A DNA stretch of 64,000 nucleotides, taken from the NCBI GenBank assembly GCA_020848835.1, contig JADLHJ010000037.1, forward strand, positions 29,133 to 93,132. The letters run 5' to 3'. Of this stretch, positions 1-64,000 are shown piece after piece (position 1 is the first letter of the stretch; the number at the start of each line of letters is the position of its first letter). Made by a program: the position numbers and the translations under genes. A model generated the notes under the pieces. It saw only the letters and a program-made list of their open reading frames with translations. It had not been told where the DNA came from and did not search any database. Source of the stretch: Candidatus Hydrogenedentota bacterium. Its GTDB lineage: Bacteria > Hydrogenedentota > Hydrogenedentia > Hydrogenedentales > SLHB01.

Positions 1-671
1 ACCGGCACATCTTCCGGGATACCGAGCATCGAACGACTTTCCGATTTAGGTGGGACTTCTGCAAACGCGCGAATATTTGCGCCGCCAGGAATCACGAGAC
101 AGCGTTTGCGCTCGATGCCAAGCTTGATTCCGCGCTCCATCAGCGCATGGCTAATCGTTGTTAGGCCGTCGAGCTTGTTCCGGTACGCCTCCTCGAAGTG
201 GACTTCAATTGGCGCGAAGAGCCATTGATACCAAAGCGGACGGCGCTCCTTGATCAAGCCACCACGGCCCCACCAATCGATCCAATCGCTTACTATCGGG
301 ATTTGCTTTTTGCGGGCATATGCCAACGCGGGCAACACTACTGCGAGCCGCGTGTCTAGACAATGAATGATGTCGTACTGCTTGTTCTCTCGGAACAGCA
401 GCGCGCGACGCCGCCACGCGCAGATCGGATCCCAGCCCTGGCGCAACGCGCCGACCAGCATGTCGGGGCTTTCGATGATGCGGAAGCCGTTAACGTGTTC
501 GATGTGCGTGCGCCAACGCTCGGTATCGGCGTGGCACATGACGTCTACATCATGTCCGCGTGCAGCAAGTTCGTAGGCCCACGGAAACGCGCGGAAATTG
601 ATCTTGAAGCGTCGATGGTTCGACACCAGCAAGATGCGCAACGGGCGCTCTGTTGCGGTTTCCGCACTCAT
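1..671 (-). CDS. Glycosyltransferase family 4-like protein (3' end outside the window)
   Basis: This frame is absent from the ORF track because its stop lies beyond base 1. Reading minus from the ATG at 671 gives an uninterrupted ~223-residue frame starting [20 protein letters not shown]. The N-terminal part matches the GT-B fold donor/acceptor layout of GT4 enzymes: a beta strand 'RILLVSN', '[16 protein letters not shown]', '[18 protein letters not shown]', and '[11 protein letters not shown]' followed by 'CLVIPGGAN', the usual start of the second Rossmann domain. The ATG overlaps the stop of the epimerase upstream in transcription (ATGA), so the two are translationally coupled in the EPS operon. 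It most likely adds a sugar to the lipid-linked repeat unit at the inner membrane. Donor and linkage cannot be told from sequence. Confidence 0.85.
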
Positions 672-1741
672 GCCGGCACGGTTTCCAGGCGCTCGACGTT
701 CGCGGCGTACACTTCCTGAAGGATGTGCGTCACGTCGTAGGTGATTTTCCATTCGGGGAAGTGCGACTCGAATTTCTGCAGACCGGAAATCCACCAGATG
801 TGATCGCCAACGCGGTTGTCATCAACGTAGACGGTGTCCATTGATTTGCCGCAGATCGATTCGCACTCCGCGATCGCTTCGTGCATCGAGCAATTGCTGT
901 AGCGGCCCCCGCCGATGTTGTAGACCTCGGCGACGCGCGGTTTTTTGTAGAACTGGTAGAAGGCCTGGATCAGGTCGTAGCTGTGGATGTTGTCGCGGAC
1001 CTGTTTGCCTTTGTACCCGAAGATGCGGTATTCGCGGCCCGTCACGCAGCATTTCATCAAGTATGCAAGGAAGCCGTGCAGCTCCGCGCCGGAATGGCCG
1101 GGGCCGGTCAGGCAGCCGCCGCGGAAGCAGGCCGTCTTCATTCCAAAATAGCGGCCATATTCTTGCACCATGATATCCGCCGCGACTTTCGACGCGCCGA
1201 ACACGGAGTGCGTGCACTGATCGACGGACATCGTCTCCTTGATGCCGCCTTCGTAGTCATGTCCTTCGGCGATTTCGAAGCGGGTTTCGAGTTCGCGCAA
1301 CGGCAGGAAATTGGGCGTATCGCCGTACACTTTGTTCGTGGAGGTGAAGATAAACACCGCTTCCGGACAATGTTGGCGCGTGCACTCAAGCATGTTTAGC
1401 GTGCCTTGCGCGTTCACGCCGAAATCGACAAGCGGCGCACGCGCGGCCCAATCGTGCGACGGTTGCGCGGCTGTGTGTATCACAAGTTTGATGTCCGAGC
1501 CATACTGCTTGAAGATAAGTTGCATGGCGGACATCTCGCGGATGTCGGCGCTGAAATGCGTGTAGCGTTGAAGTTGCTCGCTGAGCTTTTCCACCGCCCA
1601 CGCGGTCGAGGCCTCCGCGCCGAAGAATTCCTGGCGCATGTTGTTGTCCACACCGACAACGTGAAATCCCAGGCCGCCGAAAAAGCGTGCGGCTTCTGCT
1701 CCGATTAGTCCGCCTGAGCCGGTTACGATTACTACGTCCAC
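668..1741 (-). CDS. NAD-dependent epimerase/dehydratase (CDP-paratose 2-epimerase-like SDR)
   Basis: Extended short-chain dehydrogenase of ~357 residues. The Rossmann motif TGSGGLIG is at the N-terminus, '[11 protein letters not shown]' follows strand 2, and '[11 protein letters not shown]' and '[13 protein letters not shown]' mark the cofactor and active-site segments. The segment that usually carries YxxxK reads 'SVFGASK', so the catalytic tyrosine position appears to be Phe; I recall the same in close cyanobacterial relatives, but this is from memory. The track start is an ATG at 1756, but that ATG overlaps a GGGAGG ribosome site that fits a GTG at 1741 seven bases downstream, so I prefer 1741. 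It should modify a nucleotide sugar for the EPS repeat unit. It sits between two glycosyltransferase genes and overlaps the next one by an ATGA junction. Confidence 0.85.
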
Positions 1742-1784
1742 TGATACACCTCCCACATGTTGGTACCCCGCAGAGATCGTGCGC

Positions 1785-2987
1785 TTACGCCGACTGCGCC
1801 AAATGCGCGGCCTGCGCTGTGGATGCGCGCGTCCGATCTCCTACTGCAAACGAATACACGTCTATGAGACGCTTGTAATACACGTCGCGCGCATATTCGC
1901 GAATCACTTTTTCACGGCCAGCAAAGCCCATCTTTTGCGCGGTGCTGGCATCGGACCATAGGATTTCAACCGCTTCCGCGAGTGCATCGGTGTTGTTGGC
2001 ATCGAACAGCAGGCCGGTTGAATCTTCCTCAACGATTTCGGGTAACGCCCCCATGCGCGACGCGATGACCGGCAGGCCATGCGCCATCGCTTCCGCTGCC
2101 ACGAGACCGAATGCCTCGTGCCACACGCTCGGCACAACGCACGCGCGCGCGTTCGCATAGAACTCGCTCAATCCACTGCGCGACAGCTGGCCAATAAAAG
2201 TCACATTCGGCGGCGCGTCTGCGCGCAGGGATTCAAACAGTGGGCCTTCGCCTGCAATTTGAAAGGGTACGCGCGGCAATAGCCGAGCAGCGTCGAGCAG
2301 CGTCTCCACGCCTTTTTCTTCGCTTAGCCGTCCCGCAAATGCGATGTAGGAACCGTTCGCGGGATCGCAAGGCTTCTCGGGTACGCCAACCGTATTGGGG
2401 ATGACCCGGATCTGTTCTTTGGGAATTCCGGTGCGAACCAATCGCCCCGCGACAAAGGCGCTTGGCGGCAAGAACACATTCACGTATTCGCGAATGAGTC
2501 CCCATGTGCGTACCGCGAAACTGCGAGCGGCCATCGCCGTGCTTTCGACCATATCGCCGCGGCAGTTTGTCAATGCGCACCAGTATTCGCGACCGCCTTC
2601 GCAGCGTGTGCAAGCCTTGCCGTTGCGCAGGAAAAGTCCCGTCGGACATGCGAGACGATAGTTAGGACAGCGCATTACCACGGGCACGCCGCGTTCACCG
2701 CAGGCTTCGAGCACTGATGGAGAAACGAGTGGATACAAATTGTGTACGTGTACCAAATCCGGACGTTCGGTGCGGATTAAATGCGCGACGTCGTCTTTTG
2801 CTGCACCGGAGTACACGCCGGTCATGAACGCGGCGAGTTTCGCGCGCAGTCCGATTACGTCATTCGAGCGGCGCTCAAAGGTATACACCTGATGCTTATG
2901 ATCGCGGAGCAGCGAACAAATCTGTTCGAACATCACGTCTTCGCCGCCGCGCATCCGGTAATGGTTATGTATTTGCAGAATCTTCAC
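1785..2987 (-). CDS. Glycosyltransferase family 4 with N-terminal Cys cluster
   Basis: A 400-residue GT-B glycosyltransferase. The N-terminal domain begins '[20 protein letters not shown]', the form typical of GT4 enzymes that act on lipid-linked EPS intermediates. Around residues 115-145 is a Cys-rich insert (CPTGLF...CTRC...CALTNCRGD) common in this subgroup. The C-terminal donor-binding domain has '[22 protein letters not shown]' and the E-x7-E style motif in '[20 protein letters not shown]'. The start is GTG at 2987; no ATG is available in frame nearby. It lies 43 bases upstream of the chosen epimerase start and 19 bases downstream of the next glycosyltransferase, within the EPS operon. 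Sugar specificity is not inferable. Confidence 0.9.
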
Positions 2988-3006
2988 GGGTTTTGCATTC
3001 GCTCGT

Positions 3007-4209
3007 TTACGTACTTCTCAGTTGAAGGTAAACGCGATCTACGGCGTCAACGGCGGAATCGAAGGAGAACTCGTCATGCGCGATGTCGCGAATCCGGGAC
3101 TCGTCGTAATACGAATAGTTCGTGATCATGTAGTTCAGTGCACGGACCAGGTCTTCCGTGTTATCTGGCTCGATGATCTCTCCGGTGGTTCCGGGCCGAA
3201 CAAATTCGGCGAGGCTGCCAATATTCGATACCAGCACCGGGCGGCCGTAGGCGTAGGCCATGTATTTGATTCCGCTCTGGCTGCCTTCCAGATAAGGAAG
3301 CAGGACGATGTCGCAGGCTTTGAACAAGGTCTCAACATCGCCATCGGGAACGGATTCGAACTTTGCGTTAACGGTCAGTCTGTCCCTGCATTGCGCGATG
3401 ATGGCTTCCAGTTTCTCGCGATATGCCGGATCAGTGGCCTCGCCGCGAATAAGCACAGTCATCGGTTTCGCGAGCGGAGCGTCTGCCAGCGCTTCCAGTA
3501 GCGTATGCGTTCCCTTGTAGGGACGCTGGAAACCGAAGACGAGTCCGACACACGCGTCCTTCGCGATCCCCAACACTTCGCGCGCAGACTCTTTGGTAAT
3601 CTCGGGATTCGAAGTTGCGTGATAGGTTCCATGCGAGACGACGTGCACGCGTTCGGCGTCCACGCCGAATTCGCGCACGATGCGTTCCTTAATAGCGCTG
3701 CCATGGACGATGATCGCATCAACCATTGCGCGATAGATGATGAAATAAATGATGCGGTTAAACGCGGTGTCGCGGTCGTGGGGCAGTACGTTGTGGGCAG
3801 TGTAGATTACGCGTTTGCCGAGCAGGAAGAACGCCGAATACATCAGCAGACAGCGCAACAGCGGGCGGCCAATGCTGACATCGTACACGACGCCGGAGGG
3901 TGACGACGCCACGTGTGACAGCAGTCGTGCGTAATATTTTACGAGCTTGACAAGTTCGAGAACGCGGCTGCGTTCTTTTTTGTCGTTGCCACGCAAGTTG
4001 CAAAACGTCACACCGGTTTCGTACTGCGAAGCCATGTGCATATTGCCGCCGATAAGTTCGACCTCGCGGCCTTGGCGCGCGTACGCATTGGCAACCTCGC
4101 GCACGTAGTCGGGCTGAAACCCGCTGCCCAAAATGATGCGCACGTTCTCCACCGTGCGCGTCGAGTCTTGCGGCGTGGCGGCGACGATATTTTCGTAGCT
4201 GCCGCTCAT
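3007..4209 (-). CDS. Glycosyltransferase family 4
   Basis: A 400-residue GT-B enzyme. The N-terminal half has 'VRIILGSGFQPDYVREVANAYARQGREVELIGG' and 'KRVIYTAHNVLPHDRD'; the C-terminal GT4 domain shows 'LVFGFQRPYKGTHTLLEAL', 'ACDIVLLPYLEGSQSGIKYMAYAYGRPVLVSNIGSLAEFV' and 'GEIIEPDNTEDLVRAL'. The ATG overlaps the stop of the O-antigen ligase gene (ATGA), so it is translationally coupled. The protein is cytosolic or peripheral at the inner membrane and should extend the lipid-linked oligosaccharide. It differs enough from the neighbouring GT4 (no Cys cluster) to suggest a different donor or acceptor. Confidence 0.88.
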   Translation of the reverse strand: MSGSYENIVAATPQDSTRTVENVRIILGSGFQPDYVREVANAYARQGREVELIGGNMHMASQYETGVTFCNLRGNDKKERSRVLELVKLVKYYARLLSHVASSPSGVVYDVSIGRPLLRCLLMYSAFFLLGKRVIYTAHNVLPHDRDTAFNRIIYFIIYRAMVDAIIVHGSAIKERIVREFGVDAERVHVVSHGTYHATSNPEITKESAREVLGIAKDACVGLVFGFQRPYKGTHTLLEALADAPLAKPMTVLIRGEATDPAYREKLEAIIAQCRDRLTVNAKFESVPDGDVETLFKACDIVLLPYLEGSQSGIKYMAYAYGRPVLVSNIGSLAEFVRPGTTGEIIEPDNTEDLVRALNYMITNYSYYDESRIRDIAHDEFSFDSAVDAVDRVYLQLRST

Positions 4210-5576
4210 CGCAGGTCTCTGCGCACAGGCGCGAGCGCATACAATGCGGGGGCGCTGAAACGCCGCCGATCACGCACGCGGGCGCGTTCCTGCACCATCT
4301 CGGGCGCGGCGACAAATCCGAAATATGCGAGCGTGACGAACTGCACGAAGGTCTGCATCGTGGGTACGAGCAGGGTGGATTCCGAAAGTCCGCCAACTAC
4401 GCCAAGCAGCAACAAGCCGCCCAGGAATGCGAAGTGAGGGTCTTGCGTCGCCCGGAAATACTGAAACGCGCGGCCCATGCCGATGAACTGAACTACCGTG
4501 TAGGAAAGCATCCCGACCAATCCGAGACCGAGCAACACTTCCAGGAACACCGAATGACATTCCGCGATGGGCCAACCTTGTCGATCGGAAATTTCGCGGA
4601 TGTGTTCGAGTGTGAAGAAACTGCCGTAGCCGTAACCGAGGAAAGGCTTCGCTTCCGCGTATTCCAACAAGTTTTGCCACAAGGGAAGCCTCCCCGTGAG
4701 CGACATCGTGCCCGAGATATCTTGGTCCGTGCGGCCCATGAGCAATCCACGTTCGAGCGTAGGGGCGACAAGGTCGCTTTCGACCAAAAGCACGAAAAGC
4801 AACGCGGTGATCCCGAGCACGCTGACATAAAGAAAGCGGCGCGATTTGCCGTATACGAGGAATGCGTAGACCGCGAAGGTCACAAGGAACGCCAGCAGCG
4901 ATGTGCGCGACTTGGTCAGCATTAGAAATAGAAACGCGAACCCTGCGCACCCGACGTACATCGCCTTCCCGCGCTTCTCAAACTGCGCGGCCGTCATTGC
5001 TGCCAGCACAATCAGCGAACAGTTCACGCCCTGATTATTTGGATGCAGGGTGCCGGCGAAGCGATAGCGCTCAGCCGCGGGCGTAAAGGTGCTCAGGGCG
5101 ATCTCGGAGACCACACCGGAAAGCAGATAGACGAAGGAACTAAACAAAAGGAACAACATGATCTCGCGCGGCGTGAGGGTACACGCGATCGCAAGCGCGC
5201 CAGAACATAGCGTCGCGATAACCACGAGCCGGCGCGCGCTGAGCGCGCGATCATCCGCCCAAGTAACGCTGAGCAGCATCCAAATCAAGAAGAACAACAC
5301 AAGCGACGCCAGCGCGCCGTTCATCTGCAAGTTGTTGCGTTTGCCAAGCGCCAGCACCACGACACCAAACAAACCCGCGCCGAGGAAGCCGATCTGACGC
5401 TTCACATTTCCTTCCGACGCGTGTTTTTCCAAGGTATCACCGGAGGGGAGGTAGTCCGCTTGAATGGATGCAGACCGCAGCGGGTCGTGCAACGCGATAA
5501 AGAAACACGCCGTGAGCAAGATGAACGTGAGCCACGGGATGGGGCGCGGATTTGCAACGGTCGACAGCGCCGTCAT
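4206..5576 (-). CDS. O-antigen ligase/polymerase family membrane protein (Wzy-like)
   Basis: A multi-pass membrane protein with about ten to twelve hydrophobic segments. The large periplasmic loop near residues 300-345 carries 'TMSLTGRLPLWQNLLEYAEAKPFLGYGYGSFF', the conserved Wzy_C/WaaL-like pattern ('GR...W......PF.GYG') of O-antigen ligases and EPS polymerases. The track starts at 5639, but an ATG at 5576 overlaps the flippase stop (ATGA) and gives MTALSTVANPRPIPWLTF, in line with the other junctions of this operon; I use it. It probably polymerises repeat units on the periplasmic face after flipping. Ligase versus polymerase cannot be separated by sequence, but the EPS setting with Wza/Wzc-like partners favours polymerase. 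Confidence 0.85.
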   Translation of the reverse strand: MTALSTVANPRPIPWLTFILLTACFFIALHDPLRSASIQADYLPSGDTLEKHASEGNVKRQIGFLGAGLFGVVVLALGKRNNLQMNGALASLVLFFLIWMLLSVTWADDRALSARRLVVIATLCSGALAIACTLTPREIMLFLLFSSFVYLLSGVVSEIALSTFTPAAERYRFAGTLHPNNQGVNCSLIVLAAMTAAQFEKRGKAMYVGCAGFAFLFLMLTKSRTSLLAFLVTFAVYAFLVYGKSRRFLYVSVLGITALLFVLLVESDLVAPTLERGLLMGRTDQDISGTMSLTGRLPLWQNLLEYAEAKPFLGYGYGSFFTLEHIREISDRQGWPIAECHSVFLEVLLGLGLVGMLSYTVVQFIGMGRAFQYFRATQDPHFAFLGGLLLLGVVGGLSESTLLVPTMQTFVQFVTLAYFGFVAAPEMVQERARVRDRRRFSAPALYALAPVRRDLR

Positions 5577-6904
5577 GCGGGCACCAACCCTTCCATGTGA
5601 CGCGTGCAATACCAAAACGTCGCTACGCGCGCTGAGCATGCCGCGGCATTTGTGATCAATTGTCCCACTGCGGCGCCAATGGGTCCGTAGGCTTGTGCCA
5701 GCCAGACGCCGCAGAACAGCAGCATCGCAAACGCGACGACGTTTACTTTGAAGTCAACGTCTGCGCGGCGCAGCGCGAAGAGCCCGCGCGAGAACGCAAA
5801 TGAAAACGCGGCAGTGGCGAGGTTTAATGAAAGTAGCGCCGCAAGGTGGCCGCTGTTGGCATATTTCGACCCGTAGACCCAACCAACCAGCGTGTCGCCG
5901 ATCAGGAACATGGTCAGGCCAAAGAGCAGCAAACCGCCGCCGTAGACAATGCTGAGCCGGTAAACTTCGCGGCGTAGACGCGCCGTGCCTCCGTCCGCAT
6001 GTGCGTGCATGATGCGCGGACCCAGAACATTCTGGATACCGAAGACCACCGGATTGATCACTGCCACAATACCGAGAGCGGCGCCCCAGGCGGCCGTGGT
6101 TTCAGCGCCGTGAAATGCGGCGAGTATCCACGGATACATGTTGATACTGACGCACCACAATAACGCGCTGAAAAAGAGCCAGCGTGTCGAATGCCACTCC
6201 TGCGAGAAATCACGCATTGCGGTGCGGGGCTGCAATACCAGTTGCGACTTGTGCTGTTGATACCAGCCAAGCGCGCCCATCGCGCAGACCAAACCGATTA
6301 GTATGAATACTGTCGTCGCGTTAAGCAGATTGACGTAACCCAACGCGGCGATTCCACCCAACTGCCCTGTCGCCACGAACACATCCAATGCAAGCGCGGT
6401 AAGGCCTTTGAGCTGCGCGAATGCGACTTGGCGCGCAAAGTCGCGTAGCAACATGAACGAGATGGCTGCGCCGAACGCGACGAGCATGTGCGATAGGGCC
6501 ATCGAAAGTGCTGCCGCACCGAGCGCAATTCCAGCAACAATCGCGCAAATTGCAACCGGCGCAATCATCGCAAGTAACTGCAAAAGCGACGAACCCGTTA
6601 GCGATGGTATTTGTTCGCGCGATGCGCCCGGATAACGCACGATATAGGGCGTGCAAACCAAGGATGCCTGCAAAGTGAGCAAGATTGTGTACGCATTGAA
6701 TCCGAGCATGTAGAGGCCGAAGTCTTCCTTAAGACACATACGGCCCAACATCACACTCGTCGCGAAAGTGGAGCCGCTGGCGATCAACTGGTCCGCAAGC
6801 GTAAACGCACCGTTGCCAAACAAGCGCGACGACACCTTTGCGCGCAAGACGTCAATCATCCGCGCAGGCGGTGCTGACATCGCTATTTGGCCGGCTTTAC
6901 TCAT
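5573..6904 (-). CDS. Polysaccharide flippase (Wzx/MOP superfamily)
   Basis: A 443-residue membrane protein with about 12-14 predicted helices and the N-terminal signature of Wzx-like flippases ('LFGNGAFTLADQLIASGSTFATSVMLGRMCLKEDFGLYML'). It should translocate undecaprenyl-diphosphate-linked repeat units across the inner membrane. The start ATG at 6904 follows the sugar transferase stop after 9 bases, and its stop overlaps the polymerase ATG. Position between the initiating sugar transferase and the polymerase matches a Wzx/Wzy-dependent pathway. Confidence 0.88.
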   Translation of the reverse strand: MSKAGQIAMSAPPARMIDVLRAKVSSRLFGNGAFTLADQLIASGSTFATSVMLGRMCLKEDFGLYMLGFNAYTILLTLQASLVCTPYIVRYPGASREQIPSLTGSSLLQLLAMIAPVAICAIVAGIALGAAALSMALSHMLVAFGAAISFMLLRDFARQVAFAQLKGLTALALDVFVATGQLGGIAALGYVNLLNATTVFILIGLVCAMGALGWYQQHKSQLVLQPRTAMRDFSQEWHSTRWLFFSALLWCVSINMYPWILAAFHGAETTAAWGAALGIVAVINPVVFGIQNVLGPRIMHAHADGGTARLRREVYRLSIVYGGGLLLFGLTMFLIGDTLVGWVYGSKYANSGHLAALLSLNLATAAFSFAFSRGLFALRRADVDFKVNVVAFAMLLFCGVWLAQAYGPIGAAVGQLITNAAACSARVATFWYCTRHMEGLVPA

Positions 6905-6913
6905 TGCTCTGGA

Positions 6914-7627
6914 CTAGACTGCGCCCCGTTGCGCGAGTACGGCGGGGATGGTCTGCAATAACAACTTGAGATCGAGCCAGAGCGAATGCTTCTCGATGTA
7001 CTCGAGGTCGAGCCGCACCCAGCGATCGAAGTCTTTGTCGTGGCGGCAGGTGACTTGCCAGATGCAGGTCAAGCCAGGTTTCACATCCAGCCGCCGCCAA
7101 TGCCAATGGTCATAACTCTTTTCTTCGGTCTTGGGTAGCGGGCGGGGTCCGACAAGGCTCATGTCGCCTTTTAATACGTTGAAGAGCTGTGGTAACTCGT
7201 CGAGGCTTGTTTTGCGGATGAAGCGGCCGATCGCTGTGACGCGCGGATCGTTCGTCATTTTGAATGCGACGCCACTGCGCTCATTGAACTTCATCAACTC
7301 TGCCTTCCGCGCTTCGGCATCCACCGACATGCTCCGAAACTTATAAAGGTTGAACGGCTTGCCACCGAGCCCTCCGCGCTTTTGTGCAAACAGTATTGGG
7401 CCGCGCGACGTCACCTTGATGGCGATCGCTACCGCGAGCATCACCGGCGACGCGGCAAGCAGCACGGCAGATGCGCCGACCACGTCGAGAGCGCGTTTCC
7501 ATCTCGGAAACGGCTTTGCGAACAAGGTGTGGCTTGAATCCGGCACGATGCGGGCTTCGAAGCGAACCGCACGTGACGAACGATTCTCCTGAACCGCGAG
7601 ATTGTGTTGAAGTGCTGCGTTGCTCAT
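6914..7627 (-). CDS. Undecaprenyl-phosphate sugar transferase (initiating polyprenyl-P sugar phosphotransferase)
   Basis: A 237-residue short-form bacterial sugar transferase. One hydrophobic segment (about residues 46-70, 'VVGASAVLLAASPVMLAVAIAIKV') is followed by the family hallmark sequence: 'GPILFAQKRGG', 'LYKFRSM', 'RFIRKTSLDELPQLFNVLKGDMSLVGPRP'. The SLDELPQ Asp-Glu pair is the catalytic signature. It lacks the long N-terminal multi-pass domain of WbaP/WcaJ, so it is the compact form. It transfers sugar-1-phosphate to undecaprenyl phosphate, the first committed step of repeat-unit assembly. The gene ends 9 bases before the flippase start and begins 6 bases after the GGDEF-like gene. Confidence 0.93.
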   Translation of the reverse strand: MSNAALQHNLAVQENRSSRAVRFEARIVPDSSHTLFAKPFPRWKRALDVVGASAVLLAASPVMLAVAIAIKVTSRGPILFAQKRGGLGGKPFNLYKFRSMSVDAEARKAELMKFNERSGVAFKMTNDPRVTAIGRFIRKTSLDELPQLFNVLKGDMSLVGPRPLPKTEEKSYDHWHWRRLDVKPGLTCIWQVTCRHDKDFDRWVRLDLEYIEKHSLWLDLKLLLQTIPAVLAQRGAV

Positions 7628-7633
7628 GGTGGG

Positions 7634-8110
7634 TTATTCCTGTGGCTTTGCCGTCATCGCATCAATGCGATCGGCCGGATATTCGTACATGGCGCAGGAT
7701 AGGCTGGCATTGCCCGCTGCCGATCCCGACTCCTGATAGTTTTCGTAGAACAAGGCATCAATTTTTTGAACTAGACCGCGCGCACCGGCGACGGTCGTAT
7801 ACGGAAGGATCACGGCGATGCGTTCGCCCAGCCAGCCCTTCGTGTCGCATGCGCGCGTGCGTTGCATCAGCGCTACCGTCAATGCACGTTGCGCGCGCGC
7901 GCAGTCCACTTCGTTTTCCGCTTCTTCGATGGTGAACGCGATCATCGTAAAGATGAACCGCGAACGCTCCGTGCGTGCGCGCTCAATTACGAGTTGGCGT
8001 TCAAACGCCGCCGTAGAAAGCAGTTCGACCGGCGCAGGCGATTGGCTTTCCCGCGAGAAAAGCCTTAGAAGCGTTGGCCTGTTTTGTGCTTGAGTATTTA
8101 TGGCATGCAC
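7634..8110 (-). CDS. Degenerate GGDEF-like protein in the EPS operon
   Basis: A 158-residue protein. The central pattern 'AAFERQLVIERARTERSRFIFTMIAFTIEE' resembles the first strand of nucleotidyl-cyclase (GGDEF) folds, and 'GWLGERIAVILPYTTVAGARGLVQKIDALF' resembles the 'G.DEF...LP.......A...A..I' segment. There is no GGDEF active-site loop (the site reads GWLGERIAV), so diguanylate cyclase activity is unlikely. Small proteins of this kind are often found just before the initiating sugar transferase in EPS loci, where a regulatory role is possible. The start is GTG at 8110; the ribosome site is weak. The family call is moderate and the function is inference. Confidence 0.6.
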   Translation of the reverse strand: MHAINTQAQNRPTLLRLFSRESQSPAPVELLSTAAFERQLVIERARTERSRFIFTMIAFTIEEAENEVDCARAQRALTVALMQRTRACDTKGWLGERIAVILPYTTVAGARGLVQKIDALFYENYQESGSAAGNASLSCAMYEYPADRIDAMTAKPQE

Positions 8111-8168
8111 TCCATGCAGTTGTGACCGGGAGGAACAGCGCGGCCCACTGTTGCGGCGCGAAAGCCGC

Positions 8169-8903
8169 TTAGAGTTTTCGGTATATAAAATTGGGGATGA
8201 AGTGGCGCCGCTTGTTCAGCACTACGCCGATTACATTTCCGTTTTGAGCGGTCAGTTGATCGACCGCGTTGCGCACCACTTGCCAGCGCGACTCACCGGC
8301 ATTGACGATTAACACGGTACCGTCCACGACGGGAGACATCAGCACGGCGTCCATGCTTTCCGACATGGGCGGTGTATCAATAACAATCAGGTCGTACTGT
8401 TTGCGCATGCGCCGCAAGGTATTTCCAAACCGAGCGGACGATGCCAAAGCGGCCAGTGCGTCGCGCGTAAGATTGAGTTGACTCACGGCAATTGGCGGTT
8501 CATCGAGACGGTGCACGTATTCGGAGATCGGCGCGTTCTGAAATGTCGCCGCTTCCCAGCCGCGCGAAACGCCGTTCTGGAGCACGCGCGTCGAACATCC
8601 GGATTGCCAAGTACCCAGCAATAGCACGCGCCGGGCTAGATGCTTCGCCGCGAGACGCGCGAGTTCAAATGAATACGTAAAACCTTGATCGCCAGGCTCA
8701 AGCGCGGCAATGGACACAATCTTTCCGGGGCGGTTGCCGAGCGTCGCCTCGATACGCTGATGCAACGCGAGTATTTTCTCGGCAAAAGGTTTCGGTGTTT
8801 TCGCGAACGGCTGCGCGTGTACGACCGAAATCGCGGGGTTGCGATCCGGGGTGTCTTCGAACTCGATGCCGTTCAGTTCGAGTGCTTCGAATATCCGGCT
8901 CAT
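8169..8903 (-). CDS. BY-kinase/ParA-like EPS protein lacking a Walker A motif (XrtA tyrosine-autokinase-like)
   Basis: About 244 residues from the ATG at 8903, which overlaps the ATPase stop (ATGA). The track start at 9050 adds an implausible basic leader inside the upstream gene. The fold resembles cytosolic CpsD/Wzc kinase domains: 'MSRIFEALELNG' is the usual short N-terminus, 'ARRVLLLGTWQSG' corresponds to strand A', and 'KQYDLIVIDTPPMSESMDAVLMSPVVDGTVLIV' is a clear Walker B (DTPP) region. The segment where GxGKS/T should lie reads 'ALEPGDQGFTYSFELARLAA', with no GK[ST]. The C-terminus 'RRHFIPNFIYRKL' has one Tyr, not a cluster. It therefore looks like a non-catalytic partner of the chain-length protein, probably controlling EPS polymerisation without ATP hydrolysis. 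Confidence 0.75.
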   Translation of the reverse strand: MSRIFEALELNGIEFEDTPDRNPAISVVHAQPFAKTPKPFAEKILALHQRIEATLGNRPGKIVSIAALEPGDQGFTYSFELARLAAKHLARRVLLLGTWQSGCSTRVLQNGVSRGWEAATFQNAPISEYVHRLDEPPIAVSQLNLTRDALAALASSARFGNTLRRMRKQYDLIVIDTPPMSESMDAVLMSPVVDGTVLIVNAGESRWQVVRNAVDQLTAQNGNVIGVVLNKRRHFIPNFIYRKL

Positions 8904-9871
8904 CGTACTGCTTCTCCGGTTTCGGCATTGGCGGGTTGCGTAACCTGCGTATTGGTAACATGGCCAGAGGCGGACGCGGTCGCGTAGACAAACGCGCCCA
9001 TCAGTCCAAACAGGACGGTTGCCAGAAGGCCAGCCGTCAACCAGCGCCATGAACGTACGCGGGGTACAGCGGAGAATTCTTGAACAACCGACCTGGTAAT
9101 TCTCTTGGTTACAGGCTTTGCCTTATATCCGTAGCCATTAATCAACGCGTTGTCACACAACACGTTGATTTCTCGGGGAAAGCCTTTGGCCGCGTGCGCA
9201 ACCGCTTTCATGGCGGACAGAGTCATCACTTTCTCTGGGTTGCCGTCCGCATGCATGATGCGGTGGTTGATGTAATCGATGCTTTCCTTGACCGTTAGCG
9301 GGTTCAGGCGCGCGCGCACCGCAACGCGCTGCCGTATCTGGCGCAATTCGTGGGTGTTTAACTTCTCGTCCAGTTCCGGCTGACCCGTGAGAATGATCTG
9401 CAGCAGCTTTTGGTCTGGCAGTTCGAGATTTGAAATGAGATGCAGCTTCTTGAACGTCTCGACCGGCATCTGGTGCGCTTCATCAATGACGAGTACCACG
9501 CGCCGGTTTCGGCCCAACTCGTAGATTAATTCGCGCGTGAGCGCCTGTAATTTCCAGTACTCGGACTGGGCGCGGCTATCCACATCGAACTGATCGAGCA
9601 GATAGGTCAACAGCGAGTCAAAAGTTTGGTTCGAGTTGAAAAGGTAGATCGCTCGCACCTGTGATTTACGGATGCGTTCCAGATACGTGCGCAAGACTGT
9701 CGTCTTGCCCGTGCCAACTTCTCCCGTGAGTGAAATGAAACCAAGCCCCTTGTCTACGCCGTACAGCACGGACGCCAAGGCCTCTCGGTGTCCCTTGCTC
9801 ATATAAAAAAACTCGGGGTCCGGCGCGATATGAAACGGCTCTTTGCTCAAGCCATAGAAACCTAGATACAT
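8900..9871 (-). CDS. ExeA-like AAA ATPase with C-terminal membrane anchor (XrtA-associated ATPase-like)
   Basis: A 323-residue protein beginning 'MYLGFYGLSKEPFHIAPDPEFFYMSKGHREAL', the standard N-terminus of general-secretion ExeA/GspA-type and EPS-associated AAA proteins. Walker A is GEVGTGKT near residue 50, Walker B 'VVLVIDEAHQM' near 128, and sensor-like 'LTGQPELDEKL' follows. A single hydrophobic segment near residue 277 (WLTAGLLATVLFGLMGAFVYA) anchors it, leaving a short tail. The ATG at 9871 overlaps the chain-length gene by ten bases; the track start at 9922 lies deeper inside that gene. In XrtA-type EPS loci an ATPase of this family accompanies chain-length and export proteins. Its exact role there is not established. 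Confidence 0.85.
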   Translation of the reverse strand: MYLGFYGLSKEPFHIAPDPEFFYMSKGHREALASVLYGVDKGLGFISLTGEVGTGKTTVLRTYLERIRKSQVRAIYLFNSNQTFDSLLTYLLDQFDVDSRAQSEYWKLQALTRELIYELGRNRRVVLVIDEAHQMPVETFKKLHLISNLELPDQKLLQIILTGQPELDEKLNTHELRQIRQRVAVRARLNPLTVKESIDYINHRIMHADGNPEKVMTLSAMKAVAHAAKGFPREINVLCDNALINGYGYKAKPVTKRITRSVVQEFSAVPRVRSWRWLTAGLLATVLFGLMGAFVYATASASGHVTNTQVTQPANAETGEAVR

Positions 9872-11448
9872 GCCTTGTACTCCTTGTCGGAAACGGACAC
9901 GAGTACGGGAACGCCGACCCATTTCTCCACGTGCTCGGGGGAATTGATCGAATCGTCGAAGTATTCCAGCGTGAGCACGAAGCTAAATCCCGCGAAGAGC
10001 GCCAGAAAAACTCCCAGCGCGAGATTCAGTAGTTTCTTCGGCTTTACTGGCACCATGGGCATCGTCGCTGGTTGGACAATACTGACGTTCGATACACGAT
10101 CCACATCCAATGCCGTGGAAATTCTCGCGCGTTGTAGACTGTCGCGGTACTGTTCGTAATCCTTTTCCGCGAGGGTCACGTCGCGTTCCAACGCGGCGAG
10201 GTCCGTGGCGCGGCCCGTCAGTGTTCTAAGTTCCGCCTGCTGCTTTTCCAACGACGATCTCAACGCGCTAGCTTGCGACTCGAACGCGGCCACTTGCACT
10301 CGTTCCGTTTCCAGTGTCGCCTGCAGTTGCTGATACGTTGAATCGATTCCGGTAATAATCTCAGTGTGCGTTTCGCTCTCGTTTGCGAGCGCGACCTCGG
10401 TTTCTTTGATCTGGCTGCGCACATCAATAAGCGGGCGGTGCGTTTCCGGATAACGCGCCGCCATGTCGGTTTCCTGAAGCTTCAACTGAAGCAACTTTTC
10501 CTTCATCGCATCAGCGGCATAATTGGTCATGCCCGTCGTGCGGCTAATCTCCTGCGTTTTTGGGCGCGTCCTAAGCGCATCCTCAACTCTCGCAACGCGC
10601 GCGCGAGATGCCTCCGCCTGGGCTTGCGCGTCTGCGAGCTTGTTTTCCAATTCGCTCATGTGTTCGAGCATGGTTTGTTTTTGCGTCTCGATGGCGGAAA
10701 TGCCGTTTGCCTCTCGAAATGCGCGCAGCTTCTCCTCGCTTGCGAGCAGTTCGTTGTGCAGTGCTTCAGTTTGTTCTTCGAAGAATTCCGGCGACGCCTG
10801 AGCCGCGTGTACGCGAATGTGTTCCTCCAGGTACAAATCCAAGATAGTCGCGAGGGTCTGCTGCGCCAGGGCGCGACTGGGCGACTCGAAGGAGACGGTG
10901 ATGATGTCTGTTTTCGGTTCAACGCCGACGGACAGGTTTTCCAATATGTACTTCACCGCACTCTCGCGCTCCGTGAGCGGCGTAGCGAGATCGAGGGCGA
11001 CCAGAATGCCACTGCCGGCTTTTTCCGCTTCGCGCACTTCGCGGCGAATCGCGCGCAAGTCCTGCTGCGCCTCTGCCATCGCCGGGACCGGCGGCTCGAC
11101 GTCTTCCAGTTCGTCAGGTTTTACGAGGAACGCGGCGGGGCCTATCTTCGCGACGACCTGTTCCGCGATCTCTCGGCTGGCGAGGATTGAGAGTTCGGAG
11201 TTTACTTCGTTAGCTCGATCGCGTGAAGGATATAGCGTAGGGCCGGATACCGACGGATCGACCGAGAGGTTTTCGCGACCAAGCCGTATCAACACTTTCG
11301 CGTCGGACTGATATATCTCTTGCGCAAGGTAGGTGTACACAACCACGGCGGCAATCACCATGATGAACACAGTGCCAAACGTTGTCTTGTGGCGAAAGGT
11401 AGCGCTCAGGACGTCACGCAGGGAACTTTGAATGGCATTACTGCTCAC
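9862..11448 (-). CDS. Polysaccharide chain-length determinant (Wzz/GNVR family)
   Basis: A 528-residue polysaccharide co-polymerase. The N-terminal helix near residues 22-43 ('TTFGTVFIMVIAAVVVYTY') and a C-terminal helix near 485-508 ('LLNLALGVFLALFAGFSFVL') bracket a periplasmic domain. 'YQSDAKVLIRLGREN' is the Wzz entry motif, extended coiled coil is seen about residues 215-300 and 360-450, and 'LERDVTLAEKDYEQYRDSLQRARIS' plus the Pro-rich 'PATMPMVPVKPKK' are hallmarks of the long GNVR-type PCP proteins. It has no fused kinase domain; the separate ParA-like gene downstream supplies that. It should control chain length and couple polymerisation to export. Its start overlaps the export protein stop (ATGA at 11445-11448). 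Confidence 0.92.
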   Translation of the reverse strand: MSSNAIQSSLRDVLSATFRHKTTFGTVFIMVIAAVVVYTYLAQEIYQSDAKVLIRLGRENLSVDPSVSGPTLYPSRDRANEVNSELSILASREIAEQVVAKIGPAAFLVKPDELEDVEPPVPAMAEAQQDLRAIRREVREAEKAGSGILVALDLATPLTERESAVKYILENLSVGVEPKTDIITVSFESPSRALAQQTLATILDLYLEEHIRVHAAQASPEFFEEQTEALHNELLASEEKLRAFREANGISAIETQKQTMLEHMSELENKLADAQAQAEASRARVARVEDALRTRPKTQEISRTTGMTNYAADAMKEKLLQLKLQETDMAARYPETHRPLIDVRSQIKETEVALANESETHTEIITGIDSTYQQLQATLETERVQVAAFESQASALRSSLEKQQAELRTLTGRATDLAALERDVTLAEKDYEQYRDSLQRARISTALDVDRVSNVSIVQPATMPMVPVKPKKLLNLALGVFLALFAGFSFVLTLEYFDDSINSPEHVEKWVGVPVLVSVSDKEYKACI

Positions 11449-12251
11449 GGCGCACCGCCGATCTGAATATCCGGCATCGCTGTTGCCGCGTTATTCAAAA
11501 ACTGCGATGCAAGCGCGCCGTCGTTGTCCGTCGAGCGCGGATTGACCTCATGCGTGAAGTTGTAGTGTAGCGCCCGCGGCACAATGCGATTAACGTACTG
11601 CTCTACGAATTGGTCCACCTTGTCGATGTTTGTCTGCGGCACGTAGACAATGTCGTAGGGCTCAAGTACAAACGGCTCGCTGTCCGCGGACTCGAGTGCC
11701 TTGCGGAGGTCAAGCGTCGTTCCGTATTGCTTGCCGTCGCGCTGTCGAATTACCACGACGCTATTCATCTTGCCGCTGTCTTTTTTCGGGCCGCCCGCCT
11801 GCATCACGGCTTCAAGCGCGGTGAGGCGCCCGTTAATCATCAGCAATCCAGGCGCGAGTACTTCGCCCGCGACGTATACTCGGTTGCTATCCAGGGATCC
11901 GACAACCACGGAGATCTCGGGATCGATGAGTTTGTCTTTGTACAGCGTGAGCAAATCCGCACGTAACTCGTCCGGTGTGCGGCCTTGTGCCTGCACATCG
12001 CCCACGAGTTGCAGCGAAATTTTTCCGTCGGGCCGGATTGACTGCTTGTCTTCGTTCAACTCCGGCCAATAGAGGAATTTCACCTGCAGCACGTCGCCCG
12101 GTTGCAGCGTTACTTTAGGCGCAGAAGACGCCATCGGAAACGATTCCATCGTGGGCGGTGTCGTCGTGCACGAAACGCTGCACACTACTAATGCCGCAAG
12201 TGCGACAGACACCCATGTGCGCGGGGATGGCACTACTGAAAGCAACTGCAC
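11445..12251 (-). CDS. Polysaccharide export outer-membrane lipoprotein (Wza family, SLBB)
   Basis: A 268-residue secreted protein. The leader 'SVALAALVVCSVSCTTTPP' ends in a lipobox with the acylated Cys near residue 29. 'VTLQPGDVLQVKFLYWPELNEDKQSIRPDGKISLQLVGDVQAQGRTPDEL' is the Poly_export domain, and 'VYVAGEVLAPGLLMINGRLTALEAVMQAGGPKKDSG' an SLBB domain. It lacks the extra SLBB repeats and C-terminal amphipathic helix length of E. coli Wza, so it is the short form. It is the first gene of the EPS operon; the start is GTG at 12251 with AAGGA about 8 bases upstream. Transcription is probably from the sigma-54-type promoter 120 bp upstream. Confidence 0.9.
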   Translation of the reverse strand: MQLLSVVPSPRTWVSVALAALVVCSVSCTTTPPTMESFPMASSAPKVTLQPGDVLQVKFLYWPELNEDKQSIRPDGKISLQLVGDVQAQGRTPDELRADLLTLYKDKLIDPEISVVVGSLDSNRVYVAGEVLAPGLLMINGRLTALEAVMQAGGPKKDSGKMNSVVVIRQRDGKQYGTTLDLRKALESADSEPFVLEPYDIVYVPQTNIDKVDQFVEQYVNRIVPRALHYNFTHEVNPRSTDNDGALASQFLNNAATAMPDIQIGGAP

Positions 12252-12741
12252 TACAAAATCCTTGAAAACCGGTTAGCGACTCGATGCCAAACCGCGGGCA
12301 CCAATCACCAACTGCCGACCACTAGCCCACACCTTAAATGAAAAATGTGCAAGACGTGTTAGGGCTTGCGGTTGTTACCACGCCAAAAGCGTGCCAGCTT
12401 TGATTTCGCAGTATGCTTTTAGTGGGGACATTGTTTGCACGTCGTTGGTTCTTCATGCCACAAGTGATTTGCCTTAATGAAGTTGAAGGAGGTCCACCGA
12501 GAAGAATTTTGGGCCGTACTCGCCTCGTTCTTTCGCAGGTTCCGTAGAATTAGCCAAATCCGAAATTGGCCCGAAAAGGCTACGTCACCGAAGCTTGCTT
12601 GATCCGAAAGATACATTTGTGAAGGTGCTGAACGTCAATTAAGGCATTGCTTTTTCTAACGAATTCAGGGAAATACCTGCGTAATAGACAGGGTATCGCT
12701 CGTGCGTTGCAACGTCGGAGTGCAATCGGTAGGCTCGTGAA
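12252..12741. other. Intergenic region between divergent EPS and PSCyt1 operons
   Basis: About 490 bases. Apart from the sigma-54-type site, no gene is convincing. The only track ORF here (12419-12616, minus, 65 residues) lacks a ribosome site and any recognisable pattern. The region upstream of the promoter (12400-12500) would be where an enhancer-binding activator sits, but I could not identify a clear repeated site. Confidence 0.5.
12381..12397 (-). promoter_or_regulatory. Sigma-54 (-24/-12) promoter of the EPS operon
   Basis: Minus strand reads CTGGCACGCTTTTGGCG. It carries the -24 element TGGCACG, the invariant GG and GC exactly ten bases apart, and differs from TGGCACG-N4-TTGC only at one -12 base (TGGC). 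Transcription would start near 12370, leaving a ~120-base leader before the export gene. No activator gene is in the window. Confidence 0.65.
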
Positions 12742-15714
12742 ATGTTGCCTGTCGCGACACTCTTATTTATTGCGGTATCGCAGTCTGCCGTGGGAGCGGG
12801 GCCGTCGGATTTTTTTGAAACGAAAGTCCGCCCGATACTTGTAGATAATTGCCACGAATGCCACGGACCCGAAAAGCAAAAATCCGAACTACGCCTGGAT
12901 CACATCGACTTTATTCTCAAGGGTGGTGAGGCCGGACCTGCGATCGTGCGCAACGACGCGGGTGCAAGCCGGCTTGTTCATGCCATTCGCTATACGGATC
13001 CCGATCTCCAAATGCCGCCGAACGGAAGGCTTTCCGATGAATCCGTTGCCGTGCTCGAACAATGGATCGCCGACGGCGCGTATTGGCCGGAGGAGTCTGC
13101 GCAGGCAACGCATGCGGAGAAGCCGGTATTCGACCTTGCGGCACGACGGAAATCGCACTGGGCTTGGCAACCGATCCGCGAAACTACGCCGCCTGAAACG
13201 GCCTCGACCTGGCCGCGCGACAGCATCGATAAATTTGTACTCGCGAAACTATCTGAGAATGGTCTCACGACTGCGCCGCCAGCGGACCCTGCACAGCTTG
13301 TCCGCCGCCTTCATTACGTCATCACCGGTTTGCCGCCCGATCCAGAGACGGTTCGCGCCTATTTAAAGGATCCAAGCGAGGCCGCATACGTAGCGCTTGT
13401 GGAGCGTTTACTGGCGTCGCCGCGATTCGGCGAGGCGTGGGCGCGGCACTGGCTCGATCTGACGCGATACGCGGAGACCTTTGGCTTTGAATTGGATTTC
13501 CCAATCGCTGAAGCGTGGCAGTATCGCGACTACGTCATTCGGGCGTTTAACGCGGACTTGCCTTACGATCAATTGGTCCGCGAACACATCGCCGGAGATC
13601 TATTAGAGCCGCGCGTCAATCCGGAGACGGGATTGAACGAATCCATTATTGCCACAGGCTTCTGGAATTTGATGCAGGCGCAACATGCGCCCGTGGACGT
13701 GCGGCTGGATCACGCAGACCGTGTGGACAACCAGATCGACGTACTCGGCAAGACGTTTCTCGGCATGACGATCTCGTGCGCGCGGTGTCACGATCACAAG
13801 TTCGATGCGATCTCCACCGCGGACTACTACGCATTGTCAGGCGTATTCCGCAGTGTGCGACGCCAAATCGTGCCGTTGGATCCCGCGGGCGATATTGCGC
13901 AAAGCATTTCCGATTTGTCGCCGATGCGTTCGGATACGTCTACGCAGTTGGATGCATGGCTAAAGACGCAGACGAGCGCACCTATCGTTGTATCGCAACG
14001 AGACGCGCAAAAGACAATGGATGCGCCGCCATCAAGCGCTGTGCCGTTTGCCACCTTTGCCACGTCACTTGACGGTTGGTTTACCAGTGGACAGGCGTTT
14101 GGCGATCAACCGACCGATTCGGCTGAATGGTTTGTGTCGGACGACAGACGCCCGATTCTGCTCGCGGGAGGGCAGGTGCATTCGGGCAGACTCGCACTGC
14201 GTTTGCGCGGTGCACTTCGATCGCCCAGCTTCATTCTCGATCATGCACGCATTCAAGCGCTTGTGGCAGGACGCAATGCGCAGATGCGTCTCGTTATTGA
14301 AGATTATTTTGTTCGCGAGTTTCACAATTTGCTATTTGAATCGACCGTATTGGATATCGCGCACGGAGACGAGTTGCGTTGGCTGGAGATCGCCGGCGGT
14401 CTTGAGAAATATCAAGGCTGTCGCGCGCATATTGAGTTCATTGACAATGGTGATGGCTACGTTGCGGTTGCTGAAGTCCGCTTTTCGAACGAGCTGTTCG
14501 CGCAAGTGCCCATCGAGTCCACGGCACCCGCGGCGACGGCACTCGCAAACTGGCGTGCAGGAAACGCGACTCGCGCGGAGATTGCGCTGCTCAACACGCT
14601 CATCGTGAACAATGCCACGTCTTTTCCTCAGGAGTTGCGTGATTCGTTGGACAAGTATGCGGACGCGACTTCTAAGATTCCCGAACCGGTAATGGTGCAA
14701 GCGCTGGCGGAAGGTAGTCCCGTAGAAGAACGCGTGTACATAAGGGGCAACTATAAGACACTTGGCGAAGCGACGCCGCGCCGCTTCCTTTCCGCTCTTG
14801 ATGGTGCGAACGGGCGATTCGGCACTGGAAGCGGACGACGCGAGCTCGCGGAGCAGATTGTCGTGGAGACTAATCCGTTGACGGCGCGGGTGATGGTCAA
14901 CCGCTTATGGCAGCATGTGTTCGGCCGCGGTATCGTTGCGACTACAGACAATTTCGGGGTCCTCGGCGCTGCGCCAACTCACCCGGAACTTTTAGACTAT
15001 CTTGCGCGCGACTATCAGCGGAACGGATGGTCCACGAAAGCGCTCATTCGCAAATTGGTGTTGTCATCCACATTTCGAATGGGCAGCGTCGCGGCAAATC
15101 CAGCAGATGACATGCGCGACCCGGACAACACATTACTGCACCGCATGCCGCTGCGACGTTTGACGGCAGAGTCGGTGCGGGATTCATTGCTGTTCGCAGC
15201 AGACAATCTTGACAGTACGATGTATGGCAAATCAGTTATGGCGTATATCTCACCGTTTATGGGCGGGAACCGTGCGCCCAAAGAGTCGGGCCCCATGGAC
15301 GGTGCTCGGCGGCGCAGCATCTATCTGGAGATCCGCCGCAACCATCTGCCCCAGCTTTTCATGGCCTTTGACTTTCCGACGCCGGATAGCACGCACGGCA
15401 CTCGAAACGTCTCAAACGTACCTGCCCAAGCACTCGTGCTGATGAACGATCCTTTCGTTGTTGCGCAAGCCCAAACCCTTGGCAGCAGTTTGGCGGCCCT
15501 AACCGATTCTATCGACGCACGGATAGAGGAGCTCTATTTGCGGATATTTGGGCGTACAGCGTCCGTTGACGATATTGCGCGATCCAAGGATTTCTTGTTA
15601 AAGCAAAGCAAGATATACGATGGTTCGCCCGGAACTGAGTTCTCGAATCCGCATTCATGGACTAATCTGTGCCACGCTTTATTCATGGCAAAGGATTTCA
15701 TCTATGTGGGCTAA
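12742..15714 (+). CDS. PSCyt1-DUF1549-DUF1553 domain protein (planctomycete-type cytochrome)
   Basis: A 990-residue exported protein. After a signal peptide ('[20 protein letters not shown]') comes a PSCyt1 cytochrome module with one haem-binding motif CHECH followed by '[12 protein letters not shown]'. DUF1549 spans about residues 155-370 ('[15 protein letters not shown]', '[19 protein letters not shown]', '[10 protein letters not shown]'). An internal beta-rich region lies around 430-600, and DUF1553 about 700-960 ('[20 protein letters not shown]', '[16 protein letters not shown]'). The '[10 protein letters not shown]' segment offers a second CxxCH. The DUF1501 gene follows after 20 bases, the classic pairing in planctomycetes and relatives. 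The pair is thought to act in periplasmic oxidation of (poly)saccharides, but no biochemical role is firmly established. Confidence 0.92.
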
Positions 15715-15734
15715 GCGGGGAGACGCGATCGAAC

Positions 15735-17153
15735 ATGCCTGATTGCGGACATTGCGCAGGCCCGCCGGTTAGCCGTCGTGACATGCTACGCCATTGCGCG
15801 ACTGGTTTTGGTGGCTTTGCGCTCGCAGCACTGTTGGGTGACAAGGCTTATGGGGCTGCGTCTTCCTCCGCCAATCCGCCACAGTTTCGCGCGCGGGTGC
15901 GCAACGTTATCTTTCTTTATATGGACGGCGGCGTGTCGCAGGTGGATAGCTTCGATCCCAAGCCGCGTCTCACCGCCGATCACGGCAAGCCGTTTGCGAT
16001 GAAGATGGAACCGACGCAATTCAACAACAACGGAAACACGCTCGGGAGTCCTTGGGCATTCCACCAATACGGCCAGTCTGGTTTGCCGGTCAGCGACCTC
16101 TTTCCAAATGTCGCGCGCTGCGCGGATGAACTGTGTGTCGTGCGATCGATGGTCTCCGATTTTTCTGAGCACCATTCCGCGAACTACTTCCTGCACACGG
16201 GACACGGTCAACAGGGCCGGCCCAGTTTTGGCGCATGGACCGTCTACGGGCTTGGCAGCGAGAACTACGATCTGCCCGGTTACATCGTGCTCGATGGCGG
16301 TCTCGTTCCATCCGGCGGCGTGGAGAATTTTGGTGCGGGTTTTCTTCCTGCGAACAATCAGGCGTCGATCTTTCGCAATATCGATCCGCCGCTCGCGAAT
16401 ATTCAGCCACCTGAAACGCACGCTGACGCGCAGGCGGCCAAGCGCGCATTCACCACAGACTTGGATCGCGAAGCGCTGGCACGCACGCATGCCGATCGGC
16501 AGTTTGAAGCTGCGATTGCCAACTATGAGTTAGCATTCCGCATGCAGACATCGGTGCCCGGCGTTGCAGATATCGACGGCGAATCCGACGCGACCAAGCG
16601 CCTGTATGGAATGGAGTCAGAGTTTCAGTTCACGCGCGCGTATGGCAGGCAATGCCTTGTCGCGCGGCGGCTCGTCGAGCGCGGCGTGCGTTTTGTCGAA
16701 CTCACGTGTCCACACATGAACGGTGTTGATCGATGGGACGCGCACAGCGCCTTGGTCAAGAACCACGGCGACAATGCGCTCGCGACCGATCAACCGATCG
16801 CAGGTTTGCTCATGGATCTGAAAGCGCGCGGCTTGCTTGAGGAAACGCTCGTGCTTTGGGCGGGCGAGTTTGGGCGCACGCCGTTTTCGCAAGGTTCGGA
16901 CGGCCGCGACCACAATCCGTTTGGTTTCACGATATGGATGGCCGGCGGTGGCGTGAAACCGGGGTTTGTCTACGGCGCGACGGATGAGTTTGGATACAAG
17001 GCCGTTGAGAACAAAGTCCATATGCACGACCTGCACGCCACGCTGCTGCACCTGCTGGGCTACGATCACACACAGCTCACGTTCCGTTTTGGCGGGCGCG
17101 ACATGCGGCTCACGGACGTTTTTGGAAACGTCGTGCACAATCTCATCGCTTGA
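15735..17153 (+). CDS. DUF1501 family protein with Tat signal
   Basis: About 472 residues from the ATG at 15735, which has a GGGGAG ribosome site; the track start at 15669 lies inside the preceding gene. The N-terminus 'PPVSRRDMLRHCATGFGGFALAALLG' is a twin-arginine leader. The body is alkaline-phosphatase/sulfatase-like: 'VIFLYMDGGVSQVDSFDPKP', 'HHSANYFLHTGHGQQGRPSFGAW', 'LVLWAGEFGRTPFSQGSDGRDHNPFGF' and 'MHDLHATLLHLLGYDH'. This is the family's metal-site pattern, although it lacks the sulfatase formylglycine motif. It is encoded directly after the PSCyt1/DUF1549/DUF1553 protein, its usual partner, probably in the periplasm. The enzymatic activity is unknown. Confidence 0.92.
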   Translation: MPDCGHCAGPPVSRRDMLRHCATGFGGFALAALLGDKAYGAASSSANPPQFRARVRNVIFLYMDGGVSQVDSFDPKPRLTADHGKPFAMKMEPTQFNNNGNTLGSPWAFHQYGQSGLPVSDLFPNVARCADELCVVRSMVSDFSEHHSANYFLHTGHGQQGRPSFGAWTVYGLGSENYDLPGYIVLDGGLVPSGGVENFGAGFLPANNQASIFRNIDPPLANIQPPETHADAQAAKRAFTTDLDREALARTHADRQFEAAIANYELAFRMQTSVPGVADIDGESDATKRLYGMESEFQFTRAYGRQCLVARRLVERGVRFVELTCPHMNGVDRWDAHSALVKNHGDNALATDQPIAGLLMDLKARGLLEETLVLWAGEFGRTPFSQGSDGRDHNPFGFTIWMAGGGVKPGFVYGATDEFGYKAVENKVHMHDLHATLLHLLGYDHTQLTFRFGGRDMRLTDVFGNVVHNLIA

Positions 17154-17213
17154 TGCGGTTTGGCGACAAGAAAAAGAAGGCGCAAGTCAAGGGCCTGCGC
17201 GGCATTTGTTGAG

Positions 17214-17300
17214 TGGTGCCGGGGAAGGGAATCGAACCCCCACTCCCTTGCGGGAACCGGATTTTGAGTCCGGCGCGTCTGCCAGTTTCGCCACCCCGGC
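17214..17300 (-). tRNA. tRNA-Leu (anticodon CAA), CCA encoded
   Basis: Minus strand GCCGGGG...CCCCGGC-A-CCA forms the acceptor stem with the 3' CCA in the gene. The anticodon arm CCGGA-CTCAAAA-TCCGG reads CAA. A long variable arm with CCC-GCAA-GGG confirms class II (Leu). The T arm GGGGG-TTCGATT-CCCTT has two G-U pairs. The gene starts only 14 bases after the downstream end of the CDF transporter gene on the same strand. Confidence 0.95.
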
Positions 17301-17313
17301 ACAAGAGGCGGGA

Positions 17314-18351
17314 TTATAGGTTTTGTGCGCGGTCTTTTGCAATCGAGGGACGCGGGTTATCAGGTGCGTGGCGGACTTCGATCGTCGCGTGGACCACGCC
17401 TAGGTGGCTCGGGATGCATTCGCGAATGTCGTTCGCGCTTAGCCCACCGGTTGATAGCGCACATAGTTCGAGTGCGTAAAGTTTTGGGCCGATACTCCAC
17501 ACGTGCAAATCGGAAATGGATATTCCTAGGTCATCGACTAGCGCCGAACGAATGCTGTCCACCAACACATCCGGGGCCTGATGGTCGAGTAGCACCGCGC
17601 TGGTGGTGCGAATAAGTCCAATAGACCAACGCGCGACCAGAATCGCGCCGACGATTCCCATCACCGGATCCATCCAAATTGCGCCGAAATATTTCGCGGC
17701 GAGCAGTGCGAAGATCGCGAGTAATGATGTCAGCGCATCTGCGAGCACGTGGAAGTACGCGGCGCGCAAATTGTGGTCGTGGTAATGAGCACTATGGGAA
17801 TAATGCGCGTGGTCATGATCGTGGTCATGATGATGGCCGTGGCCATGGTGGTCGTGATGATGAGCATGACCGTGACTATGGCCATGTCCATGACCGTGGG
17901 ACTCGTCGTGGTCGAGCACGAGCACGGAAACGCCATTGACGATAAGGCCGAGCACCGCGACGAGTATGGCCTGGTTGAATGCAATGGGAACAGGCTGCGC
18001 AAGACGATGCACGCTTTCCCAGGTCATCATCATCGCGAACACCGCGAGGAGGACCGCGCCGGTGAATCCGCCGAGCGCATTTACTTTGCCAGTGCCGAAG
18101 CTGAAGCGTACATCGCGCGCGTGGCGGCGTGCGTAGATATAGGCGAACGCAGCGATGCCGAGGGCGGCGGCGTGGGACCCCATATGGAGGCCGTCGGCGA
18201 GCAACGCCATCGATCCGAAACCAATCCCCGCGGAAATCTCGACGACCATCATCGTCGCGGTTATCGCGATGACTATAAGTGTCCGCGCTTCGCCTGGGCG
18301 TTTTTTGTCCTGGCCAAAGACGTGGGATGGATCGTTTACCAAGTCGTGCAT
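17314..18351 (-). CDS. dmeF: Cation diffusion facilitator with His-rich loop (DmeF-like)
   Basis: A 345-residue CDF transporter. The N-terminal region 'SMALLADGLHMGSHAAALGIAAFAYIYARRHARD' gives the HxxxH/D site of TM2, and 'RFSFGTGKVNALGGFTGAVLLAVFAM' is the sequence signature I associate with DmeF-type Co/Ni/Zn exporters. Between TM4 and TM5 lies a ~45-residue loop with about 27 His ('SHGHGHGHSHGHAHHHDHH' and on), a cytosolic metal-sensing or buffering loop. TM5 has a 'HVLADALTSLLAI' HxxxD site. The C-terminal cytosolic domain ('LHVWSIGPKLYALELCAL') is present. It should export divalent metal against protons. It stands alone between tRNA-Leu and the esterase gene 5 bases upstream. The precise metal is uncertain. 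Confidence 0.85.
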   Translation of the reverse strand: MHDLVNDPSHVFGQDKKRPGEARTLIVIAITATMMVVEISAGIGFGSMALLADGLHMGSHAAALGIAAFAYIYARRHARDVRFSFGTGKVNALGGFTGAVLLAVFAMMMTWESVHRLAQPVPIAFNQAILVAVLGLIVNGVSVLVLDHDESHGHGHGHSHGHAHHHDHHGHGHHHDHDHDHAHYSHSAHYHDHNLRAAYFHVLADALTSLLAIFALLAAKYFGAIWMDPVMGIVGAILVARWSIGLIRTTSAVLLDHQAPDVLVDSIRSALVDDLGISISDLHVWSIGPKLYALELCALSTGGLSANDIRECIPSHLGVVHATIEVRHAPDNPRPSIAKDRAQNL

Positions 18352-18356
18352 GACAG

Positions 18357-20351
18357 TTACTTCAAATCGATGCTAAAGGGTGCGCAGGGTAAACCTGCTC
18401 CATTATACAAATTGCAGTCGGGATTCTCCGCCCACGCATAGCGAACGCGATGGGGTTTCGTCACGTCTTTGCATGTGAGTATGATGACCTCATTCTCGAT
18501 GTGCGCGTCAGCCCAGTGGAAAATATTGTCCGGTCCGGCAATTGCGAAGCCTCGTGGAGCGGCGCCGTCGGCGGTGCGCAAGCCGCCATCGCAATGTTTG
18601 AATCGGATGCGCGCTTCGTTTCCATTAACTTCAAATCCGGCACATTCCGGTCCGCTCGCGACGACGTCTTTTGCATAGGTTTGCTTCAGCGCGAGCAATG
18701 CGAGTCGCTTGCCTACGTCCTGCTTGTTCCGCGGGTGTATGTTGTCCGCGTCGCCGATGTCGATGGTCAACGCCATGCCTGTATTCGGTCCGCGCGCGGC
18801 GCGCGCCTGTGCGTCGCGCAGTTCTGCAATCGGTGACGGCGCGTTTGGATCGTTCGTGCGCGCCTTGTACGGCGCGAGTTGTACAAAGTAAAACGGCAAA
18901 TCGCCCTGGCGAAACGCGGTGCGCCAATCGTTGATCATCGCGGGAAACAAGGTCTGGTACTGGCGTGCGCGGCCCACGTTGCCTTCGCCCTGATACCAGA
19001 TTACGCCGCGCACGCCATAGGGCACGAGCGGCGCAATCATCGTGTTGTACAACACGCTTGGAATGCGGTGGTTGCTTTCTATGTAAACCGGGGGCACGGG
19101 TTTCTCGGGCACCTTCGTGATATCCATGCCTGCTGCGAACTTCCAGTCGCCCGCCAGCGGGATGGTCTCGTTTGGCGAGCCGCCCACAAGATCGAGATGC
19201 ATATCCTGCGGCGCACCGATGAATCCTCCAACATTTCCCATGTCGTACACACGCACGGCAATGACGTTTCGTCCCGCGCGCACGAGATATGCGGGTACGG
19301 CGTATTCGCGCGGCGTGCTGGAACCTTCCATCTGGCCGACGATCTCGCCGTTGAACCAGGTGCGATCCGCGTCGTTCAGCGCAGTAAGCTTCAGTCGCAG
19401 TGCTTTGCCTGCCCATGAAGTAGGGATATCGATCCCTTTTCGATACCACGCGAAACCGTCTAGTGCGGGATAGCCCTGCTCTTCCCAAATGCCAGGGGTC
19501 GTGATTGTTTTCCAGTCTTTTGAATCGAGATTCGGATCCGCCCAAATCGCTTTGCCGTCCGCGTAGCCGAGATCGAATGAATCGAGATCCATGTACCACA
19601 TGTTGAAGTCTTGATCGTATTCCGCTTTCTCTTTTGCGGAATCCGCGATCAGCTTCGGCAGCAAATTCATCACCGGTTGCCATTCGGAGATTGTCATCAG
19701 GCCGTTTGAACTGGTCCACGCCTCCGCAGGTGACGCGCCGCGCGAGGAATTGATCAATCCGATCGGCACATTCAATTCTTTGTGTATTTCTCGTCCAAAG
19801 AAATAACCCACCGCAGAAAACGGACGCAGCGATTCTGGCGTACACGCTTCCCACTTTGCGCCAGGGCAATCGTCCTGCGGTTCAAACTTTGTCGCGCGCG
19901 GTACGTTGAAAAGACGAATCGATGGATAGTTCGCGGCCGCGAGTTCCTGCTCGACGTTCAACACTGCCTTCGGCCCGGGTTGCATCGACATGCCCATGTT
20001 TGACTGGCCCGAACACAACCACACCTCGCCGACCAGCACGTCGCGAATTATTTTGCGCGTCGCGCCCGCGCGCACGGTAAGTTCATGAGGCCCGCCCGCA
20101 TCGAGCGATTCGAGATACGCGCGCCATGCGCCGGCTTCGTTTGCCATTGCATCCGCGCGCCGCCCGGCCATGCTGACGCGGACTTTTGTTCCGGGTGCAG
20201 CCTTGCCCCAAATTGCTACAGGCTTGCCTTGCTGCAGCACCATGCCATCGCTGAACAGCGCGGGCAAGACGAGCTGCGCGTCGGTCGGCCTTGTGACGCT
20301 TTGGCAACTGCACACGAGTAATAACACAAGAACCGAAACCGTTGTTCGCAT
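18357..20351 (-). CDS. Sialate O-acetylesterase family lipoprotein
   Basis: About 664 residues from the ATG at 20351, which has GAGGGGG eight bases upstream; the track start is a GTG at 20366. The leader 'MRTTVSVLVLLLVCSCQSV' ends in a lipobox. 'LPALFSDGMVLQQGKPVAIWGKAAPGTKVRVSM' is the N-terminal beta domain, 'GEVWLCSGQSNMGMSM' the GQSN block of SGNH/DUF303 esterases, with a galactose-binding-like insert (about 300-420, 'GFAWYRKGIDIP', 'GRNVIAVRVYDMG'). 'GVIWYQGEGNVGRARQYQTLFPAMINDWR' is the central esterase motif, and a 'NIHPRNKQDVGKRLALLAL' H near the end completes the triad. It removes acetyl groups from sugars and is probably outer-membrane- or periplasm-anchored, serving glycan breakdown. 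Confidence 0.9.
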   Translation of the reverse strand: MRTTVSVLVLLLVCSCQSVTRPTDAQLVLPALFSDGMVLQQGKPVAIWGKAAPGTKVRVSMAGRRADAMANEAGAWRAYLESLDAGGPHELTVRAGATRKIIRDVLVGEVWLCSGQSNMGMSMQPGPKAVLNVEQELAAANYPSIRLFNVPRATKFEPQDDCPGAKWEACTPESLRPFSAVGYFFGREIHKELNVPIGLINSSRGASPAEAWTSSNGLMTISEWQPVMNLLPKLIADSAKEKAEYDQDFNMWYMDLDSFDLGYADGKAIWADPNLDSKDWKTITTPGIWEEQGYPALDGFAWYRKGIDIPTSWAGKALRLKLTALNDADRTWFNGEIVGQMEGSSTPREYAVPAYLVRAGRNVIAVRVYDMGNVGGFIGAPQDMHLDLVGGSPNETIPLAGDWKFAAGMDITKVPEKPVPPVYIESNHRIPSVLYNTMIAPLVPYGVRGVIWYQGEGNVGRARQYQTLFPAMINDWRTAFRQGDLPFYFVQLAPYKARTNDPNAPSPIAELRDAQARAARGPNTGMALTIDIGDADNIHPRNKQDVGKRLALLALKQTYAKDVVASGPECAGFEVNGNEARIRFKHCDGGLRTADGAAPRGFAIAGPDNIFHWADAHIENEVIILTCKDVTKPHRVRYAWAENPDCNLYNGAGLPCAPFSIDLK

Positions 20352-20603
20352 GGCGTACCCCCTCACGGCGAATTGCGTGACGAGGCAGTATCGTAACAGC
20401 TTCGGTGCGCTGCGGAAATCGTGCGCCCTTGGCTGCTATGAATCTCTACTCATTAGCCCAAAGCGTTGCACTCATTCAGGACTTTCGGCCGAGCTTCGGT
20501 GCATAGGCTGGGGGGTGTATTGATTTCTTTTTTGACGAAACAATGGGGGGTGCAGGGGGGAGAATTGTTGTAAGTCGTTGTTTAGTATGCGAGCCTCCGT
20601 TTT

Positions 20604-20628
20604 ACACCCCCCCTGAGGGAGGGGGTGT
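20604..20628. repeat. G/C-rich hairpin
   Basis: The sequence is a near-perfect inverted repeat (ACACCCCC CCTGAGGG AGGGGGTGT) without a T-run on either side, so it is not a typical intrinsic terminator. It lies in the long gene-free region upstream of the Gfo/Idh oxidoreductase. Confidence 0.5.
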
Positions 20629-20777
20629 GTGGCCGCTGCGATGGTCTCGGCTACTGGTAGCGGCGAAAGCGAGCGAATGTAGGTGCTTCTTCATATCACG
20701 GTTCGTCTTTGCTCAACTTCTGCAGGCGACGGCCGTCGAAGGACAGCGGTTCCTTGCAGGTTGTGGAATAGTTCAAG

Positions 20778-20801
20778 AGAGCCGAATTGGAACTCGGCTC
20801 T
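20778..20801. repeat. Inverted repeat, 8-bp perfect arms
   Basis: AGAGCCGA and TCGGCTCT flank an 8-base loop (attggaac). No poly-T follows. Similar short hairpins occur in other gene-free stretches of this window. Confidence 0.5.
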
Positions 20802-21150
20802 ACATTGGCGCTGTTGCCATTTTGAATTGCATAGCGCCCGACCGTGGTTTTCTTTCCGGGCAGGTCGGGGCGATGTGCGTGTGCGCTCAATCTGTAGCCC
20901 AGCGCGTTGCACTTTTCCCACCGCGGATCACGCGGATCGGGGACATGGGAAACAAGGGGTCAAGTTAATGATGGCGTGCGGAAGGGTATGAAGTCTTTCG
21001 TCGCTGCCGTTTTGGCGGGATATCCAATAGACAGCCAAAGCGGTAGCGCCGTCCACCTTAAACGCGCTAAATCAAGGATTCCACAAAGGGGGGTATTTAC
21101 AGATTGCGCAGCGGGGTATAGGATATTACTCAACTACGAGGGCACGTCCA

Positions 21151-22671
21151 ATGAAAACGACACGGCGCACTTTTTTGAAGCGGGCCGGGACTTCGGCGGG
21201 GTTGTTGATTGCAACCGGGTGGTCGCCGTTTTCGTATGCGGCGAACAGCAAGGTGCGGCTGGGGATGATTGGCGTTGGGTCGCAGAACCGCATTCATATC
21301 GAGATGGGTTTGGCGAGCTTGGCGCATACGTTTGAGGTTGCCGCGCTAGCCGATTGTTTGAAGCCGAGCCTGGCCGCGGGTGTCAAAACCTTGTTCCCAA
21401 CGAGTCAGCCACAGGGCACACAGCCTCCCGCGCGGCAGGACGCGATGACGGCATTTGGGGAAGATCACTGCTATTTAGATCATCGAGCGATGTTGGAAAA
21501 GGAGGGCGACGGCATCGATGCTGTCGTCATCGCGACGCCGACCTCGTTGCACCAGCAGATGGTGTTGGATTGTCTCGATGCGGGCAAGCACGTGTTTGTC
21601 GAGAAGACAATGGGCCACACCTATGACGGTTGCCGCGAGATTGTGAGGAAGGTGCACAGCACCGGCAAAGTGCTGCAGGTGGGGCATCAACGGCGCTACA
21701 ACCCTGAATACATCCACGCGCTTGAGGGGTACCGCGATGACCGGCTCGGTCGCGTGACATCCATCGAAGGGAAATGGCACCGCTACGGAGATTGGAGGCG
21801 CCCAATTCCGATGACACAGGACGCGCAAGGCAAGACCCAGGTGTATAAGCAGGATGGAATTGGTGACCTGCAAAAGCTGGTGAACTGGCGCGTCTATAGC
21901 GAATACAGTATGGGCCTTATCGGCGAGTTGTGCGCGCACCACGTAGATTGCGTGAATTGGCTACTCGGTACACCGCCCACGAGAGTTTGGGCGACGGGAA
22001 GCGTCGACTATTGGAGGGACGACCGTACGACCTTCGACAACGTGACGGTTGTGTATGAATATGAACTCAACCGGAGGCAAACTGGATTTATAGTATCGTC
22101 TCCCATGAGCCATTTAAATCCTTTAGACGCCCGTGAGTTGGTGCGTCCATATAAGTGTCGCTTTACCTGGTCGGGCAGTTTGCAGGCGGACAATGTGGAT
22201 GAATTGGTTTCTGTTCAGGGTGATCGCGCGAGCTTTGCGCTGCACGAACTCGCTATCGACGGTAGCGGTGTGGGCTGCATTTACGACGAAGCGGCCCGCT
22301 ATAAGACAATCAACAACGAAACCGGCCGAGCAACGACTCGAAGAACGCCACCTGAGCCTGCGTGGACAGGTAAGCCACGATACGGTCCATCCTATACGCG
22401 AATCGATCCCGATCCGGTGCCGTTCAGGAACGAACTCGATCAGGGGCTTTACAACAAATCCGCGGAGTTGCGGCAGTTTGAAGCGTTTGCGAAATGCATT
22501 CAGGACGGTACGAAACCTCTCGCGAACGAAATGTGCGGGTTGATGGCATCGATTGCCGTGATTGCGGCGCACGAATCGTCGATGCAGGGGAAAACGATCG
22601 AGATCGATCCCGCATTGTATCAATTCGGTTTTGAGACGCCGAATGCGTTTGAGGTCGGGACTGTGGCGTAG
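21151..22671 (+). CDS. Gfo/Idh/MocA family oxidoreductase with Tat signal
   Basis: A 506-residue exported NAD(P)-dependent oxidoreductase. 'MKTTRRTFLKRAGTSAGLLIATG' is a twin-arginine leader. The Rossmann domain has 'VRLGMIGVGSQNRIHIEMGLA', then 'GIDAVVIATPTSLHQQMVLDCLDAGKHVFVEKTMGHTYDGC', which contains the EK(T/P) dyad of the family, and 'VLQVGHQRRYNPEYIHALEG'. The C-terminal alpha/beta domain follows and includes the 'ELCAHHVDCVNWLLGT' segment. Exported Gfo/Idh proteins with bound cofactor are expanded in planctomycete-like genomes and act on sugars or sugar-derived substrates; the substrate here is unknown. It is a single gene followed by hairpin repeats. Confidence 0.93.
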   Translation: MKTTRRTFLKRAGTSAGLLIATGWSPFSYAANSKVRLGMIGVGSQNRIHIEMGLASLAHTFEVAALADCLKPSLAAGVKTLFPTSQPQGTQPPARQDAMTAFGEDHCYLDHRAMLEKEGDGIDAVVIATPTSLHQQMVLDCLDAGKHVFVEKTMGHTYDGCREIVRKVHSTGKVLQVGHQRRYNPEYIHALEGYRDDRLGRVTSIEGKWHRYGDWRRPIPMTQDAQGKTQVYKQDGIGDLQKLVNWRVYSEYSMGLIGELCAHHVDCVNWLLGTPPTRVWATGSVDYWRDDRTTFDNVTVVYEYELNRRQTGFIVSSPMSHLNPLDARELVRPYKCRFTWSGSLQADNVDELVSVQGDRASFALHELAIDGSGVGCIYDEAARYKTINNETGRATTRRTPPEPAWTGKPRYGPSYTRIDPDPVPFRNELDQGLYNKSAELRQFEAFAKCIQDGTKPLANEMCGLMASIAVIAAHESSMQGKTIEIDPALYQFGFETPNAFEVGTVA

Positions 22672-22700
22672 TTTTGACGCAACGGGTTCGAGGGAATTCT

Positions 22701-22788
22701 GCGTTGCCCCTTCAGGGCGATTCAAGGTGTAATTGTACTCGCTCCTGGGGCGTTGCCCCAGGCTAGGGTTGCGTTGCACCTTCGGTGC
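22701..22788. repeat. Cluster of three GCGTTGC-type hairpins
   Basis: Three related units follow the oxidoreductase gene: gcgttGCCCcttcaGGGC (22701-22718), CCTGGGGC-gtt-GCCCCAGG (22744-22762, perfect 8-bp arms) and gcgttGCACC-ttc-GGTGC (22771-22788). Units one and three share the frame GCGTTGC-stem-TTC-stem with different but still paired stem bases. This is a REP-like intergenic element; no transposase is nearby. Confidence 0.7.
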
Positions 22789-22971
22789 GTAAACGGTGTC
22801 ACAGTGCGACCGCCGTCGGCAGTCGCTTATTTTTCGCCGGTGTCGGCATGTCGTGGCAGGATTCTCAGAGCAGTATAAACCTCGCTTAATTTGCTCTCGG
22901 TTTTTGCCGTGGGGAACGTTTCGCTCGAGTTGGTAGATTTGGTCGGTCTGATGCATATCTGGCGAATAAAA

Positions 22972-23835
22972 CTAATACGTATACTCTGATGATGCGGCGT
23001 AGTTGCGGTAGGCGATGAAGATTGCGAGGGCGAGCAGTGCTGCGCTTGTAATTGTGTAGAGCACCAGGCGTTGCCACGGTTTGCGTGCTTGAATTCGCTT
23101 CATCGACGATAGCGCAGGTGTTGCGGTCGCGCCGAGCATCAATGCCGTGGGCAGCAGGCTCGCTTCTGCGTAGGTGTGCGCGAGGACCCATACGAGCGCG
23201 GACAGGGGCCATGCCAGCGCGATGGCTCCAGCCAGTGAAAAACGATTCGGGTTCCACCACGTCAATACCGCCATTGCGCCGAATGCGGACACCACTGCCC
23301 CGGCGAGTTGTCCGAGCTTCGCGCTGCCGCCTAGCACCATGAGCATGCTTGCGCCGGTGAGGGACAAGAGCAAAATCATGGCGACGATCGCATTGTTCTC
23401 GCGGCGAATGGAAGCGTCGTGGAACTGCCAAAGTACGAGCGTGATCGCTGTCGCGCCGAGTACCCATGCGGCGCTGGTGTGCCATGGCCATGTGTTGCGT
23501 ATTGGCGCGTAAAGCAGGAACAAGGTGAGCGCCGCGATGAGCAGCAAGCGAGACGTGATTCGTGCAGCGCCTTGTTTGATTGCGAAAGACTCCACTCCGC
23601 CGTACATCGCCAATACCGCGCCACAGATCGCGAGCCAGTCTGTCGATTGGCTGGGATGAAACGCGTTTTCGCCAATGACGAGCGCGATACCGGAGATTGC
23701 GCCGATCCCGGTTGCGATTGCAGCGGCGGCGCGCGCGCTTTCGGGCATTGCCTTGCGAACCGAGAATAGCAATACGCAGATGCCGGTAATAACTGCGGGG
23801 GCGAAGGAAGTGACGATGAGGGTAATCGGATTCAT
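22972..23835 (-). CDS. Polytopic membrane protein of unknown function
   Basis: A 287-residue protein made almost entirely of hydrophobic segments: about nine predicted helices, with short polar loops and a basic stretch near 250 ('SSMKRIQARKPWQRL') before the last helix. No transporter motif or conserved charged residue inside helices identifies a family. It ends at 22972 near the hairpin cluster and begins about 150 bases downstream of the methyltransferase gene stop, same strand. The start ATG at 23835 gives 'MNPITLIVTSFAPAVITGICVLLF', a plausible first helix. Function unknown. Confidence 0.7.
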   Translation of the reverse strand: MNPITLIVTSFAPAVITGICVLLFSVRKAMPESARAAAAIATGIGAISGIALVIGENAFHPSQSTDWLAICGAVLAMYGGVESFAIKQGAARITSRLLLIAALTLFLLYAPIRNTWPWHTSAAWVLGATAITLVLWQFHDASIRRENNAIVAMILLLSLTGASMLMVLGGSAKLGQLAGAVVSAFGAMAVLTWWNPNRFSLAGAIALAWPLSALVWVLAHTYAEASLLPTALMLGATATPALSSMKRIQARKPWQRLVLYTITSAALLALAIFIAYRNYAASSEYTY

Positions 23836-23930
23836 GTGGCGTCCACTTGCATGACGCCAAAGCGGCGTCTACCCGCCGCCGCACTCCATATAGCGCACGA
23901 AGTTATGTTGGGTGGTTGGTGTTGCGCTTG

Positions 23931-23950
23931 CCGCGTAAACGCGGAACTAC
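23931..23950. repeat. CCGCG-TAAA-CGCGG hairpin repeat, copy 1
   Basis: ccgcgTAAAcgcggaactac: a five-base-pair stem with TAAA loop followed by AACT. The first 18 bases are identical to copy 3 at 57895, and the element shares loop and flank with copy 2 at 56277, whose stem has a compensating base-pair change. Confidence 0.7.
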
Positions 23951-23985
23951 GAACCGAATTCCGCGCTTTCGATCGCGATTTGTAG

Positions 23986-24744
23986 TTAGGGTAGTGCGCC
24001 CATGTAGAGGCGTGTGTCGTATTCGAAGGATACGGTTTCATCGATCGCGTGTGCATCGAATATGTCGCGCAGGCCTGCGACGAAAGACGCGTAACCTTCG
24101 GTCCCTTCGGCGGGCACGTATGAAGAGGACATGGCGCGGCCGTACAGACCGTCCCAATCGAAGTGTTGCGCGTTTGCAAAGGTCGTTTCCTCGTATCCAT
24201 CTTTGCCGAAGAAAGCGTGTAACTTTTCGCCGACGATGTTGCGGTGGTTCACCTGTTCATAGTCAGTACCGCGGGTACGGAGGAGTTCGTCGTAAGCTGT
24301 CAAAAACGGCGATGCATCCGACTTGCGATCGTTCCAGATCAACGCGACCAGTCCGCCCGGTTTTAGAACGCGTTGGAACTCTACGCGGGTTTTTGCGGCG
24401 TCAAACCAATGAAACGCCTGGGCGGCGCAAACTATTTCAACTGAAGCGGCGGGCAGGGTGGTATGTTCCGCGTCGGCGTCGATGCTGATGAAGTTTTCAT
24501 TGTTTGCCAACAGGCGTTCGGCGGCCTCGCGCATTTCGCGGTTTGGCTCGACGGCGTAAACGCGCAGTCCGCGCGCGAGAAGCAGCGCGGTGAATATGCC
24601 GGTGCCCGAGCCGACGTCCGCGACGTTGTCGCCGCGCTTCAAGGTTGCGCGCGCGATGACGTGATCAATTAACGCGGCAGGATAGCTGGGCCGGTATTTG
24701 ATGTAGTTTTCGACGCGGTTTGAAAAGCGTTGTGTAACGTCCAT
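23986..24744 (-). CDS. Class I SAM-dependent methyltransferase
   Basis: About 252 residues from the ATG at 24744 ('MDVTQRFSNRVENYIKYRPSYP', the usual N-terminus of this methyltransferase subgroup). The track start at 24996 adds a basic, low-complexity leader running into the divergent gene. Motif I is 'VADVGSGTGIFTALLLARG', the acidic loop end is 'VYAVEPNREMREAAE', post-motif 'IDADAEHTTLPAASVEIVCAAQAFHWFD' is typical of UbiE/COQ5-type Methyltransf_11/25, and 'LKPGGLVALIWNDR' is motif III. An ATG at 24789 is an alternative start. Substrate unknown; it stands alone and divergent from the DUF1080 gene. Confidence 0.85.
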   Translation of the reverse strand: MDVTQRFSNRVENYIKYRPSYPAALIDHVIARATLKRGDNVADVGSGTGIFTALLLARGLRVYAVEPNREMREAAERLLANNENFISIDADAEHTTLPAASVEIVCAAQAFHWFDAAKTRVEFQRVLKPGGLVALIWNDRKSDASPFLTAYDELLRTRGTDYEQVNHRNIVGEKLHAFFGKDGYEETTFANAQHFDWDGLYGRAMSSSYVPAEGTEGYASFVAGLRDIFDAHAIDETVSFEYDTRLYMGALP

Positions 24745-24890
24745 GCCTAATAATACCTGCAATTGCGGCAGAACTTTAAGTTTAGCCATAGGGTTGGACG
24801 CCGATCCGCGCGTCGTTGTAAGATAGCCGTTTCCGCGTTGGGCGCGCGGAACGCTAAGAATGAAAGCTATTCCAGGAAAGGAGTCATAGT

Positions 24891-26051
24891 ATGCGTGGTG
24901 GGATTTTGAAGGCCGTTTGCCTTTGCGCGGCGTTTGCGCTGGCGGCGGGTGTGTCGGCGACGGCTGAACCGAAGATGCTGTCGAAAGACGAGGCAAAGGC
25001 GGGGTGGATCAATTTGTTTGACGGCGAGACGACGTTTGGCTGGAATGCCAGCGGCGACGCGCAGTGGAAAGTCGATGGTGGAAACATCGTGTGCGAAGCT
25101 GGCACTGGTGGCGCGTTGGCTACGACTAGCGAGTTTGCGGATTTTAAGTTTGCGGCGAAGGTGCGTGTTTCCGCTGAGGACATGTTGGGTATTGGCGTGC
25201 GCGCGGATCTCGATGGGCATCCGAGCGAGAACGGTTCGCCGTTGCTTGTGATTCGCGGGCCGAAGGAAGGCGCAGACAAGTGGCAGACGGTCGAGATCGA
25301 AGCGAATGGTGGAACGCTCACCGCGAAAGTCGATGGCGCCGCGGCGGAGATCAAAGGTACGCGCACGCGCGGGCACATTGCGTTTTTCTACTACGGGCAC
25401 GGGGACCGTTCGCCGAAGCCTTTGGGTTGGGCGTATCGCATCAAGGCGGAAATCGCTGAAGCAAAATTGCAGCCGCTGAATCTTAAGGCGATTTTTAACG
25501 GCAAAGACCTTAGCGGCTGGTCGGTGATTCCGGAACACAAGTCGGTGTTCACTGTGAAAGACGGTGCGTTAAATATCGAAAATGGCAACGGCCAGATCGA
25601 AACGACGGAGTTGTTTAAGGACTTCGCGCTGCAGCTCGATATCATTTCTAACGGCAAGCAATTGAACAGCGGCGTGTTTTATCGTGGGCCCGTCGGTGTG
25701 TTCTGGAAAGGCTACGAGTCGCAAGTGCGCAATCATTGGGAAGGCGACGATCGTACGAAACCTGTTGACTTCGGCACCGGCGGTAATTACGGCAACCAGC
25801 CGTCGCGCAAGGTGGTTTCGACGGATGGCGAATGGTTTACCAAGACTGTAATCGTCAGCGGAAATCACGCCGCTGTGTGGATCGATGGGTATCAGACCAG
25901 CGATTTTACGGATAACCGTCCTGTGAACCCGGATAACGATGGCAAGAACGGTTATGTTCCTGGCCCTGGCACCTTCCATTTGCAGGGACACGATCCTTCG
26001 ACCAACCTATCATTCAAGAATATCAAGGCAAGCGAGTTTCCTAAGAACTAG
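24891..26051 (+). CDS. Secreted protein with two DUF1080 (3-keto-disaccharide hydrolase-like) domains
   Basis: A 386-residue exported protein with signal 'MRGGILKAVCLCAAFALAAGVSATA'. Two concanavalin-like DUF1080 modules follow: residues ~35-185 ('WINLFDGETTFGWNASGDAQWKVDGGNIVC') and ~200-385 ('LKAIFNGKDLSGWSVIPEHKSVFTVKDGALNIENGNGQIET', 'NSGVFYRGPVGVFWKGYESQVRNHW', 'FHLQGHDPSTNLSFKNIKASEF'). The second domain has the full family pattern; the first looks shortened. DUF1080 proteins include 3-keto-glycoside hydrolases that pair with exported Gfo/Idh-type dehydrogenases. One such oxidoreductase gene lies 2 kb upstream, so a role in 3-keto-glycoside metabolism is plausible. GGAAAGGAG gives a strong ribosome site, and a terminator follows. 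Confidence 0.88.
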   Translation: MRGGILKAVCLCAAFALAAGVSATAEPKMLSKDEAKAGWINLFDGETTFGWNASGDAQWKVDGGNIVCEAGTGGALATTSEFADFKFAAKVRVSAEDMLGIGVRADLDGHPSENGSPLLVIRGPKEGADKWQTVEIEANGGTLTAKVDGAAAEIKGTRTRGHIAFFYYGHGDRSPKPLGWAYRIKAEIAEAKLQPLNLKAIFNGKDLSGWSVIPEHKSVFTVKDGALNIENGNGQIETTELFKDFALQLDIISNGKQLNSGVFYRGPVGVFWKGYESQVRNHWEGDDRTKPVDFGTGGNYGNQPSRKVVSTDGEWFTKTVIVSGNHAAVWIDGYQTSDFTDNRPVNPDNDGKNGYVPGPGTFHLQGHDPSTNLSFKNIKASEFPKN

Positions 26052-26072
26052 CCGCAGCGCCAATTGAAGTGT

Positions 26073-26104
26073 GGGGCAAGCCGAAAGGCTTGCCCCATTT
26101 TTTT
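26073..26104 (+). terminator. Rho-independent terminator after the DUF1080 gene
   Basis: GGGGCAAGCC-GAAA-GGCTTGCCCC, a perfect 10-bp stem with GNRA loop, followed by ATTTTTTT. It also sits just past the stop of the convergent ComEA-like gene and may serve both. Confidence 0.92.
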
Positions 26105-26906
26105 ATTGGCGCGTCACACTCACGTGGGGCCGGAGATCGTTCAATCGTTTTTCGCCGATGCCGGGTACGTTGTTAAGATCGTCCACAGAAGTGAAGCGTT
26201 GTTGTGCGCGGTATTGAACGATTGCACTTGCAAGGGTCGGCCCGATGCCCGGCAACGTTTCGAGCTCTTGTGCGGACGCAGTATTGAGATCGAGTAATCC
26301 CGTGGTGGATTTCTGCGAAGATGCGTTTGGTGAATCGTTTGGCCCGCTTGATCGCGCGGGTTGCTTGCGTGCGGCGTTTTTCCAGCCGGAGATTGTGTAC
26401 TCAGGTGGATTGAGGGCGGTCGCTTGTTGGCCGTTGCGCAACACCAAAGTCTTGCCGTCGCGCAGGCCTTGTTGCGCGGCGAATGGAATTACCAGAGCGG
26501 AGCCGTCCATTAACTCGGCGGCTTTGTTGATGTCGCTGGTGTCCGCCATGTCGGTTTCGCCGCCCGCGGTCTTGATTGCATGCTCCACGCGTTCGCCTTC
26601 GTCAAATTCGTAAACGCCAGGCGTAGTTACGGCGCCTGCCACGGAAACGCTGATACGTCGCTGAACAGGTGCGGGGTTGGTGTTCAATGGGGTCATTACG
26701 GGCTGCACTGCAGGTGGCGTCACCGGGGAAAGCTCAGGTTTGGGAGCTTCTTGCACCGGTGCGTGAATCGTGAATTCGCGAACTTCAACCGTCGCCTCGG
26801 AGTGGTCCGGTCGCGCAATGTAATACGTCACGCCGCCGACGCAGATCGCCGCGGCGCTGCCGAGCATGAGCAATTGCTCGCGAGTCGTGAATACGCGGCT
26901 GAGCAT
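26103..26906 (-). CDS. ComEA-like protein: membrane anchor, SLBB and helix-hairpin-helix
   Basis: About 267 residues from the ATG at 26906; a GTG at 26915 with GGAGGG four bases before it is an equal candidate, and the track start at 26978 is unlikely. One N-terminal helix ('LLMLGSAAAICVGGVTYYIA') is followed by a Pro-rich linker. 'RISVSVAGAVTTPGVYEFDEGERVEHAIKTAGG' is an SLBB domain, and at the C-terminus 'LLDLNTASAQELETLPGIGPTLASAIVQYRAQQRFTSVDDLNNVPGIGEKRLNDLRP' is the tandem helix-hairpin-helix of ComEA. It should be a periplasmic DNA-binding protein for DNA uptake. Divergent to it is comM. Confidence 0.88.
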   Translation of the reverse strand: MLSRVFTTREQLLMLGSAAAICVGGVTYYIARPDHSEATVEVREFTIHAPVQEAPKPELSPVTPPAVQPVMTPLNTNPAPVQRRISVSVAGAVTTPGVYEFDEGERVEHAIKTAGGETDMADTSDINKAAELMDGSALVIPFAAQQGLRDGKTLVLRNGQQATALNPPEYTISGWKNAARKQPARSSGPNDSPNASSQKSTTGLLDLNTASAQELETLPGIGPTLASAIVQYRAQQRFTSVDDLNNVPGIGEKRLNDLRPHVSVTRQ

Positions 26907-27065
26907 GGCTAACACGGTTCCCTCCGCACCCGTTGGCATATTAAACAGCGATTGGCTAGTAAAACAACATTGATGCATTTGGGCTGCACTCGCATTGAAC
27001 CAGTCGGCCGCAGGCTCTAGAATCCACTGTCAAGTTTGCGGGCACAACGGGGATAGGACCATCGA

Positions 27066-28601
27066 ATGTTGGCGCGGGTGCAATCGTGCGCGGTATTGGG
27101 CGTGGATGCCTATCCGCTTGCCGTCGAAGTGGACATCCGCCCCGGCGAAAACAAGCTGTTCATGGTTGGTCTGCCCGACCTCGCGGTGAAGGAAAGCCGC
27201 GAACGCGTCTATTCCGCCATCGTCAATTCCGGGTTTCGTTATCCACGCGGCGTCGTGGTGGTGAGCCTAGCGCCCGCGGACATTCGCAAAGAAGGCAGCG
27301 CGTTTGACCTACCGATTGCGGCGGGACTGCTGGCCGCGGATCACCAGATGCAAGGCCAGCGCCTGACGCAATATGCGCTTGCAGGGGAACTGGCGCTCGA
27401 CGGCACTTTGCGCCCGATTGAAGGCGCACTGTCGATGACGATGTCTGCGCGCGATCAAAAGCTCGAAGGCATTATTCTGCCGCCGGCCAATGCGGAAGAG
27501 GCGGGTGTGGTGCCGGGGATCGATGTGATACCCGCGAACAATCTCTCTGAGGCGTGCGGATTTATCGCGGGCAAGATCGAGATCATGCCATACCGCACGG
27601 ACATCAATGCGGTGATGGAACAGAGCCGGCGCAACGTACCGGACTTCACCGACGTAAAAGGCCAGGCGCACGTAAAGCGTGCGCTGACGATTGCCGCAGC
27701 GGGCGGACATAACGTGTTGATGATTGGGCCGCCGGGTACGGGTAAGACGATGCTCGCGTCGCGCTTGTCGGGAATTCTGCCGACGATGACTTTTGAGGAA
27801 GCGCTCGAAACGACGCGGATCTACAGCGTGGCGAATGGTGTGAAGGAAAAAGGCAAGCTGATCCTGCAACGGCCCTTTCGTTCGCCTCACCACACCTCGA
27901 CCACGGTTTCGATCAGCGGTGGCGGGGCGGGCGCTGCGCCGGTGCCGGGTGAAGTGAGCCTCGCGCACAACGGTGTGCTTTTTCTCGACGAGTTGCCGGA
28001 GTTCAATCGCAGTGCGCTCGAAGTGTTGCGGCAACCTCTGGAAGAAGGTCTGGTGCATATCCGCCGTGCGCAATATGCTGTTACATTTCCATCGCGCTTT
28101 ATGCTCGTCGTCGCGATGAATCCGTGTCCTTGCGGATGCCGAAGCGATCCGCGAAAGCAGTGTCGCTGTTCACACGGCGAGATCCAGCGATATATGGGGC
28201 GCTTGTCGGGTCCGCTGCTGGATCGCATCGATCTGCATGCGGAGGTGCCCGCGTTGAGCTATGAAGAGTTGAGCGATACGCGTGCGACGGGCCCGACCAG
28301 CGCGGAAGTGCGCGCGACCGTGCAGCAAGCCCGCGACCGTCAGCGTGCGCGCTACGGCAAGGCGTATAGCTGCAACGCGCACCTCGATCCGCGCGCCGTG
28401 CGCGAGCATTGCGTGCCGACGGAGAGCGGCGGCAAATTGCTCGAACAAGCGATCAACCAACTTGGGTTCAGTGCGCGTGCCTACGACAAAGTATTGCGCG
28501 TGGCGCGGACGCTCGCCGATCTCGAAGATAGCGATCAGATCACGGACAATAATATCGGTGAAGCGATCCAGTACCGCACCTTGGATCGGCAGGTATCCTG
28601 A
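27066..28601 (+). CDS. comM: YifB/ComM family Mg-chelatase-like AAA+ helicase
   Basis: A 511-residue protein with the three ComM parts. Residues 1-170 are a ChlI-like domain ('[27 protein letters not shown]', '[19 protein letters not shown]'). The AAA+ module about residues 190-400 has Walker A GPPGTGKT, Walker B '[11 protein letters not shown]', and the '[19 protein letters not shown]' H-motif. A zinc-like '[15 protein letters not shown]' cluster is followed by a C-terminal Mg-chelatase domain ('[23 protein letters not shown]'). ComM homologues are hexameric branch-migration helicases that help integrate incoming DNA in natural transformation. It is divergent from the ComEA-like gene and overlaps or abuts the acetyltransferase gene (one base gap). 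Confidence 0.93.
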
Positions 28602-28602
28602 A

Positions 28603-29088
28603 ATGGGTGATGAACTCGAACCTGGTCAGTCCGCGAGAAGTCCGCAAGGTACCGTCGTGTTTCGCAAGGCTTCGCTTGACGAAATTTTGCCGTTGCGAGA
28701 GGCCGTGATCATTGCGGGTACAAACCGGCCTTCGGAGTATCCCGGCGACCGCGATCAGGCGACGTTTCACATAGGTGGATTTGTTGGCGGCGAGAATGTG
28801 TGCTGCGGCACGTTTTTGTTGACCGACTGGTTTGGCGAAACGGCCTATCAACTGCGCGGGATGGCGACGCGCGAGGACGTACGCGGCGAGGGTATCGGGG
28901 TGGCGTTGCTGGCGGCGACGGAACGGTTCATACTCGCTGACACACCGGTGCGTCAGCTTTGGTGCAGCGCGCGCGTGAGTGCGGTTGGCTTTTATCAGAG
29001 GATCGGGTGGAGTGTTGTGTCCGATGTGTATGATGTGCCAAATGTCGGGCCGCACCGCAAGATGTGTAGGCGGATTGTGGAAACGTGA
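28603..29088 (+). CDS. GNAT family N-acetyltransferase
   Basis: About 161 residues from an ATG at 28603, one base after the comM stop. The track shows the frame only as an extension from 28282. The GNAT core is visible: 'VVFRKASLDEILPLREAVI' as first strand and helix, 'YQLRGMATREDVRGEGIGVALLAATERFI' as motif A with the Q/RxxGxG/A acetyl-CoA loop (RGEGIG), and 'VRQLWCSARVSAVGFYQRIGWSVVS' as motif B. The substrate is unknown. It is probably cotranscribed and translationally coupled with comM. Confidence 0.85.
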   Translation: MGDELEPGQSARSPQGTVVFRKASLDEILPLREAVIIAGTNRPSEYPGDRDQATFHIGGFVGGENVCCGTFLLTDWFGETAYQLRGMATREDVRGEGIGVALLAATERFILADTPVRQLWCSARVSAVGFYQRIGWSVVSDVYDVPNVGPHRKMCRRIVET

Positions 29089-29124
29089 ATACCTATCCTT
29101 CGCGTAATTCCATAAGAGACTTTT

Positions 29125-29226
29125 TTCGTGCTCGTGCTCGTGCGCGTGCTCGTCATTCGTAATCGAGGTTCGTAGATCGAGTAACGATCAATGAGTACGA
29201 TGACGACTAACGAGCACGAGCACGAA
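29125..29226. repeat. Long inverted repeat built from CGTGCT units
   Basis: A 17-base left arm TTCGTGCTCGTGCTCGT (29125-29141) and its exact complement ACGAGCACGAGCACGAA (29210-29226) flank 68 bases. The arms are themselves tandem CTCGTG units. The element fills the gap between the acetyltransferase and isomerase genes, and the right arm ends about 15 bases before the isomerase ribosome site. Confidence 0.85.
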
Positions 29227-29245
29227 CGAGATAATTAAGGGGAGT

Positions 29246-30037
29246 ATGCAGGTAATGCGACTGGGAATGGTGACCTACAACATGGGCAAGGACATGGACC
29301 TACCCACGTTGATCGACTTTTGTCAGAAGACCGGGCTCGAAGGCGTTGAGCTGCGCACGACACACAAGCACGGGGTCGAACTGGAACTCACGCCGCAGCA
29401 GCGCGCGGAGGTGCGCAAGCGATTCGAGGATTCGCCGGTGAAGATCGCTGGTCTTGGTTCGACCTACGAGTTCCACAGCGCGGATTCCGCTGTTGTGAAA
29501 CAAAATATCGATGGCGCGATTCAATATGCGCAACTCGCGGCGGATGTTGGCGCGCCCGGGATCAAGGTGCGTCCAAATGGCGTGCCCGAGGGTGTGTCAC
29601 TGGAGAAAACGCTTGAGCAAATCGGAAAGGCTGCGCGGCAGGTAGCAGTGTTTTCTGAAGGCGTCGGCGTGAAAGTACGCATCGAAGTGCACGGCAAGAT
29701 TACGAGCGAGCCCAAGAACATGCGCACGATCCTCGATCATGCCAACCATCCCTACGTCGTGGCGAATTGGAACTCGAACGGCGCGGACATGGACGAGTCG
29801 AAATCGATCGGAGCCAACTTTGAGTTGCTGAAGAAGGACATCGAGCACGTTCACATCAATGAGATTGGCGTGTACCAATATCCGTGGCAGGACCTTTTTA
29901 ACCGGCTGAAGGCGATGGATTACAAGGGTTGGTGTCTTGCGGAGATCGCGTTTAATCCTGAGCCGGAGCGGTTCATGAAGTTCTACAAGACCCTGTTCGA
30001 CATGTATACCGGAAACTACGCCTACCCGCGTCCGTAA
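29246..30037 (+). CDS. Sugar phosphate isomerase/epimerase (xylose isomerase-like TIM barrel)
   Basis: A 263-residue AP-endonuclease-2-type TIM barrel. The pattern 'RLGMVTYNMGKDMDLPTLIDFCQKTGLEGVELRTTHKHGVEL' is the N-terminal strand and first catalytic-face loop. 'ADVGAPGIKVRPNG', 'VKVRIEVHGKITS', 'YVVANWNSNGADMDE', 'IEHVHINEIG' and 'YKGWCLAEI' place the usual metal-ligand E/D/H/E positions. AAGGGGAG lies eight bases before the ATG; a second in-frame ATG three codons later is possible. It should act on a free or phosphorylated sugar or keto-sugar. It is a single gene between the long inverted repeat and the cytochrome/monooxygenase-like gene. Confidence 0.87.
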   Translation: MQVMRLGMVTYNMGKDMDLPTLIDFCQKTGLEGVELRTTHKHGVELELTPQQRAEVRKRFEDSPVKIAGLGSTYEFHSADSAVVKQNIDGAIQYAQLAADVGAPGIKVRPNGVPEGVSLEKTLEQIGKAARQVAVFSEGVGVKVRIEVHGKITSEPKNMRTILDHANHPYVVANWNSNGADMDESKSIGANFELLKKDIEHVHINEIGVYQYPWQDLFNRLKAMDYKGWCLAEIAFNPEPERFMKFYKTLFDMYTGNYAYPRP

Positions 30038-30105
30038 GCCACTGCGACAGAATTGTTGCCCAGCCTTGCCGATGCTTCATCGACCATCCGGTAGATACAT
30101 TTTCC

Positions 30106-30134
30106 TTGCCTGCAAACGGAAACCGGGGTAGACT
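30106..30134 (+). promoter_or_regulatory. Possible sigma-70 promoter of the cytochrome/monooxygenase-like gene
   Basis: TTGCCT (-35, 4 of 6) and TAGACT (-10, 4 of 6) are separated by 17 bases, about 55 bases upstream of the ATG at 30190. Weak match; proposed mainly because of spacing and position. Confidence 0.35.
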
Positions 30135-30189
30135 GGCGCAATCTAAGGCCGCAATTCCGGTTTACATTCTTCGTGGAGGTCTATTTCCT

Positions 30190-31461
30190 ATGAAAGCGCT
30201 ACGTGTGTCTATTTGCGCGTTGTTGGCGCTGGCCGCGATGACTGTCGCGAGCGCCCAAGACACCCCACCTGCACCCGGCACGCCCACCTACGCCAAGGAT
30301 GTGTCGCGCATCATGCAGGAGAAATGCGCGGACTGCCATCATCCGAACGGAATTGGGCCGTTCTCGCTGCTCACCTACCGCCAAACCAAGGGCTGGGCCG
30401 AGATGATTAAAGAAGTAGTGAGCGATCGGCGCATGCCGCCATGGCACGCGGACCCGGCCGTAGGCAAGTACCGCAACGACCGCCGCCTCACCGATGGAGA
30501 GATTCAGACGATCGTGAAATGGGCGGATGGCGGACGCCCAATGGGCAACGAAGCGGATCTACCTGCGCCAATAAAATATAGCGAAGATTGGCGCATTCCC
30601 GGGCCCGATATGGTCTTCGAGTTACCGCAAGAGCAAAGTATCGAGCCTTCCGGCGTAGTGCCGTACCGCGAAATCGAAATACCGACAAATTTCACTGAAG
30701 ACAAATGGCTCCAGGCGATCGAAGCGCGTGCATCGAACCCAAAGGTTGTACACCATATCATCGTGTTTGTGCGCGCGCCGCAAATGGAATCGGGCGAACG
30801 TCAGGATTTCCAACGCCTCGGCCGCGGTTTCCTCGTCGGCTTTGCGCCGGGCGTGATTCCGACGGTGCTGCCGGAAGGCCACGCGGTGAAAGTGCCGAAG
30901 GGTTCGTCCCTGATCTTCCAGATGCACTACACGCCGACAGGCAAACATGAGGTGGATCGTTCGCAGCTTGGGATTAACTTCGCCAAACAGCCCCCCGCGC
31001 GCGAAGTAATCACGGCGACAACGATTAACGGCGACTTCACGATCCCCGCCGGCGATCCGAACTACAGGGTCGTCGCCGACAACATTCTACCGGACAATGC
31101 GATTCTGTATTCCATGACGCCGCACATGCACTACCGTGGCAAGTCGTACGAGTATATCGCGCATTATCCCGACGGTAAATCGGAGACGCTGCTGCGCGTG
31201 CCGAATTACGACTTCAACTGGCAGACGTCGTACATTCTGGAAACGCCCGCGCGCCTTCCGAAGGGCACGCGCATCGAAACCATCGCGCACTTCGACAATT
31301 CCGCCGCGAACAAGGCCAACCCCGATCCAACCAAGCCCGTGCGCTGGGGCGAACAGACCTGGGAAGAAATGATGATCGGCTGGATGAACATGTCGTGGGA
31401 AACGCCGGGGAATCAGACGGCGTCGGCAGGTGGCGCTACAATTGGCGCAGGCGCGCGATAG
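30190..31461 (+). CDS. Exported cytochrome c fused to a copper type II monooxygenase-like domain
   Basis: About 423 residues from the ATG at 30190 (GGAGG upstream, signal 'MKALRVSICALLALAAMTVASA'); the track start 30106 is too early. Residues ~30-130 form a cytochrome module with CADCHH ('VSRIMQEKCADCHHPNGIGPFSLLTYRQ') and Met-ligand-like 'DRRMPPWHAD'. The rest resembles the two beta-sandwich halves of PHM/DBM-type copper monooxygenases: 'VVHHIIVF' (HH), 'FQMHYTPTG' (H), 'PHMHYRGKSYEY' (HxH) and a Met-rich 'WEEMMIGWMNMSWE' end. These match the CuA (His-His-His) and CuB (His-His-Met) ligand order. A periplasmic redox enzyme is likely; the substrate is unknown. This architecture is frequent in planctomycete and acidobacterial genomes. 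Confidence 0.85.
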   Translation: MKALRVSICALLALAAMTVASAQDTPPAPGTPTYAKDVSRIMQEKCADCHHPNGIGPFSLLTYRQTKGWAEMIKEVVSDRRMPPWHADPAVGKYRNDRRLTDGEIQTIVKWADGGRPMGNEADLPAPIKYSEDWRIPGPDMVFELPQEQSIEPSGVVPYREIEIPTNFTEDKWLQAIEARASNPKVVHHIIVFVRAPQMESGERQDFQRLGRGFLVGFAPGVIPTVLPEGHAVKVPKGSSLIFQMHYTPTGKHEVDRSQLGINFAKQPPAREVITATTINGDFTIPAGDPNYRVVADNILPDNAILYSMTPHMHYRGKSYEYIAHYPDGKSETLLRVPNYDFNWQTSYILETPARLPKGTRIETIAHFDNSAANKANPDPTKPVRWGEQTWEEMMIGWMNMSWETPGNQTASAGGATIGAGAR

Positions 31462-31493
31462 AACAACGCCATAACGTTTTGCGAAATAAATTT

Positions 31494-31519
31494 GGCGCGA
31501 TTCGGATTCGAATCGCGCC
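31494..31519. terminator. Bidirectional terminator-like hairpin
   Basis: GGCGCGATTCG-GATT-CGAATCGCGCC, a perfect 11-bp stem. It lies between convergent genes, 32 bases after the monooxygenase-like stop and 21 bases past the stop of the minus-strand gene. T-rich tails are short on both sides (CTTGTATTT on plus, AAATTTATTT on minus). Confidence 0.7.
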
Positions 31520-31540
31520 CTTGTATTTCCTGCAGTATCG

Positions 31541-32218
31541 TTAAGCGGCGGTTTCTGTCTCGCTTGTTTCACCGCCGAAGTATGTCCGAATTCCCTCCGG
31601 CCCTAGGACCAAATGGAACTGCGATGGCGCGTTCTGTCCCGTTAGCAGCGTACCGAAATCGGTGACGGTCTGCGCGGGGTTGCCAAGGTTACGCAGGCCG
31701 GGCGGGAAGGTATCGAGACTGGTTTCGATCATGCTCGCGTTGGACGCCAGGCGCGCGAAGCCGTAGCGCAGCATCGGGTGCGCGGCAAACAGCGAATCGA
31801 TTTGTTCCTTGTCGGGGTGATCGTTCGCAACCGTCACGTTGCCACTCGCGTCCATGGTCAGATCGAGTTCGTGCGCGGTGTCGATAAGGTTGTTCTCAAA
31901 CGCGCTGCCGATTTGCTCACGCAACTGGGCAAGTTCCGCCTCGTACTGGGAAATTAGCTCCTGGATCCGCGTGCGCACAGGGCCGGTGGTAGCGGTTGTC
32001 GTGGTGCCTGTATCGTCGGCTTTTGCGGCCGCCGCGGCCTTGGCCAACTGTTGCGCCTGGAGCTGCGCGCGCAGCATCTGCGCAAACTGAGACTGCGGTA
32101 TTTGCACGGTTTTTTGCGGGGTTTGTGCGCTGTTGGCACCGCCCTTCCCGCGGATATCTTGAATCAAACCCCGCGCGGCGTTGAAGAGTTGTAACCCTTC
32201 CATGATAGGAATGACCAT
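31541..32218 (-). CDS. Protein of unknown function, Ala/Gln-rich with a helical segment
   Basis: 225 residues from the ATG at 32218, chosen because AGGAGG stands eight bases before it; the track start at 32392 has none. There is no signal peptide. Residues ~30-75 are Gln/Ala-rich ('MLRAQLQAQQLAKAAAAAKADD'), then a short Thr-rich linker, then a helical region 'RIQELISQYEAELAQLREQIGSAF' that looks coiled-coil. The C-terminal half ('DLTMDASGNVTVANDHPDKEQIDSLFAAHPMLRYGFARLA') has a pattern sometimes seen in flagellar- or secretion-associated small proteins with 'predicate' spacing, but I cannot assign a family. It is alone on its strand. Confidence 0.7.
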   Translation of the reverse strand: MVIPIMEGLQLFNAARGLIQDIRGKGGANSAQTPQKTVQIPQSQFAQMLRAQLQAQQLAKAAAAAKADDTGTTTTATTGPVRTRIQELISQYEAELAQLREQIGSAFENNLIDTAHELDLTMDASGNVTVANDHPDKEQIDSLFAAHPMLRYGFARLASNASMIETSLDTFPPGLRNLGNPAQTVTDFGTLLTGQNAPSQFHLVLGPEGIRTYFGGETSETETAA

Positions 32219-32320
32219 GGCACGAACCTCCTGAATTCCAGGGTGAGGAGAGCAAGGCTTGTGCCAGACATTGAATTTCGAGGGGCTCGTGCGTCCTCCC
32301 AGCGCAATTAACTTCAAATC

Positions 32321-32337
32321 ACGGGCTGGACGCCCGT
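32321..32337. repeat. ACGGGC-TGGAC-GCCCGT hairpin
   Basis: A perfect 6-bp stem with loop TGGAC, followed by GTTCC, in the gap between divergent genes. Its form (small stem, then a GTTCC/GGAAC flank) resembles the CCGCG-TAAA-CGCGG elements in reverse orientation. Confidence 0.5.
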
Positions 32338-32447
32338 GTTCCTTTGGGCGGACGCCGAAAAGTCGGAGCTTCTCTGAGTTAGAACGTTCCATTACCTAAA
32401 ACTGCGAGCACTTTGTTAGGCTGACGGTGGGATTGGAGGCAGGCAAG

Positions 32448-34715
32448 GTGCTTCGCTTAGGCACGCTCATCGCGTTTAGTATGGCGGCGTTGGCCGAGAC
32501 GCCGCATTGGGCCTTTGTGGCGCCAGTGCGGGGTGAAGTGCCAAGTACCTCGACACCCGCTTGGGTTCGCAATCCGATTGATACCTACGTGCTCTCGCGA
32601 CTCGACAAGGAAGGCATCGCTCCTTCCGCGGAAGCGCCGCGGGAAACGCTGCTGCGACGGCTTTCACTTGATCTGATTGGTTTGCCGCCAGCGTTGGATG
32701 AGCTCGACGTGTATCTCAGCGATGCGACTCCCGAGGCGTATGAGAAGCAGATCGATCGCTTGCTGGCGAGTCCACACTTCGGCGAGAAGTGGGCGCGGTG
32801 GTGGCTGGATGTTTGCGGCTATGCGGACAGCGACGGCTATCTCTCCGACTTTTTGCGTCCTAATGCGTGGCGTTATCGGCAATGGGTGGTGGATGCGTTT
32901 AATGCGAACATGCCCTTCAGCGAATTCACGATCGAACAACTCGCGGGCGATTTGTTGCCCAACGCGACCGTTGCGCAGCGAATGGGCACGGGCTTCCTGC
33001 GCAACACGCTGAACAACCGCGAAGGCGGCGCGGACCTCGAAGAATTTCGCAACAAACAGATTGTCGCGCGCACGAGCATGGTGGGCACGGCGTGGCTTGG
33101 ATTGACCGTGGGCTGCGCGGAGTGCCACAACCATAAATTTGATCCGGTATCGCAGCAGGAGTTCTACGAACTCTATGCGTTCTTCAATACTTCCGACGAA
33201 GTGAATGTGGATGCGCCCCTCGAAGGCGAAATGGAGAAATACGCGCCCGCCAAGGCCGCTCACGACGCGAAGCGTCGTGAGATTCTAGCGCCGTTACAAA
33301 CGGACATCGATGCGCTGCAAGCCGAGTGGGAGCGCAAGATGCTCGAGGCGGCGGACAACCCTGAGACTGCGAACGCAACGTGGGCACGGCAGTACGAAGT
33401 GTTGGGCCTTGTATGGGGACAGAACTACGGCGAGGGGCAGCACGAAGGCATTCAGATCATTCGCATTTCGGTGAATGAGCGCACGCAGGATCAAAAGGAT
33501 CGCCTGCTCGATTATTTTATGGGCTACGGCTCGATGGTGAACGAAGCGAAGTGGGCCGAACTGAAACTAAACGACGTGCAGAAACAACTCGCGGAATTGG
33601 CGAAGGCATTGCCGCCGTTGTCGCGTGCACCGGCGATGGCAGAATCCTATCAGCGCCGCGCGACGCACATTCACAAACGCGGCGATTTTCGTGCAAAGGG
33701 GGATGAAGTACAACCCAAGACGCCTGCAATCGCGCCGGCATTGAATGTTGATCACGCGGCAACGCGACTCGACCTCGCGCAATGGCTGGTGCGGCGCGAC
33801 AATCCCCTCACCGCGCGCGTGATTGTGAACCGCATCTGGCACGAGCTATTCGGGCGCGGGCTGGTCGTCACAACGGAGGACTTCGGCACGCGTGGTACGC
33901 CACCGTCGCATCCCGAATTGCTGGATTGGCTCGCAATTGAATTCATGGACTCCGGCTGGGACATGAAGCAACTCATGAAGGTGATTATGTTGTCGTCAAC
34001 CTATCGCCAATCTTCCCATCGCCGTCCCGAACTGAACGAACGCGATCCGAACAACGAACTGCTGGCGCGGCAATCACGCAATCGCTTGAGCGCGGAGCTC
34101 GTGCGTGACAATGCGCTCGCCGCGAGCAGATTGCTGAACGCGAAGATCGGCGGACCCAGCGTGCGGCCGCAGCAGCCCGACAGCGTGAGCATGGAAGGGT
34201 TCGATAACAAATGGATTGTGAGTGAAGGCGCAGAAAAGTACCGGCGCGGGTTGTACACGTTCATCCAGCGCACGTCGCCGTTTGGGCAGTCGGTCACATT
34301 CGACCTACCGGATACGGGAAGGCCCTGCACGCGTCGCGAGCGATCAAACACGCCGCTGCAGGCCTTGAATTTGTTGAACGATCCGATGTTTGTGGAATGC
34401 GCGCAGTCGTTGGCGCAGCGGGTGGAATCCAACTCCTTGCGGCGCATGCGAGAGGGTAAAGCGACAAGTGTAAATGAATCGATCGACTTCGTATTTCGCG
34501 TCTGTCTCGCCCGCGCGCCCAAGCAGGAAGAACTCGAACGTCTCGCGCAGTATCTAAATGACCAAGCGTCAATCTATGGAACGGATCCGAATGCGGCCGC
34601 TATTTTGACGAAGTCTGATGGCAAGACTGTGGCGAACGAATCGATCGAGCCTGCGGCGTGGACGGCACTTTGCAGCGTGATTCTTAATCTTGACGAGTTT
34701 ATTACGAGAGAGTAG
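32448..34715 (+). CDS. DUF1549-DUF1553 protein without a cytochrome module
   Basis: About 755 residues from a GTG at 32448 with GGAGG eight bases upstream; the track uses a GTG at 32427. A short signal-like N-terminus 'VLRLGTLIAFSMAALAE' leads directly into DUF1549 (~residues 25-240: 'WVRNPIDTYVLSRLDKEGI', 'HFGEKWARWWLDVCGYADSDGY', 'GCAECHNHKFDPVSQQEFYELYAFFN'). A helical linker follows, then DUF1553 (~430-720: 'LTARVIVNRIWHELFGRGLVVTTEDFGTRG', 'SNTPLQALNLLNDPMFVECA'). Unlike the 12742 protein it has no PSCyt1 domain; only the internal CAECH motif could bind haem. No DUF1501 gene is adjacent. It probably has a periplasmic role like that of the longer paralogue. Confidence 0.88.
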   Translation: MLRLGTLIAFSMAALAETPHWAFVAPVRGEVPSTSTPAWVRNPIDTYVLSRLDKEGIAPSAEAPRETLLRRLSLDLIGLPPALDELDVYLSDATPEAYEKQIDRLLASPHFGEKWARWWLDVCGYADSDGYLSDFLRPNAWRYRQWVVDAFNANMPFSEFTIEQLAGDLLPNATVAQRMGTGFLRNTLNNREGGADLEEFRNKQIVARTSMVGTAWLGLTVGCAECHNHKFDPVSQQEFYELYAFFNTSDEVNVDAPLEGEMEKYAPAKAAHDAKRREILAPLQTDIDALQAEWERKMLEAADNPETANATWARQYEVLGLVWGQNYGEGQHEGIQIIRISVNERTQDQKDRLLDYFMGYGSMVNEAKWAELKLNDVQKQLAELAKALPPLSRAPAMAESYQRRATHIHKRGDFRAKGDEVQPKTPAIAPALNVDHAATRLDLAQWLVRRDNPLTARVIVNRIWHELFGRGLVVTTEDFGTRGTPPSHPELLDWLAIEFMDSGWDMKQLMKVIMLSSTYRQSSHRRPELNERDPNNELLARQSRNRLSAELVRDNALAASRLLNAKIGGPSVRPQQPDSVSMEGFDNKWIVSEGAEKYRRGLYTFIQRTSPFGQSVTFDLPDTGRPCTRRERSNTPLQALNLLNDPMFVECAQSLAQRVESNSLRRMREGKATSVNESIDFVFRVCLARAPKQEELERLAQYLNDQASIYGTDPNAAAILTKSDGKTVANESIEPAAWTALCSVILNLDEFITRE

Positions 34716-34742
34716 CGGCAAAGCCGCAGCGGAAAGGGGTAC

Positions 34743-35177
34743 ATGACGGTTCGTAGAGTGCTTGCAGTGGTTTCTTACATCGTACTCAGCATGGCGATTG
34801 CGTATCCGTGGCACCTCATTTGGTTTCACGATGCCTACCAGGCAATGGGCGCGGTCACGCGCCCGGAACCCAATGTGCCGCTGGGCATGTTGTCCATGTT
34901 GATGCAAGGCTTGGTAATCGCGTATTTGTATCCGTTTTATTACCGCGGCGGCAATCCAATTGTCGAAGGAATCAAGTTCAGCATGATTGTGGGGCTCGTT
35001 GTCTACTCCGTGATGGGACCGGCAACGGCCGCGAAGTTTGACATTAATCCTATCTCGACATTTTTGGCATATCACACGACGTTTCAGGTGCTTCAGTATC
35101 TGATAACAGGTATTGCGCTTGGCGCGATATTTGGAAGGATGCAGTCCCTACCGTCAATGGCGAGGGAGGATACATAG
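34743..35177 (+). CDS. Small four-helix membrane protein of unknown function
   Basis: A 144-residue protein with about four hydrophobic helices (residues 7-25, 48-66, 78-98, 112-132). 'AIAYPWHLIWFHDAY' and 'LVIAYLYPFYYRGG' carry conserved-looking aromatic and His residues. I recall similar small integral membrane proteins annotated DUF1761/DUF2177-like, but the match is from memory and weak. It follows the DUF1549/DUF1553 stop by 27 bases and ends one base before the TfoX-domain gene, so the three may be cotranscribed. Function unknown. Confidence 0.7.
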   Translation: MTVRRVLAVVSYIVLSMAIAYPWHLIWFHDAYQAMGAVTRPEPNVPLGMLSMLMQGLVIAYLYPFYYRGGNPIVEGIKFSMIVGLVVYSVMGPATAAKFDINPISTFLAYHTTFQVLQYLITGIALGAIFGRMQSLPSMAREDT

Positions 35178-35178
35178 A

Positions 35179-35535
35179 ATGCCGTTCGACGCGACGTTGG
35201 CCGACCGCTTAAGCAACGTCATAAGGAAGAAGTTCAAGAGTATCGAAGGATTGAACGAGACGCGTATGTTTGGCGGGTTTGGTTATTTGTTAAATGGCAA
35301 CATGTGCGTGGGGATTCATAAAGACACGCTTATCATTCGCGTTGGCGAAGACATGGCGAAGGAAGTGATCGGGGAAACGCATGTGCGCCCGATGGACTTG
35401 ACAGGACGCGTGATGAAAGGCTGGGCCACTGTGGAGCCGGAAGCGATGGCGGCCGATACCTCGTTGGAGCGTTTTGTTCGGCTTGCAGTCGATTTCGTCT
35501 CGACAATACCGCCGAAAAAATCTGCCACAAAATAG
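35179..35535 (+). CDS. TfoX/Sxy N-terminal domain protein
   Basis: 118 residues from the ATG at 35179 (GAGGGAGG upstream); the track start 35113 lies inside the previous gene. The single domain has the TfoX_N pattern: 'RMFGGFGYLLNGNMCVGIHKDTLIIRVGEDM' and 'RPMDLTGRVMKGWATVEPEAM'. Full-length TfoX/Sxy competence regulators also have a C-terminal helix-hairpin-helix domain, which is missing here, so this is the short stand-alone form whose function is not established. Presence of ComEA-like and ComM genes 8 kb upstream makes a link with DNA uptake possible but unproven. Confidence 0.87.
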   Translation: MPFDATLADRLSNVIRKKFKSIEGLNETRMFGGFGYLLNGNMCVGIHKDTLIIRVGEDMAKEVIGETHVRPMDLTGRVMKGWATVEPEAMAADTSLERFVRLAVDFVSTIPPKKSATK

Positions 35536-35543
35536 TGAACGAT

Positions 35544-36881
35544 TCAGTCGTGCAGCGAGCGGATCCGATTGTTGCGTGACGCGATGTAAAACCACACGTA
35601 TCCCAATCCGACGAGCGCGATAAAAATCACGGCGAGTTTCACGTTGTAGAACGTCATCGCGGTGAGACACAACACGGCAAGCACCAGCGCAACAATCGGT
35701 GGTATGGGATAAAACGGCGTGTGGTAGGGCCGGTCCAAATTCGGTTCTTTCTTGCGCAGGCGGAGCAGTGCGATCATCGCGACGATGTATAGCACGAGCG
35801 CGCCGAATACCGAGATCGTGATGATGTCACCAGTCTTGTTGGTGAGGATCGCAATAAAACCCACGAACATATTCACAATAAGCGCCCACATCGGCGTGCG
35901 GCGTATTTTACGCGTGGTGCCGAGGAAAGCAGGTGCGTATCCCATGCGGCCAAATTCGAAGGTGGCGCGGCCGGCTGCGAGGATAATGCCGTGGAATGAC
36001 GCTACGAGACCGAAAAGTCCGATCACGATTAGCATGTGGTAAAGCGGATGGTTCGGATCGAAAATCTGTCCTAACGCAAGTGGCAATGGTTTGTCTGAGG
36101 GCTCGGTGACGCCGGGCGGATAAACGATTGCTTTCCAGCCACCAACACCGATCGCCGCATAGAACGTCAGCGTCGCGCAGATCACGAGCGTTGCCATTGC
36201 GGAGAGTCCGCCGATAATTGGGTGGCGCTGGTGATCTTTGGTCTCTTCGGCGACGTTCGCGATGCCTTCAATCGCGAGATAGAACCAGATGGCAAACGGA
36301 ACGGCAGGAAAGATTCCAAACCAACCATTGGGCAACGGATCGGTCGTGAATTTTTCTACGGAGAAATGCGGCAGCGTGACGCCAGCGAAGATTAGCAGCT
36401 CCGCCACAGCGAGGATCGTTACGAACAATTCGAATATGGCGGAGTGGTGCACACCATGAATGTTTAACGCCGTAAAGATTAGATACGCACAAAACGCAAT
36501 GACAATGGGATTTATATGCGCAAAAGGCGCGAATGAATTGAAGTACGCGCCAATTGCCATCGCGATTGCGGGCGGCGCGAAGACGAACTCGATGATTTGC
36601 GCGACGCCACCGAGATACCCAAACGCAGGGCCGTATGCGCGCGTGGCGTAGACGAATACCCCGCCTGCTTTTGGTATCGCGCAAGTGAGTTCGGTATAGC
36701 TGAGGATGAAAGCGATGTACATCACCGTAACGAGGAGCGCGGCGGCGAGTAATCCATAGGGACCGCCTGCGGGCAGGCCGAGGTTCCAGCCAAAGTACAT
36801 GCCGGAGATGACGTAACCGACGCCGAGTCCCCAGAGCATGAAGGGACCGAGGGTTTTGTGGAACTGCGACTGTTCCTCCAC
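35544..36881 (-). CDS. APC-family permease, ethanolamine permease-like
   Basis: A 445-residue transporter with 12 predicted helices. The N-terminal signature 'LGPFMLWGLGVGYVISGMYFGWNLGLPAGGPYGLL' and 'CAIPKAGGVFVYATRAYGPAFGYLGGVAQIIEFVFAPPAIAMAIGAYFN' closely resembles ethanolamine permeases of the amino-acid-polyamine-organocation superfamily. No eut ammonia-lyase or microcompartment genes are nearby. It follows purK by 6 bases on the same strand, so the permease is probably cotranscribed with purE-purK. Substrate assignment is by family resemblance; amino acids are the alternative. Confidence 0.82.
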   Translation of the reverse strand: MEEQSQFHKTLGPFMLWGLGVGYVISGMYFGWNLGLPAGGPYGLLAAALLVTVMYIAFILSYTELTCAIPKAGGVFVYATRAYGPAFGYLGGVAQIIEFVFAPPAIAMAIGAYFNSFAPFAHINPIVIAFCAYLIFTALNIHGVHHSAIFELFVTILAVAELLIFAGVTLPHFSVEKFTTDPLPNGWFGIFPAVPFAIWFYLAIEGIANVAEETKDHQRHPIIGGLSAMATLVICATLTFYAAIGVGGWKAIVYPPGVTEPSDKPLPLALGQIFDPNHPLYHMLIVIGLFGLVASFHGIILAAGRATFEFGRMGYAPAFLGTTRKIRRTPMWALIVNMFVGFIAILTNKTGDIITISVFGALVLYIVAMIALLRLRKKEPNLDRPYHTPFYPIPPIVALVLAVLCLTAMTFYNVKLAVIFIALVGLGYVWFYIASRNNRIRSLHD

Positions 36882-36887
36882 TCCGAA

Positions 36888-38018
36888 TCAGCCTTTTAAG
36901 ATGTCGTACGCGCGCAACGCGGCTTCTGCAGCGGCATCGGCAGACTCATGGCCGGTGAAGGTCACATGTCCCATTTTGCGGCGAGCGCTGTTCGCCTCTT
37001 TGCCGTAGAGGAAGAGGCGTGCGGACGGAAACTCCGCGAACATTTTTTCCCACTGCGGTTCGCCGTTTTCCCACACGTCGCCAAGCAGGTTCAGCATCGC
37101 CGCTGGCCCGTGCATAGAGACATCGCCGAGAGGCGCGCCGCACACCGCGCGGATGTGCTGCTCGAATTGCGACGTGGCGCAAGCGCCAAAGGTGTAGTGG
37201 CCGCTGTTGTGCACACGCGGCGCTATTTCGTTGACGAGCACGTCGTCGCCTTCGACGAACATTTCGACGGCCATCACCCCCACATAATTGAGTGCATGGG
37301 CAAGGGTTGTCGCAATCTCGATCGCGCGTTCTTGCACCGAGGCCCACACACGCGCGGGCGCGACGGTCAAAAACAAAATGTGATCGCGGTGTTCATTTTC
37401 CGCGACGGGAAACGCGCGCACTTCGCCTTCCACCGTGCGCGCCAGTACTACGGAAATTTCCTTTTGGAAATTTACCAGACGCTCTAGAATGGCGCGCTCT
37501 TTGCCAAATCCTTCCCACGCCGCCTTAAGCTCGGCAATATTCGTTACGCGCGCCTGGTTCTTGCCGTCGTAACCACCCCGCGCGACTTTTAGAATCGCAG
37601 GGAATCCCACTTCCTTCGATGCAGAGTCCAGTTCACGCGCGGAGGAAATCAACGAAAACTCTGGCTGCGGGACATTGTTTGCCTTGATGAATACGCGCTG
37701 CGACACACGGTCCTGAATCACCAGCAGCGCGTATGACGGGGGATGGACTGTGAATTCCTTTTCGAGTTCTTCGTAGATGCGGTGTGAAACGCGCTCGAAT
37801 TCTAGGGTGACGACGTCAGATTTTGATGCAAGTTCGCGGCAACGCGTTTCGTTGTCAAAGGACGCCACCAGCAATTTGTCTGCGATGCGCGAGGCCGAAC
37901 AGTCCGCGGATGGATCGAGCACGACAGTGCGATAGCCCATGCGCTGCGCTTCGAGGGAAATCATCCAGCCGAGTTGACCGCCGCCGAGAATGCCAATTGT
38001 TCCGCCAGGGCCAATCAC
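36888..38018 (-). CDS. purK: N5-carboxyaminoimidazole ribonucleotide synthase (PurK)
   Basis: A 376-residue ATP-grasp enzyme that makes N5-CAIR from AIR, bicarbonate and ATP in purine synthesis. The N-terminal '[25 protein letters not shown]' is the PurK hallmark. The ATP-grasp core has '[17 protein letters not shown]' and '[51 protein letters not shown]', the last block being diagnostic for PurK. The start is GTG at 38018, overlapping the purE stop (GTGA), so PurE and PurK are translationally coupled, as expected for consecutive pathway steps. Length is normal for the family. Confidence 0.96.
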
Positions 38019-38515
38019 GAGTCGAGTTTCTCCGCGCGCACGCGCGCCGTTTGCGCATCGCGAAAAGCCTGTAATTTTTGCGCCACCTTGCGATCGCGCA
38101 GCGCGATGATCGAGGCCGCGAGGAGGCCCGCGTTCGCCGCGCCTGCTTCACCAACCGCGAGGGTGCCTACCGGAACGCCCTTGGGCATTTGCACGATTGA
38201 CAGCAACGAATCCAGCCCGTTCAGCGCGCGCGATTTCACCGGCACGCCCAGCACGGGCAATTTAGTTTTTGATGCCGTCATACCTGGCAAGTGCGCGGCC
38301 CCGCCGGCACCGGCGATGATCACCTGGATGCCGCGGCCTTCCGCCTTTTCGGCGTAACGAAACATTTCATCCGGCGTGCGGTGCGCGGACACGACCTTGC
38401 ACTCGTGCGGCACGCCGAGTTCTTTCAGCATGCTGCTCGCGTGCTGCATCGTCTCCCAGTCGCTCTTGCTCCCCATAATGATTCCGACGACAGGGCCCTG
38501 TTTTTTATTCGCCAT
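38015..38515 (-). CDS. purE: N5-CAIR mutase (PurE)
   Basis: About 166 residues from the ATG at 38515 (GAGGAA upstream); the track start 38581 is upstream of the ribosome site. The sequence shows the class I PurE motifs: '[17 protein letters not shown]', '[22 protein letters not shown]' with the catalytic His (SAHRT), and '[29 protein letters not shown]'. It isomerises N5-CAIR to CAIR. It is the first gene of a purE-purK-permease unit. Confidence 0.96.
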
Positions 38516-38653
38516 CTCAATTCCTCGCGCTCCCGCGCAATGGCAAGAATACCATGCACTTGCCTGCGGGGAAGCGAGCAAGGTACCACAGGCGCGGGGG
38601 GATTCTCATACCGGCGATGATGCATACTCCCAGGTATCACCGGGAGGCCACAC

Positions 38654-39373
38654 ATGGACCCGATCAACCGCAACGACCCTTACGAAACGGCGAATCCCGT
38701 CGCACTGAACGCGATTACGCGGAACGACTCCTACGGCACAGTTCAGGCCGCGCCTAGTCGACCGCAAGACCCTTTTTATGTTTTCCGCGTGGCAGGTGTA
38801 GTGGCAGGAATCGTTGTCGTGCTTGCGGGGGTATATTTCGCCGGCGCGAGCTTCATGATTGTGCGCGACATCCTAGAGGAGCCGCAGCGGCTAAACGCGT
38901 ACCTGGACGAATGGTACATTCCGCCCCGCGAAGAATTACCTTCGCCGGAACCAGCCAAGAACGCTCCGGAACCGGCGCCGCCCGCCGCGGTTGCTCCGGC
39001 CGAAGCACCTGCGCCTACCACGCCGCCGCCGGCTACCGTGCCCATTGCTGCAACCACTCCGGCGCCTACGGCCGAAGTGTCCGCGCCGGGTCCTGATAAC
39101 GCTGCGGCCAAACCATCTACGCCTGCGGCACCGCAGTCCAAGCTGCTCTTGCACAAGAACACACGGCGCGCATCGAACAACGATTCGCCCGTGTCGGAGG
39201 CGATAGAACTTATCACCGATGCACTTACGCGCGGTGGACTCCCGCGTCTCGCGGGCGCGTTGATCTTGCTATTGCTTGCGTCGATGCTATTTCGCATACC
39301 TTTTGGGCTGTTGAAAGCGGGCATCGAACTGATTCGCGCAATGATTCCGGAGCGCTCGAAAAATACGCCATGA
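38654..39373 (+). CDS. Protein with two membrane segments and a Pro/Ala-rich linker, unknown function
   Basis: 239 residues: a polar N-terminus with a repeated 'NRNDPYETANP/TRNDSYGTVQ' motif (residues 5-30), a first membrane helix near 48-70, an extended Pro/Ala/Thr-rich linker (~95-155, 'EPAPPAAVAPAEAPAPTTPP'), and a second helix near 200-222 ('GALILLLLASMLFRIPFGLLKAGIELI'). Start ATG at 38654 with 'CCGGGAGGCCACAC' upstream gives a good ribosome site. The linker is likely to span part of the periplasm. No family recognised. It stands between purE (divergent) and the MATE gene. Confidence 0.7.
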   Translation: MDPINRNDPYETANPVALNAITRNDSYGTVQAAPSRPQDPFYVFRVAGVVAGIVVVLAGVYFAGASFMIVRDILEEPQRLNAYLDEWYIPPREELPSPEPAKNAPEPAPPAAVAPAEAPAPTTPPPATVPIAATTPAPTAEVSAPGPDNAAAKPSTPAAPQSKLLLHKNTRRASNNDSPVSEAIELITDALTRGGLPRLAGALILLLLASMLFRIPFGLLKAGIELIRAMIPERSKNTP

Positions 39374-39435
39374 AGCAAGTCCGCGCGTCGTTCCACGCCG
39401 TGCTATACTCTCCCGTTTGGTCTTAGAAGGCGCGC

Positions 39436-40833
39436 ATGAAACCTTTTGACGAAGAATTGGTCTCCGGCAATATTGTGCGGAGCGTGTGGAAACTGGCTTG
39501 GCCGATCGTGCTGATGAACCTCATTAACGGGGTGCACGGAATGATCGACCAGATCCTTATCGCGAAAAGTGTGCAACACCACGAAGCCAACGCGGCCGTC
39601 GGTATATCGTGGAATGTGTTTCTCGTTGTGGTGGTATCGCTCGCGTCGCTGTTTCACGGCATGGGCGTGTTGATTGCGCAGGCGGCAGGCAAGCAGGACC
39701 GCGCGCAGATGAATCGCATCCTTTACAGTACGGGACTGCTTACAGCCTATATCGTCTTGTTCATCATCACACCGATCGGCTATTGGCTGTCGCCGTATTT
39801 GTTGAGGCTTGCCAACGCCGAACCAGACGTACAAGCGTATGCTTTGCCCTACCTTCGCACCCTGTATTTACTGAGCATTACACTCTCGATGAACTTTCTG
39901 CTCGGAACTGCCATGCAGACCTCTGGCGATGCGAAAACGCCGCTAATGCTGGTTGTATTGACAACGCTGTTGCACATCCTCTTAAGTGCGGTTTTCATTA
40001 CGGGTTTGGGGCCTTTTCCCAAGATGGGCACAACTGGGGCTGCGCTGGGTGCAGGACTCGCGCCGATTCCGACCGTGATAATCGTCCTTACCTTAATCGC
40101 GCGTAAGAAGACTATTCTAGGGCTACCGGAACATTTCAGTCTGATACCGGACTGGAATGTGATTCGCGCGGTTGCGCGCATCGGCATTCCCAGCGGAATA
40201 CACGCGGTAGTGCTCAATATTGGGGGCATCTGGTTGTATCGTTACGTGGGGCAACTGCCCGACAGTTCCGCGGCCCAAGCCGCCTACACGATTTGCTACG
40301 CGCAGTTGTTCTCATTTGTGACGTGGGCCGCGCTTGGACTGCGCGGTTCGGCGTCGGCGCTGATGGGCCAGAACATCGGCGCGGGAAAAAGCGAACGCGG
40401 ACGTCGTGGCGTTCATGTCGCCGCGACGATGGGCGGTGCCTGGGCTATTGTGTGGGGATTGGTCGTGTGGCTGGCATCGGATCAGTTGCTTGCGTTGTTC
40501 AATTCTACTGACGGCGGCGACGCCACCGTTACGCTATTGGGAACATCGCTGCTTCATTACTTATCGATTTCCGGCGTGTTCCTTGCTGTCGCGCTCGCGC
40601 TTACGGGTGGGTTGATGGGCGCGGGCGACACGAAGAAGCCGATGTACATCGCGATCATCACGCAGATAATTGTGTTGCTGGGTGTCTGTGAAATTTACTT
40701 CCGGCTGGGACTGCTCACGGCAAGCGCAATCTGGAGCGCAATATTAATTAGTCACGTGAGTCGTTACGTGCTTACCCACATGGCGTTTCTCAGCGCAAAA
40801 TTGCGGCCTGTAATGATCGAGGTCGGCCATTAG
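39436..40833 (+). CDS. MATE family efflux transporter
   Basis: A 465-residue protein with about 12 helices and the two-fold MATE pattern: 'VWKLAWPIVLMNLINGVHGMIDQILIA' in the N-lobe and 'IRAVARIGIPSGIHAVVLNIGGIWLYRYVGQLPDSSAAQAAYTICYAQLFSFVTWAALGLRGSASALMGQNIGAGKSERG' in the C-lobe. The family expects an 'A..A..I......P' segment and 'GQ..GA' after TM7, both present. It should be a cation/drug antiporter at the inner membrane; the substrate is unknown. The gene has its own ribosome site and is flanked by the two-helix protein and a convergent MBL gene. Confidence 0.92.
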   Translation: MKPFDEELVSGNIVRSVWKLAWPIVLMNLINGVHGMIDQILIAKSVQHHEANAAVGISWNVFLVVVVSLASLFHGMGVLIAQAAGKQDRAQMNRILYSTGLLTAYIVLFIITPIGYWLSPYLLRLANAEPDVQAYALPYLRTLYLLSITLSMNFLLGTAMQTSGDAKTPLMLVVLTTLLHILLSAVFITGLGPFPKMGTTGAALGAGLAPIPTVIIVLTLIARKKTILGLPEHFSLIPDWNVIRAVARIGIPSGIHAVVLNIGGIWLYRYVGQLPDSSAAQAAYTICYAQLFSFVTWAALGLRGSASALMGQNIGAGKSERGRRGVHVAATMGGAWAIVWGLVVWLASDQLLALFNSTDGGDATVTLLGTSLLHYLSISGVFLAVALALTGGLMGAGDTKKPMYIAIITQIIVLLGVCEIYFRLGLLTASAIWSAILISHVSRYVLTHMAFLSAKLRPVMIEVGH

Positions 40834-40879
40834 GGCAGCCTTTGCCTGAACGGCAACAATGTTACGAGTTGCGCCGCGA

Positions 40880-41866
40880 TCAAGCGAGCGAGGCGCTACT
40901 TCCGCGCAATCTTGATGCGTTGTGCGCGAGGCCGCGCGCGTTGATCAGTATGTCCCCTGAGATTCGGTTGCGATGATGTTGTGTCGGCTCGACACCGCAG
41001 CGCTCGCAAAGATCCGTTACCACGCGCTCGACATGGTCGCAACAGAACTGCAGCAAGGCATCGCTTTCCAAATTCGTGCGCGCTGCTTCGTGTTGAATGG
41101 AATCGAAAGCGTTAATCGTGTGAATCAATGTCGGCGCGGCATTGTGCATGTCGCGAAGTTCACCAAAATGTCCCACATATGCACTACTCGCGTTCAGCGC
41201 GAGCAATCGCTCGACGGACTTGCGCGCTTCTGGCGCATCGAACTCCGTCGGCGTGGACAAACACATGACAAAAGGTTTAGCGGGATCGACGGTCATCCAG
41301 TCGTAATACAAGCCAAAGGAATCGCCGGTGAACACATTGTTGCTCGCCGAATCGTATATGCAAATGTGATGGGATGCGTGGCCAAGCGTGTGGAGAAAAC
41401 GCCAGGTGCGCGTGCCAAAAGTCATCGTCTCTTCATCGGCCACGGAACGAATGCGCGCCTCTTCGATCGGTTCAATTGTTCCATATAGCCGCTCGAAAAC
41501 TTCTTGTCCGTAGACTTGCTTCACCGCGGCTACCAGTCGCCTGGGGTTCGCCATATGCCGTGCGGCGCGCGGATGACAAATGAGCGTTGCATTCGGACAG
41601 GCCTTCATCAAGGGCGCGGCGCCGCCGGCATGATCGAGGTGAATGTGGGTCACGATGATGTAATCGACGTTTTCCCGTGCGATCCCTGCATCATCCAGCG
41701 TGCCCAACAAATACGGCAGCGCGTGCGCTGTATTTGTATCTACAAAGGCCGCGCGGCCGTCTTCAACAATGAGATACGCGGACGCGTAGCCTTCGCCGCC
41801 ATAGTGACAATCGATGGTGAGAATGCCGTTGTTCAATTTAATCTTTCGTTCCTTGAATTGCCCCAC
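40880..41866 (-). CDS. MBL-fold metallohydrolase
   Basis: A 328-residue metallo-beta-lactamase superfamily protein. The zinc motif HIHLDHAGG is at about residue 75, with further ligands in 'CHPRAARHM', 'FLHTLGHASHHICIYDSASNNVFTGDSFGLYY' (GHxxxH-type and GDS) and 'AYVGHFGELRD'. A C-terminal helical part (~250-328) follows, as in glyoxalase-II-like or rubredoxin-like single-domain MBL proteins with an extra helical tail. The start is a GTG at 41866 without a clear ribosome site. Substrate unknown. The stop is immediately flanked by the 'GCGAGCGAGGCGCTAC' repeat. Confidence 0.88.
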   Translation of the reverse strand: MGQFKERKIKLNNGILTIDCHYGGEGYASAYLIVEDGRAAFVDTNTAHALPYLLGTLDDAGIARENVDYIIVTHIHLDHAGGAAPLMKACPNATLICHPRAARHMANPRRLVAAVKQVYGQEVFERLYGTIEPIEEARIRSVADEETMTFGTRTWRFLHTLGHASHHICIYDSASNNVFTGDSFGLYYDWMTVDPAKPFVMCLSTPTEFDAPEARKSVERLLALNASSAYVGHFGELRDMHNAAPTLIHTINAFDSIQHEAARTNLESDALLQFCCDHVERVVTDLCERCGVEPTQHHRNRISGDILINARGLAHNASRLRGSSASLA

Positions 41867-41884
41867 GTCAAAATATGCACGAAA

Positions 41885-41955
41885 GTAGCGTCTCGTTCGC
41901 CCGAACGCGGCGCTGGGCTTCGACGCGCGCCGCGCTCAGGCGAGCGAGGCGCTAC
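41885..41955. repeat. Long imperfect hairpin with a 16-base unit shared with 40884-40899
   Basis: Left arm GTAGCGTCTCGTTCGC (41885-41900) and right arm GCGAGCGAGGCGCTAC (41940-41955) pair with two G-T/mismatch positions, with GC-rich inner palindromic segments between. The exact 16-base right arm recurs at 40884-40899 at the 3' end of the MBL gene, i.e. on both sides of that gene. Confidence 0.75.
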
Positions 41956-42093
41956 CGGGCCGCCGTCGTTTTTCGGGTACGTTATTCAGAAGACTCGTAA
42001 TCGTAAACGATCAATACTGCTTGCGAACAATTGTTTAAGCGAGACTTTGACCAAGCGGCCTGTTAGACTCGCGCAACCGGGGAGTCACCGTGC

Positions 42094-43803
42094 ATGTGGA
42101 AACAAAGCATCGATCCGCTGGGAAGTCTCGCAGTGTCTGCAGGCGTAGCGGTATTGCCAATCGTGTTTTTGTTTTGGGCGCTCGCGATCAAGCGAATGAA
42201 AGGGCACTGGGCCGCGCTCGGTGCATTGGCGATTGCGTTGCTCACCGCAGTTATCGCGTTCCGCATGCCGGTTTCACTCGCGGTATTATCCACCGCGCAC
42301 GGCGCATGCTTTGGATTGTTTCCCATTGGCTGGATCGTATTCTCCGCCGTGATGTTGCATACCATCATGGAACGCACGGGGCAATTCGAATCGCTCAAAC
42401 ATTCCATTGCCTCGCTCACTTCTGATAAGCGCATACAGGCTGTACTCGTTGCGTTTAGTTTCGGCGCGTTGATTGAAGCCTGCGCAGGTTTCGGCGCACC
42501 GGTCGCGATCTCTGCGGGTATTCTCGCCGGATTGGGCATACCCTTGCTCGAAGCCGCGGAGTTGTGTCTCCTGGCGAATACGGCCCCCGTTGCCTTCGGC
42601 GCGATCGGCATTCCGATTCTTACGGCCGCAAGTGTATCCGGTATCGATCAGATGGCGATATCGCAAATGGTAGGGCGCCAACTTCCTCTATTGTCGCTCA
42701 TCGTGCCGTTCTATGTCGTCGGGATCATGTCGGGACTGAAGGGCATCCGCGAAACGTGGCCAACCGCGCTCATCGCCGGCGCGTCCTTCGCAATCATGCA
42801 ATGGTGGTCGTCAAACTATCTGGGTCCCACCTTGCCAGACATTCTCTCAGCACTTGCGTCAATGGCTGCGGTCGGAATTTGGCTTGCGATTCGCAAAAAG
42901 AAAGAGGCTGCGGTTGCCGCGGAAGAGGCACCGGAGCACGGGCCGCTGTTCGCATGGAGTCCTTTCTTAATCGTCTGTGTGCTGATGATCGTGTGGGCGT
43001 TGCCGGACGTAAAGGCGTTGCTCGACACGATCACGCGCAAGGTTCCGGTGTTTGGACTCAACAATGCGATCGAATCTATCACCACAGGCAAACTCATCGC
43101 GGCAGTGTACACGATTAATCTACTGTCCGCGGCGGGAACCGCATTATTCATTTCGTGCACGATAACCGCATTGAGTCAAGGTTTCAGTTTGCGCGAACTG
43201 AGTGGGGTTTATCTCGACACGTTGGTCAAGTTGAGGTATCCGCTAATCACCGTCGGCGCATTGCTCGGCTACGCGTACCTCGGAAACGCTTCCGGCATGA
43301 CCGTGACCTTGGGTACTTTCATTGCTGGAACTGGATCACTATTCGCTCTGTTCGCCCCGTTGCTTGGCTGGCTCGGCGTGTTTATCACCGGATCGGACAC
43401 TTCCTCCAATGCTATATTCGGAAAACTTCAGGCGGTGACCGCAGAGAAAGTGGGCATCAATCCCGTGCTTACGGTTGCGTCAAACGCAAGTGGTGGCGTC
43501 GCAGGAAAGATGGTGTCGCCGCAATCGATTGCGGTGGCGACGGCGGCGACGGGGTTGACGGGCCAGGAAGCAACTCTGTTTCGACGCACAGTGAAACACA
43601 GTCTCATTCTGGTCTCGATCGTGATGGTACTGACCTACCTCCAATCGAACGTACTGTCGTGGATGGTGCCGGAAGTGGCGGCTGCGCACATCGCCGCGAA
43701 AGCGGAACCGAACTATTTTCGCGGCGCACTCGTACTGGCCTGTGGTATCGTAACGGCGCTAGCAATTGCGGTGATGTCTCGGAGCAAAAACCGATTGGAC
43801 TGA
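42094..43803 (+). CDS. lctP: L-lactate permease family transporter
   Basis: A 569-residue LctP-family protein with about 13-14 hydrophobic segments. Family landmarks are visible: 'LAIKRMKGHWAALGALAIALLTA', 'FGALIEACAGFGAPVAISAGILAGLGI' and 'LGWLGVFITGSDTSSNAIFGKLQAVTAEKVGINPVLTVASNASGGVAGKMVSPQSIAVATAATGLTGQEATLFRRTVKHS', which contains the conserved 'GSDTSSN..FG' and 'GKM.SPQ' blocks. It should import lactate or glycolate by proton symport. The next gene, an ABC ATPase, starts 8 bases after its stop. No lactate dehydrogenase (lut/lld) gene is adjacent. Confidence 0.94.
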   Translation: MWKQSIDPLGSLAVSAGVAVLPIVFLFWALAIKRMKGHWAALGALAIALLTAVIAFRMPVSLAVLSTAHGACFGLFPIGWIVFSAVMLHTIMERTGQFESLKHSIASLTSDKRIQAVLVAFSFGALIEACAGFGAPVAISAGILAGLGIPLLEAAELCLLANTAPVAFGAIGIPILTAASVSGIDQMAISQMVGRQLPLLSLIVPFYVVGIMSGLKGIRETWPTALIAGASFAIMQWWSSNYLGPTLPDILSALASMAAVGIWLAIRKKKEAAVAAEEAPEHGPLFAWSPFLIVCVLMIVWALPDVKALLDTITRKVPVFGLNNAIESITTGKLIAAVYTINLLSAAGTALFISCTITALSQGFSLRELSGVYLDTLVKLRYPLITVGALLGYAYLGNASGMTVTLGTFIAGTGSLFALFAPLLGWLGVFITGSDTSSNAIFGKLQAVTAEKVGINPVLTVASNASGGVAGKMVSPQSIAVATAATGLTGQEATLFRRTVKHSLILVSIVMVLTYLQSNVLSWMVPEVAAAHIAAKAEPNYFRGALVLACGIVTALAIAVMSRSKNRLD

Positions 43804-43811
43804 TCGCGGCC

Positions 43812-44570
43812 ATGATTGATGTGCTCGATTTTCACAAGCATTACGATGGCGTGTTTGCGGTAAAAGGCCTGACTTTTACGGTCCAACCCGGTCAGGTCCT
43901 GGGATTGGTAGGTCCAAACGGTGCGGGCAAGACTACCACGTTGCGCGCGCTTTGCGGCATTATTCCTCCGACACGCGGGGAATTGCGTATTGGCGGGCAC
44001 GACGTTCGGAAGGAAGCGGTGCCGGCAAAAAGGCTGCTCGCTTACGTCCCCGACGATCCTAAACTTTTCGATCTGCTTACGGTGTGGGAGCACCTCCGCT
44101 ATTACGCCGGTGCTTATGAAGTCCACGACTGGGAAGACCGCGCGAACAATCTGCTGCTGACGTTCGAGCTGGAGGAAAAGCGGAACGCCTTGGGCGCGGA
44201 ACTTTCGCGCGGCATGCGACAGAAATTGGCGGTATGTTGCGCGTATCTGCACAAGCCCAAGGCGTTGCTCTTGGACGAACCCCTCACGGGTGTCGATCCC
44301 CACGGCATCCGCACGACAAAGGACTCGATTCGCGAATACGCCGCAGGCGGCGGCGCGATTATCATGAGTTCGCACATCCTCGATCTAGTTGAAGACCTGT
44401 GCAGCCACCTGCTCATCCTCCACCGGGGAGAGTGCCTGTACTTTGGCACGCTCGAAGAAGCCCGCACTGCTTTTGACGGGTTGCACGGCGACGCATCGCT
44501 GGAAGAAATATTTCTCCGCGCGACGCGATCGGAAGGCGCGGTCCCGCCAACGCTCACGCCGGAGCGCTGA
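43812..44570 (+). CDS. ABC transporter ATP-binding protein
   Basis: About 252 residues from the ATG at 43812. The track shows the frame only from 43155, inside the lactate permease gene, as a false fusion. Walker A GPNGAGKTT, Q-loop region 'YVPDDPKLFDLLTVWEHLRYYAG', signature 'LSRGMRQKLAV' (a variant of LSGGQ), and Walker B 'ALLLDEPLTGVDPHGI' with H-loop 'IIMSSHILDLVEDLC' are all present. This is the DrrA/NatA-like type that pairs with an ABC-2 permease, which follows immediately. It is likely part of an exporter; the cargo is unknown. Confidence 0.92.
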   Translation: MIDVLDFHKHYDGVFAVKGLTFTVQPGQVLGLVGPNGAGKTTTLRALCGIIPPTRGELRIGGHDVRKEAVPAKRLLAYVPDDPKLFDLLTVWEHLRYYAGAYEVHDWEDRANNLLLTFELEEKRNALGAELSRGMRQKLAVCCAYLHKPKALLLDEPLTGVDPHGIRTTKDSIREYAAGGGAIIMSSHILDLVEDLCSHLLILHRGECLYFGTLEEARTAFDGLHGDASLEEIFLRATRSEGAVPPTLTPER

Positions 44571-44571
44571 C

Positions 44572-46224
44572 GTGGTTTTCCTGCCCCGCTCGCTATTGGT
44601 GTTGCGAATGCTCGAACTTCGGGGGCTTGCGCGGCGCATGCTGAAACAGGCCAAACGCCCGGCGGGCGCGCTGTTCGTGCTTATCTACGTGTGCATGTTC
44701 CTGCCGTCGGTGCTCAACGCATTCATGGCGCGCGGCATTTCTCCGAAAGTTGCGGGCGAATGGATCCTGCGCGGAGCGCCTTTCGCGATTGGCATGTTAT
44801 GCCTGATGGCCATACTCGCCCCGGAATCGAAAATTTCTTTCAACTTCAAGCCCGCCGAAATTGACGTCCTTTTTTCCGGGCCCTATAGCCGGCGGCAGGT
44901 GATCACATACAAATTGCTGGGTACGCTAACCGGCGCATTGTTCGTCTCCGTCATATTTTTTATCGTGAGCTTCGCTCTTGCACCCTCGAAAATAGCGCTC
45001 TTCTTTGGGATTTACCTCGGAGTTCTTTTCGCGGCGCTGTTCAGCACGGCGTACTCGATGCTGATTCAGGCCGTGAAAATTCGCGTAAAGATCCTTGGAT
45101 ACCTGACTGCTGCATCGGTAGTCGCGTTGCTTGGGTATGCGCTCTACTCGGTAATGCGCGATTTTGCAGCGATTGATCATGGCATCGCCGATCCCCGGCG
45201 GGAGGTGATCGAACTGTTGTTTGAGCACCCTGTCGTAAGAACGATAAACGCCCCTTTTCTTCCCTTTGCGCATGTCATGGCCGCAGACGGAAGCGCATCG
45301 GCCTGGTGGTTGTGGCTTACGGTCGCCGTGTCTCAGATTGCAGCATTGTATTTGCTCATTGTTCTGTTGGATGCGGATTTTATGGAAGCGGCTATGGCGC
45401 GCAGCGCACGGCAATACGCGATGGTGGAGCGATTCAAACGCGGACAATTCATAACGGAGCGGGCCGCGACGAAGAAACGACGCTGGTCACTTCCGGAGCT
45501 GCCGCAGCTCGGCGGTTTCGGGCCGATCGCGTGGCGTCAATTGACGACGGCGGCGCACGTCTGGGCGCGGCGCATCGTGGAGCTCTACATTCTGTGCACC
45601 GTCATCGGCATCGTGTTGAATCGGTATATCATGCAGGACGGATTAAGTGACTTTGTATTGCCGGTCATCGGCGGTCTTCTCATGTATATCACGCTGCTGG
45701 CAATAAACTTTATCCGCTATGATTTCCGGTCCGAAATTGACGTAATGGATGGACTGAAGACCTTGCCGATCTCGGCTATGCGCATCAGCGCGGCGCAACT
45801 TGTTACGCCCACGGTATTGTTGTCGCTCATTTATGTTGCGGTCGGACTCTGCGCATCGATCGCGACCGGTCGCCCCGGGGACGCAGTGACAATCGCGCTG
45901 TTGGGGCCGCCCTTTGCCGCGCTGTTTACGGGAATCGAGAATGCGACTTTCTTGGTATGGCCGGTGCGCATGGCGTTTCAAGGCGGTGTGGATTTGCAAC
46001 ACATGGGGCGCGCGTTTCTGTCTTTCTTCGTCAAATTCATCGTGCTCGCACCCGCTTGTGGGCTTGCCGCCGCCGCGGGATTGGGATGCGCGCTCTTGTT
46101 TGATCGGCAATTTGCCGGCGTAGTGGCGGCTGCACTCGTGCTGACTATTGGAGCGATTTGCACGGTACCCGCGACCGCCATGGCTTTTGAGAAATTTGAT
46201 CCAAGCACGGACACGCCGCCGTGA
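44572..46224 (+). CDS. ABC-2-like large permease subunit
   Basis: About 550 residues from a GTG at 44572, which has GGAG eight bases upstream and starts one base after the ATPase stop; the track start at 44389 overlaps the ATPase gene. About 10-12 hydrophobic segments, with 'FNFKPAEIDVLFSGPYSRRQVITYKLLGTLTGALFVSVIFFIVSF' being the motif of this large ABC-2 permease type ('PLSRRQLL..KLL'-like). 'LGGFGPIAWRQLTTAAHVWARRIVELYIL' begins a second half with similar pattern, so the protein appears to be an internally duplicated permease. It pairs with the ATPase above. Confidence 0.87.
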   Translation: MVFLPRSLLVLRMLELRGLARRMLKQAKRPAGALFVLIYVCMFLPSVLNAFMARGISPKVAGEWILRGAPFAIGMLCLMAILAPESKISFNFKPAEIDVLFSGPYSRRQVITYKLLGTLTGALFVSVIFFIVSFALAPSKIALFFGIYLGVLFAALFSTAYSMLIQAVKIRVKILGYLTAASVVALLGYALYSVMRDFAAIDHGIADPRREVIELLFEHPVVRTINAPFLPFAHVMAADGSASAWWLWLTVAVSQIAALYLLIVLLDADFMEAAMARSARQYAMVERFKRGQFITERAATKKRRWSLPELPQLGGFGPIAWRQLTTAAHVWARRIVELYILCTVIGIVLNRYIMQDGLSDFVLPVIGGLLMYITLLAINFIRYDFRSEIDVMDGLKTLPISAMRISAAQLVTPTVLLSLIYVAVGLCASIATGRPGDAVTIALLGPPFAALFTGIENATFLVWPVRMAFQGGVDLQHMGRAFLSFFVKFIVLAPACGLAAAAGLGCALLFDRQFAGVVAAALVLTIGAICTVPATAMAFEKFDPSTDTPP

Positions 46225-46232
46225 TCGGCGCA

Positions 46233-48956
46233 CTACTCGCCGGTGTAGCCCAGGTGCTTCAACTCTTCAATCTCTTCCGGGCTTAGATGCTGCGCCGCGG
46301 AACGCGTGCCGGTTTGCGGCACGTACCACACGCGGAAGCGCAGGCCAACGTCTTTCGTCGAGTCGCTCGCCGCTGCCGGGGGTTCGGTGTATTCCTTCGC
46401 CGTAGGATCGAGCAAGTTGCGGAAACCTTTGCCAACCGCTACAGGTTGATCGCCGACTGCGATGGAAAAATCCGTGGTGGATTTGATTGAGAGTGTAATG
46501 CGCCCTTTTGTCCCGAAGGTTCGTACAACAAGTTCATCGCTATTCGTGTGGTCCAGTTTTGCGAGGTTCAGTGTCACCATGCGATCGTACTGGTTCATTG
46601 CCATCACGTCCTGCCGGCCAAGCAACTCGGCGGATTCGATTGCATCTTCGGTCGATACGGTCAACATGCCGCGCGGATCCGCTACGCTGCGTTCATAGGC
46701 AATGTGCCATCCTTCCGGATTGACCTTGAAGAATTCTTCGAGCTGCGGGCGGAGCTGCGCGACTTTTTCCGGGTTTGCACCGGCCAAATTGTTCTTCTCC
46801 GAGGGGTCCTGTGCGAGGTTATAGAGTTCGTAGGTGTCCGGTTTTGTGCGAATTAGTTTCCAGTCCGCTTCGCGCACCGACTTTTGGTTGAATCGCTGGC
46901 TGTAACCGTAGTCCTTTGGCTTGGCTTCGTTCTTGAGGATTCGATAAAGCGATTTACCATCAAGACCTTCGGGGGTCTTCGCGCCCGTTACATCCAGCAC
47001 TGTCGGCATGATATCCACCTGTTCGACGATGTGCTTCACGCGCGTGCCCGCAAACTCCTGCTTCGGAAACTTCACGATCATGGGTATGTGCAACGAAGGC
47101 TCGTACACGTTCGCATGACCGAATACGCCATGTTCGCCAAACTCCTCACCGTGATCCGCAGTGACAATGATCAGCGCGCGATCATAGAGTCCTTGCTCCT
47201 TCATTTTTGCGAAGAGTTGTCCCAGTTCAGAATCGATCATGCGCAGCGAATCGTCGTAAAGCGCCTTGCAGTAATCGATCTCCTCCTGGGTCAAGGTCAC
47301 CTTGCCTTCATTGGCGGCATTTAGAAACGCCTCCGCGTCCACGCCTTCGCGATCGGGCCGCGCAAACGTCGGCGGGTTCGCGAACTCCTTGGCAAAGTGC
47401 AGGAACTCGTCTTGCTCGGGACCATACGGCAATCCGTCAAACTGCTTCGCAGGCTTCGAGTGCACGTCAAAGTTATGCAGGAAAAGAAAGAAGTTCGGGG
47501 CTTGCAACGCGTCGAGCCACCCCTCTGCGAGGGCATGCGTTTCGAGTATGTCGCGAAAGCGCCATGTTGGCGTGTTGTACACGTCAAACCCGTGCGAGAA
47601 GCCGCGCCAGGGATATAACCAAAACGTAAAGCCGACATACGCGCCGCTCATGTAGCCGTGGTCGCGCATCGCTTCGGCAAGTGTAAGCGTAGATTCCGCG
47701 ATGTTCGCGTCTGGCGTGGCTCCGTGATGTTTTGGATACAGGCCGGTCATCATTGACGCGTGCGATGGGAGCGTCCACGTTTCCACGGAGATTGCATTCT
47801 CGAACAAGACAGCGTCTTTAGCGAACGCATCGAGGTGAGGCGTGGTTTCGCGGAAGTAGCCGTAGCACGAGAGGTGGTCCGCACGCAATGTATCGCACGA
47901 AACCAGAATGACTGGTACGGCGGCATTCTCCTTTTCCGTAGCGTAGATCATCGGATTGCCCCAGCAACCAGGGCCGGGTGCTTTACCGTCTACGCCGCTG
48001 ATCGTGAAATGGATGCGGGCTTTTTGTCCGGCAAATTTTGATAGGTCCGCCTTGAACGGGATCCACGCGCGGTGGGACTCATCGGTCTTTGGTGTGAGGA
48101 CCTGGTCCAACAACAACACGCCTTTTTGATTATCGGTGTCGAGCGTCGCGACAAAACGCGCGCTTGGACTTAAAACGTTGCTTTCCGTGTCCTCCGGCAA
48201 ACCGATAGCCGTGGAGAAAGCTGCGCCCGCAGGTATCGTCACTTCCCACGCGGGCTGAGTGCCGACCACGGCATCATGGGTTTGCGCTGCGATGGTTGCG
48301 CGCGACGGACTGACCGGCGGTGAAAAGCCGAGTTCCATGGATTCGATCTCAACGTCAGCGGGATGATCGCTCGGGCGCAGAACAATGCTCTTCACGAGGC
48401 CTACCCAGGATTGCGTGTTGAGTTCACCCAGTGGAACGCGGTAGGTATGGATTTCGTTGTCCGCAAATATTGGAATGGTCAGTTTTGCGCTGCGCAAGGA
48501 AGACGGCTCAACATCTGTGGTCCAAGATATCCTGCAATAATCGCCGTGGCTCACGCGCATCTTGAGGCGCAGTTCGTTGTAATCTTCCGCGCGAACTCCA
48601 AGGCCGAGCAACGCGGTTACTGTCGGCTCGCCCGCGTTTGGTAGCAAGAAGAGTTTGCCATCTTCCTTGCGAATCGGGCGCGTCGCGTCGGGGTTGGTGT
48701 TTTTCTCCGCCGAGCGCACCACTGCGGACATCGATTTCGCGGGAATGACGTAGGGGTTGCGGGACGCTTCACGTTGCGCCGCGAAGTTGTCCATCGTAAA
48801 CCGATGCACGATGCCCTTGCCATCGGCGGTCTTTGAACCCGGCGATTGCACGACACGTTGGGTTTGTGACGTGGGGCCGACGGAACCTTTGCAACCACCG
48901 GCCATCGCCAAGGCAGCTAGAATTGGAAAGGCATAACCATAGCGCAAATTAGACAT
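46233..48956 (-). CDS. Sulfatase/phosphodiesterase-fold lipoprotein with long N-terminal domain
   Basis: A 907-residue lipoprotein (leader 'MSNLRYGYAFPILAALAMAGGCKG', lipid-modified Cys near 22). Residues ~30-340 are beta-rich with two sandwich-like units ('NELRLKMRVSHGDYCRISW'...). From ~350 the alkaline-phosphatase fold begins: 'VPVILVSCDTLRADHLSCYGYFRETTPHLDAFAKDAVLFENA', 'ETWTLPSHASMMTGLYPKHHG', 'LIIVTADHGEEFGEHGVFGHANVYEPSLHIPMIVKFP'. The sulfatase site C/S-x-P-x-R reads TLPSH, so Thr replaces the modified Cys/Ser; this type is common and may be a phospho- or sulfo-transferase or hydrolase other than classical sulfatases. A further C-terminal region follows. Acts at the outer membrane or periplasm. 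Confidence 0.87.
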   Translation of the reverse strand: MSNLRYGYAFPILAALAMAGGCKGSVGPTSQTQRVVQSPGSKTADGKGIVHRFTMDNFAAQREASRNPYVIPAKSMSAVVRSAEKNTNPDATRPIRKEDGKLFLLPNAGEPTVTALLGLGVRAEDYNELRLKMRVSHGDYCRISWTTDVEPSSLRSAKLTIPIFADNEIHTYRVPLGELNTQSWVGLVKSIVLRPSDHPADVEIESMELGFSPPVSPSRATIAAQTHDAVVGTQPAWEVTIPAGAAFSTAIGLPEDTESNVLSPSARFVATLDTDNQKGVLLLDQVLTPKTDESHRAWIPFKADLSKFAGQKARIHFTISGVDGKAPGPGCWGNPMIYATEKENAAVPVILVSCDTLRADHLSCYGYFRETTPHLDAFAKDAVLFENAISVETWTLPSHASMMTGLYPKHHGATPDANIAESTLTLAEAMRDHGYMSGAYVGFTFWLYPWRGFSHGFDVYNTPTWRFRDILETHALAEGWLDALQAPNFFLFLHNFDVHSKPAKQFDGLPYGPEQDEFLHFAKEFANPPTFARPDREGVDAEAFLNAANEGKVTLTQEEIDYCKALYDDSLRMIDSELGQLFAKMKEQGLYDRALIIVTADHGEEFGEHGVFGHANVYEPSLHIPMIVKFPKQEFAGTRVKHIVEQVDIMPTVLDVTGAKTPEGLDGKSLYRILKNEAKPKDYGYSQRFNQKSVREADWKLIRTKPDTYELYNLAQDPSEKNNLAGANPEKVAQLRPQLEEFFKVNPEGWHIAYERSVADPRGMLTVSTEDAIESAELLGRQDVMAMNQYDRMVTLNLAKLDHTNSDELVVRTFGTKGRITLSIKSTTDFSIAVGDQPVAVGKGFRNLLDPTAKEYTEPPAAASDSTKDVGLRFRVWYVPQTGTRSAAQHLSPEEIEELKHLGYTGE

Positions 48957-49164
48957 ATTCGTGTATTGATTTCCATGCTTGGACTACGGATGACGTGTTC
49001 GCAGCAAACCGTAACGCAGCCCGATCGCCGGGATCAAGATGGCTACTTCGTACAAGAATGGTATCTTGCCCGTTCCTAACTCCCTTTGCTATGGTTCCGA
49101 CACAAATCTCAGTAGTGGACGCCCAAGGTAGCGGGCCGTGTCCACGGTACGTTGAGGATAATCA

Positions 49165-50085
49165 ATGCGCTTGGAAGTCGCCGCGCAATCGGATATTGGC
49201 CGCCGCAAGCGAAAGAACGAAGATTACTATGGTGTGTTCGACGACAGCACACCCGGTCTGACCCTCTTTCGCGAAGGCGCACTGCTCGTCGTAGCCGATG
49301 GATTGGGCGGTCACATGGGCGGCGAAATCGCGAGCAAGCTAGCGGTGTCCTTCGCAAAGGACATGCTGAAGATGGCCCCGCCGCCCGCCGCTGAACCGGG
49401 CGAAGACGAAGCCTATATTCCGATCATCAAAGACACCATCGCCCGCGCGAACGATAATATTTACAAGACCAATCAAGAGGTTGTGAAAAGCAAGCTACCG
49501 ATGGGCACGACGTTACTTGTCGCGCTAGTGACGCCGCGAAAGGTTTACATCGGCAACGTGGGGGACACGCGCTGCTACCACATTCGCGATGGCGAGATCC
49601 TCACCAAGACACAAGACCATTCCTGGGTGGACGAACAGGTGCAGCAGGGCTTGATGTCGAAATCCGAAGCGGAATCCGATTCGCGACGAAACATCGTCAC
49701 GCGCAGCGTCGGTGTGCATCCTGCGGTGGAAGTGGACACCTATGTGTGGCACGTCGTTCCGGGGGACACGTTGCTGCTATGTACGGACGGCCTCGTGAAC
49801 ATGTGCAAAGACGCGGAGATAATTCCGGAGTTTAGAAAAAATTGGGGACCCGCAGAGATTGTGCCTAAGCTGATCGCGATGGCGAACGACAACGGCGGGA
49901 AGGACAACATCACCGTTGTCGTTGCGGATGTCAGCCCGAGCGCCTCGACCGTGTTTCGTCGCAGGCTGCGCGCATTCTCCCGCAAACGCGGCGCGGGGAT
50001 ACTCTGGTTCCTGCTATGGGTGATCTGGTCCGGCCTAATGATCGCGCTGGGCTACTTCCTCGCGACCGGCTTCGGCGACAAATAG
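49165..50085 (+). CDS. PP2C-family Ser/Thr protein phosphatase with C-terminal membrane helix
   Basis: 306 residues. PP2C motifs are in order: 'AAQSDIGRRKRKNEDYYGVF' (metal Asp region), 'LLVVADGLGGHMGGEIASKLAV', 'LPMGTTLLVALVTPRKVYIGNVGDTRCYHIRDGEILTKTQDHS', 'NIVTRSVGVHPAVEVDTYVWHVVPGDTLLLCTDGLVNMC', 'GGKDNITVVVADV'. After a basic linker ('RRRLRAFSRKRGA') a helix 'GILWFLLWVIWSGLMIALGYFLA' anchors it. No kinase gene is adjacent. It dephosphorylates Ser/Thr on membrane-associated targets. Its last 51 bases overlap the convergent LpxH-like gene. Confidence 0.93.
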   Translation: MRLEVAAQSDIGRRKRKNEDYYGVFDDSTPGLTLFREGALLVVADGLGGHMGGEIASKLAVSFAKDMLKMAPPPAAEPGEDEAYIPIIKDTIARANDNIYKTNQEVVKSKLPMGTTLLVALVTPRKVYIGNVGDTRCYHIRDGEILTKTQDHSWVDEQVQQGLMSKSEAESDSRRNIVTRSVGVHPAVEVDTYVWHVVPGDTLLLCTDGLVNMCKDAEIIPEFRKNWGPAEIVPKLIAMANDNGGKDNITVVVADVSPSASTVFRRRLRAFSRKRGAGILWFLLWVIWSGLMIALGYFLATGFGDK

Positions 50086-50811
50086 ACGCTGCTTGTATTC
50101 CTCGCCGTCCCATTCCACGTAAGATTTGTGAAAGAGCCAATCGCCGGTGTTGATATACAAGCCGGTACCCGTTGGCGTGGGGTGTTCTTCCATCACGGGA
50201 TAATGCGAATGCCCGCACATCACCACGTCCGCTTTGCCTTCGGCTAGCGTCCGTTTCGCAAAAGTTTGCAGCGGGATGACTTCAGTTCCCTTGCTTAAAT
50301 CTTCTACTTTCTTTAAATGCCGGCTGCCGCGTGCGACGCCCTGCGCGATTCCCATCGCCCAATCGGGATGTATTATCCCGAACAGCCAGATCACAAACGG
50401 CGCGCGCGCGATGCGTTTGTAGATGCGGTATCCCACATCCTTCGGATTGATGCCGTCGCCGTGGACAAACAACACGCGCTTGCCGCCCATCTCGAGCAGC
50501 AACTCCTGATGAATCTGAAAGCGCAGATGATTGACGAGAAAGCGGCCTGCCCAAAAATCGTGGTTGCCGATAATGAAATGGATTTCGACGCCGCTATCCG
50601 ACAAATCGGCAAATGCGCGCAGCACATCGAAGTAACCTGAAAAGATGACGTGCTTGTATTCAAACCAGAAATCGAAGAGATCGCCGAGCACCACAATACG
50701 TTCGGTTTCTGCAGGGTCGATGTTTCGGAGAAACGCGGTCAGGTCCCGCATGAGGTCTCGTCCGTCCTCCGCCACATTCAGGTGGACGTCCGAGAATATG
50801 ATGGTCTTCAT
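50035..50811 (-). CDS. lpxH: UDP-2,3-diacylglucosamine diphosphatase-like metallophosphoesterase (LpxH-like)
   Basis: A 258-residue calcineurin-type phosphoesterase. 'TIIFSDVHLNVAEDG', 'IVVLGDLFDFWFEYKHVIFSGYFDVLRAFADLSDSGVEIHFIIGNHDFW', 'VLFVHGDGINPKDVGYRIYKRIARAPFVIWLFGIIHPDW' and 'VVMCGHSHYPVMEE' form the two-metal site and match LpxH and its relatives (GDLFDFW, GNHDFW). LpxH makes lipid X in lipid A synthesis, so this supports a lipid A outer membrane, though some homologues act on other substrates. The start ATG overlaps the lepB stop (50808-50811). The C-terminus overlaps the PP2C gene on the other strand by 51 bases. Confidence 0.85.
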   Translation of the reverse strand: MKTIIFSDVHLNVAEDGRDLMRDLTAFLRNIDPAETERIVVLGDLFDFWFEYKHVIFSGYFDVLRAFADLSDSGVEIHFIIGNHDFWAGRFLVNHLRFQIHQELLLEMGGKRVLFVHGDGINPKDVGYRIYKRIARAPFVIWLFGIIHPDWAMGIAQGVARGSRHLKKVEDLSKGTEVIPLQTFAKRTLAEGKADVVMCGHSHYPVMEEHPTPTGTGLYINTGDWLFHKSYVEWDGEEYKQRLFVAEAGREEVAQRDH

Positions 50812-51449
50812 TTCAACAGGCCGAATCTACTCAACGGCCAGAACCGCAGCACCGCTTTCCCGATGACTTTATCATCTTCAATGGTGCCAAATACGCGGCT
50901 GTCTTTACTCACGGAACGATGATCGCCCATCACGTAGTACTGCCCAGCGCGAAGTTCTGCGCGATCCGAATCGTCGAAGTTTTCTTCAATCTCAACGGGC
51001 AAATACAATTCTTCCACGCGTTGGTTGTTTACAAAGACTTTGCCGCGCTCAATGCGCAACGAAACCGGCTCCGGCCCGCTATCGTCCTGCGCGCGCGCAT
51101 CCACTTTATTGCCGCGCTCGCTGGGCGGGCCTTCGGCGACGACACGCTTTACGTATCGTTTATTGCCGTCTTCCGGGCGCTCGAACACGACGATGTCGCC
51201 CGGCTGAATGGGTTGATAACCCGGGATCCAGCGGCTGAGCTTATGTGGGAGTTTGAAAACGAGAATGCGCTCATTGTTCCAGAGCGTGGGTTCCATCGAC
51301 GGGCCTTGCACTTCGTAACCCTCAATGACGGCCCATTTAAGGAAGAAAAACAGGACAAGAAACCACACAACCATCTTGACGAGTTCGGTGAACTCGGCCT
51401 TGATGTTGGCCGGTTTCGCAACCGGAGTTTCCTGCGGAGACTCGCTCAA
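50808..51449 (-). CDS. lepB: Signal peptidase I
   Basis: 213 residues. An N-terminal helix ('LVKMVVWFLVLFFFLKWAVIEGYEVQG') anchors it; the catalytic Ser is in 'VQGPSMEPTLWNNERIL' and the Lys in 'NKRYVKRVVAEGPPSER', the Ser-Lys dyad of type I signal peptidases. Box E 'GQYYVMGDHRSVSKDSRVFGTIEDDKVIGKAVLRFWPLSRFG' is complete. It has one membrane helix, the short form, rather than the two of E. coli LepB. It removes signal peptides from exported proteins at the outer face of the inner membrane. It is cotranscribed with the LpxH-like gene. The PHP-domain gene begins 12 bases past its upstream end on the same strand. Confidence 0.93.
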   Translation of the reverse strand: MSESPQETPVAKPANIKAEFTELVKMVVWFLVLFFFLKWAVIEGYEVQGPSMEPTLWNNERILVFKLPHKLSRWIPGYQPIQPGDIVVFERPEDGNKRYVKRVVAEGPPSERGNKVDARAQDDSGPEPVSLRIERGKVFVNNQRVEELYLPVEIEENFDDSDRAELRAGQYYVMGDHRSVSKDSRVFGTIEDDKVIGKAVLRFWPLSRFGLLK

Positions 51450-51460
51450 CGGTAATTCCT

Positions 51461-52075
51461 TTACAACCTTGCGGGCTGAAATCTACCACCTAACAAGGCG
51501 GCTTGCAAATCCCTAATTCCTAAAATCAAGTCGTCAAACGCCGTGGCAAACGCGCCGACGTTGGGCAGGTCATGCGCGTCGCTACACGCCACCATTGGCT
51601 TCTTCAAGTTTTCGGCCAACTTGCGCGCCATCCGCTGCTCATGCGGTTGCAGATTTACGCTTGCGACCTCCAAGGCCGCCAGTGGCAATGTGGCAATCCG
51701 TTCGTCAAACGACATTCCCGAACGTGTCGGGTGCGCCGCAACACACGCCGCGCCATAGCGTTGTGCCAGTTTCGCGGCCTTCTCGGGTGCCCAGCCCGGC
51801 GTAAAATCTTTCACCGCCTCGTCCGGGACACCGTACATGAGGATGTCCCCCATGGAAGACGTGTATTCGAACGCCGCCATTACAAGGAATCCCGGATGAC
51901 CAGACTCGGCCACCAATGCCTCGGTTTCTTCCTTTGACCACTGGTGATGGTGCTCGGTGATCACAATCGCGTCCAAACCCGCCTGAACCGCGCGGCCAAT
52001 CAACTTTGACGCGTCAATCCGGCTGCAGCGCGAGTAGCGCGTGGTGTGCATGTGCATGTCTACGAGGAACGCCAT
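51461..52075 (-). CDS. PHP-domain metallohydrolase
   Basis: A 204-residue single PHP domain. 'MAFLVDMHMHTTRYSRCSRIDASKLIGRAVQAGLDAIVITEHHHQW' gives the HxH and EHH metal ligands, 'ACVAAHPTRSGMSFDERIATLPLAALEVASVNLQPHEQ' the H and further ligands, 'KPMVACSDAHDLPNVGAFATAF' the final SDxH. It is shorter than the DNA polymerase-associated form and belongs to small trinuclear-metal phosphoesterases. It is encoded immediately upstream of lepB on the same strand. Substrate unknown, perhaps a phosphorylated nucleotide or sugar. Confidence 0.9.
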   Translation of the reverse strand: MAFLVDMHMHTTRYSRCSRIDASKLIGRAVQAGLDAIVITEHHHQWSKEETEALVAESGHPGFLVMAAFEYTSSMGDILMYGVPDEAVKDFTPGWAPEKAAKLAQRYGAACVAAHPTRSGMSFDERIATLPLAALEVASVNLQPHEQRMARKLAENLKKPMVACSDAHDLPNVGAFATAFDDLILGIRDLQAALLGGRFQPARL

Positions 52076-52147
52076 TTGATAATTGTAGCATCAATATTGG
52101 TTTCGGTACGATTGCTGAAACACTTTTCGTAACAGCCGAATACCTGC

Positions 52148-52861
52148 ATGACACTACTTGAAATCTCCGACGCGCTCACGCGGGACCTGCGCGACATAAC
52201 GTTTGGATTGCCGATCACCCACGTCTACAACCCGCTCGTCTATGCCCGCGCGCCGCATGCCGCATATCTGGAACGATGGGGGAGAGGGCCGAAAGAAGTC
52301 GTGCTCGTCGGTATGAATCCAGGGCCATTCGGCATGGCGCAGACCGGCGTTCCTTTTGGCGATGTGAAGATGGTTCGCGATTGGATTGGAATTAGCGAAG
52401 CTGTGGGCAAGCCATCGCCTGAACATCCCAAGCGCTGTATCGAAGGATTCAACTGTCCTCGGAGCGAAGTCAGCGGCACGCGCCTTTGGGGTTGGGCCCG
52501 CGATACTTTTGGCACGCCGGAAAGATTCTTTGCGCGGTTCTTTGTAGCGAACTACTGCCCGCTCAGTTTCATGGAAGAATCGGGCCGCAACTTCACGCCC
52601 GATAAACTCCCCGCCGCAGAACGCGCAAAGGTTAACGAGGCGTGTGATCGCGCACTGCGGCGTGTCGTGGAAACACTACAGCCCGTATATGTCCTGGGCG
52701 TAGGCCACTTTGCCGAATCGCGCGCAAAGATTGCCCTCGAAGGTCTCGATGTAAACATCAGCCGGATTCCGCACCCGAGTCCCGCCAGCCCCGCCGCGAA
52801 TCGCGGGTGGGCAGTGGAAGCAAACAAAGCGCTCATTACAGCCGGGCTTGTCGTACCTTAG
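52148..52861 (+). CDS. SMUG1-like uracil-DNA glycosylase
   Basis: A 237-residue uracil-DNA glycosylase of the SMUG1 family. Motif 1 'VVLVGMNPGPFGMAQTGVPFGD' (GMNPGPFGMAQTGVPFG is the SMUG1 fingerprint), motif with Asn 'FFVANYCPLSFME', and motif 2 'RIPHPSPASPAANRGWA' (HPSPxSP) are present. 'GFNCPRSEVSGTRLWGWARDTFG' is another conserved segment. It excises uracil and oxidised pyrimidines from DNA. Bacterial SMUG1 homologues are scattered among planctomycetes and others. It stands alone, divergent from the PHP gene. Confidence 0.93.
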   Translation: MTLLEISDALTRDLRDITFGLPITHVYNPLVYARAPHAAYLERWGRGPKEVVLVGMNPGPFGMAQTGVPFGDVKMVRDWIGISEAVGKPSPEHPKRCIEGFNCPRSEVSGTRLWGWARDTFGTPERFFARFFVANYCPLSFMEESGRNFTPDKLPAAERAKVNEACDRALRRVVETLQPVYVLGVGHFAESRAKIALEGLDVNISRIPHPSPASPAANRGWAVEANKALITAGLVVP

Positions 52862-52976
52862 CGCTGCGCTTCAACTTGCCGTTGTGTTCAGGTAATTCTA
52901 GTCCGCTTCAACTACCTTCACACTTCATACTCTTTGGTGCAACTGATCCTTGCTGGTAGGGCAATTGGGTGTGTAC

Positions 52977-53005
52977 TTGATATAGTAGTTTCTACGGTCT
53001 ATATT
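52977..53005 (+). promoter_or_regulatory. Sigma-70-type promoter of the PAS kinase operon
   Basis: TTGATA (-35, five of six) and TATATT (-10, five of six) with a 17-base spacer. Transcription would start near 53012, leaving about 82 bases to the GTG of the kinase. It is the best sigma-70 match in the window beside the rRNA promoter. Confidence 0.7.
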
Positions 53006-53093
53006 GCAATAGGTAGTATTCTTTTTTCACGGTTATTTGAGACCCTACGCGATTTGATTGAAGGCGCTTCTGCGCAGTAAGGCCTGTTCTTAG

Positions 53094-54260
53094 GTGGAAG
53101 TTGGAGCGCAAAAGGGAACCATCAGCCAGTACTTCGCCGTGACCAACGCCGTGCCAACCGCGGTGATTATTGTAGACGCGGCCGGCGAAATCGTCTTCGC
53201 AAACGCGTATGCCGAGCAATTGTTCGGCTACGATTATCTTGAGCTCACCCACAAGCCGGTCGAAATCTTGGTGCCGCTGTCAGCACGCGGCGCACACACT
53301 AAAACCCGGAGAGCGTATGCTAATACCCCGTCGTCCCGGCCCATGGGAAAAGGGCGCGTCGTCATCGGCTTGCACAAAAACGGAACGGAATTCCCGGTGG
53401 AAATCGGTCTGAGCCCCATATCGACACATGAAGGCGAGTACGTGATGGGCGTCATCTTCGACATGAGCGTACAGGCCCGGCAGGCAAAGATGCTTCACGA
53501 TTACGCCGAAGCGCTGGAGCACAGCAATAGAGACTTGAACGACTTTTCTTACATCGTCTCTCATGATTTGAAAGAGCCCTTGCGCGGAATCGGCAGTTAC
53601 TCCACTTTTCTGCTCGAAGATTACGGAAGGGTGCTGGACGACGAAGGCAAGGACAAGCTCCAAACCTTAGTGCGGTTAACCAGGCGCCTTGAGGACTTTC
53701 TCGATTCGCTGCTCTTTTATTCGCGAGTAGGACGAGCGGAGCTCGCGATGCAGCCGACCGATTTGGCCGCGCTCGTCCACGATATTCTCGATTCGCTCGC
53801 CGAATTCTTGAGAGAACATGGGGCGCAGGTCAACGTCGCAAGGGATTTGCCTACTGTTGTATGCGACGGGACCCGCGTCGGCGAAGTATTTCGCAACCTC
53901 GTCGCAAATGCCGTGAAGTACAACGACAATAGCGAAAAGGGCGTGGAAATCGGCTGGAAGCAGGGGCCTAACAATCAGCCAGTATTCTACGTGCGGGACA
54001 ACGGCATCGGCATTCCCAAGAAGCACCATGAAAAAATTTTCTCGATCTTCAAGCGCCTCCATGCCCGCGACAAATACGGTGGCGGCACCGGCGCAGGCCT
54101 GACGATCTGCCGGAAGATCGTCGAACGGCATAGCGGGAACATGTGGGTTGATTCGGAGCCAGGCAGCGGCAGTACTTTCTATTTTACGCTGTCTGTCCCT
54201 CCCGTGATTGACCAAACGACGATTGCGCAAGGTTCAGGGGAGGATCATGAACTCGATTGA
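53094..54260 (+). CDS. PAS-domain histidine kinase (phytochrome-type HisKA/HATPase)
   Basis: A 388-residue cytosolic sensor kinase. A PAS domain fills residues ~12-130 ('FAVTNAVPTAVIIVDAAGEIVFANAYAEQLFGYDYLEL', 'HKNGTEFPVEIGLSPI'). HisKA about 145-215 has the phospho-His motif 'DFSYIVSHDLKEPLRGIGSYSTFLLEDYG' (HDLKEPLR form typical of phytochrome-like kinases). HATPase about 250-375 shows N-box 'GEVFRNLVANAVKYND', G1 'FYVRDNGIGIPKK', F-box 'IFSIFKRLHARDKYGGGTGAGLTICRKIV'. No membrane helix is seen. The start is GTG. The two response regulators follow immediately, so this is a three-gene phosphorelay unit. Confidence 0.92.
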   Translation: MEVGAQKGTISQYFAVTNAVPTAVIIVDAAGEIVFANAYAEQLFGYDYLELTHKPVEILVPLSARGAHTKTRRAYANTPSSRPMGKGRVVIGLHKNGTEFPVEIGLSPISTHEGEYVMGVIFDMSVQARQAKMLHDYAEALEHSNRDLNDFSYIVSHDLKEPLRGIGSYSTFLLEDYGRVLDDEGKDKLQTLVRLTRRLEDFLDSLLFYSRVGRAELAMQPTDLAALVHDILDSLAEFLREHGAQVNVARDLPTVVCDGTRVGEVFRNLVANAVKYNDNSEKGVEIGWKQGPNNQPVFYVRDNGIGIPKKHHEKIFSIFKRLHARDKYGGGTGAGLTICRKIVERHSGNMWVDSEPGSGSTFYFTLSVPPVIDQTTIAQGSGEDHELD

Positions 54261-54705
54261 GCGAAATACGACGATCATGGTGGTCGACGATAGTCCAGAG
54301 GATTTTGAAACGATTAAGCGCGCGTTTCGCGCGGCTGGCCTAATGAACCCAATTCGCCATTGCGAAGGGGGCGATTGTGCGCTTGACTACCTCCACGGCC
54401 AAGGCGAATTTTCCGATCGGCTCGCGGCCCCGCTTCCGGGAATCATTTTGCTCGATCTCAATATGCCCGGCACGGATGGCCGTGAGGTGCTGCAGGAAAT
54501 CAAGGCGCACCAAACGTTGCGCCGGATACCTGTAATTGTGCTGACCACTTCCGGTGACGAACGCGACGTGATCGCCTGCTATGAGAGCGGCGCGAATTCG
54601 TACGTAAAGAAACCTGTCGATATCAACGGGTTCTTTGAGGCGGTTGCGCGGCTGAGGGACTTTTGGTTTGAGATCGCCGTCCTGCCAAAAGGGGACATCG
54701 AATGA
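54247..54705 (+). CDS. Single-domain response regulator (Rcp1-like)
   Basis: 152 residues from the ATG at 54247 with GGGGAGG just upstream; it overlaps the kinase 3' end by 14 bases. Receiver-domain residues are visible: 'IMVVDDSPEDFETIKRAFRAAGL' (acidic pair), phospho-Asp in 'GIILLDLNMPGTDGREVLQEI', Thr in 'VIVLTTSGDERDVIACYESGANSYVKKPVD' (conserved Lys). The sequence type is the Rcp1-class receiver that partners with phytochrome-like kinases, which fits the upstream gene. It lacks an output domain and probably passes phosphate or acts on a protein target. Confidence 0.93.
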   Translation: MNSIERNTTIMVVDDSPEDFETIKRAFRAAGLMNPIRHCEGGDCALDYLHGQGEFSDRLAAPLPGIILLDLNMPGTDGREVLQEIKAHQTLRRIPVIVLTTSGDERDVIACYESGANSYVKKPVDINGFFEAVARLRDFWFEIAVLPKGDIE

Positions 54706-55394
54706 GCGAATCGGAACAAAAACGCGGCTCTGCTTACCGCATCCTCATCGTTGACGACTCGCCGGAAGACCGGCACATGTACGCGCGTTATCTGGAGCGG
54801 AGCCGGCTTCACCACTACACGGGAATTGAGGCGGACTCCATGGCCGAGGCGTTGAACCTCTGCTCCGCCAGCGCACCCAACTGCATCTTGCTCGATTATA
54901 ACCTGCCCGACGGTGATGGCCTCGAACTGTTGAAACAACTCGCGGACAGCTGCGGAAATCTTCCGGTCCCCGTCGTTATCCTGACCGGCCAAGGCAATGA
55001 GGAAATCGCGGTCACCGCAATGAAAGAAGGCGCGCTTGACTACGTCGTCAAGGGAAAGATGACCGCCGAGGCATTATGCCGTACCGTACACAAGGCCATC
55101 GAGAAGGCCGAACTCATCAACACCATTCGACGGCAACAGGACGAAAAGGACACACTGATCGCCGAACTACGGGACGCGCTCGAACAAGTCAAGACATTGC
55201 GTGGCATTATCCCAATCTGTGCGAACTGCAAACAGATTCGCGACGACAAAGGGTATTGGCTGCAGGTCGAAGCCTATGTGAGCCGCCACTCGGAGGCCCA
55301 GTTCTCTCACGGTATTTGCCCCACCTGTATCGAGACGTTGTACCCGTCCGTTTCGCAAGTGGTTTTGAAGAATAAGTCTGTGCCCGAAGGATGA
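54702..55394 (+). CDS. Response regulator with C-terminal Cys-rich domain
   Basis: A 230-residue protein, start overlapping the previous stop (ATGA). Residues ~10-130 are a receiver ('RILIVDDSPEDRHMYARYLERSRL', phospho-Asp in 'NCILLDYNLPDGDGLELLKQL', 'VVILTGQGNEEIAVTAMKEGALDYVVKGKM'). A helical linker ('IRRQQDEKDTLIAELRDALEQVKTLRGIIP') leads to 'ICANCKQIRDDKGYWLQVEAYVSRHSEAQFSHGICPTCIETLYP', a CxxC...CxxC element that recurs at the C-terminus of many bacterial receiver and PAS proteins and may bind a metal. The output mode is unknown. It is the last gene of the kinase operon. Confidence 0.9.
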   Translation: MSESEQKRGSAYRILIVDDSPEDRHMYARYLERSRLHHYTGIEADSMAEALNLCSASAPNCILLDYNLPDGDGLELLKQLADSCGNLPVPVVILTGQGNEEIAVTAMKEGALDYVVKGKMTAEALCRTVHKAIEKAELINTIRRQQDEKDTLIAELRDALEQVKTLRGIIPICANCKQIRDDKGYWLQVEAYVSRHSEAQFSHGICPTCIETLYPSVSQVVLKNKSVPEG

Positions 55395-55435
55395 CTTCTG
55401 CCTTCTGACTCGTCAATGCTAAACTTCCGGCAACC

Positions 55436-56206
55436 ATGTCCAAAGTCACCGTACTCATCCTTGTCCCCAACGCTGGCGACCGCCTGCCCCGCTGCCTCGA
55501 AAGCGTGCGCTGGGCAGACGACATCTTCTGCGTAGTGGACCCCAAGACCACTGACGGCTCCAACGAAGTTACGCGGCAATTCTCGAAGCACGTTGTCGTA
55601 CACGAATATGTAAATAAAGCCGACCAGTGTAATTGGGCAATACCGCAAATCGAGACGGAATGGACGCTGGTGCTCGATGCGGATGAGTGGTTGTCGCCAG
55701 AGTTGACCGCGCGAATTCAGAAGATCATCGCCGACCCAACCAGCGACGACGGATACAAGATCAAGCGCATGTCCTGGTTCTTCGGCAAACTCATCCAACA
55801 CTGCGGGTGGGACCGCGACTACAACGTCCGCCTATTCCGCACAAAGAAAGGCCGCTACACCGACCACCGCGTCCACGCCACCATCGCCATCGACGGCCCC
55901 ATGGGCCGCATCGACGAAATCATGTACCACGACGACAAACGCAACTTCGAAGAATACTTCGCCACCTTCCAACGCTTCACCACCTGGTCCGCCCAAGACC
56001 TCTACGACAAAGGCAAACGCGCCACCCTCACCGACCTAACCCTTCGCCCCCTAGCCCGCTTCATCAAAATGTACATATTACGCCGCGGATTTCAGGATGG
56101 GTTCCACGGAGCGGTGCTCTGCGGGCTGGCTGCTTTTTCTGTGTTTACGAAGTATGCGAAGCTGTGGAATTTGCAGCGCGTTATTGGCGGTGGGGGATCG
56201 CGGTAG
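55436..56206 (+). CDS. Glycosyltransferase family 2 (WaaE/KdtX-like)
   Basis: A 256-residue GT-A enzyme. 'VTVLILVPNAGDRLPRCLESVRWADDIFCVVDPKTTDGSNEVTRQF' and 'QCNWAIPQIETEWTLVLDADEWLSPEL' (DxDE metal site) are the WaaE-type pattern of lipopolysaccharide core glycosyltransferases. 'GRIDEIMYHDDKRNFEEYFATFQRFTTWSA' and 'GRFIKMYILRRGFQDGFHGAVLCGLAAFSVF'-like C-terminus follow the family. About bases 55780-56060 are strikingly C-rich and G-poor on the coding strand compared with the rest. It probably adds a sugar to LPS core or EPS. It lies 41 bases after the response regulator and may not belong to that operon. Confidence 0.87.
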   Translation: MSKVTVLILVPNAGDRLPRCLESVRWADDIFCVVDPKTTDGSNEVTRQFSKHVVVHEYVNKADQCNWAIPQIETEWTLVLDADEWLSPELTARIQKIIADPTSDDGYKIKRMSWFFGKLIQHCGWDRDYNVRLFRTKKGRYTDHRVHATIAIDGPMGRIDEIMYHDDKRNFEEYFATFQRFTTWSAQDLYDKGKRATLTDLTLRPLARFIKMYILRRGFQDGFHGAVLCGLAAFSVFTKYAKLWNLQRVIGGGGSR

Positions 56207-56276
56207 ATCCGGAGGGCGTTCCAAGTTTCGCGCTACCCGCTCAGGCAGTGAACGATTGCGAAGTTTGCAAACAAGT

Positions 56277-56296
56277 CCGCCTAAAGGCGGAACTCC
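56277..56296. repeat. CCGCC-TAAA-GGCGG hairpin repeat, copy 2
   Basis: ccgccTAAAggcggaactcc, stem CCGCC/GGCGG, loop TAAA, flank AACTCC. Relative to copies at 23931 and 57895 the inner stem pair is C-G instead of G-C: a compensated change. Confidence 0.7.
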
Positions 56297-56387
56297 AAAC
56301 GAGCATCAGTGCAAATGATCTCTTGCCGGTGGCAATTTGAAAGTTACGCAGATAAGCAATCGCTAGCGGTCACGCTAAGCACTTACT

Positions 56388-56591
56388 CTAACCAGAGCTA
56401 TCTTCATTCTCCGACAAATTTGGCGTTGCGTTTTCGTCGGCCTCCTTGTTTCCCCTGCGTTTTGCGATGGCGTTGCGGAGGATGTATTCGATTTGGCCGT
56501 TGACGCTGCGGAGTTCGTCGGCGGCCCAGCCCTGGAGTTCGTTCCACAGGGCTGGGTCGATTCGGAGCAGGAATTCTTTTTTGGTCGCCAT
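56388..56591 (-). CDS. Arc-like ribbon-helix-helix DNA-binding protein
   Basis: A 67-residue protein: 'MATKKEFLLRIDPALWNELQGWAADELRSVNGQIEYILRNAIAKRRG' is the beta-strand, helix, helix pattern of Arc/MetJ-type repressors (R-x-D strand, then 'S.N..IE..L'), with a polar acidic tail. Such proteins bind operators as dimers of dimers. It follows the SPFH gene by 22 bases on the same strand and probably shares its transcript. No toxin gene is visible beside it, so it is more likely a regulator than an antitoxin. Confidence 0.8.
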   Translation of the reverse strand: MATKKEFLLRIDPALWNELQGWAADELRSVNGQIEYILRNAIAKRRGNKEADENATPNLSENEDSSG

Positions 56592-56613
56592 CGGTCAGCG
56601 TCCCTCTGCGCGC

Positions 56614-57564
56614 CTAGTGGTAAAGCGTACCCGCATTGAGGACGGGTTCCACGTCGTGTTCGGCGCAGAGGACAACCAGCAGGTTGCCGACCATGGCGGC
56701 TTTGCGTTCTTCGTCGAGATCAACGATTTTTTGCTCGGCCAACTGCGTGAGCGCCATCTGCACCATGCTGACGGCGCCATGCACGATCTTCTGCCGCGCG
56801 GCGATGATTGCCTCAGCCTGTTGACGCCGTAGCATCGCGTTTGCGATTTCAGGCGCGTAGGCGAGGTGCGTGAGGCGCGCTTCTTCCACTTCGACGCCGG
56901 CCTTGTTCAAGCGATCCTGCAACTCGCTTTGCAGCGCGGCGCTGACGACATCTTTGCTGTCGCGCAGTGTCGTTTCGTCGGCGGGCGTGTCACCCGAGTG
57001 ATCGTAGGGGTAGCAGTTTGCGATATGGCGCAGGCCGGTTTCGCTCTGCACCTTCACGTAATTCTCGTAGTCGTCCACGTCGAAGATCGCCTGCGCTGTG
57101 TTGTTCACACGCCACACGATGACGGCGGCGATCTCGATCGGGTTGCCGCGCTGATCGTTTACTTTCAGGCGTTGTGTCTCGAAGTTGCGCGCGCGCAAGG
57201 AGACCACGTAGCGGTTCGGCTTGGACACGACCTGCACTTGTCCGGGCTTTTTTTCGTTGGGCAGGGAGGTCACACCCCCGCGCTTAACGCTGAAGGGGTT
57301 CGTCCAATGGAAACCTTCCGTGCGCACGGTCCCCCGGTATTCGCCGAACAGCACGAGCACGCGTGCCTCGTTGGGCTGCAGCGAGAAGAACCCCATCGAT
57401 AGCAGGAAATTAACCAATGCCAAAACTATTGCGAAGATCATTAAGGGGGGCGATTCATCCAAAGCGGCCCCTACGATTAGCACGGGTACCGACACCCACG
57501 CGATAAGTACAATCGGCAACATCACCCATCCGCTCTGCACGCCACGAGTCCGTTCCTGAGTCAT
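56614..57564 (-). CDS. SPFH-domain (slipin/prohibitin-like) membrane protein
   Basis: About 316 residues from the ATG at 57564 (AGGAGG nine bases upstream); the track start 57597 has no ribosome site. Two hydrophobic stretches near residues 15-65 ('[47 protein letters not shown]') precede the SPFH core: '[30 protein letters not shown]', '[52 protein letters not shown]', and '[54 protein letters not shown]'. It should form microdomain scaffolds in the inner membrane. The RHH gene follows. Confidence 0.9.
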
Positions 57565-57621
57565 GACACAACCCTCCTGCTGTGGGCCTGCGCGCACCGG
57601 GCGCGGGCCTTAGATATCAGT

Positions 57622-57650
57622 ATGATATCATATCGATAGCTTTTGCGCAA
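57622..57650 (-). promoter_or_regulatory. Promoter of the SPFH-RHH unit with overlapping palindrome
   Basis: On the minus strand TTGCGC and TATCAT are 17 bases apart, so TATCAT would be a -10 element (five of six) and TTGCGC a weak -35. A perfect 12-base palindrome TATGATATCATA (57621-57632) covers the -10. It is a candidate operator, possibly for the downstream ribbon-helix-helix protein. Confidence 0.5.
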
Positions 57651-57894
57651 GAGGGCAGTTTGTTCCAATTTTCGCTGTCTCTAGATAGCTGCGAGCTGCG
57701 ATCGTTCTAAGGTGTACCACGTGCAGTGGACGTGCAAGCGGGGTGCGCGTGCGGCTGTTCGCGCGCAGCGCGGCGAGGAAGAAATGTTGCGACGGCAGAT
57801 CATGCGCGATCTGCACCCGGAACGGAAACGGCATGTCATTCGATAGGTTCGTGAAAACTTGACGCGTAGTATGCAGGCTTGGAACAAGTTAAGA

Positions 57895-57912
57895 CCGCGT
57901 AAACGCGGAACT
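57895..57912. repeat. CCGCG-TAAA-CGCGG hairpin repeat, copy 3
   Basis: ccgcgTAAAcgcggaact is identical over 18 bases to copy 1 at 23931-23948, 34 kb away. It lies in the gap between the SPFH gene and the repeat-rich anchored protein. Confidence 0.7.
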
Positions 57913-57944
57913 CCCAACCTAAGGCATTGCGGAGCTTTCAAGGG

Positions 57945-59057
57945 TTACATCGAGCGGCGGGCGGCGTAGAGGCCGGCGGTGCCGGCGATAAGTCCTACGA
58001 TGCAGACGGCGGCGATACTATAAGCCAGCCGGTGTGTTGCGGTTGCGGGTTTGAGCAACGATTGTCTTGATGTCATCGCATCGGGAGCGAGCGTTGCTGC
58101 ATTTGTTCCTGCCTGTAGTGCTTCTTCGGCGGTGGCCTCTAGGCGGGCCATACGTGTTTTTTCACCTTCGGCGTCGCGGGCGCGTTCTTCACGCGTGCGC
58201 GAACGATCGCGTCGCGCACTGTCGTCGCCGGACTTGTTCTTCTTGATCGATGCGAGCAGCGCTTCGACGGAGCCATTTTCATCCGCCTCGTCCGCGCCAG
58301 CGGAATCGCCGCGATCGACGGAGTGCGCGAAGCGTTGCACCAAATCGCCGAAGCGTTGTTCGAGTTCTTTGTTTTTCTCCAGAAATTTTTTCAAGGCCTT
58401 CATGCGCTCCTGCGGCGTATTGGCCTTGTCTATCGCGTTGGTGAGCATGGTCGAGACCGTATTGTTTTGGTAGGCCTCGATGTTCGCGGCGTCGGCCTCG
58501 GAGACTTCTGCGCCCGACGGCACATACCCGAGCACGCGGTCGAAGTGCTGCTGCGCGGTGACCATGTCGCCCTGCGACGCGGCGAGTTTGCCCAGCGCAT
58601 ATTCGCTTTGTACCACCAGTGCGTCGTGATCCGGATAGTCGGTGACGATCCCCTCGTACATATCGCGCGCGAGCTTCGGATCGATCTCGACGGCACGGTC
58701 CGCGCCTAGTCTACGCACCGTCGGCATGTAGGGATGATCGGCTTCATAGTTGGCGATGATATTTTGATAGGTTTCGTGGGCCGCGGCATAGTCAGGCGGT
58801 TGGCCGAGATCAGAGAAGTCCGATTCGTAGAGCATCGCGATCTGGGTTTCGAGACGGATGTTGTTCGCATAGCCTGGATACTCTGCGACGATGTCTCGGT
58901 ATTGTTGAATGAGGACGTCGCGGCCCGAGCGTTGCGCAATTTCCGCGCTGGATTGCTGCAAAGCCTCGATGCGCGCCATGTAGGTTTGGTACGGGGTGTC
59001 TTGCGCGAACGCAGCGGCGGCGACCCATAATACGGCCCATTTTCTCAATTGAATCAT
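57945..59057 (-). CDS. Exported, C-terminally anchored TPR-like protein
   Basis: About 370 residues from the ATG at 59057 ('MIQLRKWAVLWVAAAAFAQDTPYQ', signal-like), the track start 59354 adding a basic leader. Helical repeats like TPR/outer-membrane-lipoprotein BamD type fill residues ~25-230 ('YRDIVAEYPGYANNIRLETQIAMLYE', 'ARDMYEGIVTDYPDHDALVVQSEYALGKLAASQGDMVTAQQHFDRVL'). A charged, Arg/Glu-rich linker follows ('SARRDRSRTREERARDAEGEKTRMARLEATAEEALQAG'), and a final helix 'LAYSIAAVCIVGLIAGTAGLYAARRSM' anchors it. It may be a periplasmic scaffold. No specific function. Confidence 0.75.
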   Translation of the reverse strand: MIQLRKWAVLWVAAAAFAQDTPYQTYMARIEALQQSSAEIAQRSGRDVLIQQYRDIVAEYPGYANNIRLETQIAMLYESDFSDLGQPPDYAAAHETYQNIIANYEADHPYMPTVRRLGADRAVEIDPKLARDMYEGIVTDYPDHDALVVQSEYALGKLAASQGDMVTAQQHFDRVLGYVPSGAEVSEADAANIEAYQNNTVSTMLTNAIDKANTPQERMKALKKFLEKNKELEQRFGDLVQRFAHSVDRGDSAGADEADENGSVEALLASIKKNKSGDDSARRDRSRTREERARDAEGEKTRMARLEATAEEALQAGTNAATLAPDAMTSRQSLLKPATATHRLAYSIAAVCIVGLIAGTAGLYAARRSM

Positions 59058-59212
59058 TTCGACGATTCTACCATTTCCCGGGACATTCATTTCCGCTGCG
59101 CACCTCGGAGGAAAACGCGCGGCGCGGCAACCCGGTTGACAGCATCGTTTTGCGATTCCTCGCCAAACAGCGCATGATGGAGTTGCGACAAGGAACAAAC
59201 TGGAGAAAGACC

Positions 59213-59740
59213 ATGCGCCGCACTTTGCACATTCTGGCAACTTTTGTAGCTGCCGTTTCCGTTTCTTTTGCTGGGTACTACATGCAGCAGACCGCTTCCG
59301 CGGCGGAGAATGCCGCAGAGCCGGCGCCCGCTGCGCCTGCGGATGCTGCCGCACCGCCCGCTGCGCCTACGCCCGAGGAGGTGAAGGCGGCGCAGATTGA
59401 ACGCGGGCGCTACCTTGCGAACGACGTTGCGTTGTGCGTGGTATGCCACACGCCGAAGGACAGCAAGGGGCTTCCGATCCGCGATCAGGCGTTTCACGGC
59501 GGTGTGATTCCCGCGAAGGCCGCCTACCCCGACATGCAGGCGTTTGCGAGTAACGCGCCTGCGCTCGGACCGATGGCAGGTGGCGCGCCGGAGGATGTGG
59601 CGTATTTGTTGGAGACAGGCATATGGCGCCCGACCGGTAAGTCGCCGAAGGCGCCGATGCCGCCGTTTCGTTTGTCTAAGGAAGACGCCGAGGCGGTCGT
59701 GGAGTATTTGCGCAGCCTGAAGACATTCCCGCCCCAATAG
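59213..59740 (+). CDS. Exported c-type cytochrome
   Basis: About 175 residues from the ATG at 59213 (GGAG eight bases upstream); the track start 59150 is too early. The signal 'MRRTLHILATFVAAVSVSFAGYYMQQTASA' is followed by an Ala/Pro-rich linker (~35-60) and a haem motif CVVCH ('YLANDVALCVVCHTPKDSKG'). 'MPPFRLSKEDAEAVVEYLRSLK' near the C-terminus supplies the axial Met and last helix of class I cytochrome c. It resembles the cytochrome subunit of dehydrogenases that oxidise sugars or alcohols. It is followed after 11 bases by the amidase gene. Confidence 0.88.
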   Translation: MRRTLHILATFVAAVSVSFAGYYMQQTASAAENAAEPAPAAPADAAAPPAAPTPEEVKAAQIERGRYLANDVALCVVCHTPKDSKGLPIRDQAFHGGVIPAKAAYPDMQAFASNAPALGPMAGGAPEDVAYLLETGIWRPTGKSPKAPMPPFRLSKEDAEAVVEYLRSLKTFPPQ

Positions 59741-59751
59741 TCCTGCGTATC

Positions 59752-60783
59752 ATGCGTTATTTGCCGGCCTTTTGCGCATGTCTTTGCATTGCAATTCAGG
59801 TATGGGCGGAGCCGCGCGTACATGAGACCGAGTACTCGCTTGATTCGCGCGCCGGGACAGGCATGCGTGCGGCTTCGCAGCAGACGACTTCGCCATTCAC
59901 CGCATTCGGATTTCGCGTGCGGGGAGCAGGTTTAGTTTCCGAGCCTCTGGAATTGCGCGCACGATTTTCCAGTAAAGGAAAAGTCTGGACACCTTGGTTT
60001 ACCGCGCCTGTTGACGATGATTTGAGCGATGCAGCGTCGGGTGAAGTTTGCTTTCAGTTAATCTGTCTCGACGCGCCTGCAATATATTACGAATGGGAAT
60101 TGGCGGGAGATTTTGCATCCATCGCAAAAGGCCCGACAGCAACGGTGTTTTGCATTGATGCGGGCAAGGCGGGCCCGCTGATAAAGCGCAAAGGACAGAT
60201 CGTAAATCGGAGCGCGTGGGGTTGTCCTGACGGAGAGGATTCACCGGAGTGGGAGCCGGAATACGCACCCGTCACGCACCTTGTTGTGCATCACACGGCT
60301 ACTTCGAACAGCGCCACCGATTGGCCCGCGGTTGTGCGCAGTATCTGGGAGTATCACACGCATGCCCTAGGCTGGGGCGACATCGGTTACAACTACCTGT
60401 GCGATCCAAATGGCGTCATCTATGAAGGGCGCGCCGGCAGGAACGGCGTGGTCGGTGGGCATTTCTCCTGCCAAAACGAAGGCACGGTGGGGATTGCGCT
60501 GTTGGGTACATTCGCCAGCACGTATCCAACGAAGAAGCAGCGGCGTGCGTTGGACCGGATTCTCACGCAGTGCGCGCGGCGAAATGGAATCGATCCGATG
60601 GCCACCGCGCTGCACGCGCCCACCGGGCTGGTGTTGAACACCATTTGTGGTCACCGCGACGGGAAAGATTCGACAACGGTGTGCAGCACGACGAAGTGTC
60701 CAGGACACGATCTATACGAGTCGTTGCCGGCGATTCGGAGCGCAGTTGCGCGGCGCTTGGGCAAGTCAGCTTTCCACGAATGA
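59752..60783 (+). CDS. PGRP/Ami_2-type N-acetylmuramoyl-L-alanine amidase
   Basis: A 343-residue exported protein (signal 'MRYLPAFCACLCIAIQVWA'). Residues ~25-135 form a beta-rich region, and ~145-330 is the amidase-2/peptidoglycan-recognition domain: 'RSAWGCPDGEDSPEWEPEYAPVTHLVVHHTATSN' (first zinc His), 'YNYLCDPNGVIYEGRAG', 'VGGHFSCQNEGTVGIALLGTF', 'HRDGKDSTTVCSTTKCPGHDLYESL' (C/H ligands). It should cleave the amide between MurNAc and the stem peptide in the cell wall. The last 18 bases overlap the convergent ArsR-type gene. Confidence 0.92.
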   Translation: MRYLPAFCACLCIAIQVWAEPRVHETEYSLDSRAGTGMRAASQQTTSPFTAFGFRVRGAGLVSEPLELRARFSSKGKVWTPWFTAPVDDDLSDAASGEVCFQLICLDAPAIYYEWELAGDFASIAKGPTATVFCIDAGKAGPLIKRKGQIVNRSAWGCPDGEDSPEWEPEYAPVTHLVVHHTATSNSATDWPAVVRSIWEYHTHALGWGDIGYNYLCDPNGVIYEGRAGRNGVVGGHFSCQNEGTVGIALLGTFASTYPTKKQRRALDRILTQCARRNGIDPMATALHAPTGLVLNTICGHRDGKDSTTVCSTTKCPGHDLYESLPAIRSAVARRLGKSAFHE

Positions 60784-61101
60784 CTTCAGCCGCGCGAGCG
60801 CACTGTCCCATTGCTTTGATACCTGATCGAGATAGTCGCGCAGGTTGTCAATTGGTTTTGGGTCCAGTTTAAACAGGCTTTTGCGGCCTTCGCGAACGTT
60901 GTGCACGATGCCTGCGTGCTCGAGTACGCGCAGGTGTTTGGTGATCGCCTGGCGTGTCAGGGACGTGCCTTCTGTTAGCTGCGCAATTGAGCGTGGTTCG
61001 CCTTTGCCCAGTTTCGCGACAAGCGTGAGGCGTGTTGTATCGCCAAGCGCGGCGAAGACTGGCGCGTAGGCTTCGCGCTTGCGCGCGAGATTGCTACCCA
61101 T
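60766..61101 (-). CDS. ArsR-type transcriptional regulator
   Basis: A 111-residue winged-helix protein. 'YAPVFAALGDTTRLTLVAKLGKGEPRSIAQLTEGTSLTRQAITKHLRVLEHAGIVHNVREGRKSLFKLDPKPID' is the ArsR/SdpR pattern with the recognition helix 'TRQAITKHLRVLE'. There is no Cys metal-site (ELCVCD) in alpha-3, so it is not a metal sensor of the ArsR/SmtB kind. It lies directly downstream of the AHSA1-domain gene and overlaps it by 8 bases, a common ArsR-AHSA1 pair. Confidence 0.93.
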   Translation of the reverse strand: MGSNLARKREAYAPVFAALGDTTRLTLVAKLGKGEPRSIAQLTEGTSLTRQAITKHLRVLEHAGIVHNVREGRKSLFKLDPKPIDNLRDYLDQVSKQWDSALARLKSFVES

Positions 61102-61543
61102 GCGCGATGTGGACCTCGATGTTTTTCATCTGTTGCGTCCAACCGCCATCGTTGTCGCGGAACGCATTGCCGCGGCGATCTTCGGGAATGCTTTCAAATC
61201 CCGATTCCGTGATGGTGAGGCGCGTACCGCCGTCGATAGCTTCGAGCGTAAACTCGACGAGAGTCATTGGATCATTCGCGTAACTGTCCGCGTGGGGATC
61301 GGCGGGGTTCGGCCATTCGAAGGCAAAGTAGCGCTCGTGATCCATTTTCAGGACGCGTGCGTACCATTTGTAAAACTCGTAGCCGGGGTAGGTGATATGG
61401 CCCGTGGAGATTTCGCCTACGACGAAGGGTTGGTCGATCTTTGCGCGAAACCAGTTGCCGAACTCGCGGTGGTCGGTGAGCGCCTGCCAAACGCGGGAGA
61501 CAGGCGCTTTTAGGTCGATAGTCTTTACGATACGGTCGTTCAT
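61094..61543 (-). CDS. SRPBCC/AHSA1 domain protein
   Basis: About 149 residues from the ATG at 61543 (GGAGG eight bases upstream); the track start at 61552 is a TTG. A single START-like fold: 'VKTIDLKAPVSRVWQALTDHREFGNWFRAKIDQPFVVGEIS', 'KWYARVLKMDHERYFAFEWPNPADP', 'TLVEFTLEAIDGGTRLTITESGFESIPEDRRGNAFRDNDGGWTQQMKNIE' is the complete AHSA1 pattern. It likely binds a hydrophobic ligand; the ligand is unknown. Its mRNA start is overlapped by the candidate ArsR operator, which includes the ribosome site. Confidence 0.92.
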   Translation of the reverse strand: MNDRIVKTIDLKAPVSRVWQALTDHREFGNWFRAKIDQPFVVGEISTGHITYPGYEFYKWYARVLKMDHERYFAFEWPNPADPHADSYANDPMTLVEFTLEAIDGGTRLTITESGFESIPEDRRGNAFRDNDGGWTQQMKNIEVHIAHG

Positions 61544-61547
61544 GTTT

Positions 61548-61565
61548 TGCAACCTCCGGGTTGCA
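61548..61565. promoter_or_regulatory. Candidate ArsR operator 1 overlapping the AHSA1 ribosome site
   Basis: TGCAACC-TCCG-GGTTGCA is a perfect 7-4-7 palindrome. On the minus strand it contains GGAGG, the ribosome site of the AHSA1 gene. A second, weaker half-palindrome with the same arms is 24 bases upstream (61590-61605). Confidence 0.55.
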
Positions 61566-61589
61566 TATTAAGCCGTGGTGTTTGAAAGT

Positions 61590-61605
61590 GCAACCTTTTT
61601 GTTGC
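61590..61605. promoter_or_regulatory. Candidate ArsR operator 2
   Basis: GCAAC-CTTTTT-GTTGC, 5-bp arms around a six-base centre. It shares the GCAAC/GTTGC half-sites with operator 1 and lies where a promoter for the AHSA1-ArsR unit would be expected. Confidence 0.45.
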
Positions 61606-61663
61606 TCAACACGTCCGCTGAATTTGCGTGATATTCTTTCGCGCGGTGATGGGAGGACAGTCC

Positions 61664-62563
61664 GTGAACGATTCGAGTACCCGAAATAAGTTGGTTGTAA
61701 AGTCGGAACATTCGCCGCAAGTCTTGGCAGAGTATGTCACGCTATGCACACAGGGAAGAATATTTAACGATTATCGGATTGAGTCGTACGAACGCGAACT
61801 GCTGTTTCACTTTGTGCAATTGGAGGGTGCCTGCGAACTTGTGGCAGCGGGCGATGACATCGATTGGGAGCCTGATGGCGCGTTGTTGGAGCTTGCAAAT
61901 GTGTATCTCGGACTTCGTCTGATCCAGGCCACGGTGGAGGTGCAGGGGCCGTGGGAATCGCAGCTTCCAGACGATTTATTCGTTACAAAAAACGTCACGC
62001 CCAAGAAGATCATTGGCGACGTCAATCAGTCCGTGACGAAAGAAGTGTGCTTGAGTCTCGCTAACCTTGCGGAGATTGGGGCACGATTGTTTAGCGAGAA
62101 GAGGTCTGCGCCTGACCTTTCGATTGACGCGAAATTCCGCGAGGTGTTTCCGGGGATTGAGATGAAGTGGGGATCGTATGGGTTCATCCGGCACCGTAGC
62201 GGGACGGAGGTGCGAACGTGTTGGGAAGACAAGACGCACGAACTGATCAGTCACGGGTTTGAATCGCCTAGTCCTTCCGAGCAACTGGCGCGGAAGTGGC
62301 TGAAGACAAAAGGCGTTGAATTTGGACAGAGCGATTTTTCGAAGTATCGCAAGAAAAAATGGCGATTGGCGACCTTGCTCAACCGGGTGCCGCAGCAATA
62401 CAAGCGGCGCGTATACGAATGGGTGATCACCACTCATTTCGACGTGGAAGAATTTCACAGCACGCGCGGCGGATTTCCGATCCCGGAAAGGTTCGAACTC
62501 GAGTTCGGCAAGAGCATGATCTTCTGCGGGCGCGATCTGGAGTTCGAGTTGATAGAAGGTTAG
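61664..62563 (+). CDS. Protein of unknown function
   Basis: About 299 residues from the GTG at 61664, preceded by GGGAGG seven bases upstream; an ATG at 61649 and the track start 61628 are alternatives. No signal peptide, membrane helix or recognised motif. The sequence is globular with mixed charge: helical N-terminus ('YVTLCTQGRIFNDYRIESYERELLFHFVQLEG'), a basic stretch near 235-260 ('KYRKKKWRLATLLNRVPQQYKRRVYEWV') that could be nucleic-acid-facing, and a C-terminal 'FELEFGKSMIFCGRDLEFELIEG'. It is a single gene, convergent with the lipoprotein gene. I do not recognise a family. Confidence 0.7.
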   Translation: MNDSSTRNKLVVKSEHSPQVLAEYVTLCTQGRIFNDYRIESYERELLFHFVQLEGACELVAAGDDIDWEPDGALLELANVYLGLRLIQATVEVQGPWESQLPDDLFVTKNVTPKKIIGDVNQSVTKEVCLSLANLAEIGARLFSEKRSAPDLSIDAKFREVFPGIEMKWGSYGFIRHRSGTEVRTCWEDKTHELISHGFESPSPSEQLARKWLKTKGVEFGQSDFSKYRKKKWRLATLLNRVPQQYKRRVYEWVITTHFDVEEFHSTRGGFPIPERFELEFGKSMIFCGRDLEFELIEG

Positions 62564-62575
62564 CGGCGCTTCGCC

Positions 62576-63109
62576 TCACTTACCAGTGTATTGCGTGTAG
62601 GTCAGGTCGGAGGCCTTTGTGACGGTCCAGCGGCCGTTCTTGAATTTCAGTTCGAAGGTGCTGCCGGCCATGTTGTCGCCGCCTTCAAAGTACCCTCCGG
62701 ACACCAGCGCTTCGGTATCGCCGGTGCGTTCGAGCGTGCGGAGCACGAGCACAATGCCGGGGAGCTTCGTTTCTTTGTCGTGCACGCCGAGTGGCGTTTC
62801 GTTCGCGGTCTCGCAGGCGGAGAATTTTTTCGCTTTGATCGGGTTGCGTGCGAAGCGGTCCATGAATTCGTCGGAGGGATCGCGCCAGTCTTCCAGCGAA
62901 AGGAAGAAGGCGTGGGTCTTCTGTTGCTGCACCGAGCGATTATTGTGCATCTGATAGCGGAAGACGGATTCGCGAATGTCATCGTCGGAATCGACGGTTT
63001 GATTCTTGGGCGGCACATAGGATTTGGCCCAATAGTCCATTTCGTAGTAGGACGAACGTTGGCACGAAAGTGTTAATACACACAGCATGAACGTGATGAT
63101 GTAACGCAT
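62576..63109 (-). CDS. Small lipoprotein of unknown function
   Basis: 177 residues with leader 'MRYIITFMLCVLTLSCQRSSYYEMDYW' and lipobox (LTLSC). The mature part has a helical segment ('DDDIRESVFRYQMHNNRSVQQQKTHAFFLSL') and a beta-rich C-terminal half ('GIVLVLRTLERTGDTEALVSGGYFEGGDNMAGSTFELKFKNGRWTV'), where 'GGYFEGGDNMAGSTFELKFKNGRWTV' resembles domains that monitor enzymes or ligands but gives no family. It is convergent with the unknown gene before it and 795 bases upstream of the rRNA gene. Outer-membrane or periplasmic role likely. Confidence 0.75.
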   Translation of the reverse strand: MRYIITFMLCVLTLSCQRSSYYEMDYWAKSYVPPKNQTVDSDDDIRESVFRYQMHNNRSVQQQKTHAFFLSLEDWRDPSDEFMDRFARNPIKAKKFSACETANETPLGVHDKETKLPGIVLVLRTLERTGDTEALVSGGYFEGGDNMAGSTFELKFKNGRWTVTKASDLTYTQYTGK

Positions 63110-63498
63110 TGGAAATCCCCTTGCCGCAGGTTGCCCTGCTCGCTTCCGTGCTCGCTATAGTACGGGCACAGAAAGCGCGGCGCAATGGGTTTTGCGTTTC
63201 CCGTGATCGGCGGGGTTAACCGCCGAGGTTGTCCCTGTATACACAGTTCCATGCAATAATGGATATGTAACGCAAGCGCGATCGCATGAAAGATTGAGGA
63301 GTCCCAATAACCGCGCACGACCAAGTGTCTTTTTGGTGGGGCTTGGGTCTGTCGAAAATATGCACCGTAGGTGAGTTGACATAGGCGATTTCTTTTAGGT
63401 AAGCTACTCCCTCGCTGTGGTCGCCGTTGGTGCTGCGGTGTTGCCTTTGGGGATCCTCCTGGGCGGGTTAAAGGCCTGCTGGGTAGGGATTGAGGGGG
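63110..63498. other. Gene-free stretch upstream of the rRNA promoter
   Basis: About 390 bases between the lipoprotein gene and the rRNA promoter. Track ORFs here are short and lack ribosome sites. A small hairpin GGCGG-ggttaa-CCGCC lies near 63209-63224. No tRNA or terminator with a T-run is evident. Confidence 0.5.
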
Positions 63499-63527
63499 TT
63501 GACACGGGCGTTTTTCGGTGATAAGAT
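63499..63527 (+). promoter_or_regulatory. rRNA operon promoter
   Basis: TTGACA (-35, perfect) and TAAGAT (-10, four of six) with a 17-base spacer. Transcription would start near 63534, giving a leader of about 370 bases before the 16S. Confidence 0.82.
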
Positions 63528-63694
63528 ACGCAGATGGATGGCGGTTGAGTTCAATCGCTTCCGACCGCGGGCAAACCCAGGCCTTGATGACGCTGACTGA
63601 TGCGTTGCGCTTTGGGCGGACGCAGAGGTTAGTGACCCTCTTAGGGATTAACTAAACTTTTGTGGTTTAGGGGTTTGTGTCGCCTGTCGGGCCT

Positions 63695-63706
63695 TGTTCT
63701 TTGAGA
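63695..63706 (+). promoter_or_regulatory. boxA-like antitermination element in the rRNA leader
   Basis: TGTTCTTTGAGA matches the boxA consensus (TGCTCTTTGA) of rRNA operons, about 200 bases before the 16S start. The usual boxB/boxC partners are not clear. Confidence 0.55.
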
Positions 63707-63904
63707 GTTGAATACGATGCATGTCAACATAAGACATGTCTTGTGCGCCGTGTGGGGCAGCAATGCCTTGCACGGACAGAGCCGGTACATGCAGCGCCAG
63801 CGCTGTATGGAACCGGACACCCTTTTAATTTGATTGAATTCCGCAAGGAAGAACAATTCGTTAAAGGCAGGGCAGGCAGATACTTGCTGTGCTCTGTTAT
63901 ATTT

Positions 63905-64000
63905 TTATCGGAGAGTTTGATCCTGGCTCAGAACGAACGCTGGCGGCACGCTTCATACATGCAAGTCGCGCGATTAAGGCCCGCAAGGGCGCATAAAGCG
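63905..64000 (+). rRNA. rrs: 16S ribosomal RNA, 5' end (cut by the window edge)
   Basis: 'AGAGTTTGATCCTGGCTCAGAACGAACGCTGGCGGC' at 63912 is the universal 16S 5' end (E. coli position 8 onward), so position 1 is near 63905. 'ACGCTTCATACATGCAAGTCG' is the bacterial pattern. The variable region after it (GCGCGATTAAGGCCCGCAAGG) is too short to place the phylum. No 23S, 5S or spacer is inside the window. Confidence 0.97.

Follow-up and report, generated by a model that had tools for sequence, protein, structure and literature searches.

A very probable sigma-54 promoter upstream of a Wza/Wzy-type exopolysaccharide operon in Candidatus Hydrogenedentota

The minus-strand element at positions 12381–12397 of the window, by which we mean the whole 64-kb stretch of Candidatus Hydrogenedentota DNA analysed here, is very probably a genuine sigma-54 (RpoN) promoter that drives a Wza/Wzy-type exopolysaccharide (EPS) operon and answers to an activator encoded elsewhere in the genome. 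This reading, drawn from sequence comparison, is very probable because the signature has been kept in front of matching operons while the surrounding DNA changed, and it is supported further by an intact rpoN and by the distribution of candidate activators, of which none lies on the contig of the window and 22 lie elsewhere. In the mechanism that we propose, RpoN-polymerase would wait at 12381–12397 as a closed complex, to be opened by an enhancer-binding protein whose gene lies outside the contig of the window; with opening dependent on the activator, EPS synthesis would come under all-or-none control. Such a promoter would provide a regulatory handle on EPS production in Ca. Hydrogenedentota, a phylum on whose EPS regulation we found no paper in the open-access literature, and expression of the operon would be expected to require both RpoN and a specific activator.

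The element and the operon behind it

Read on the minus strand from 12397 to 12381, the element is CTGGCACGCTTTTGGCG, with a spacing of exactly ten bases between GG and GC, confirming the -24/-12 geometry claimed in a first-pass annotation of this DNA. It was also described there as one base from consensus, and comparison with TGGCACG-N4-TTGC gives a single mismatch, T to G just before the GC. Consensus geometry places the predicted transcription start (+1) at 12370 on the minus strand, 12 nt past the C of the -12 element. The first EPS gene begins with a GTG at 12251, 119 nt downstream of this predicted start and in good agreement with the distance of about 120 bases given earlier. The predicted 5′ leader (12252–12370, minus strand, 119 nt) has an AAGGA Shine-Dalgarno-like site just 5′ of the GTG; an RNA element within it was considered and rejected, as an Rfam search of the 119 nt gave no match. 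Scores of sigma-54 sites come from a 17-position matrix, approximated from the published consensus and not trained on the EPS relatives, on which the element reaches 15.5 bits. Two places in the window score at least 14.5 bits, 12381–12397 and 32251–32267, both on the minus strand.

The genes of the operon, all on the minus strand, mostly overlap or sit at most 60 bases apart. Gene 1 (11445–12251) encodes an outer-membrane polysaccharide export lipoprotein of the Wza type with Poly_export/SLBB domains (Pfam PF02563, PF22461) and an N-terminus that looks lipobox-like by eye, and gene 2 (9862–11448), overlapping it by 4 bases, encodes a Wzz/GNVR chain-length determinant. These are followed by an AAA_22 ATPase (gene 3, 8900–9922) that resembles the XrtA-associated ATPase TIGR03015 and scores below the cut-off of that model, a tyrosine-kinase-like ATPase (gene 4, 8169–9050) whose real start is probably downstream of the listed one, a conserved 158-aa protein of unassigned function that is present in most copies of the operon (gene 5, 7634–8110) and a sugar-phosphate transferase (gene 6, 6914–7627; PF02397, above the TIGR03025 cut-off). 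Gene 7 (5573–6904) specifies a conserved 443-aa hydrophobic protein without a Pfam match, which by its position may be flippase-like, and gene 8 (4206–5639) a Wzy_C polymerase/ligase. Two glycosyltransferases of family 4/1 (genes 9 and 10, 3007–4209 and 1785–2987), an NAD-dependent sugar epimerase/dehydratase (gene 11, 668–1756) and a glycosyltransferase-like protein (gene 12, 1–794) that runs off the window complete the visible part. The operon is longer than the 12 genes counted in the first-pass annotation, with about four more past the window edge on contig C37; from their translations these appear to encode a UDP-sugar dehydrogenase, two glycosyltransferases and a protein of the WecG/TagA type. 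Contig C78 of the same genome carries a second complete EPS operon, with about 41–78% protein identity and its own sigma-54 element, and the sister genome G001 has the C78-type operon only. Gene order is identical in the relatives and in the second copy.

The locus had also been described as XrtA-type, a label that has to be given up. No exosortase was found in the operon or on C37, the matches in the genome being on C69, C54 and C11 with a weak one on C67, and the XrtA-system models TIGR03027, TIGR03007, TIGR03015, TIGR03018 and TIGR03013 all stayed under their cut-offs in the operon. The accompanying statement that sigma-54 control is established for EPS loci of this type likewise finds no backing in the papers concerned: in Proteobacteria, sigma-54 together with PrsR is tied to PEP-CTERM genes (PMC1569441), and the EPS biosynthesis genes of Aquincola seem not to be RpoN-regulated (PMC9850573).

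Conservation across copies of the operon

Relatives of the first gene were taken from 60 genomes and the DNA upstream of them was scanned with the sigma-54 matrix. A single-protein search of named genomes found no relatives; an alignment search did find them, mostly in MAGs of Ca. Hydrogenedentota, and the host was placed on this basis. In each of the six clade copies with upstream DNA available, the best sigma-54 match within 900 bp upstream stands on the coding strand before the first gene, with scores of 15.5 bits in the window, 15.3 in the second copy of the same genome (C78), 14.8 in G001, 16.9 in G005, 14.5 in G008 and 15.3 in G021; the copy in G011, which ends at a contig edge, is outside this count. 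Three of these elements depart from the consensus on the -12 side (TGGC, TTAC, TAGC), and because the copies are related they do not amount to six independent events. The upstream DNA around the element is largely unalignable between lineages, and in a consensus-free search the block with the element came out as the top-scoring, best-conserved 17-mer (38/51), a value of 37 being exceeded in none of 40 shuffled sets. A family-specific pattern, which is descriptive only because it was derived from these very sites, is present at one mismatch in 20/20 genomes and occurs as an exact match in G005 and G021 only at the EPS operon.

On the gene tree, the element-bearing copies all fall on one side of a single branch (support 73/88). 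No comparable close coding-strand element was found upstream of the copies in G009 and G019, which belong to the same family, nor of those in G026, G032, G034, G038, G043 and G039, which belong to other families, and the element is therefore a feature of the clade. Conservation before orthologous operons, which the first-pass annotation had proposed to look for, accordingly holds within the same clade (6/6 copies) and does not extend to more distant clades.

That these distant clades retain the operon without the element means that it can be expressed by other means. Long operons, moreover, often have internal promoters. Both points favour the possibility that the operon has further promoters besides the sigma-54 one, with a constitutive internal or upstream promoter giving basal EPS synthesis that sigma-54 would only boost; against it, a scan of the intergenic DNA (12200–12800), crude for this phylum, found no site of the sigma-70 type, and we regard such an arrangement as conceivable but doubtful. 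We infer that the sigma-54 promoter would be occupied by RpoN-polymerase and that expression of the whole operon would depend on it.

RpoN, activators and the PEP-CTERM genes

The genome contains one rpoN, on contig C27, which is full length and includes region I and the RpoN box ARRTVTKYRE; its absence, named earlier as an objection to the sigma-54 reading, is thereby removed from consideration. A sigma-54-like element of 14.5 bits precedes this rpoN frame by 18 bases (L207, 7820, minus strand) and suggests possible autoregulation. Consensus sigma-54 sites precede glnB and a flagellar rod gene, which indicates that the genome makes use of canonical promoters of this class.

In 22 enhancer-binding proteins of the genome the sigma-54 interaction domain is complete, and all 22 are encoded off the contig of the window, in keeping with the earlier remark that the window has no obvious activator and that one would be encoded elsewhere. 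About 12 of them apparently have a receiver domain, four have an FHA domain and two have no sensor domain, an assignment made in part from match coordinates. A protein on contig C110 (L204, 6044–7489, minus strand), near the end of this short contig, has a sigma-54 interaction domain with GAFTGA and a long unassigned C-terminal part; no HTH domain was found in it. A PrsR-type activator was rejected: the best match to PrsR (TIGR02915) in the genome scores 414 bits against a cut-off of 502.6, and none reaches the cut-off of the model in 13 genomes. A shared enhancer upstream of the six EPS promoters was sought as inverted repeats, as dyads and as unsupervised motifs, which gave nothing above shuffled sets or an inconsistent weak motif.

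The exosortase operon on contig C69 (C69:135000–154000, L183; 12349–16190, minus strand) has a sigma-54 promoter element of its own and is headed by a receiver-less enhancer-binding protein, whose gene is followed after 16 bp by one for polysaccharide export. This type of activator locus is kept in 31 of 68 genomes of the order. A sigma-54 element lies 90–250 bp upstream in 14 of 20 such loci, and an unsupervised search of them returned an enhancer-like TTGTCA-N4-TGAnCAATT, mostly 154–191 bp upstream of the -24 element. Among the PEP-CTERM candidates of the genome, 10/16 have a sigma-54 element together with TTGTCA-N4-TGAnCAA, the latter about 106–207 bp upstream of the former (control ORFs, 3/520). 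The enhancer matrix was not trained on PEP-CTERM genes, although the C69 gene, which is counted among the ten, adjoins the training operon. The PEP-CTERM gene directly upstream of the C69 exosortase operon has the same pair of sites. Elsewhere on C69 (L198, 4231 and 4350, minus strand), a sigma-54 element and an enhancer of the PEP-CTERM type precede a non-PEP-CTERM frame that by eye resembles a diguanylate-cyclase-like fragment. The recurrence of this site pair suggests that PEP-CTERM genes form a sigma-54 regulon beyond the Proteobacteria as well, served by another enhancer and another type of activator; judged against the open-access literature, this may be a new variant. The founding paper reported sigma-54 control of PEP-CTERM genes from Proteobacteria only; the putative regulon would become predictable from sequence across the order.

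The receiver-less C69 protein could itself be the activator of a real sigma-54 promoter at 12381–12397, which would bring the EPS genes and the PEP-CTERM genes into a single regulon: it is linked to polysaccharide export and is present in 5/5 genomes that bear the EPS element. It is, however, also present in genomes without that element, and its presumed enhancer, which precedes its own operon in the majority of genomes as well as 10/16 PEP-CTERM genes, is missing from the upstream DNA of all six EPS copies, where the best match to TTGTCA-N4-TGAnCAA is 4.9 bits against 10–29 at the training sites. The missing enhancer makes the C69 protein an improbable driver of the window operon, which probably answers to a different protein or to one that recognizes a different site. 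With some hesitation, we lean towards two separate sigma-54 circuits for the extracellular matrix in Ca. Hydrogenedentota. One would comprise the PEP-CTERM genes and the exosortase operon, with TTGTCA-N4-TGAnCAA as common enhancer and the receiver-less activator encoded first in the exosortase operon replacing PrsK-PrsR; the other would comprise the duplicated Wza/Wzy EPS operons of the window and C78, with sigma-54 promoters and a different activator.

Sigma-54 control of EPS genes is already known elsewhere (PMC4641369, PMC3162934). Promoters of the -24/-12 class, with the consensus YTGGCACGrNNNTTGCW, serve cell-exterior genes (PMC3162934), and the window promoter is like them in its GG-N10-GC geometry, start-codon distance, intact RpoN and EPS target; it differs in coming from a phylum outside that experimental work. 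Exopolysaccharide operons are under sigma-54 control in the DVU0110 and DVUA0057 regulons of Desulfovibrio vulgaris (PMC4641369), and a study cited in PMC8268162 places EPS-III of Vibrio vulnificus under NtrC and RpoN. The window operon resembles these systems in that its polysaccharide genes follow a sigma-54 promoter whose activator would be a distant one, and differs from them in being known from comparative evidence. With the PrsK-PrsR system of Proteobacteria (PMC1569441; PMC9850573) it shares sigma-54 promoters tied to extracellular-matrix genes. That system, in contrast, drives PEP-CTERM genes, and the window operon has neither an exosortase nor a PEP-CTERM gene; neither a PrsR above cut-off in the 13 genomes nor a common enhancer was found.

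Chance level of the bare motif

Counts of the bare pattern are at chance level, which makes the earlier argument from consensus alone a weak one. Sites with at most one mismatch number 7 in the window against 6.5 expected, and 168 in the 6.1-Mb genome against 253 for a reversed control pattern; since neither shows an excess, we rejected motif counts as evidence. With the sigma-54 matrix, sites that reach 14.5 bits and lie within 300 bp turn up at 3/520 control ORFs, and two of these three are probably the EPS operons of the window and C78; a first-order Markov simulation gives a chance rate of 0.003 per 300 bp. If only three lineages besides that of the window are taken as independent, the probability of chance occurrence is about 2e-7, an optimistic value, as the lineages are related. 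Although equally close sites are expected about 6.5 times per 64-kb window and such sites are not enriched across the genome, it is very improbable that the match at 12381–12397 arose by chance and that transcription of the operon relies on a promoter of the sigma-70 type or of another class, given that position and strand are kept in six copies across diverged DNA, that the control rate is 3/520 and that the scan of the intergenic region found no sigma-70-type site.

The best sigma-54 site of the window by score is the one at 32251–32267 on the minus strand, an exact TGGCAC-N5-TTGCT match of 18.6 bits. It lies 32 bases before the ATG of a 226-aa reading frame, the true start of which may be further upstream.
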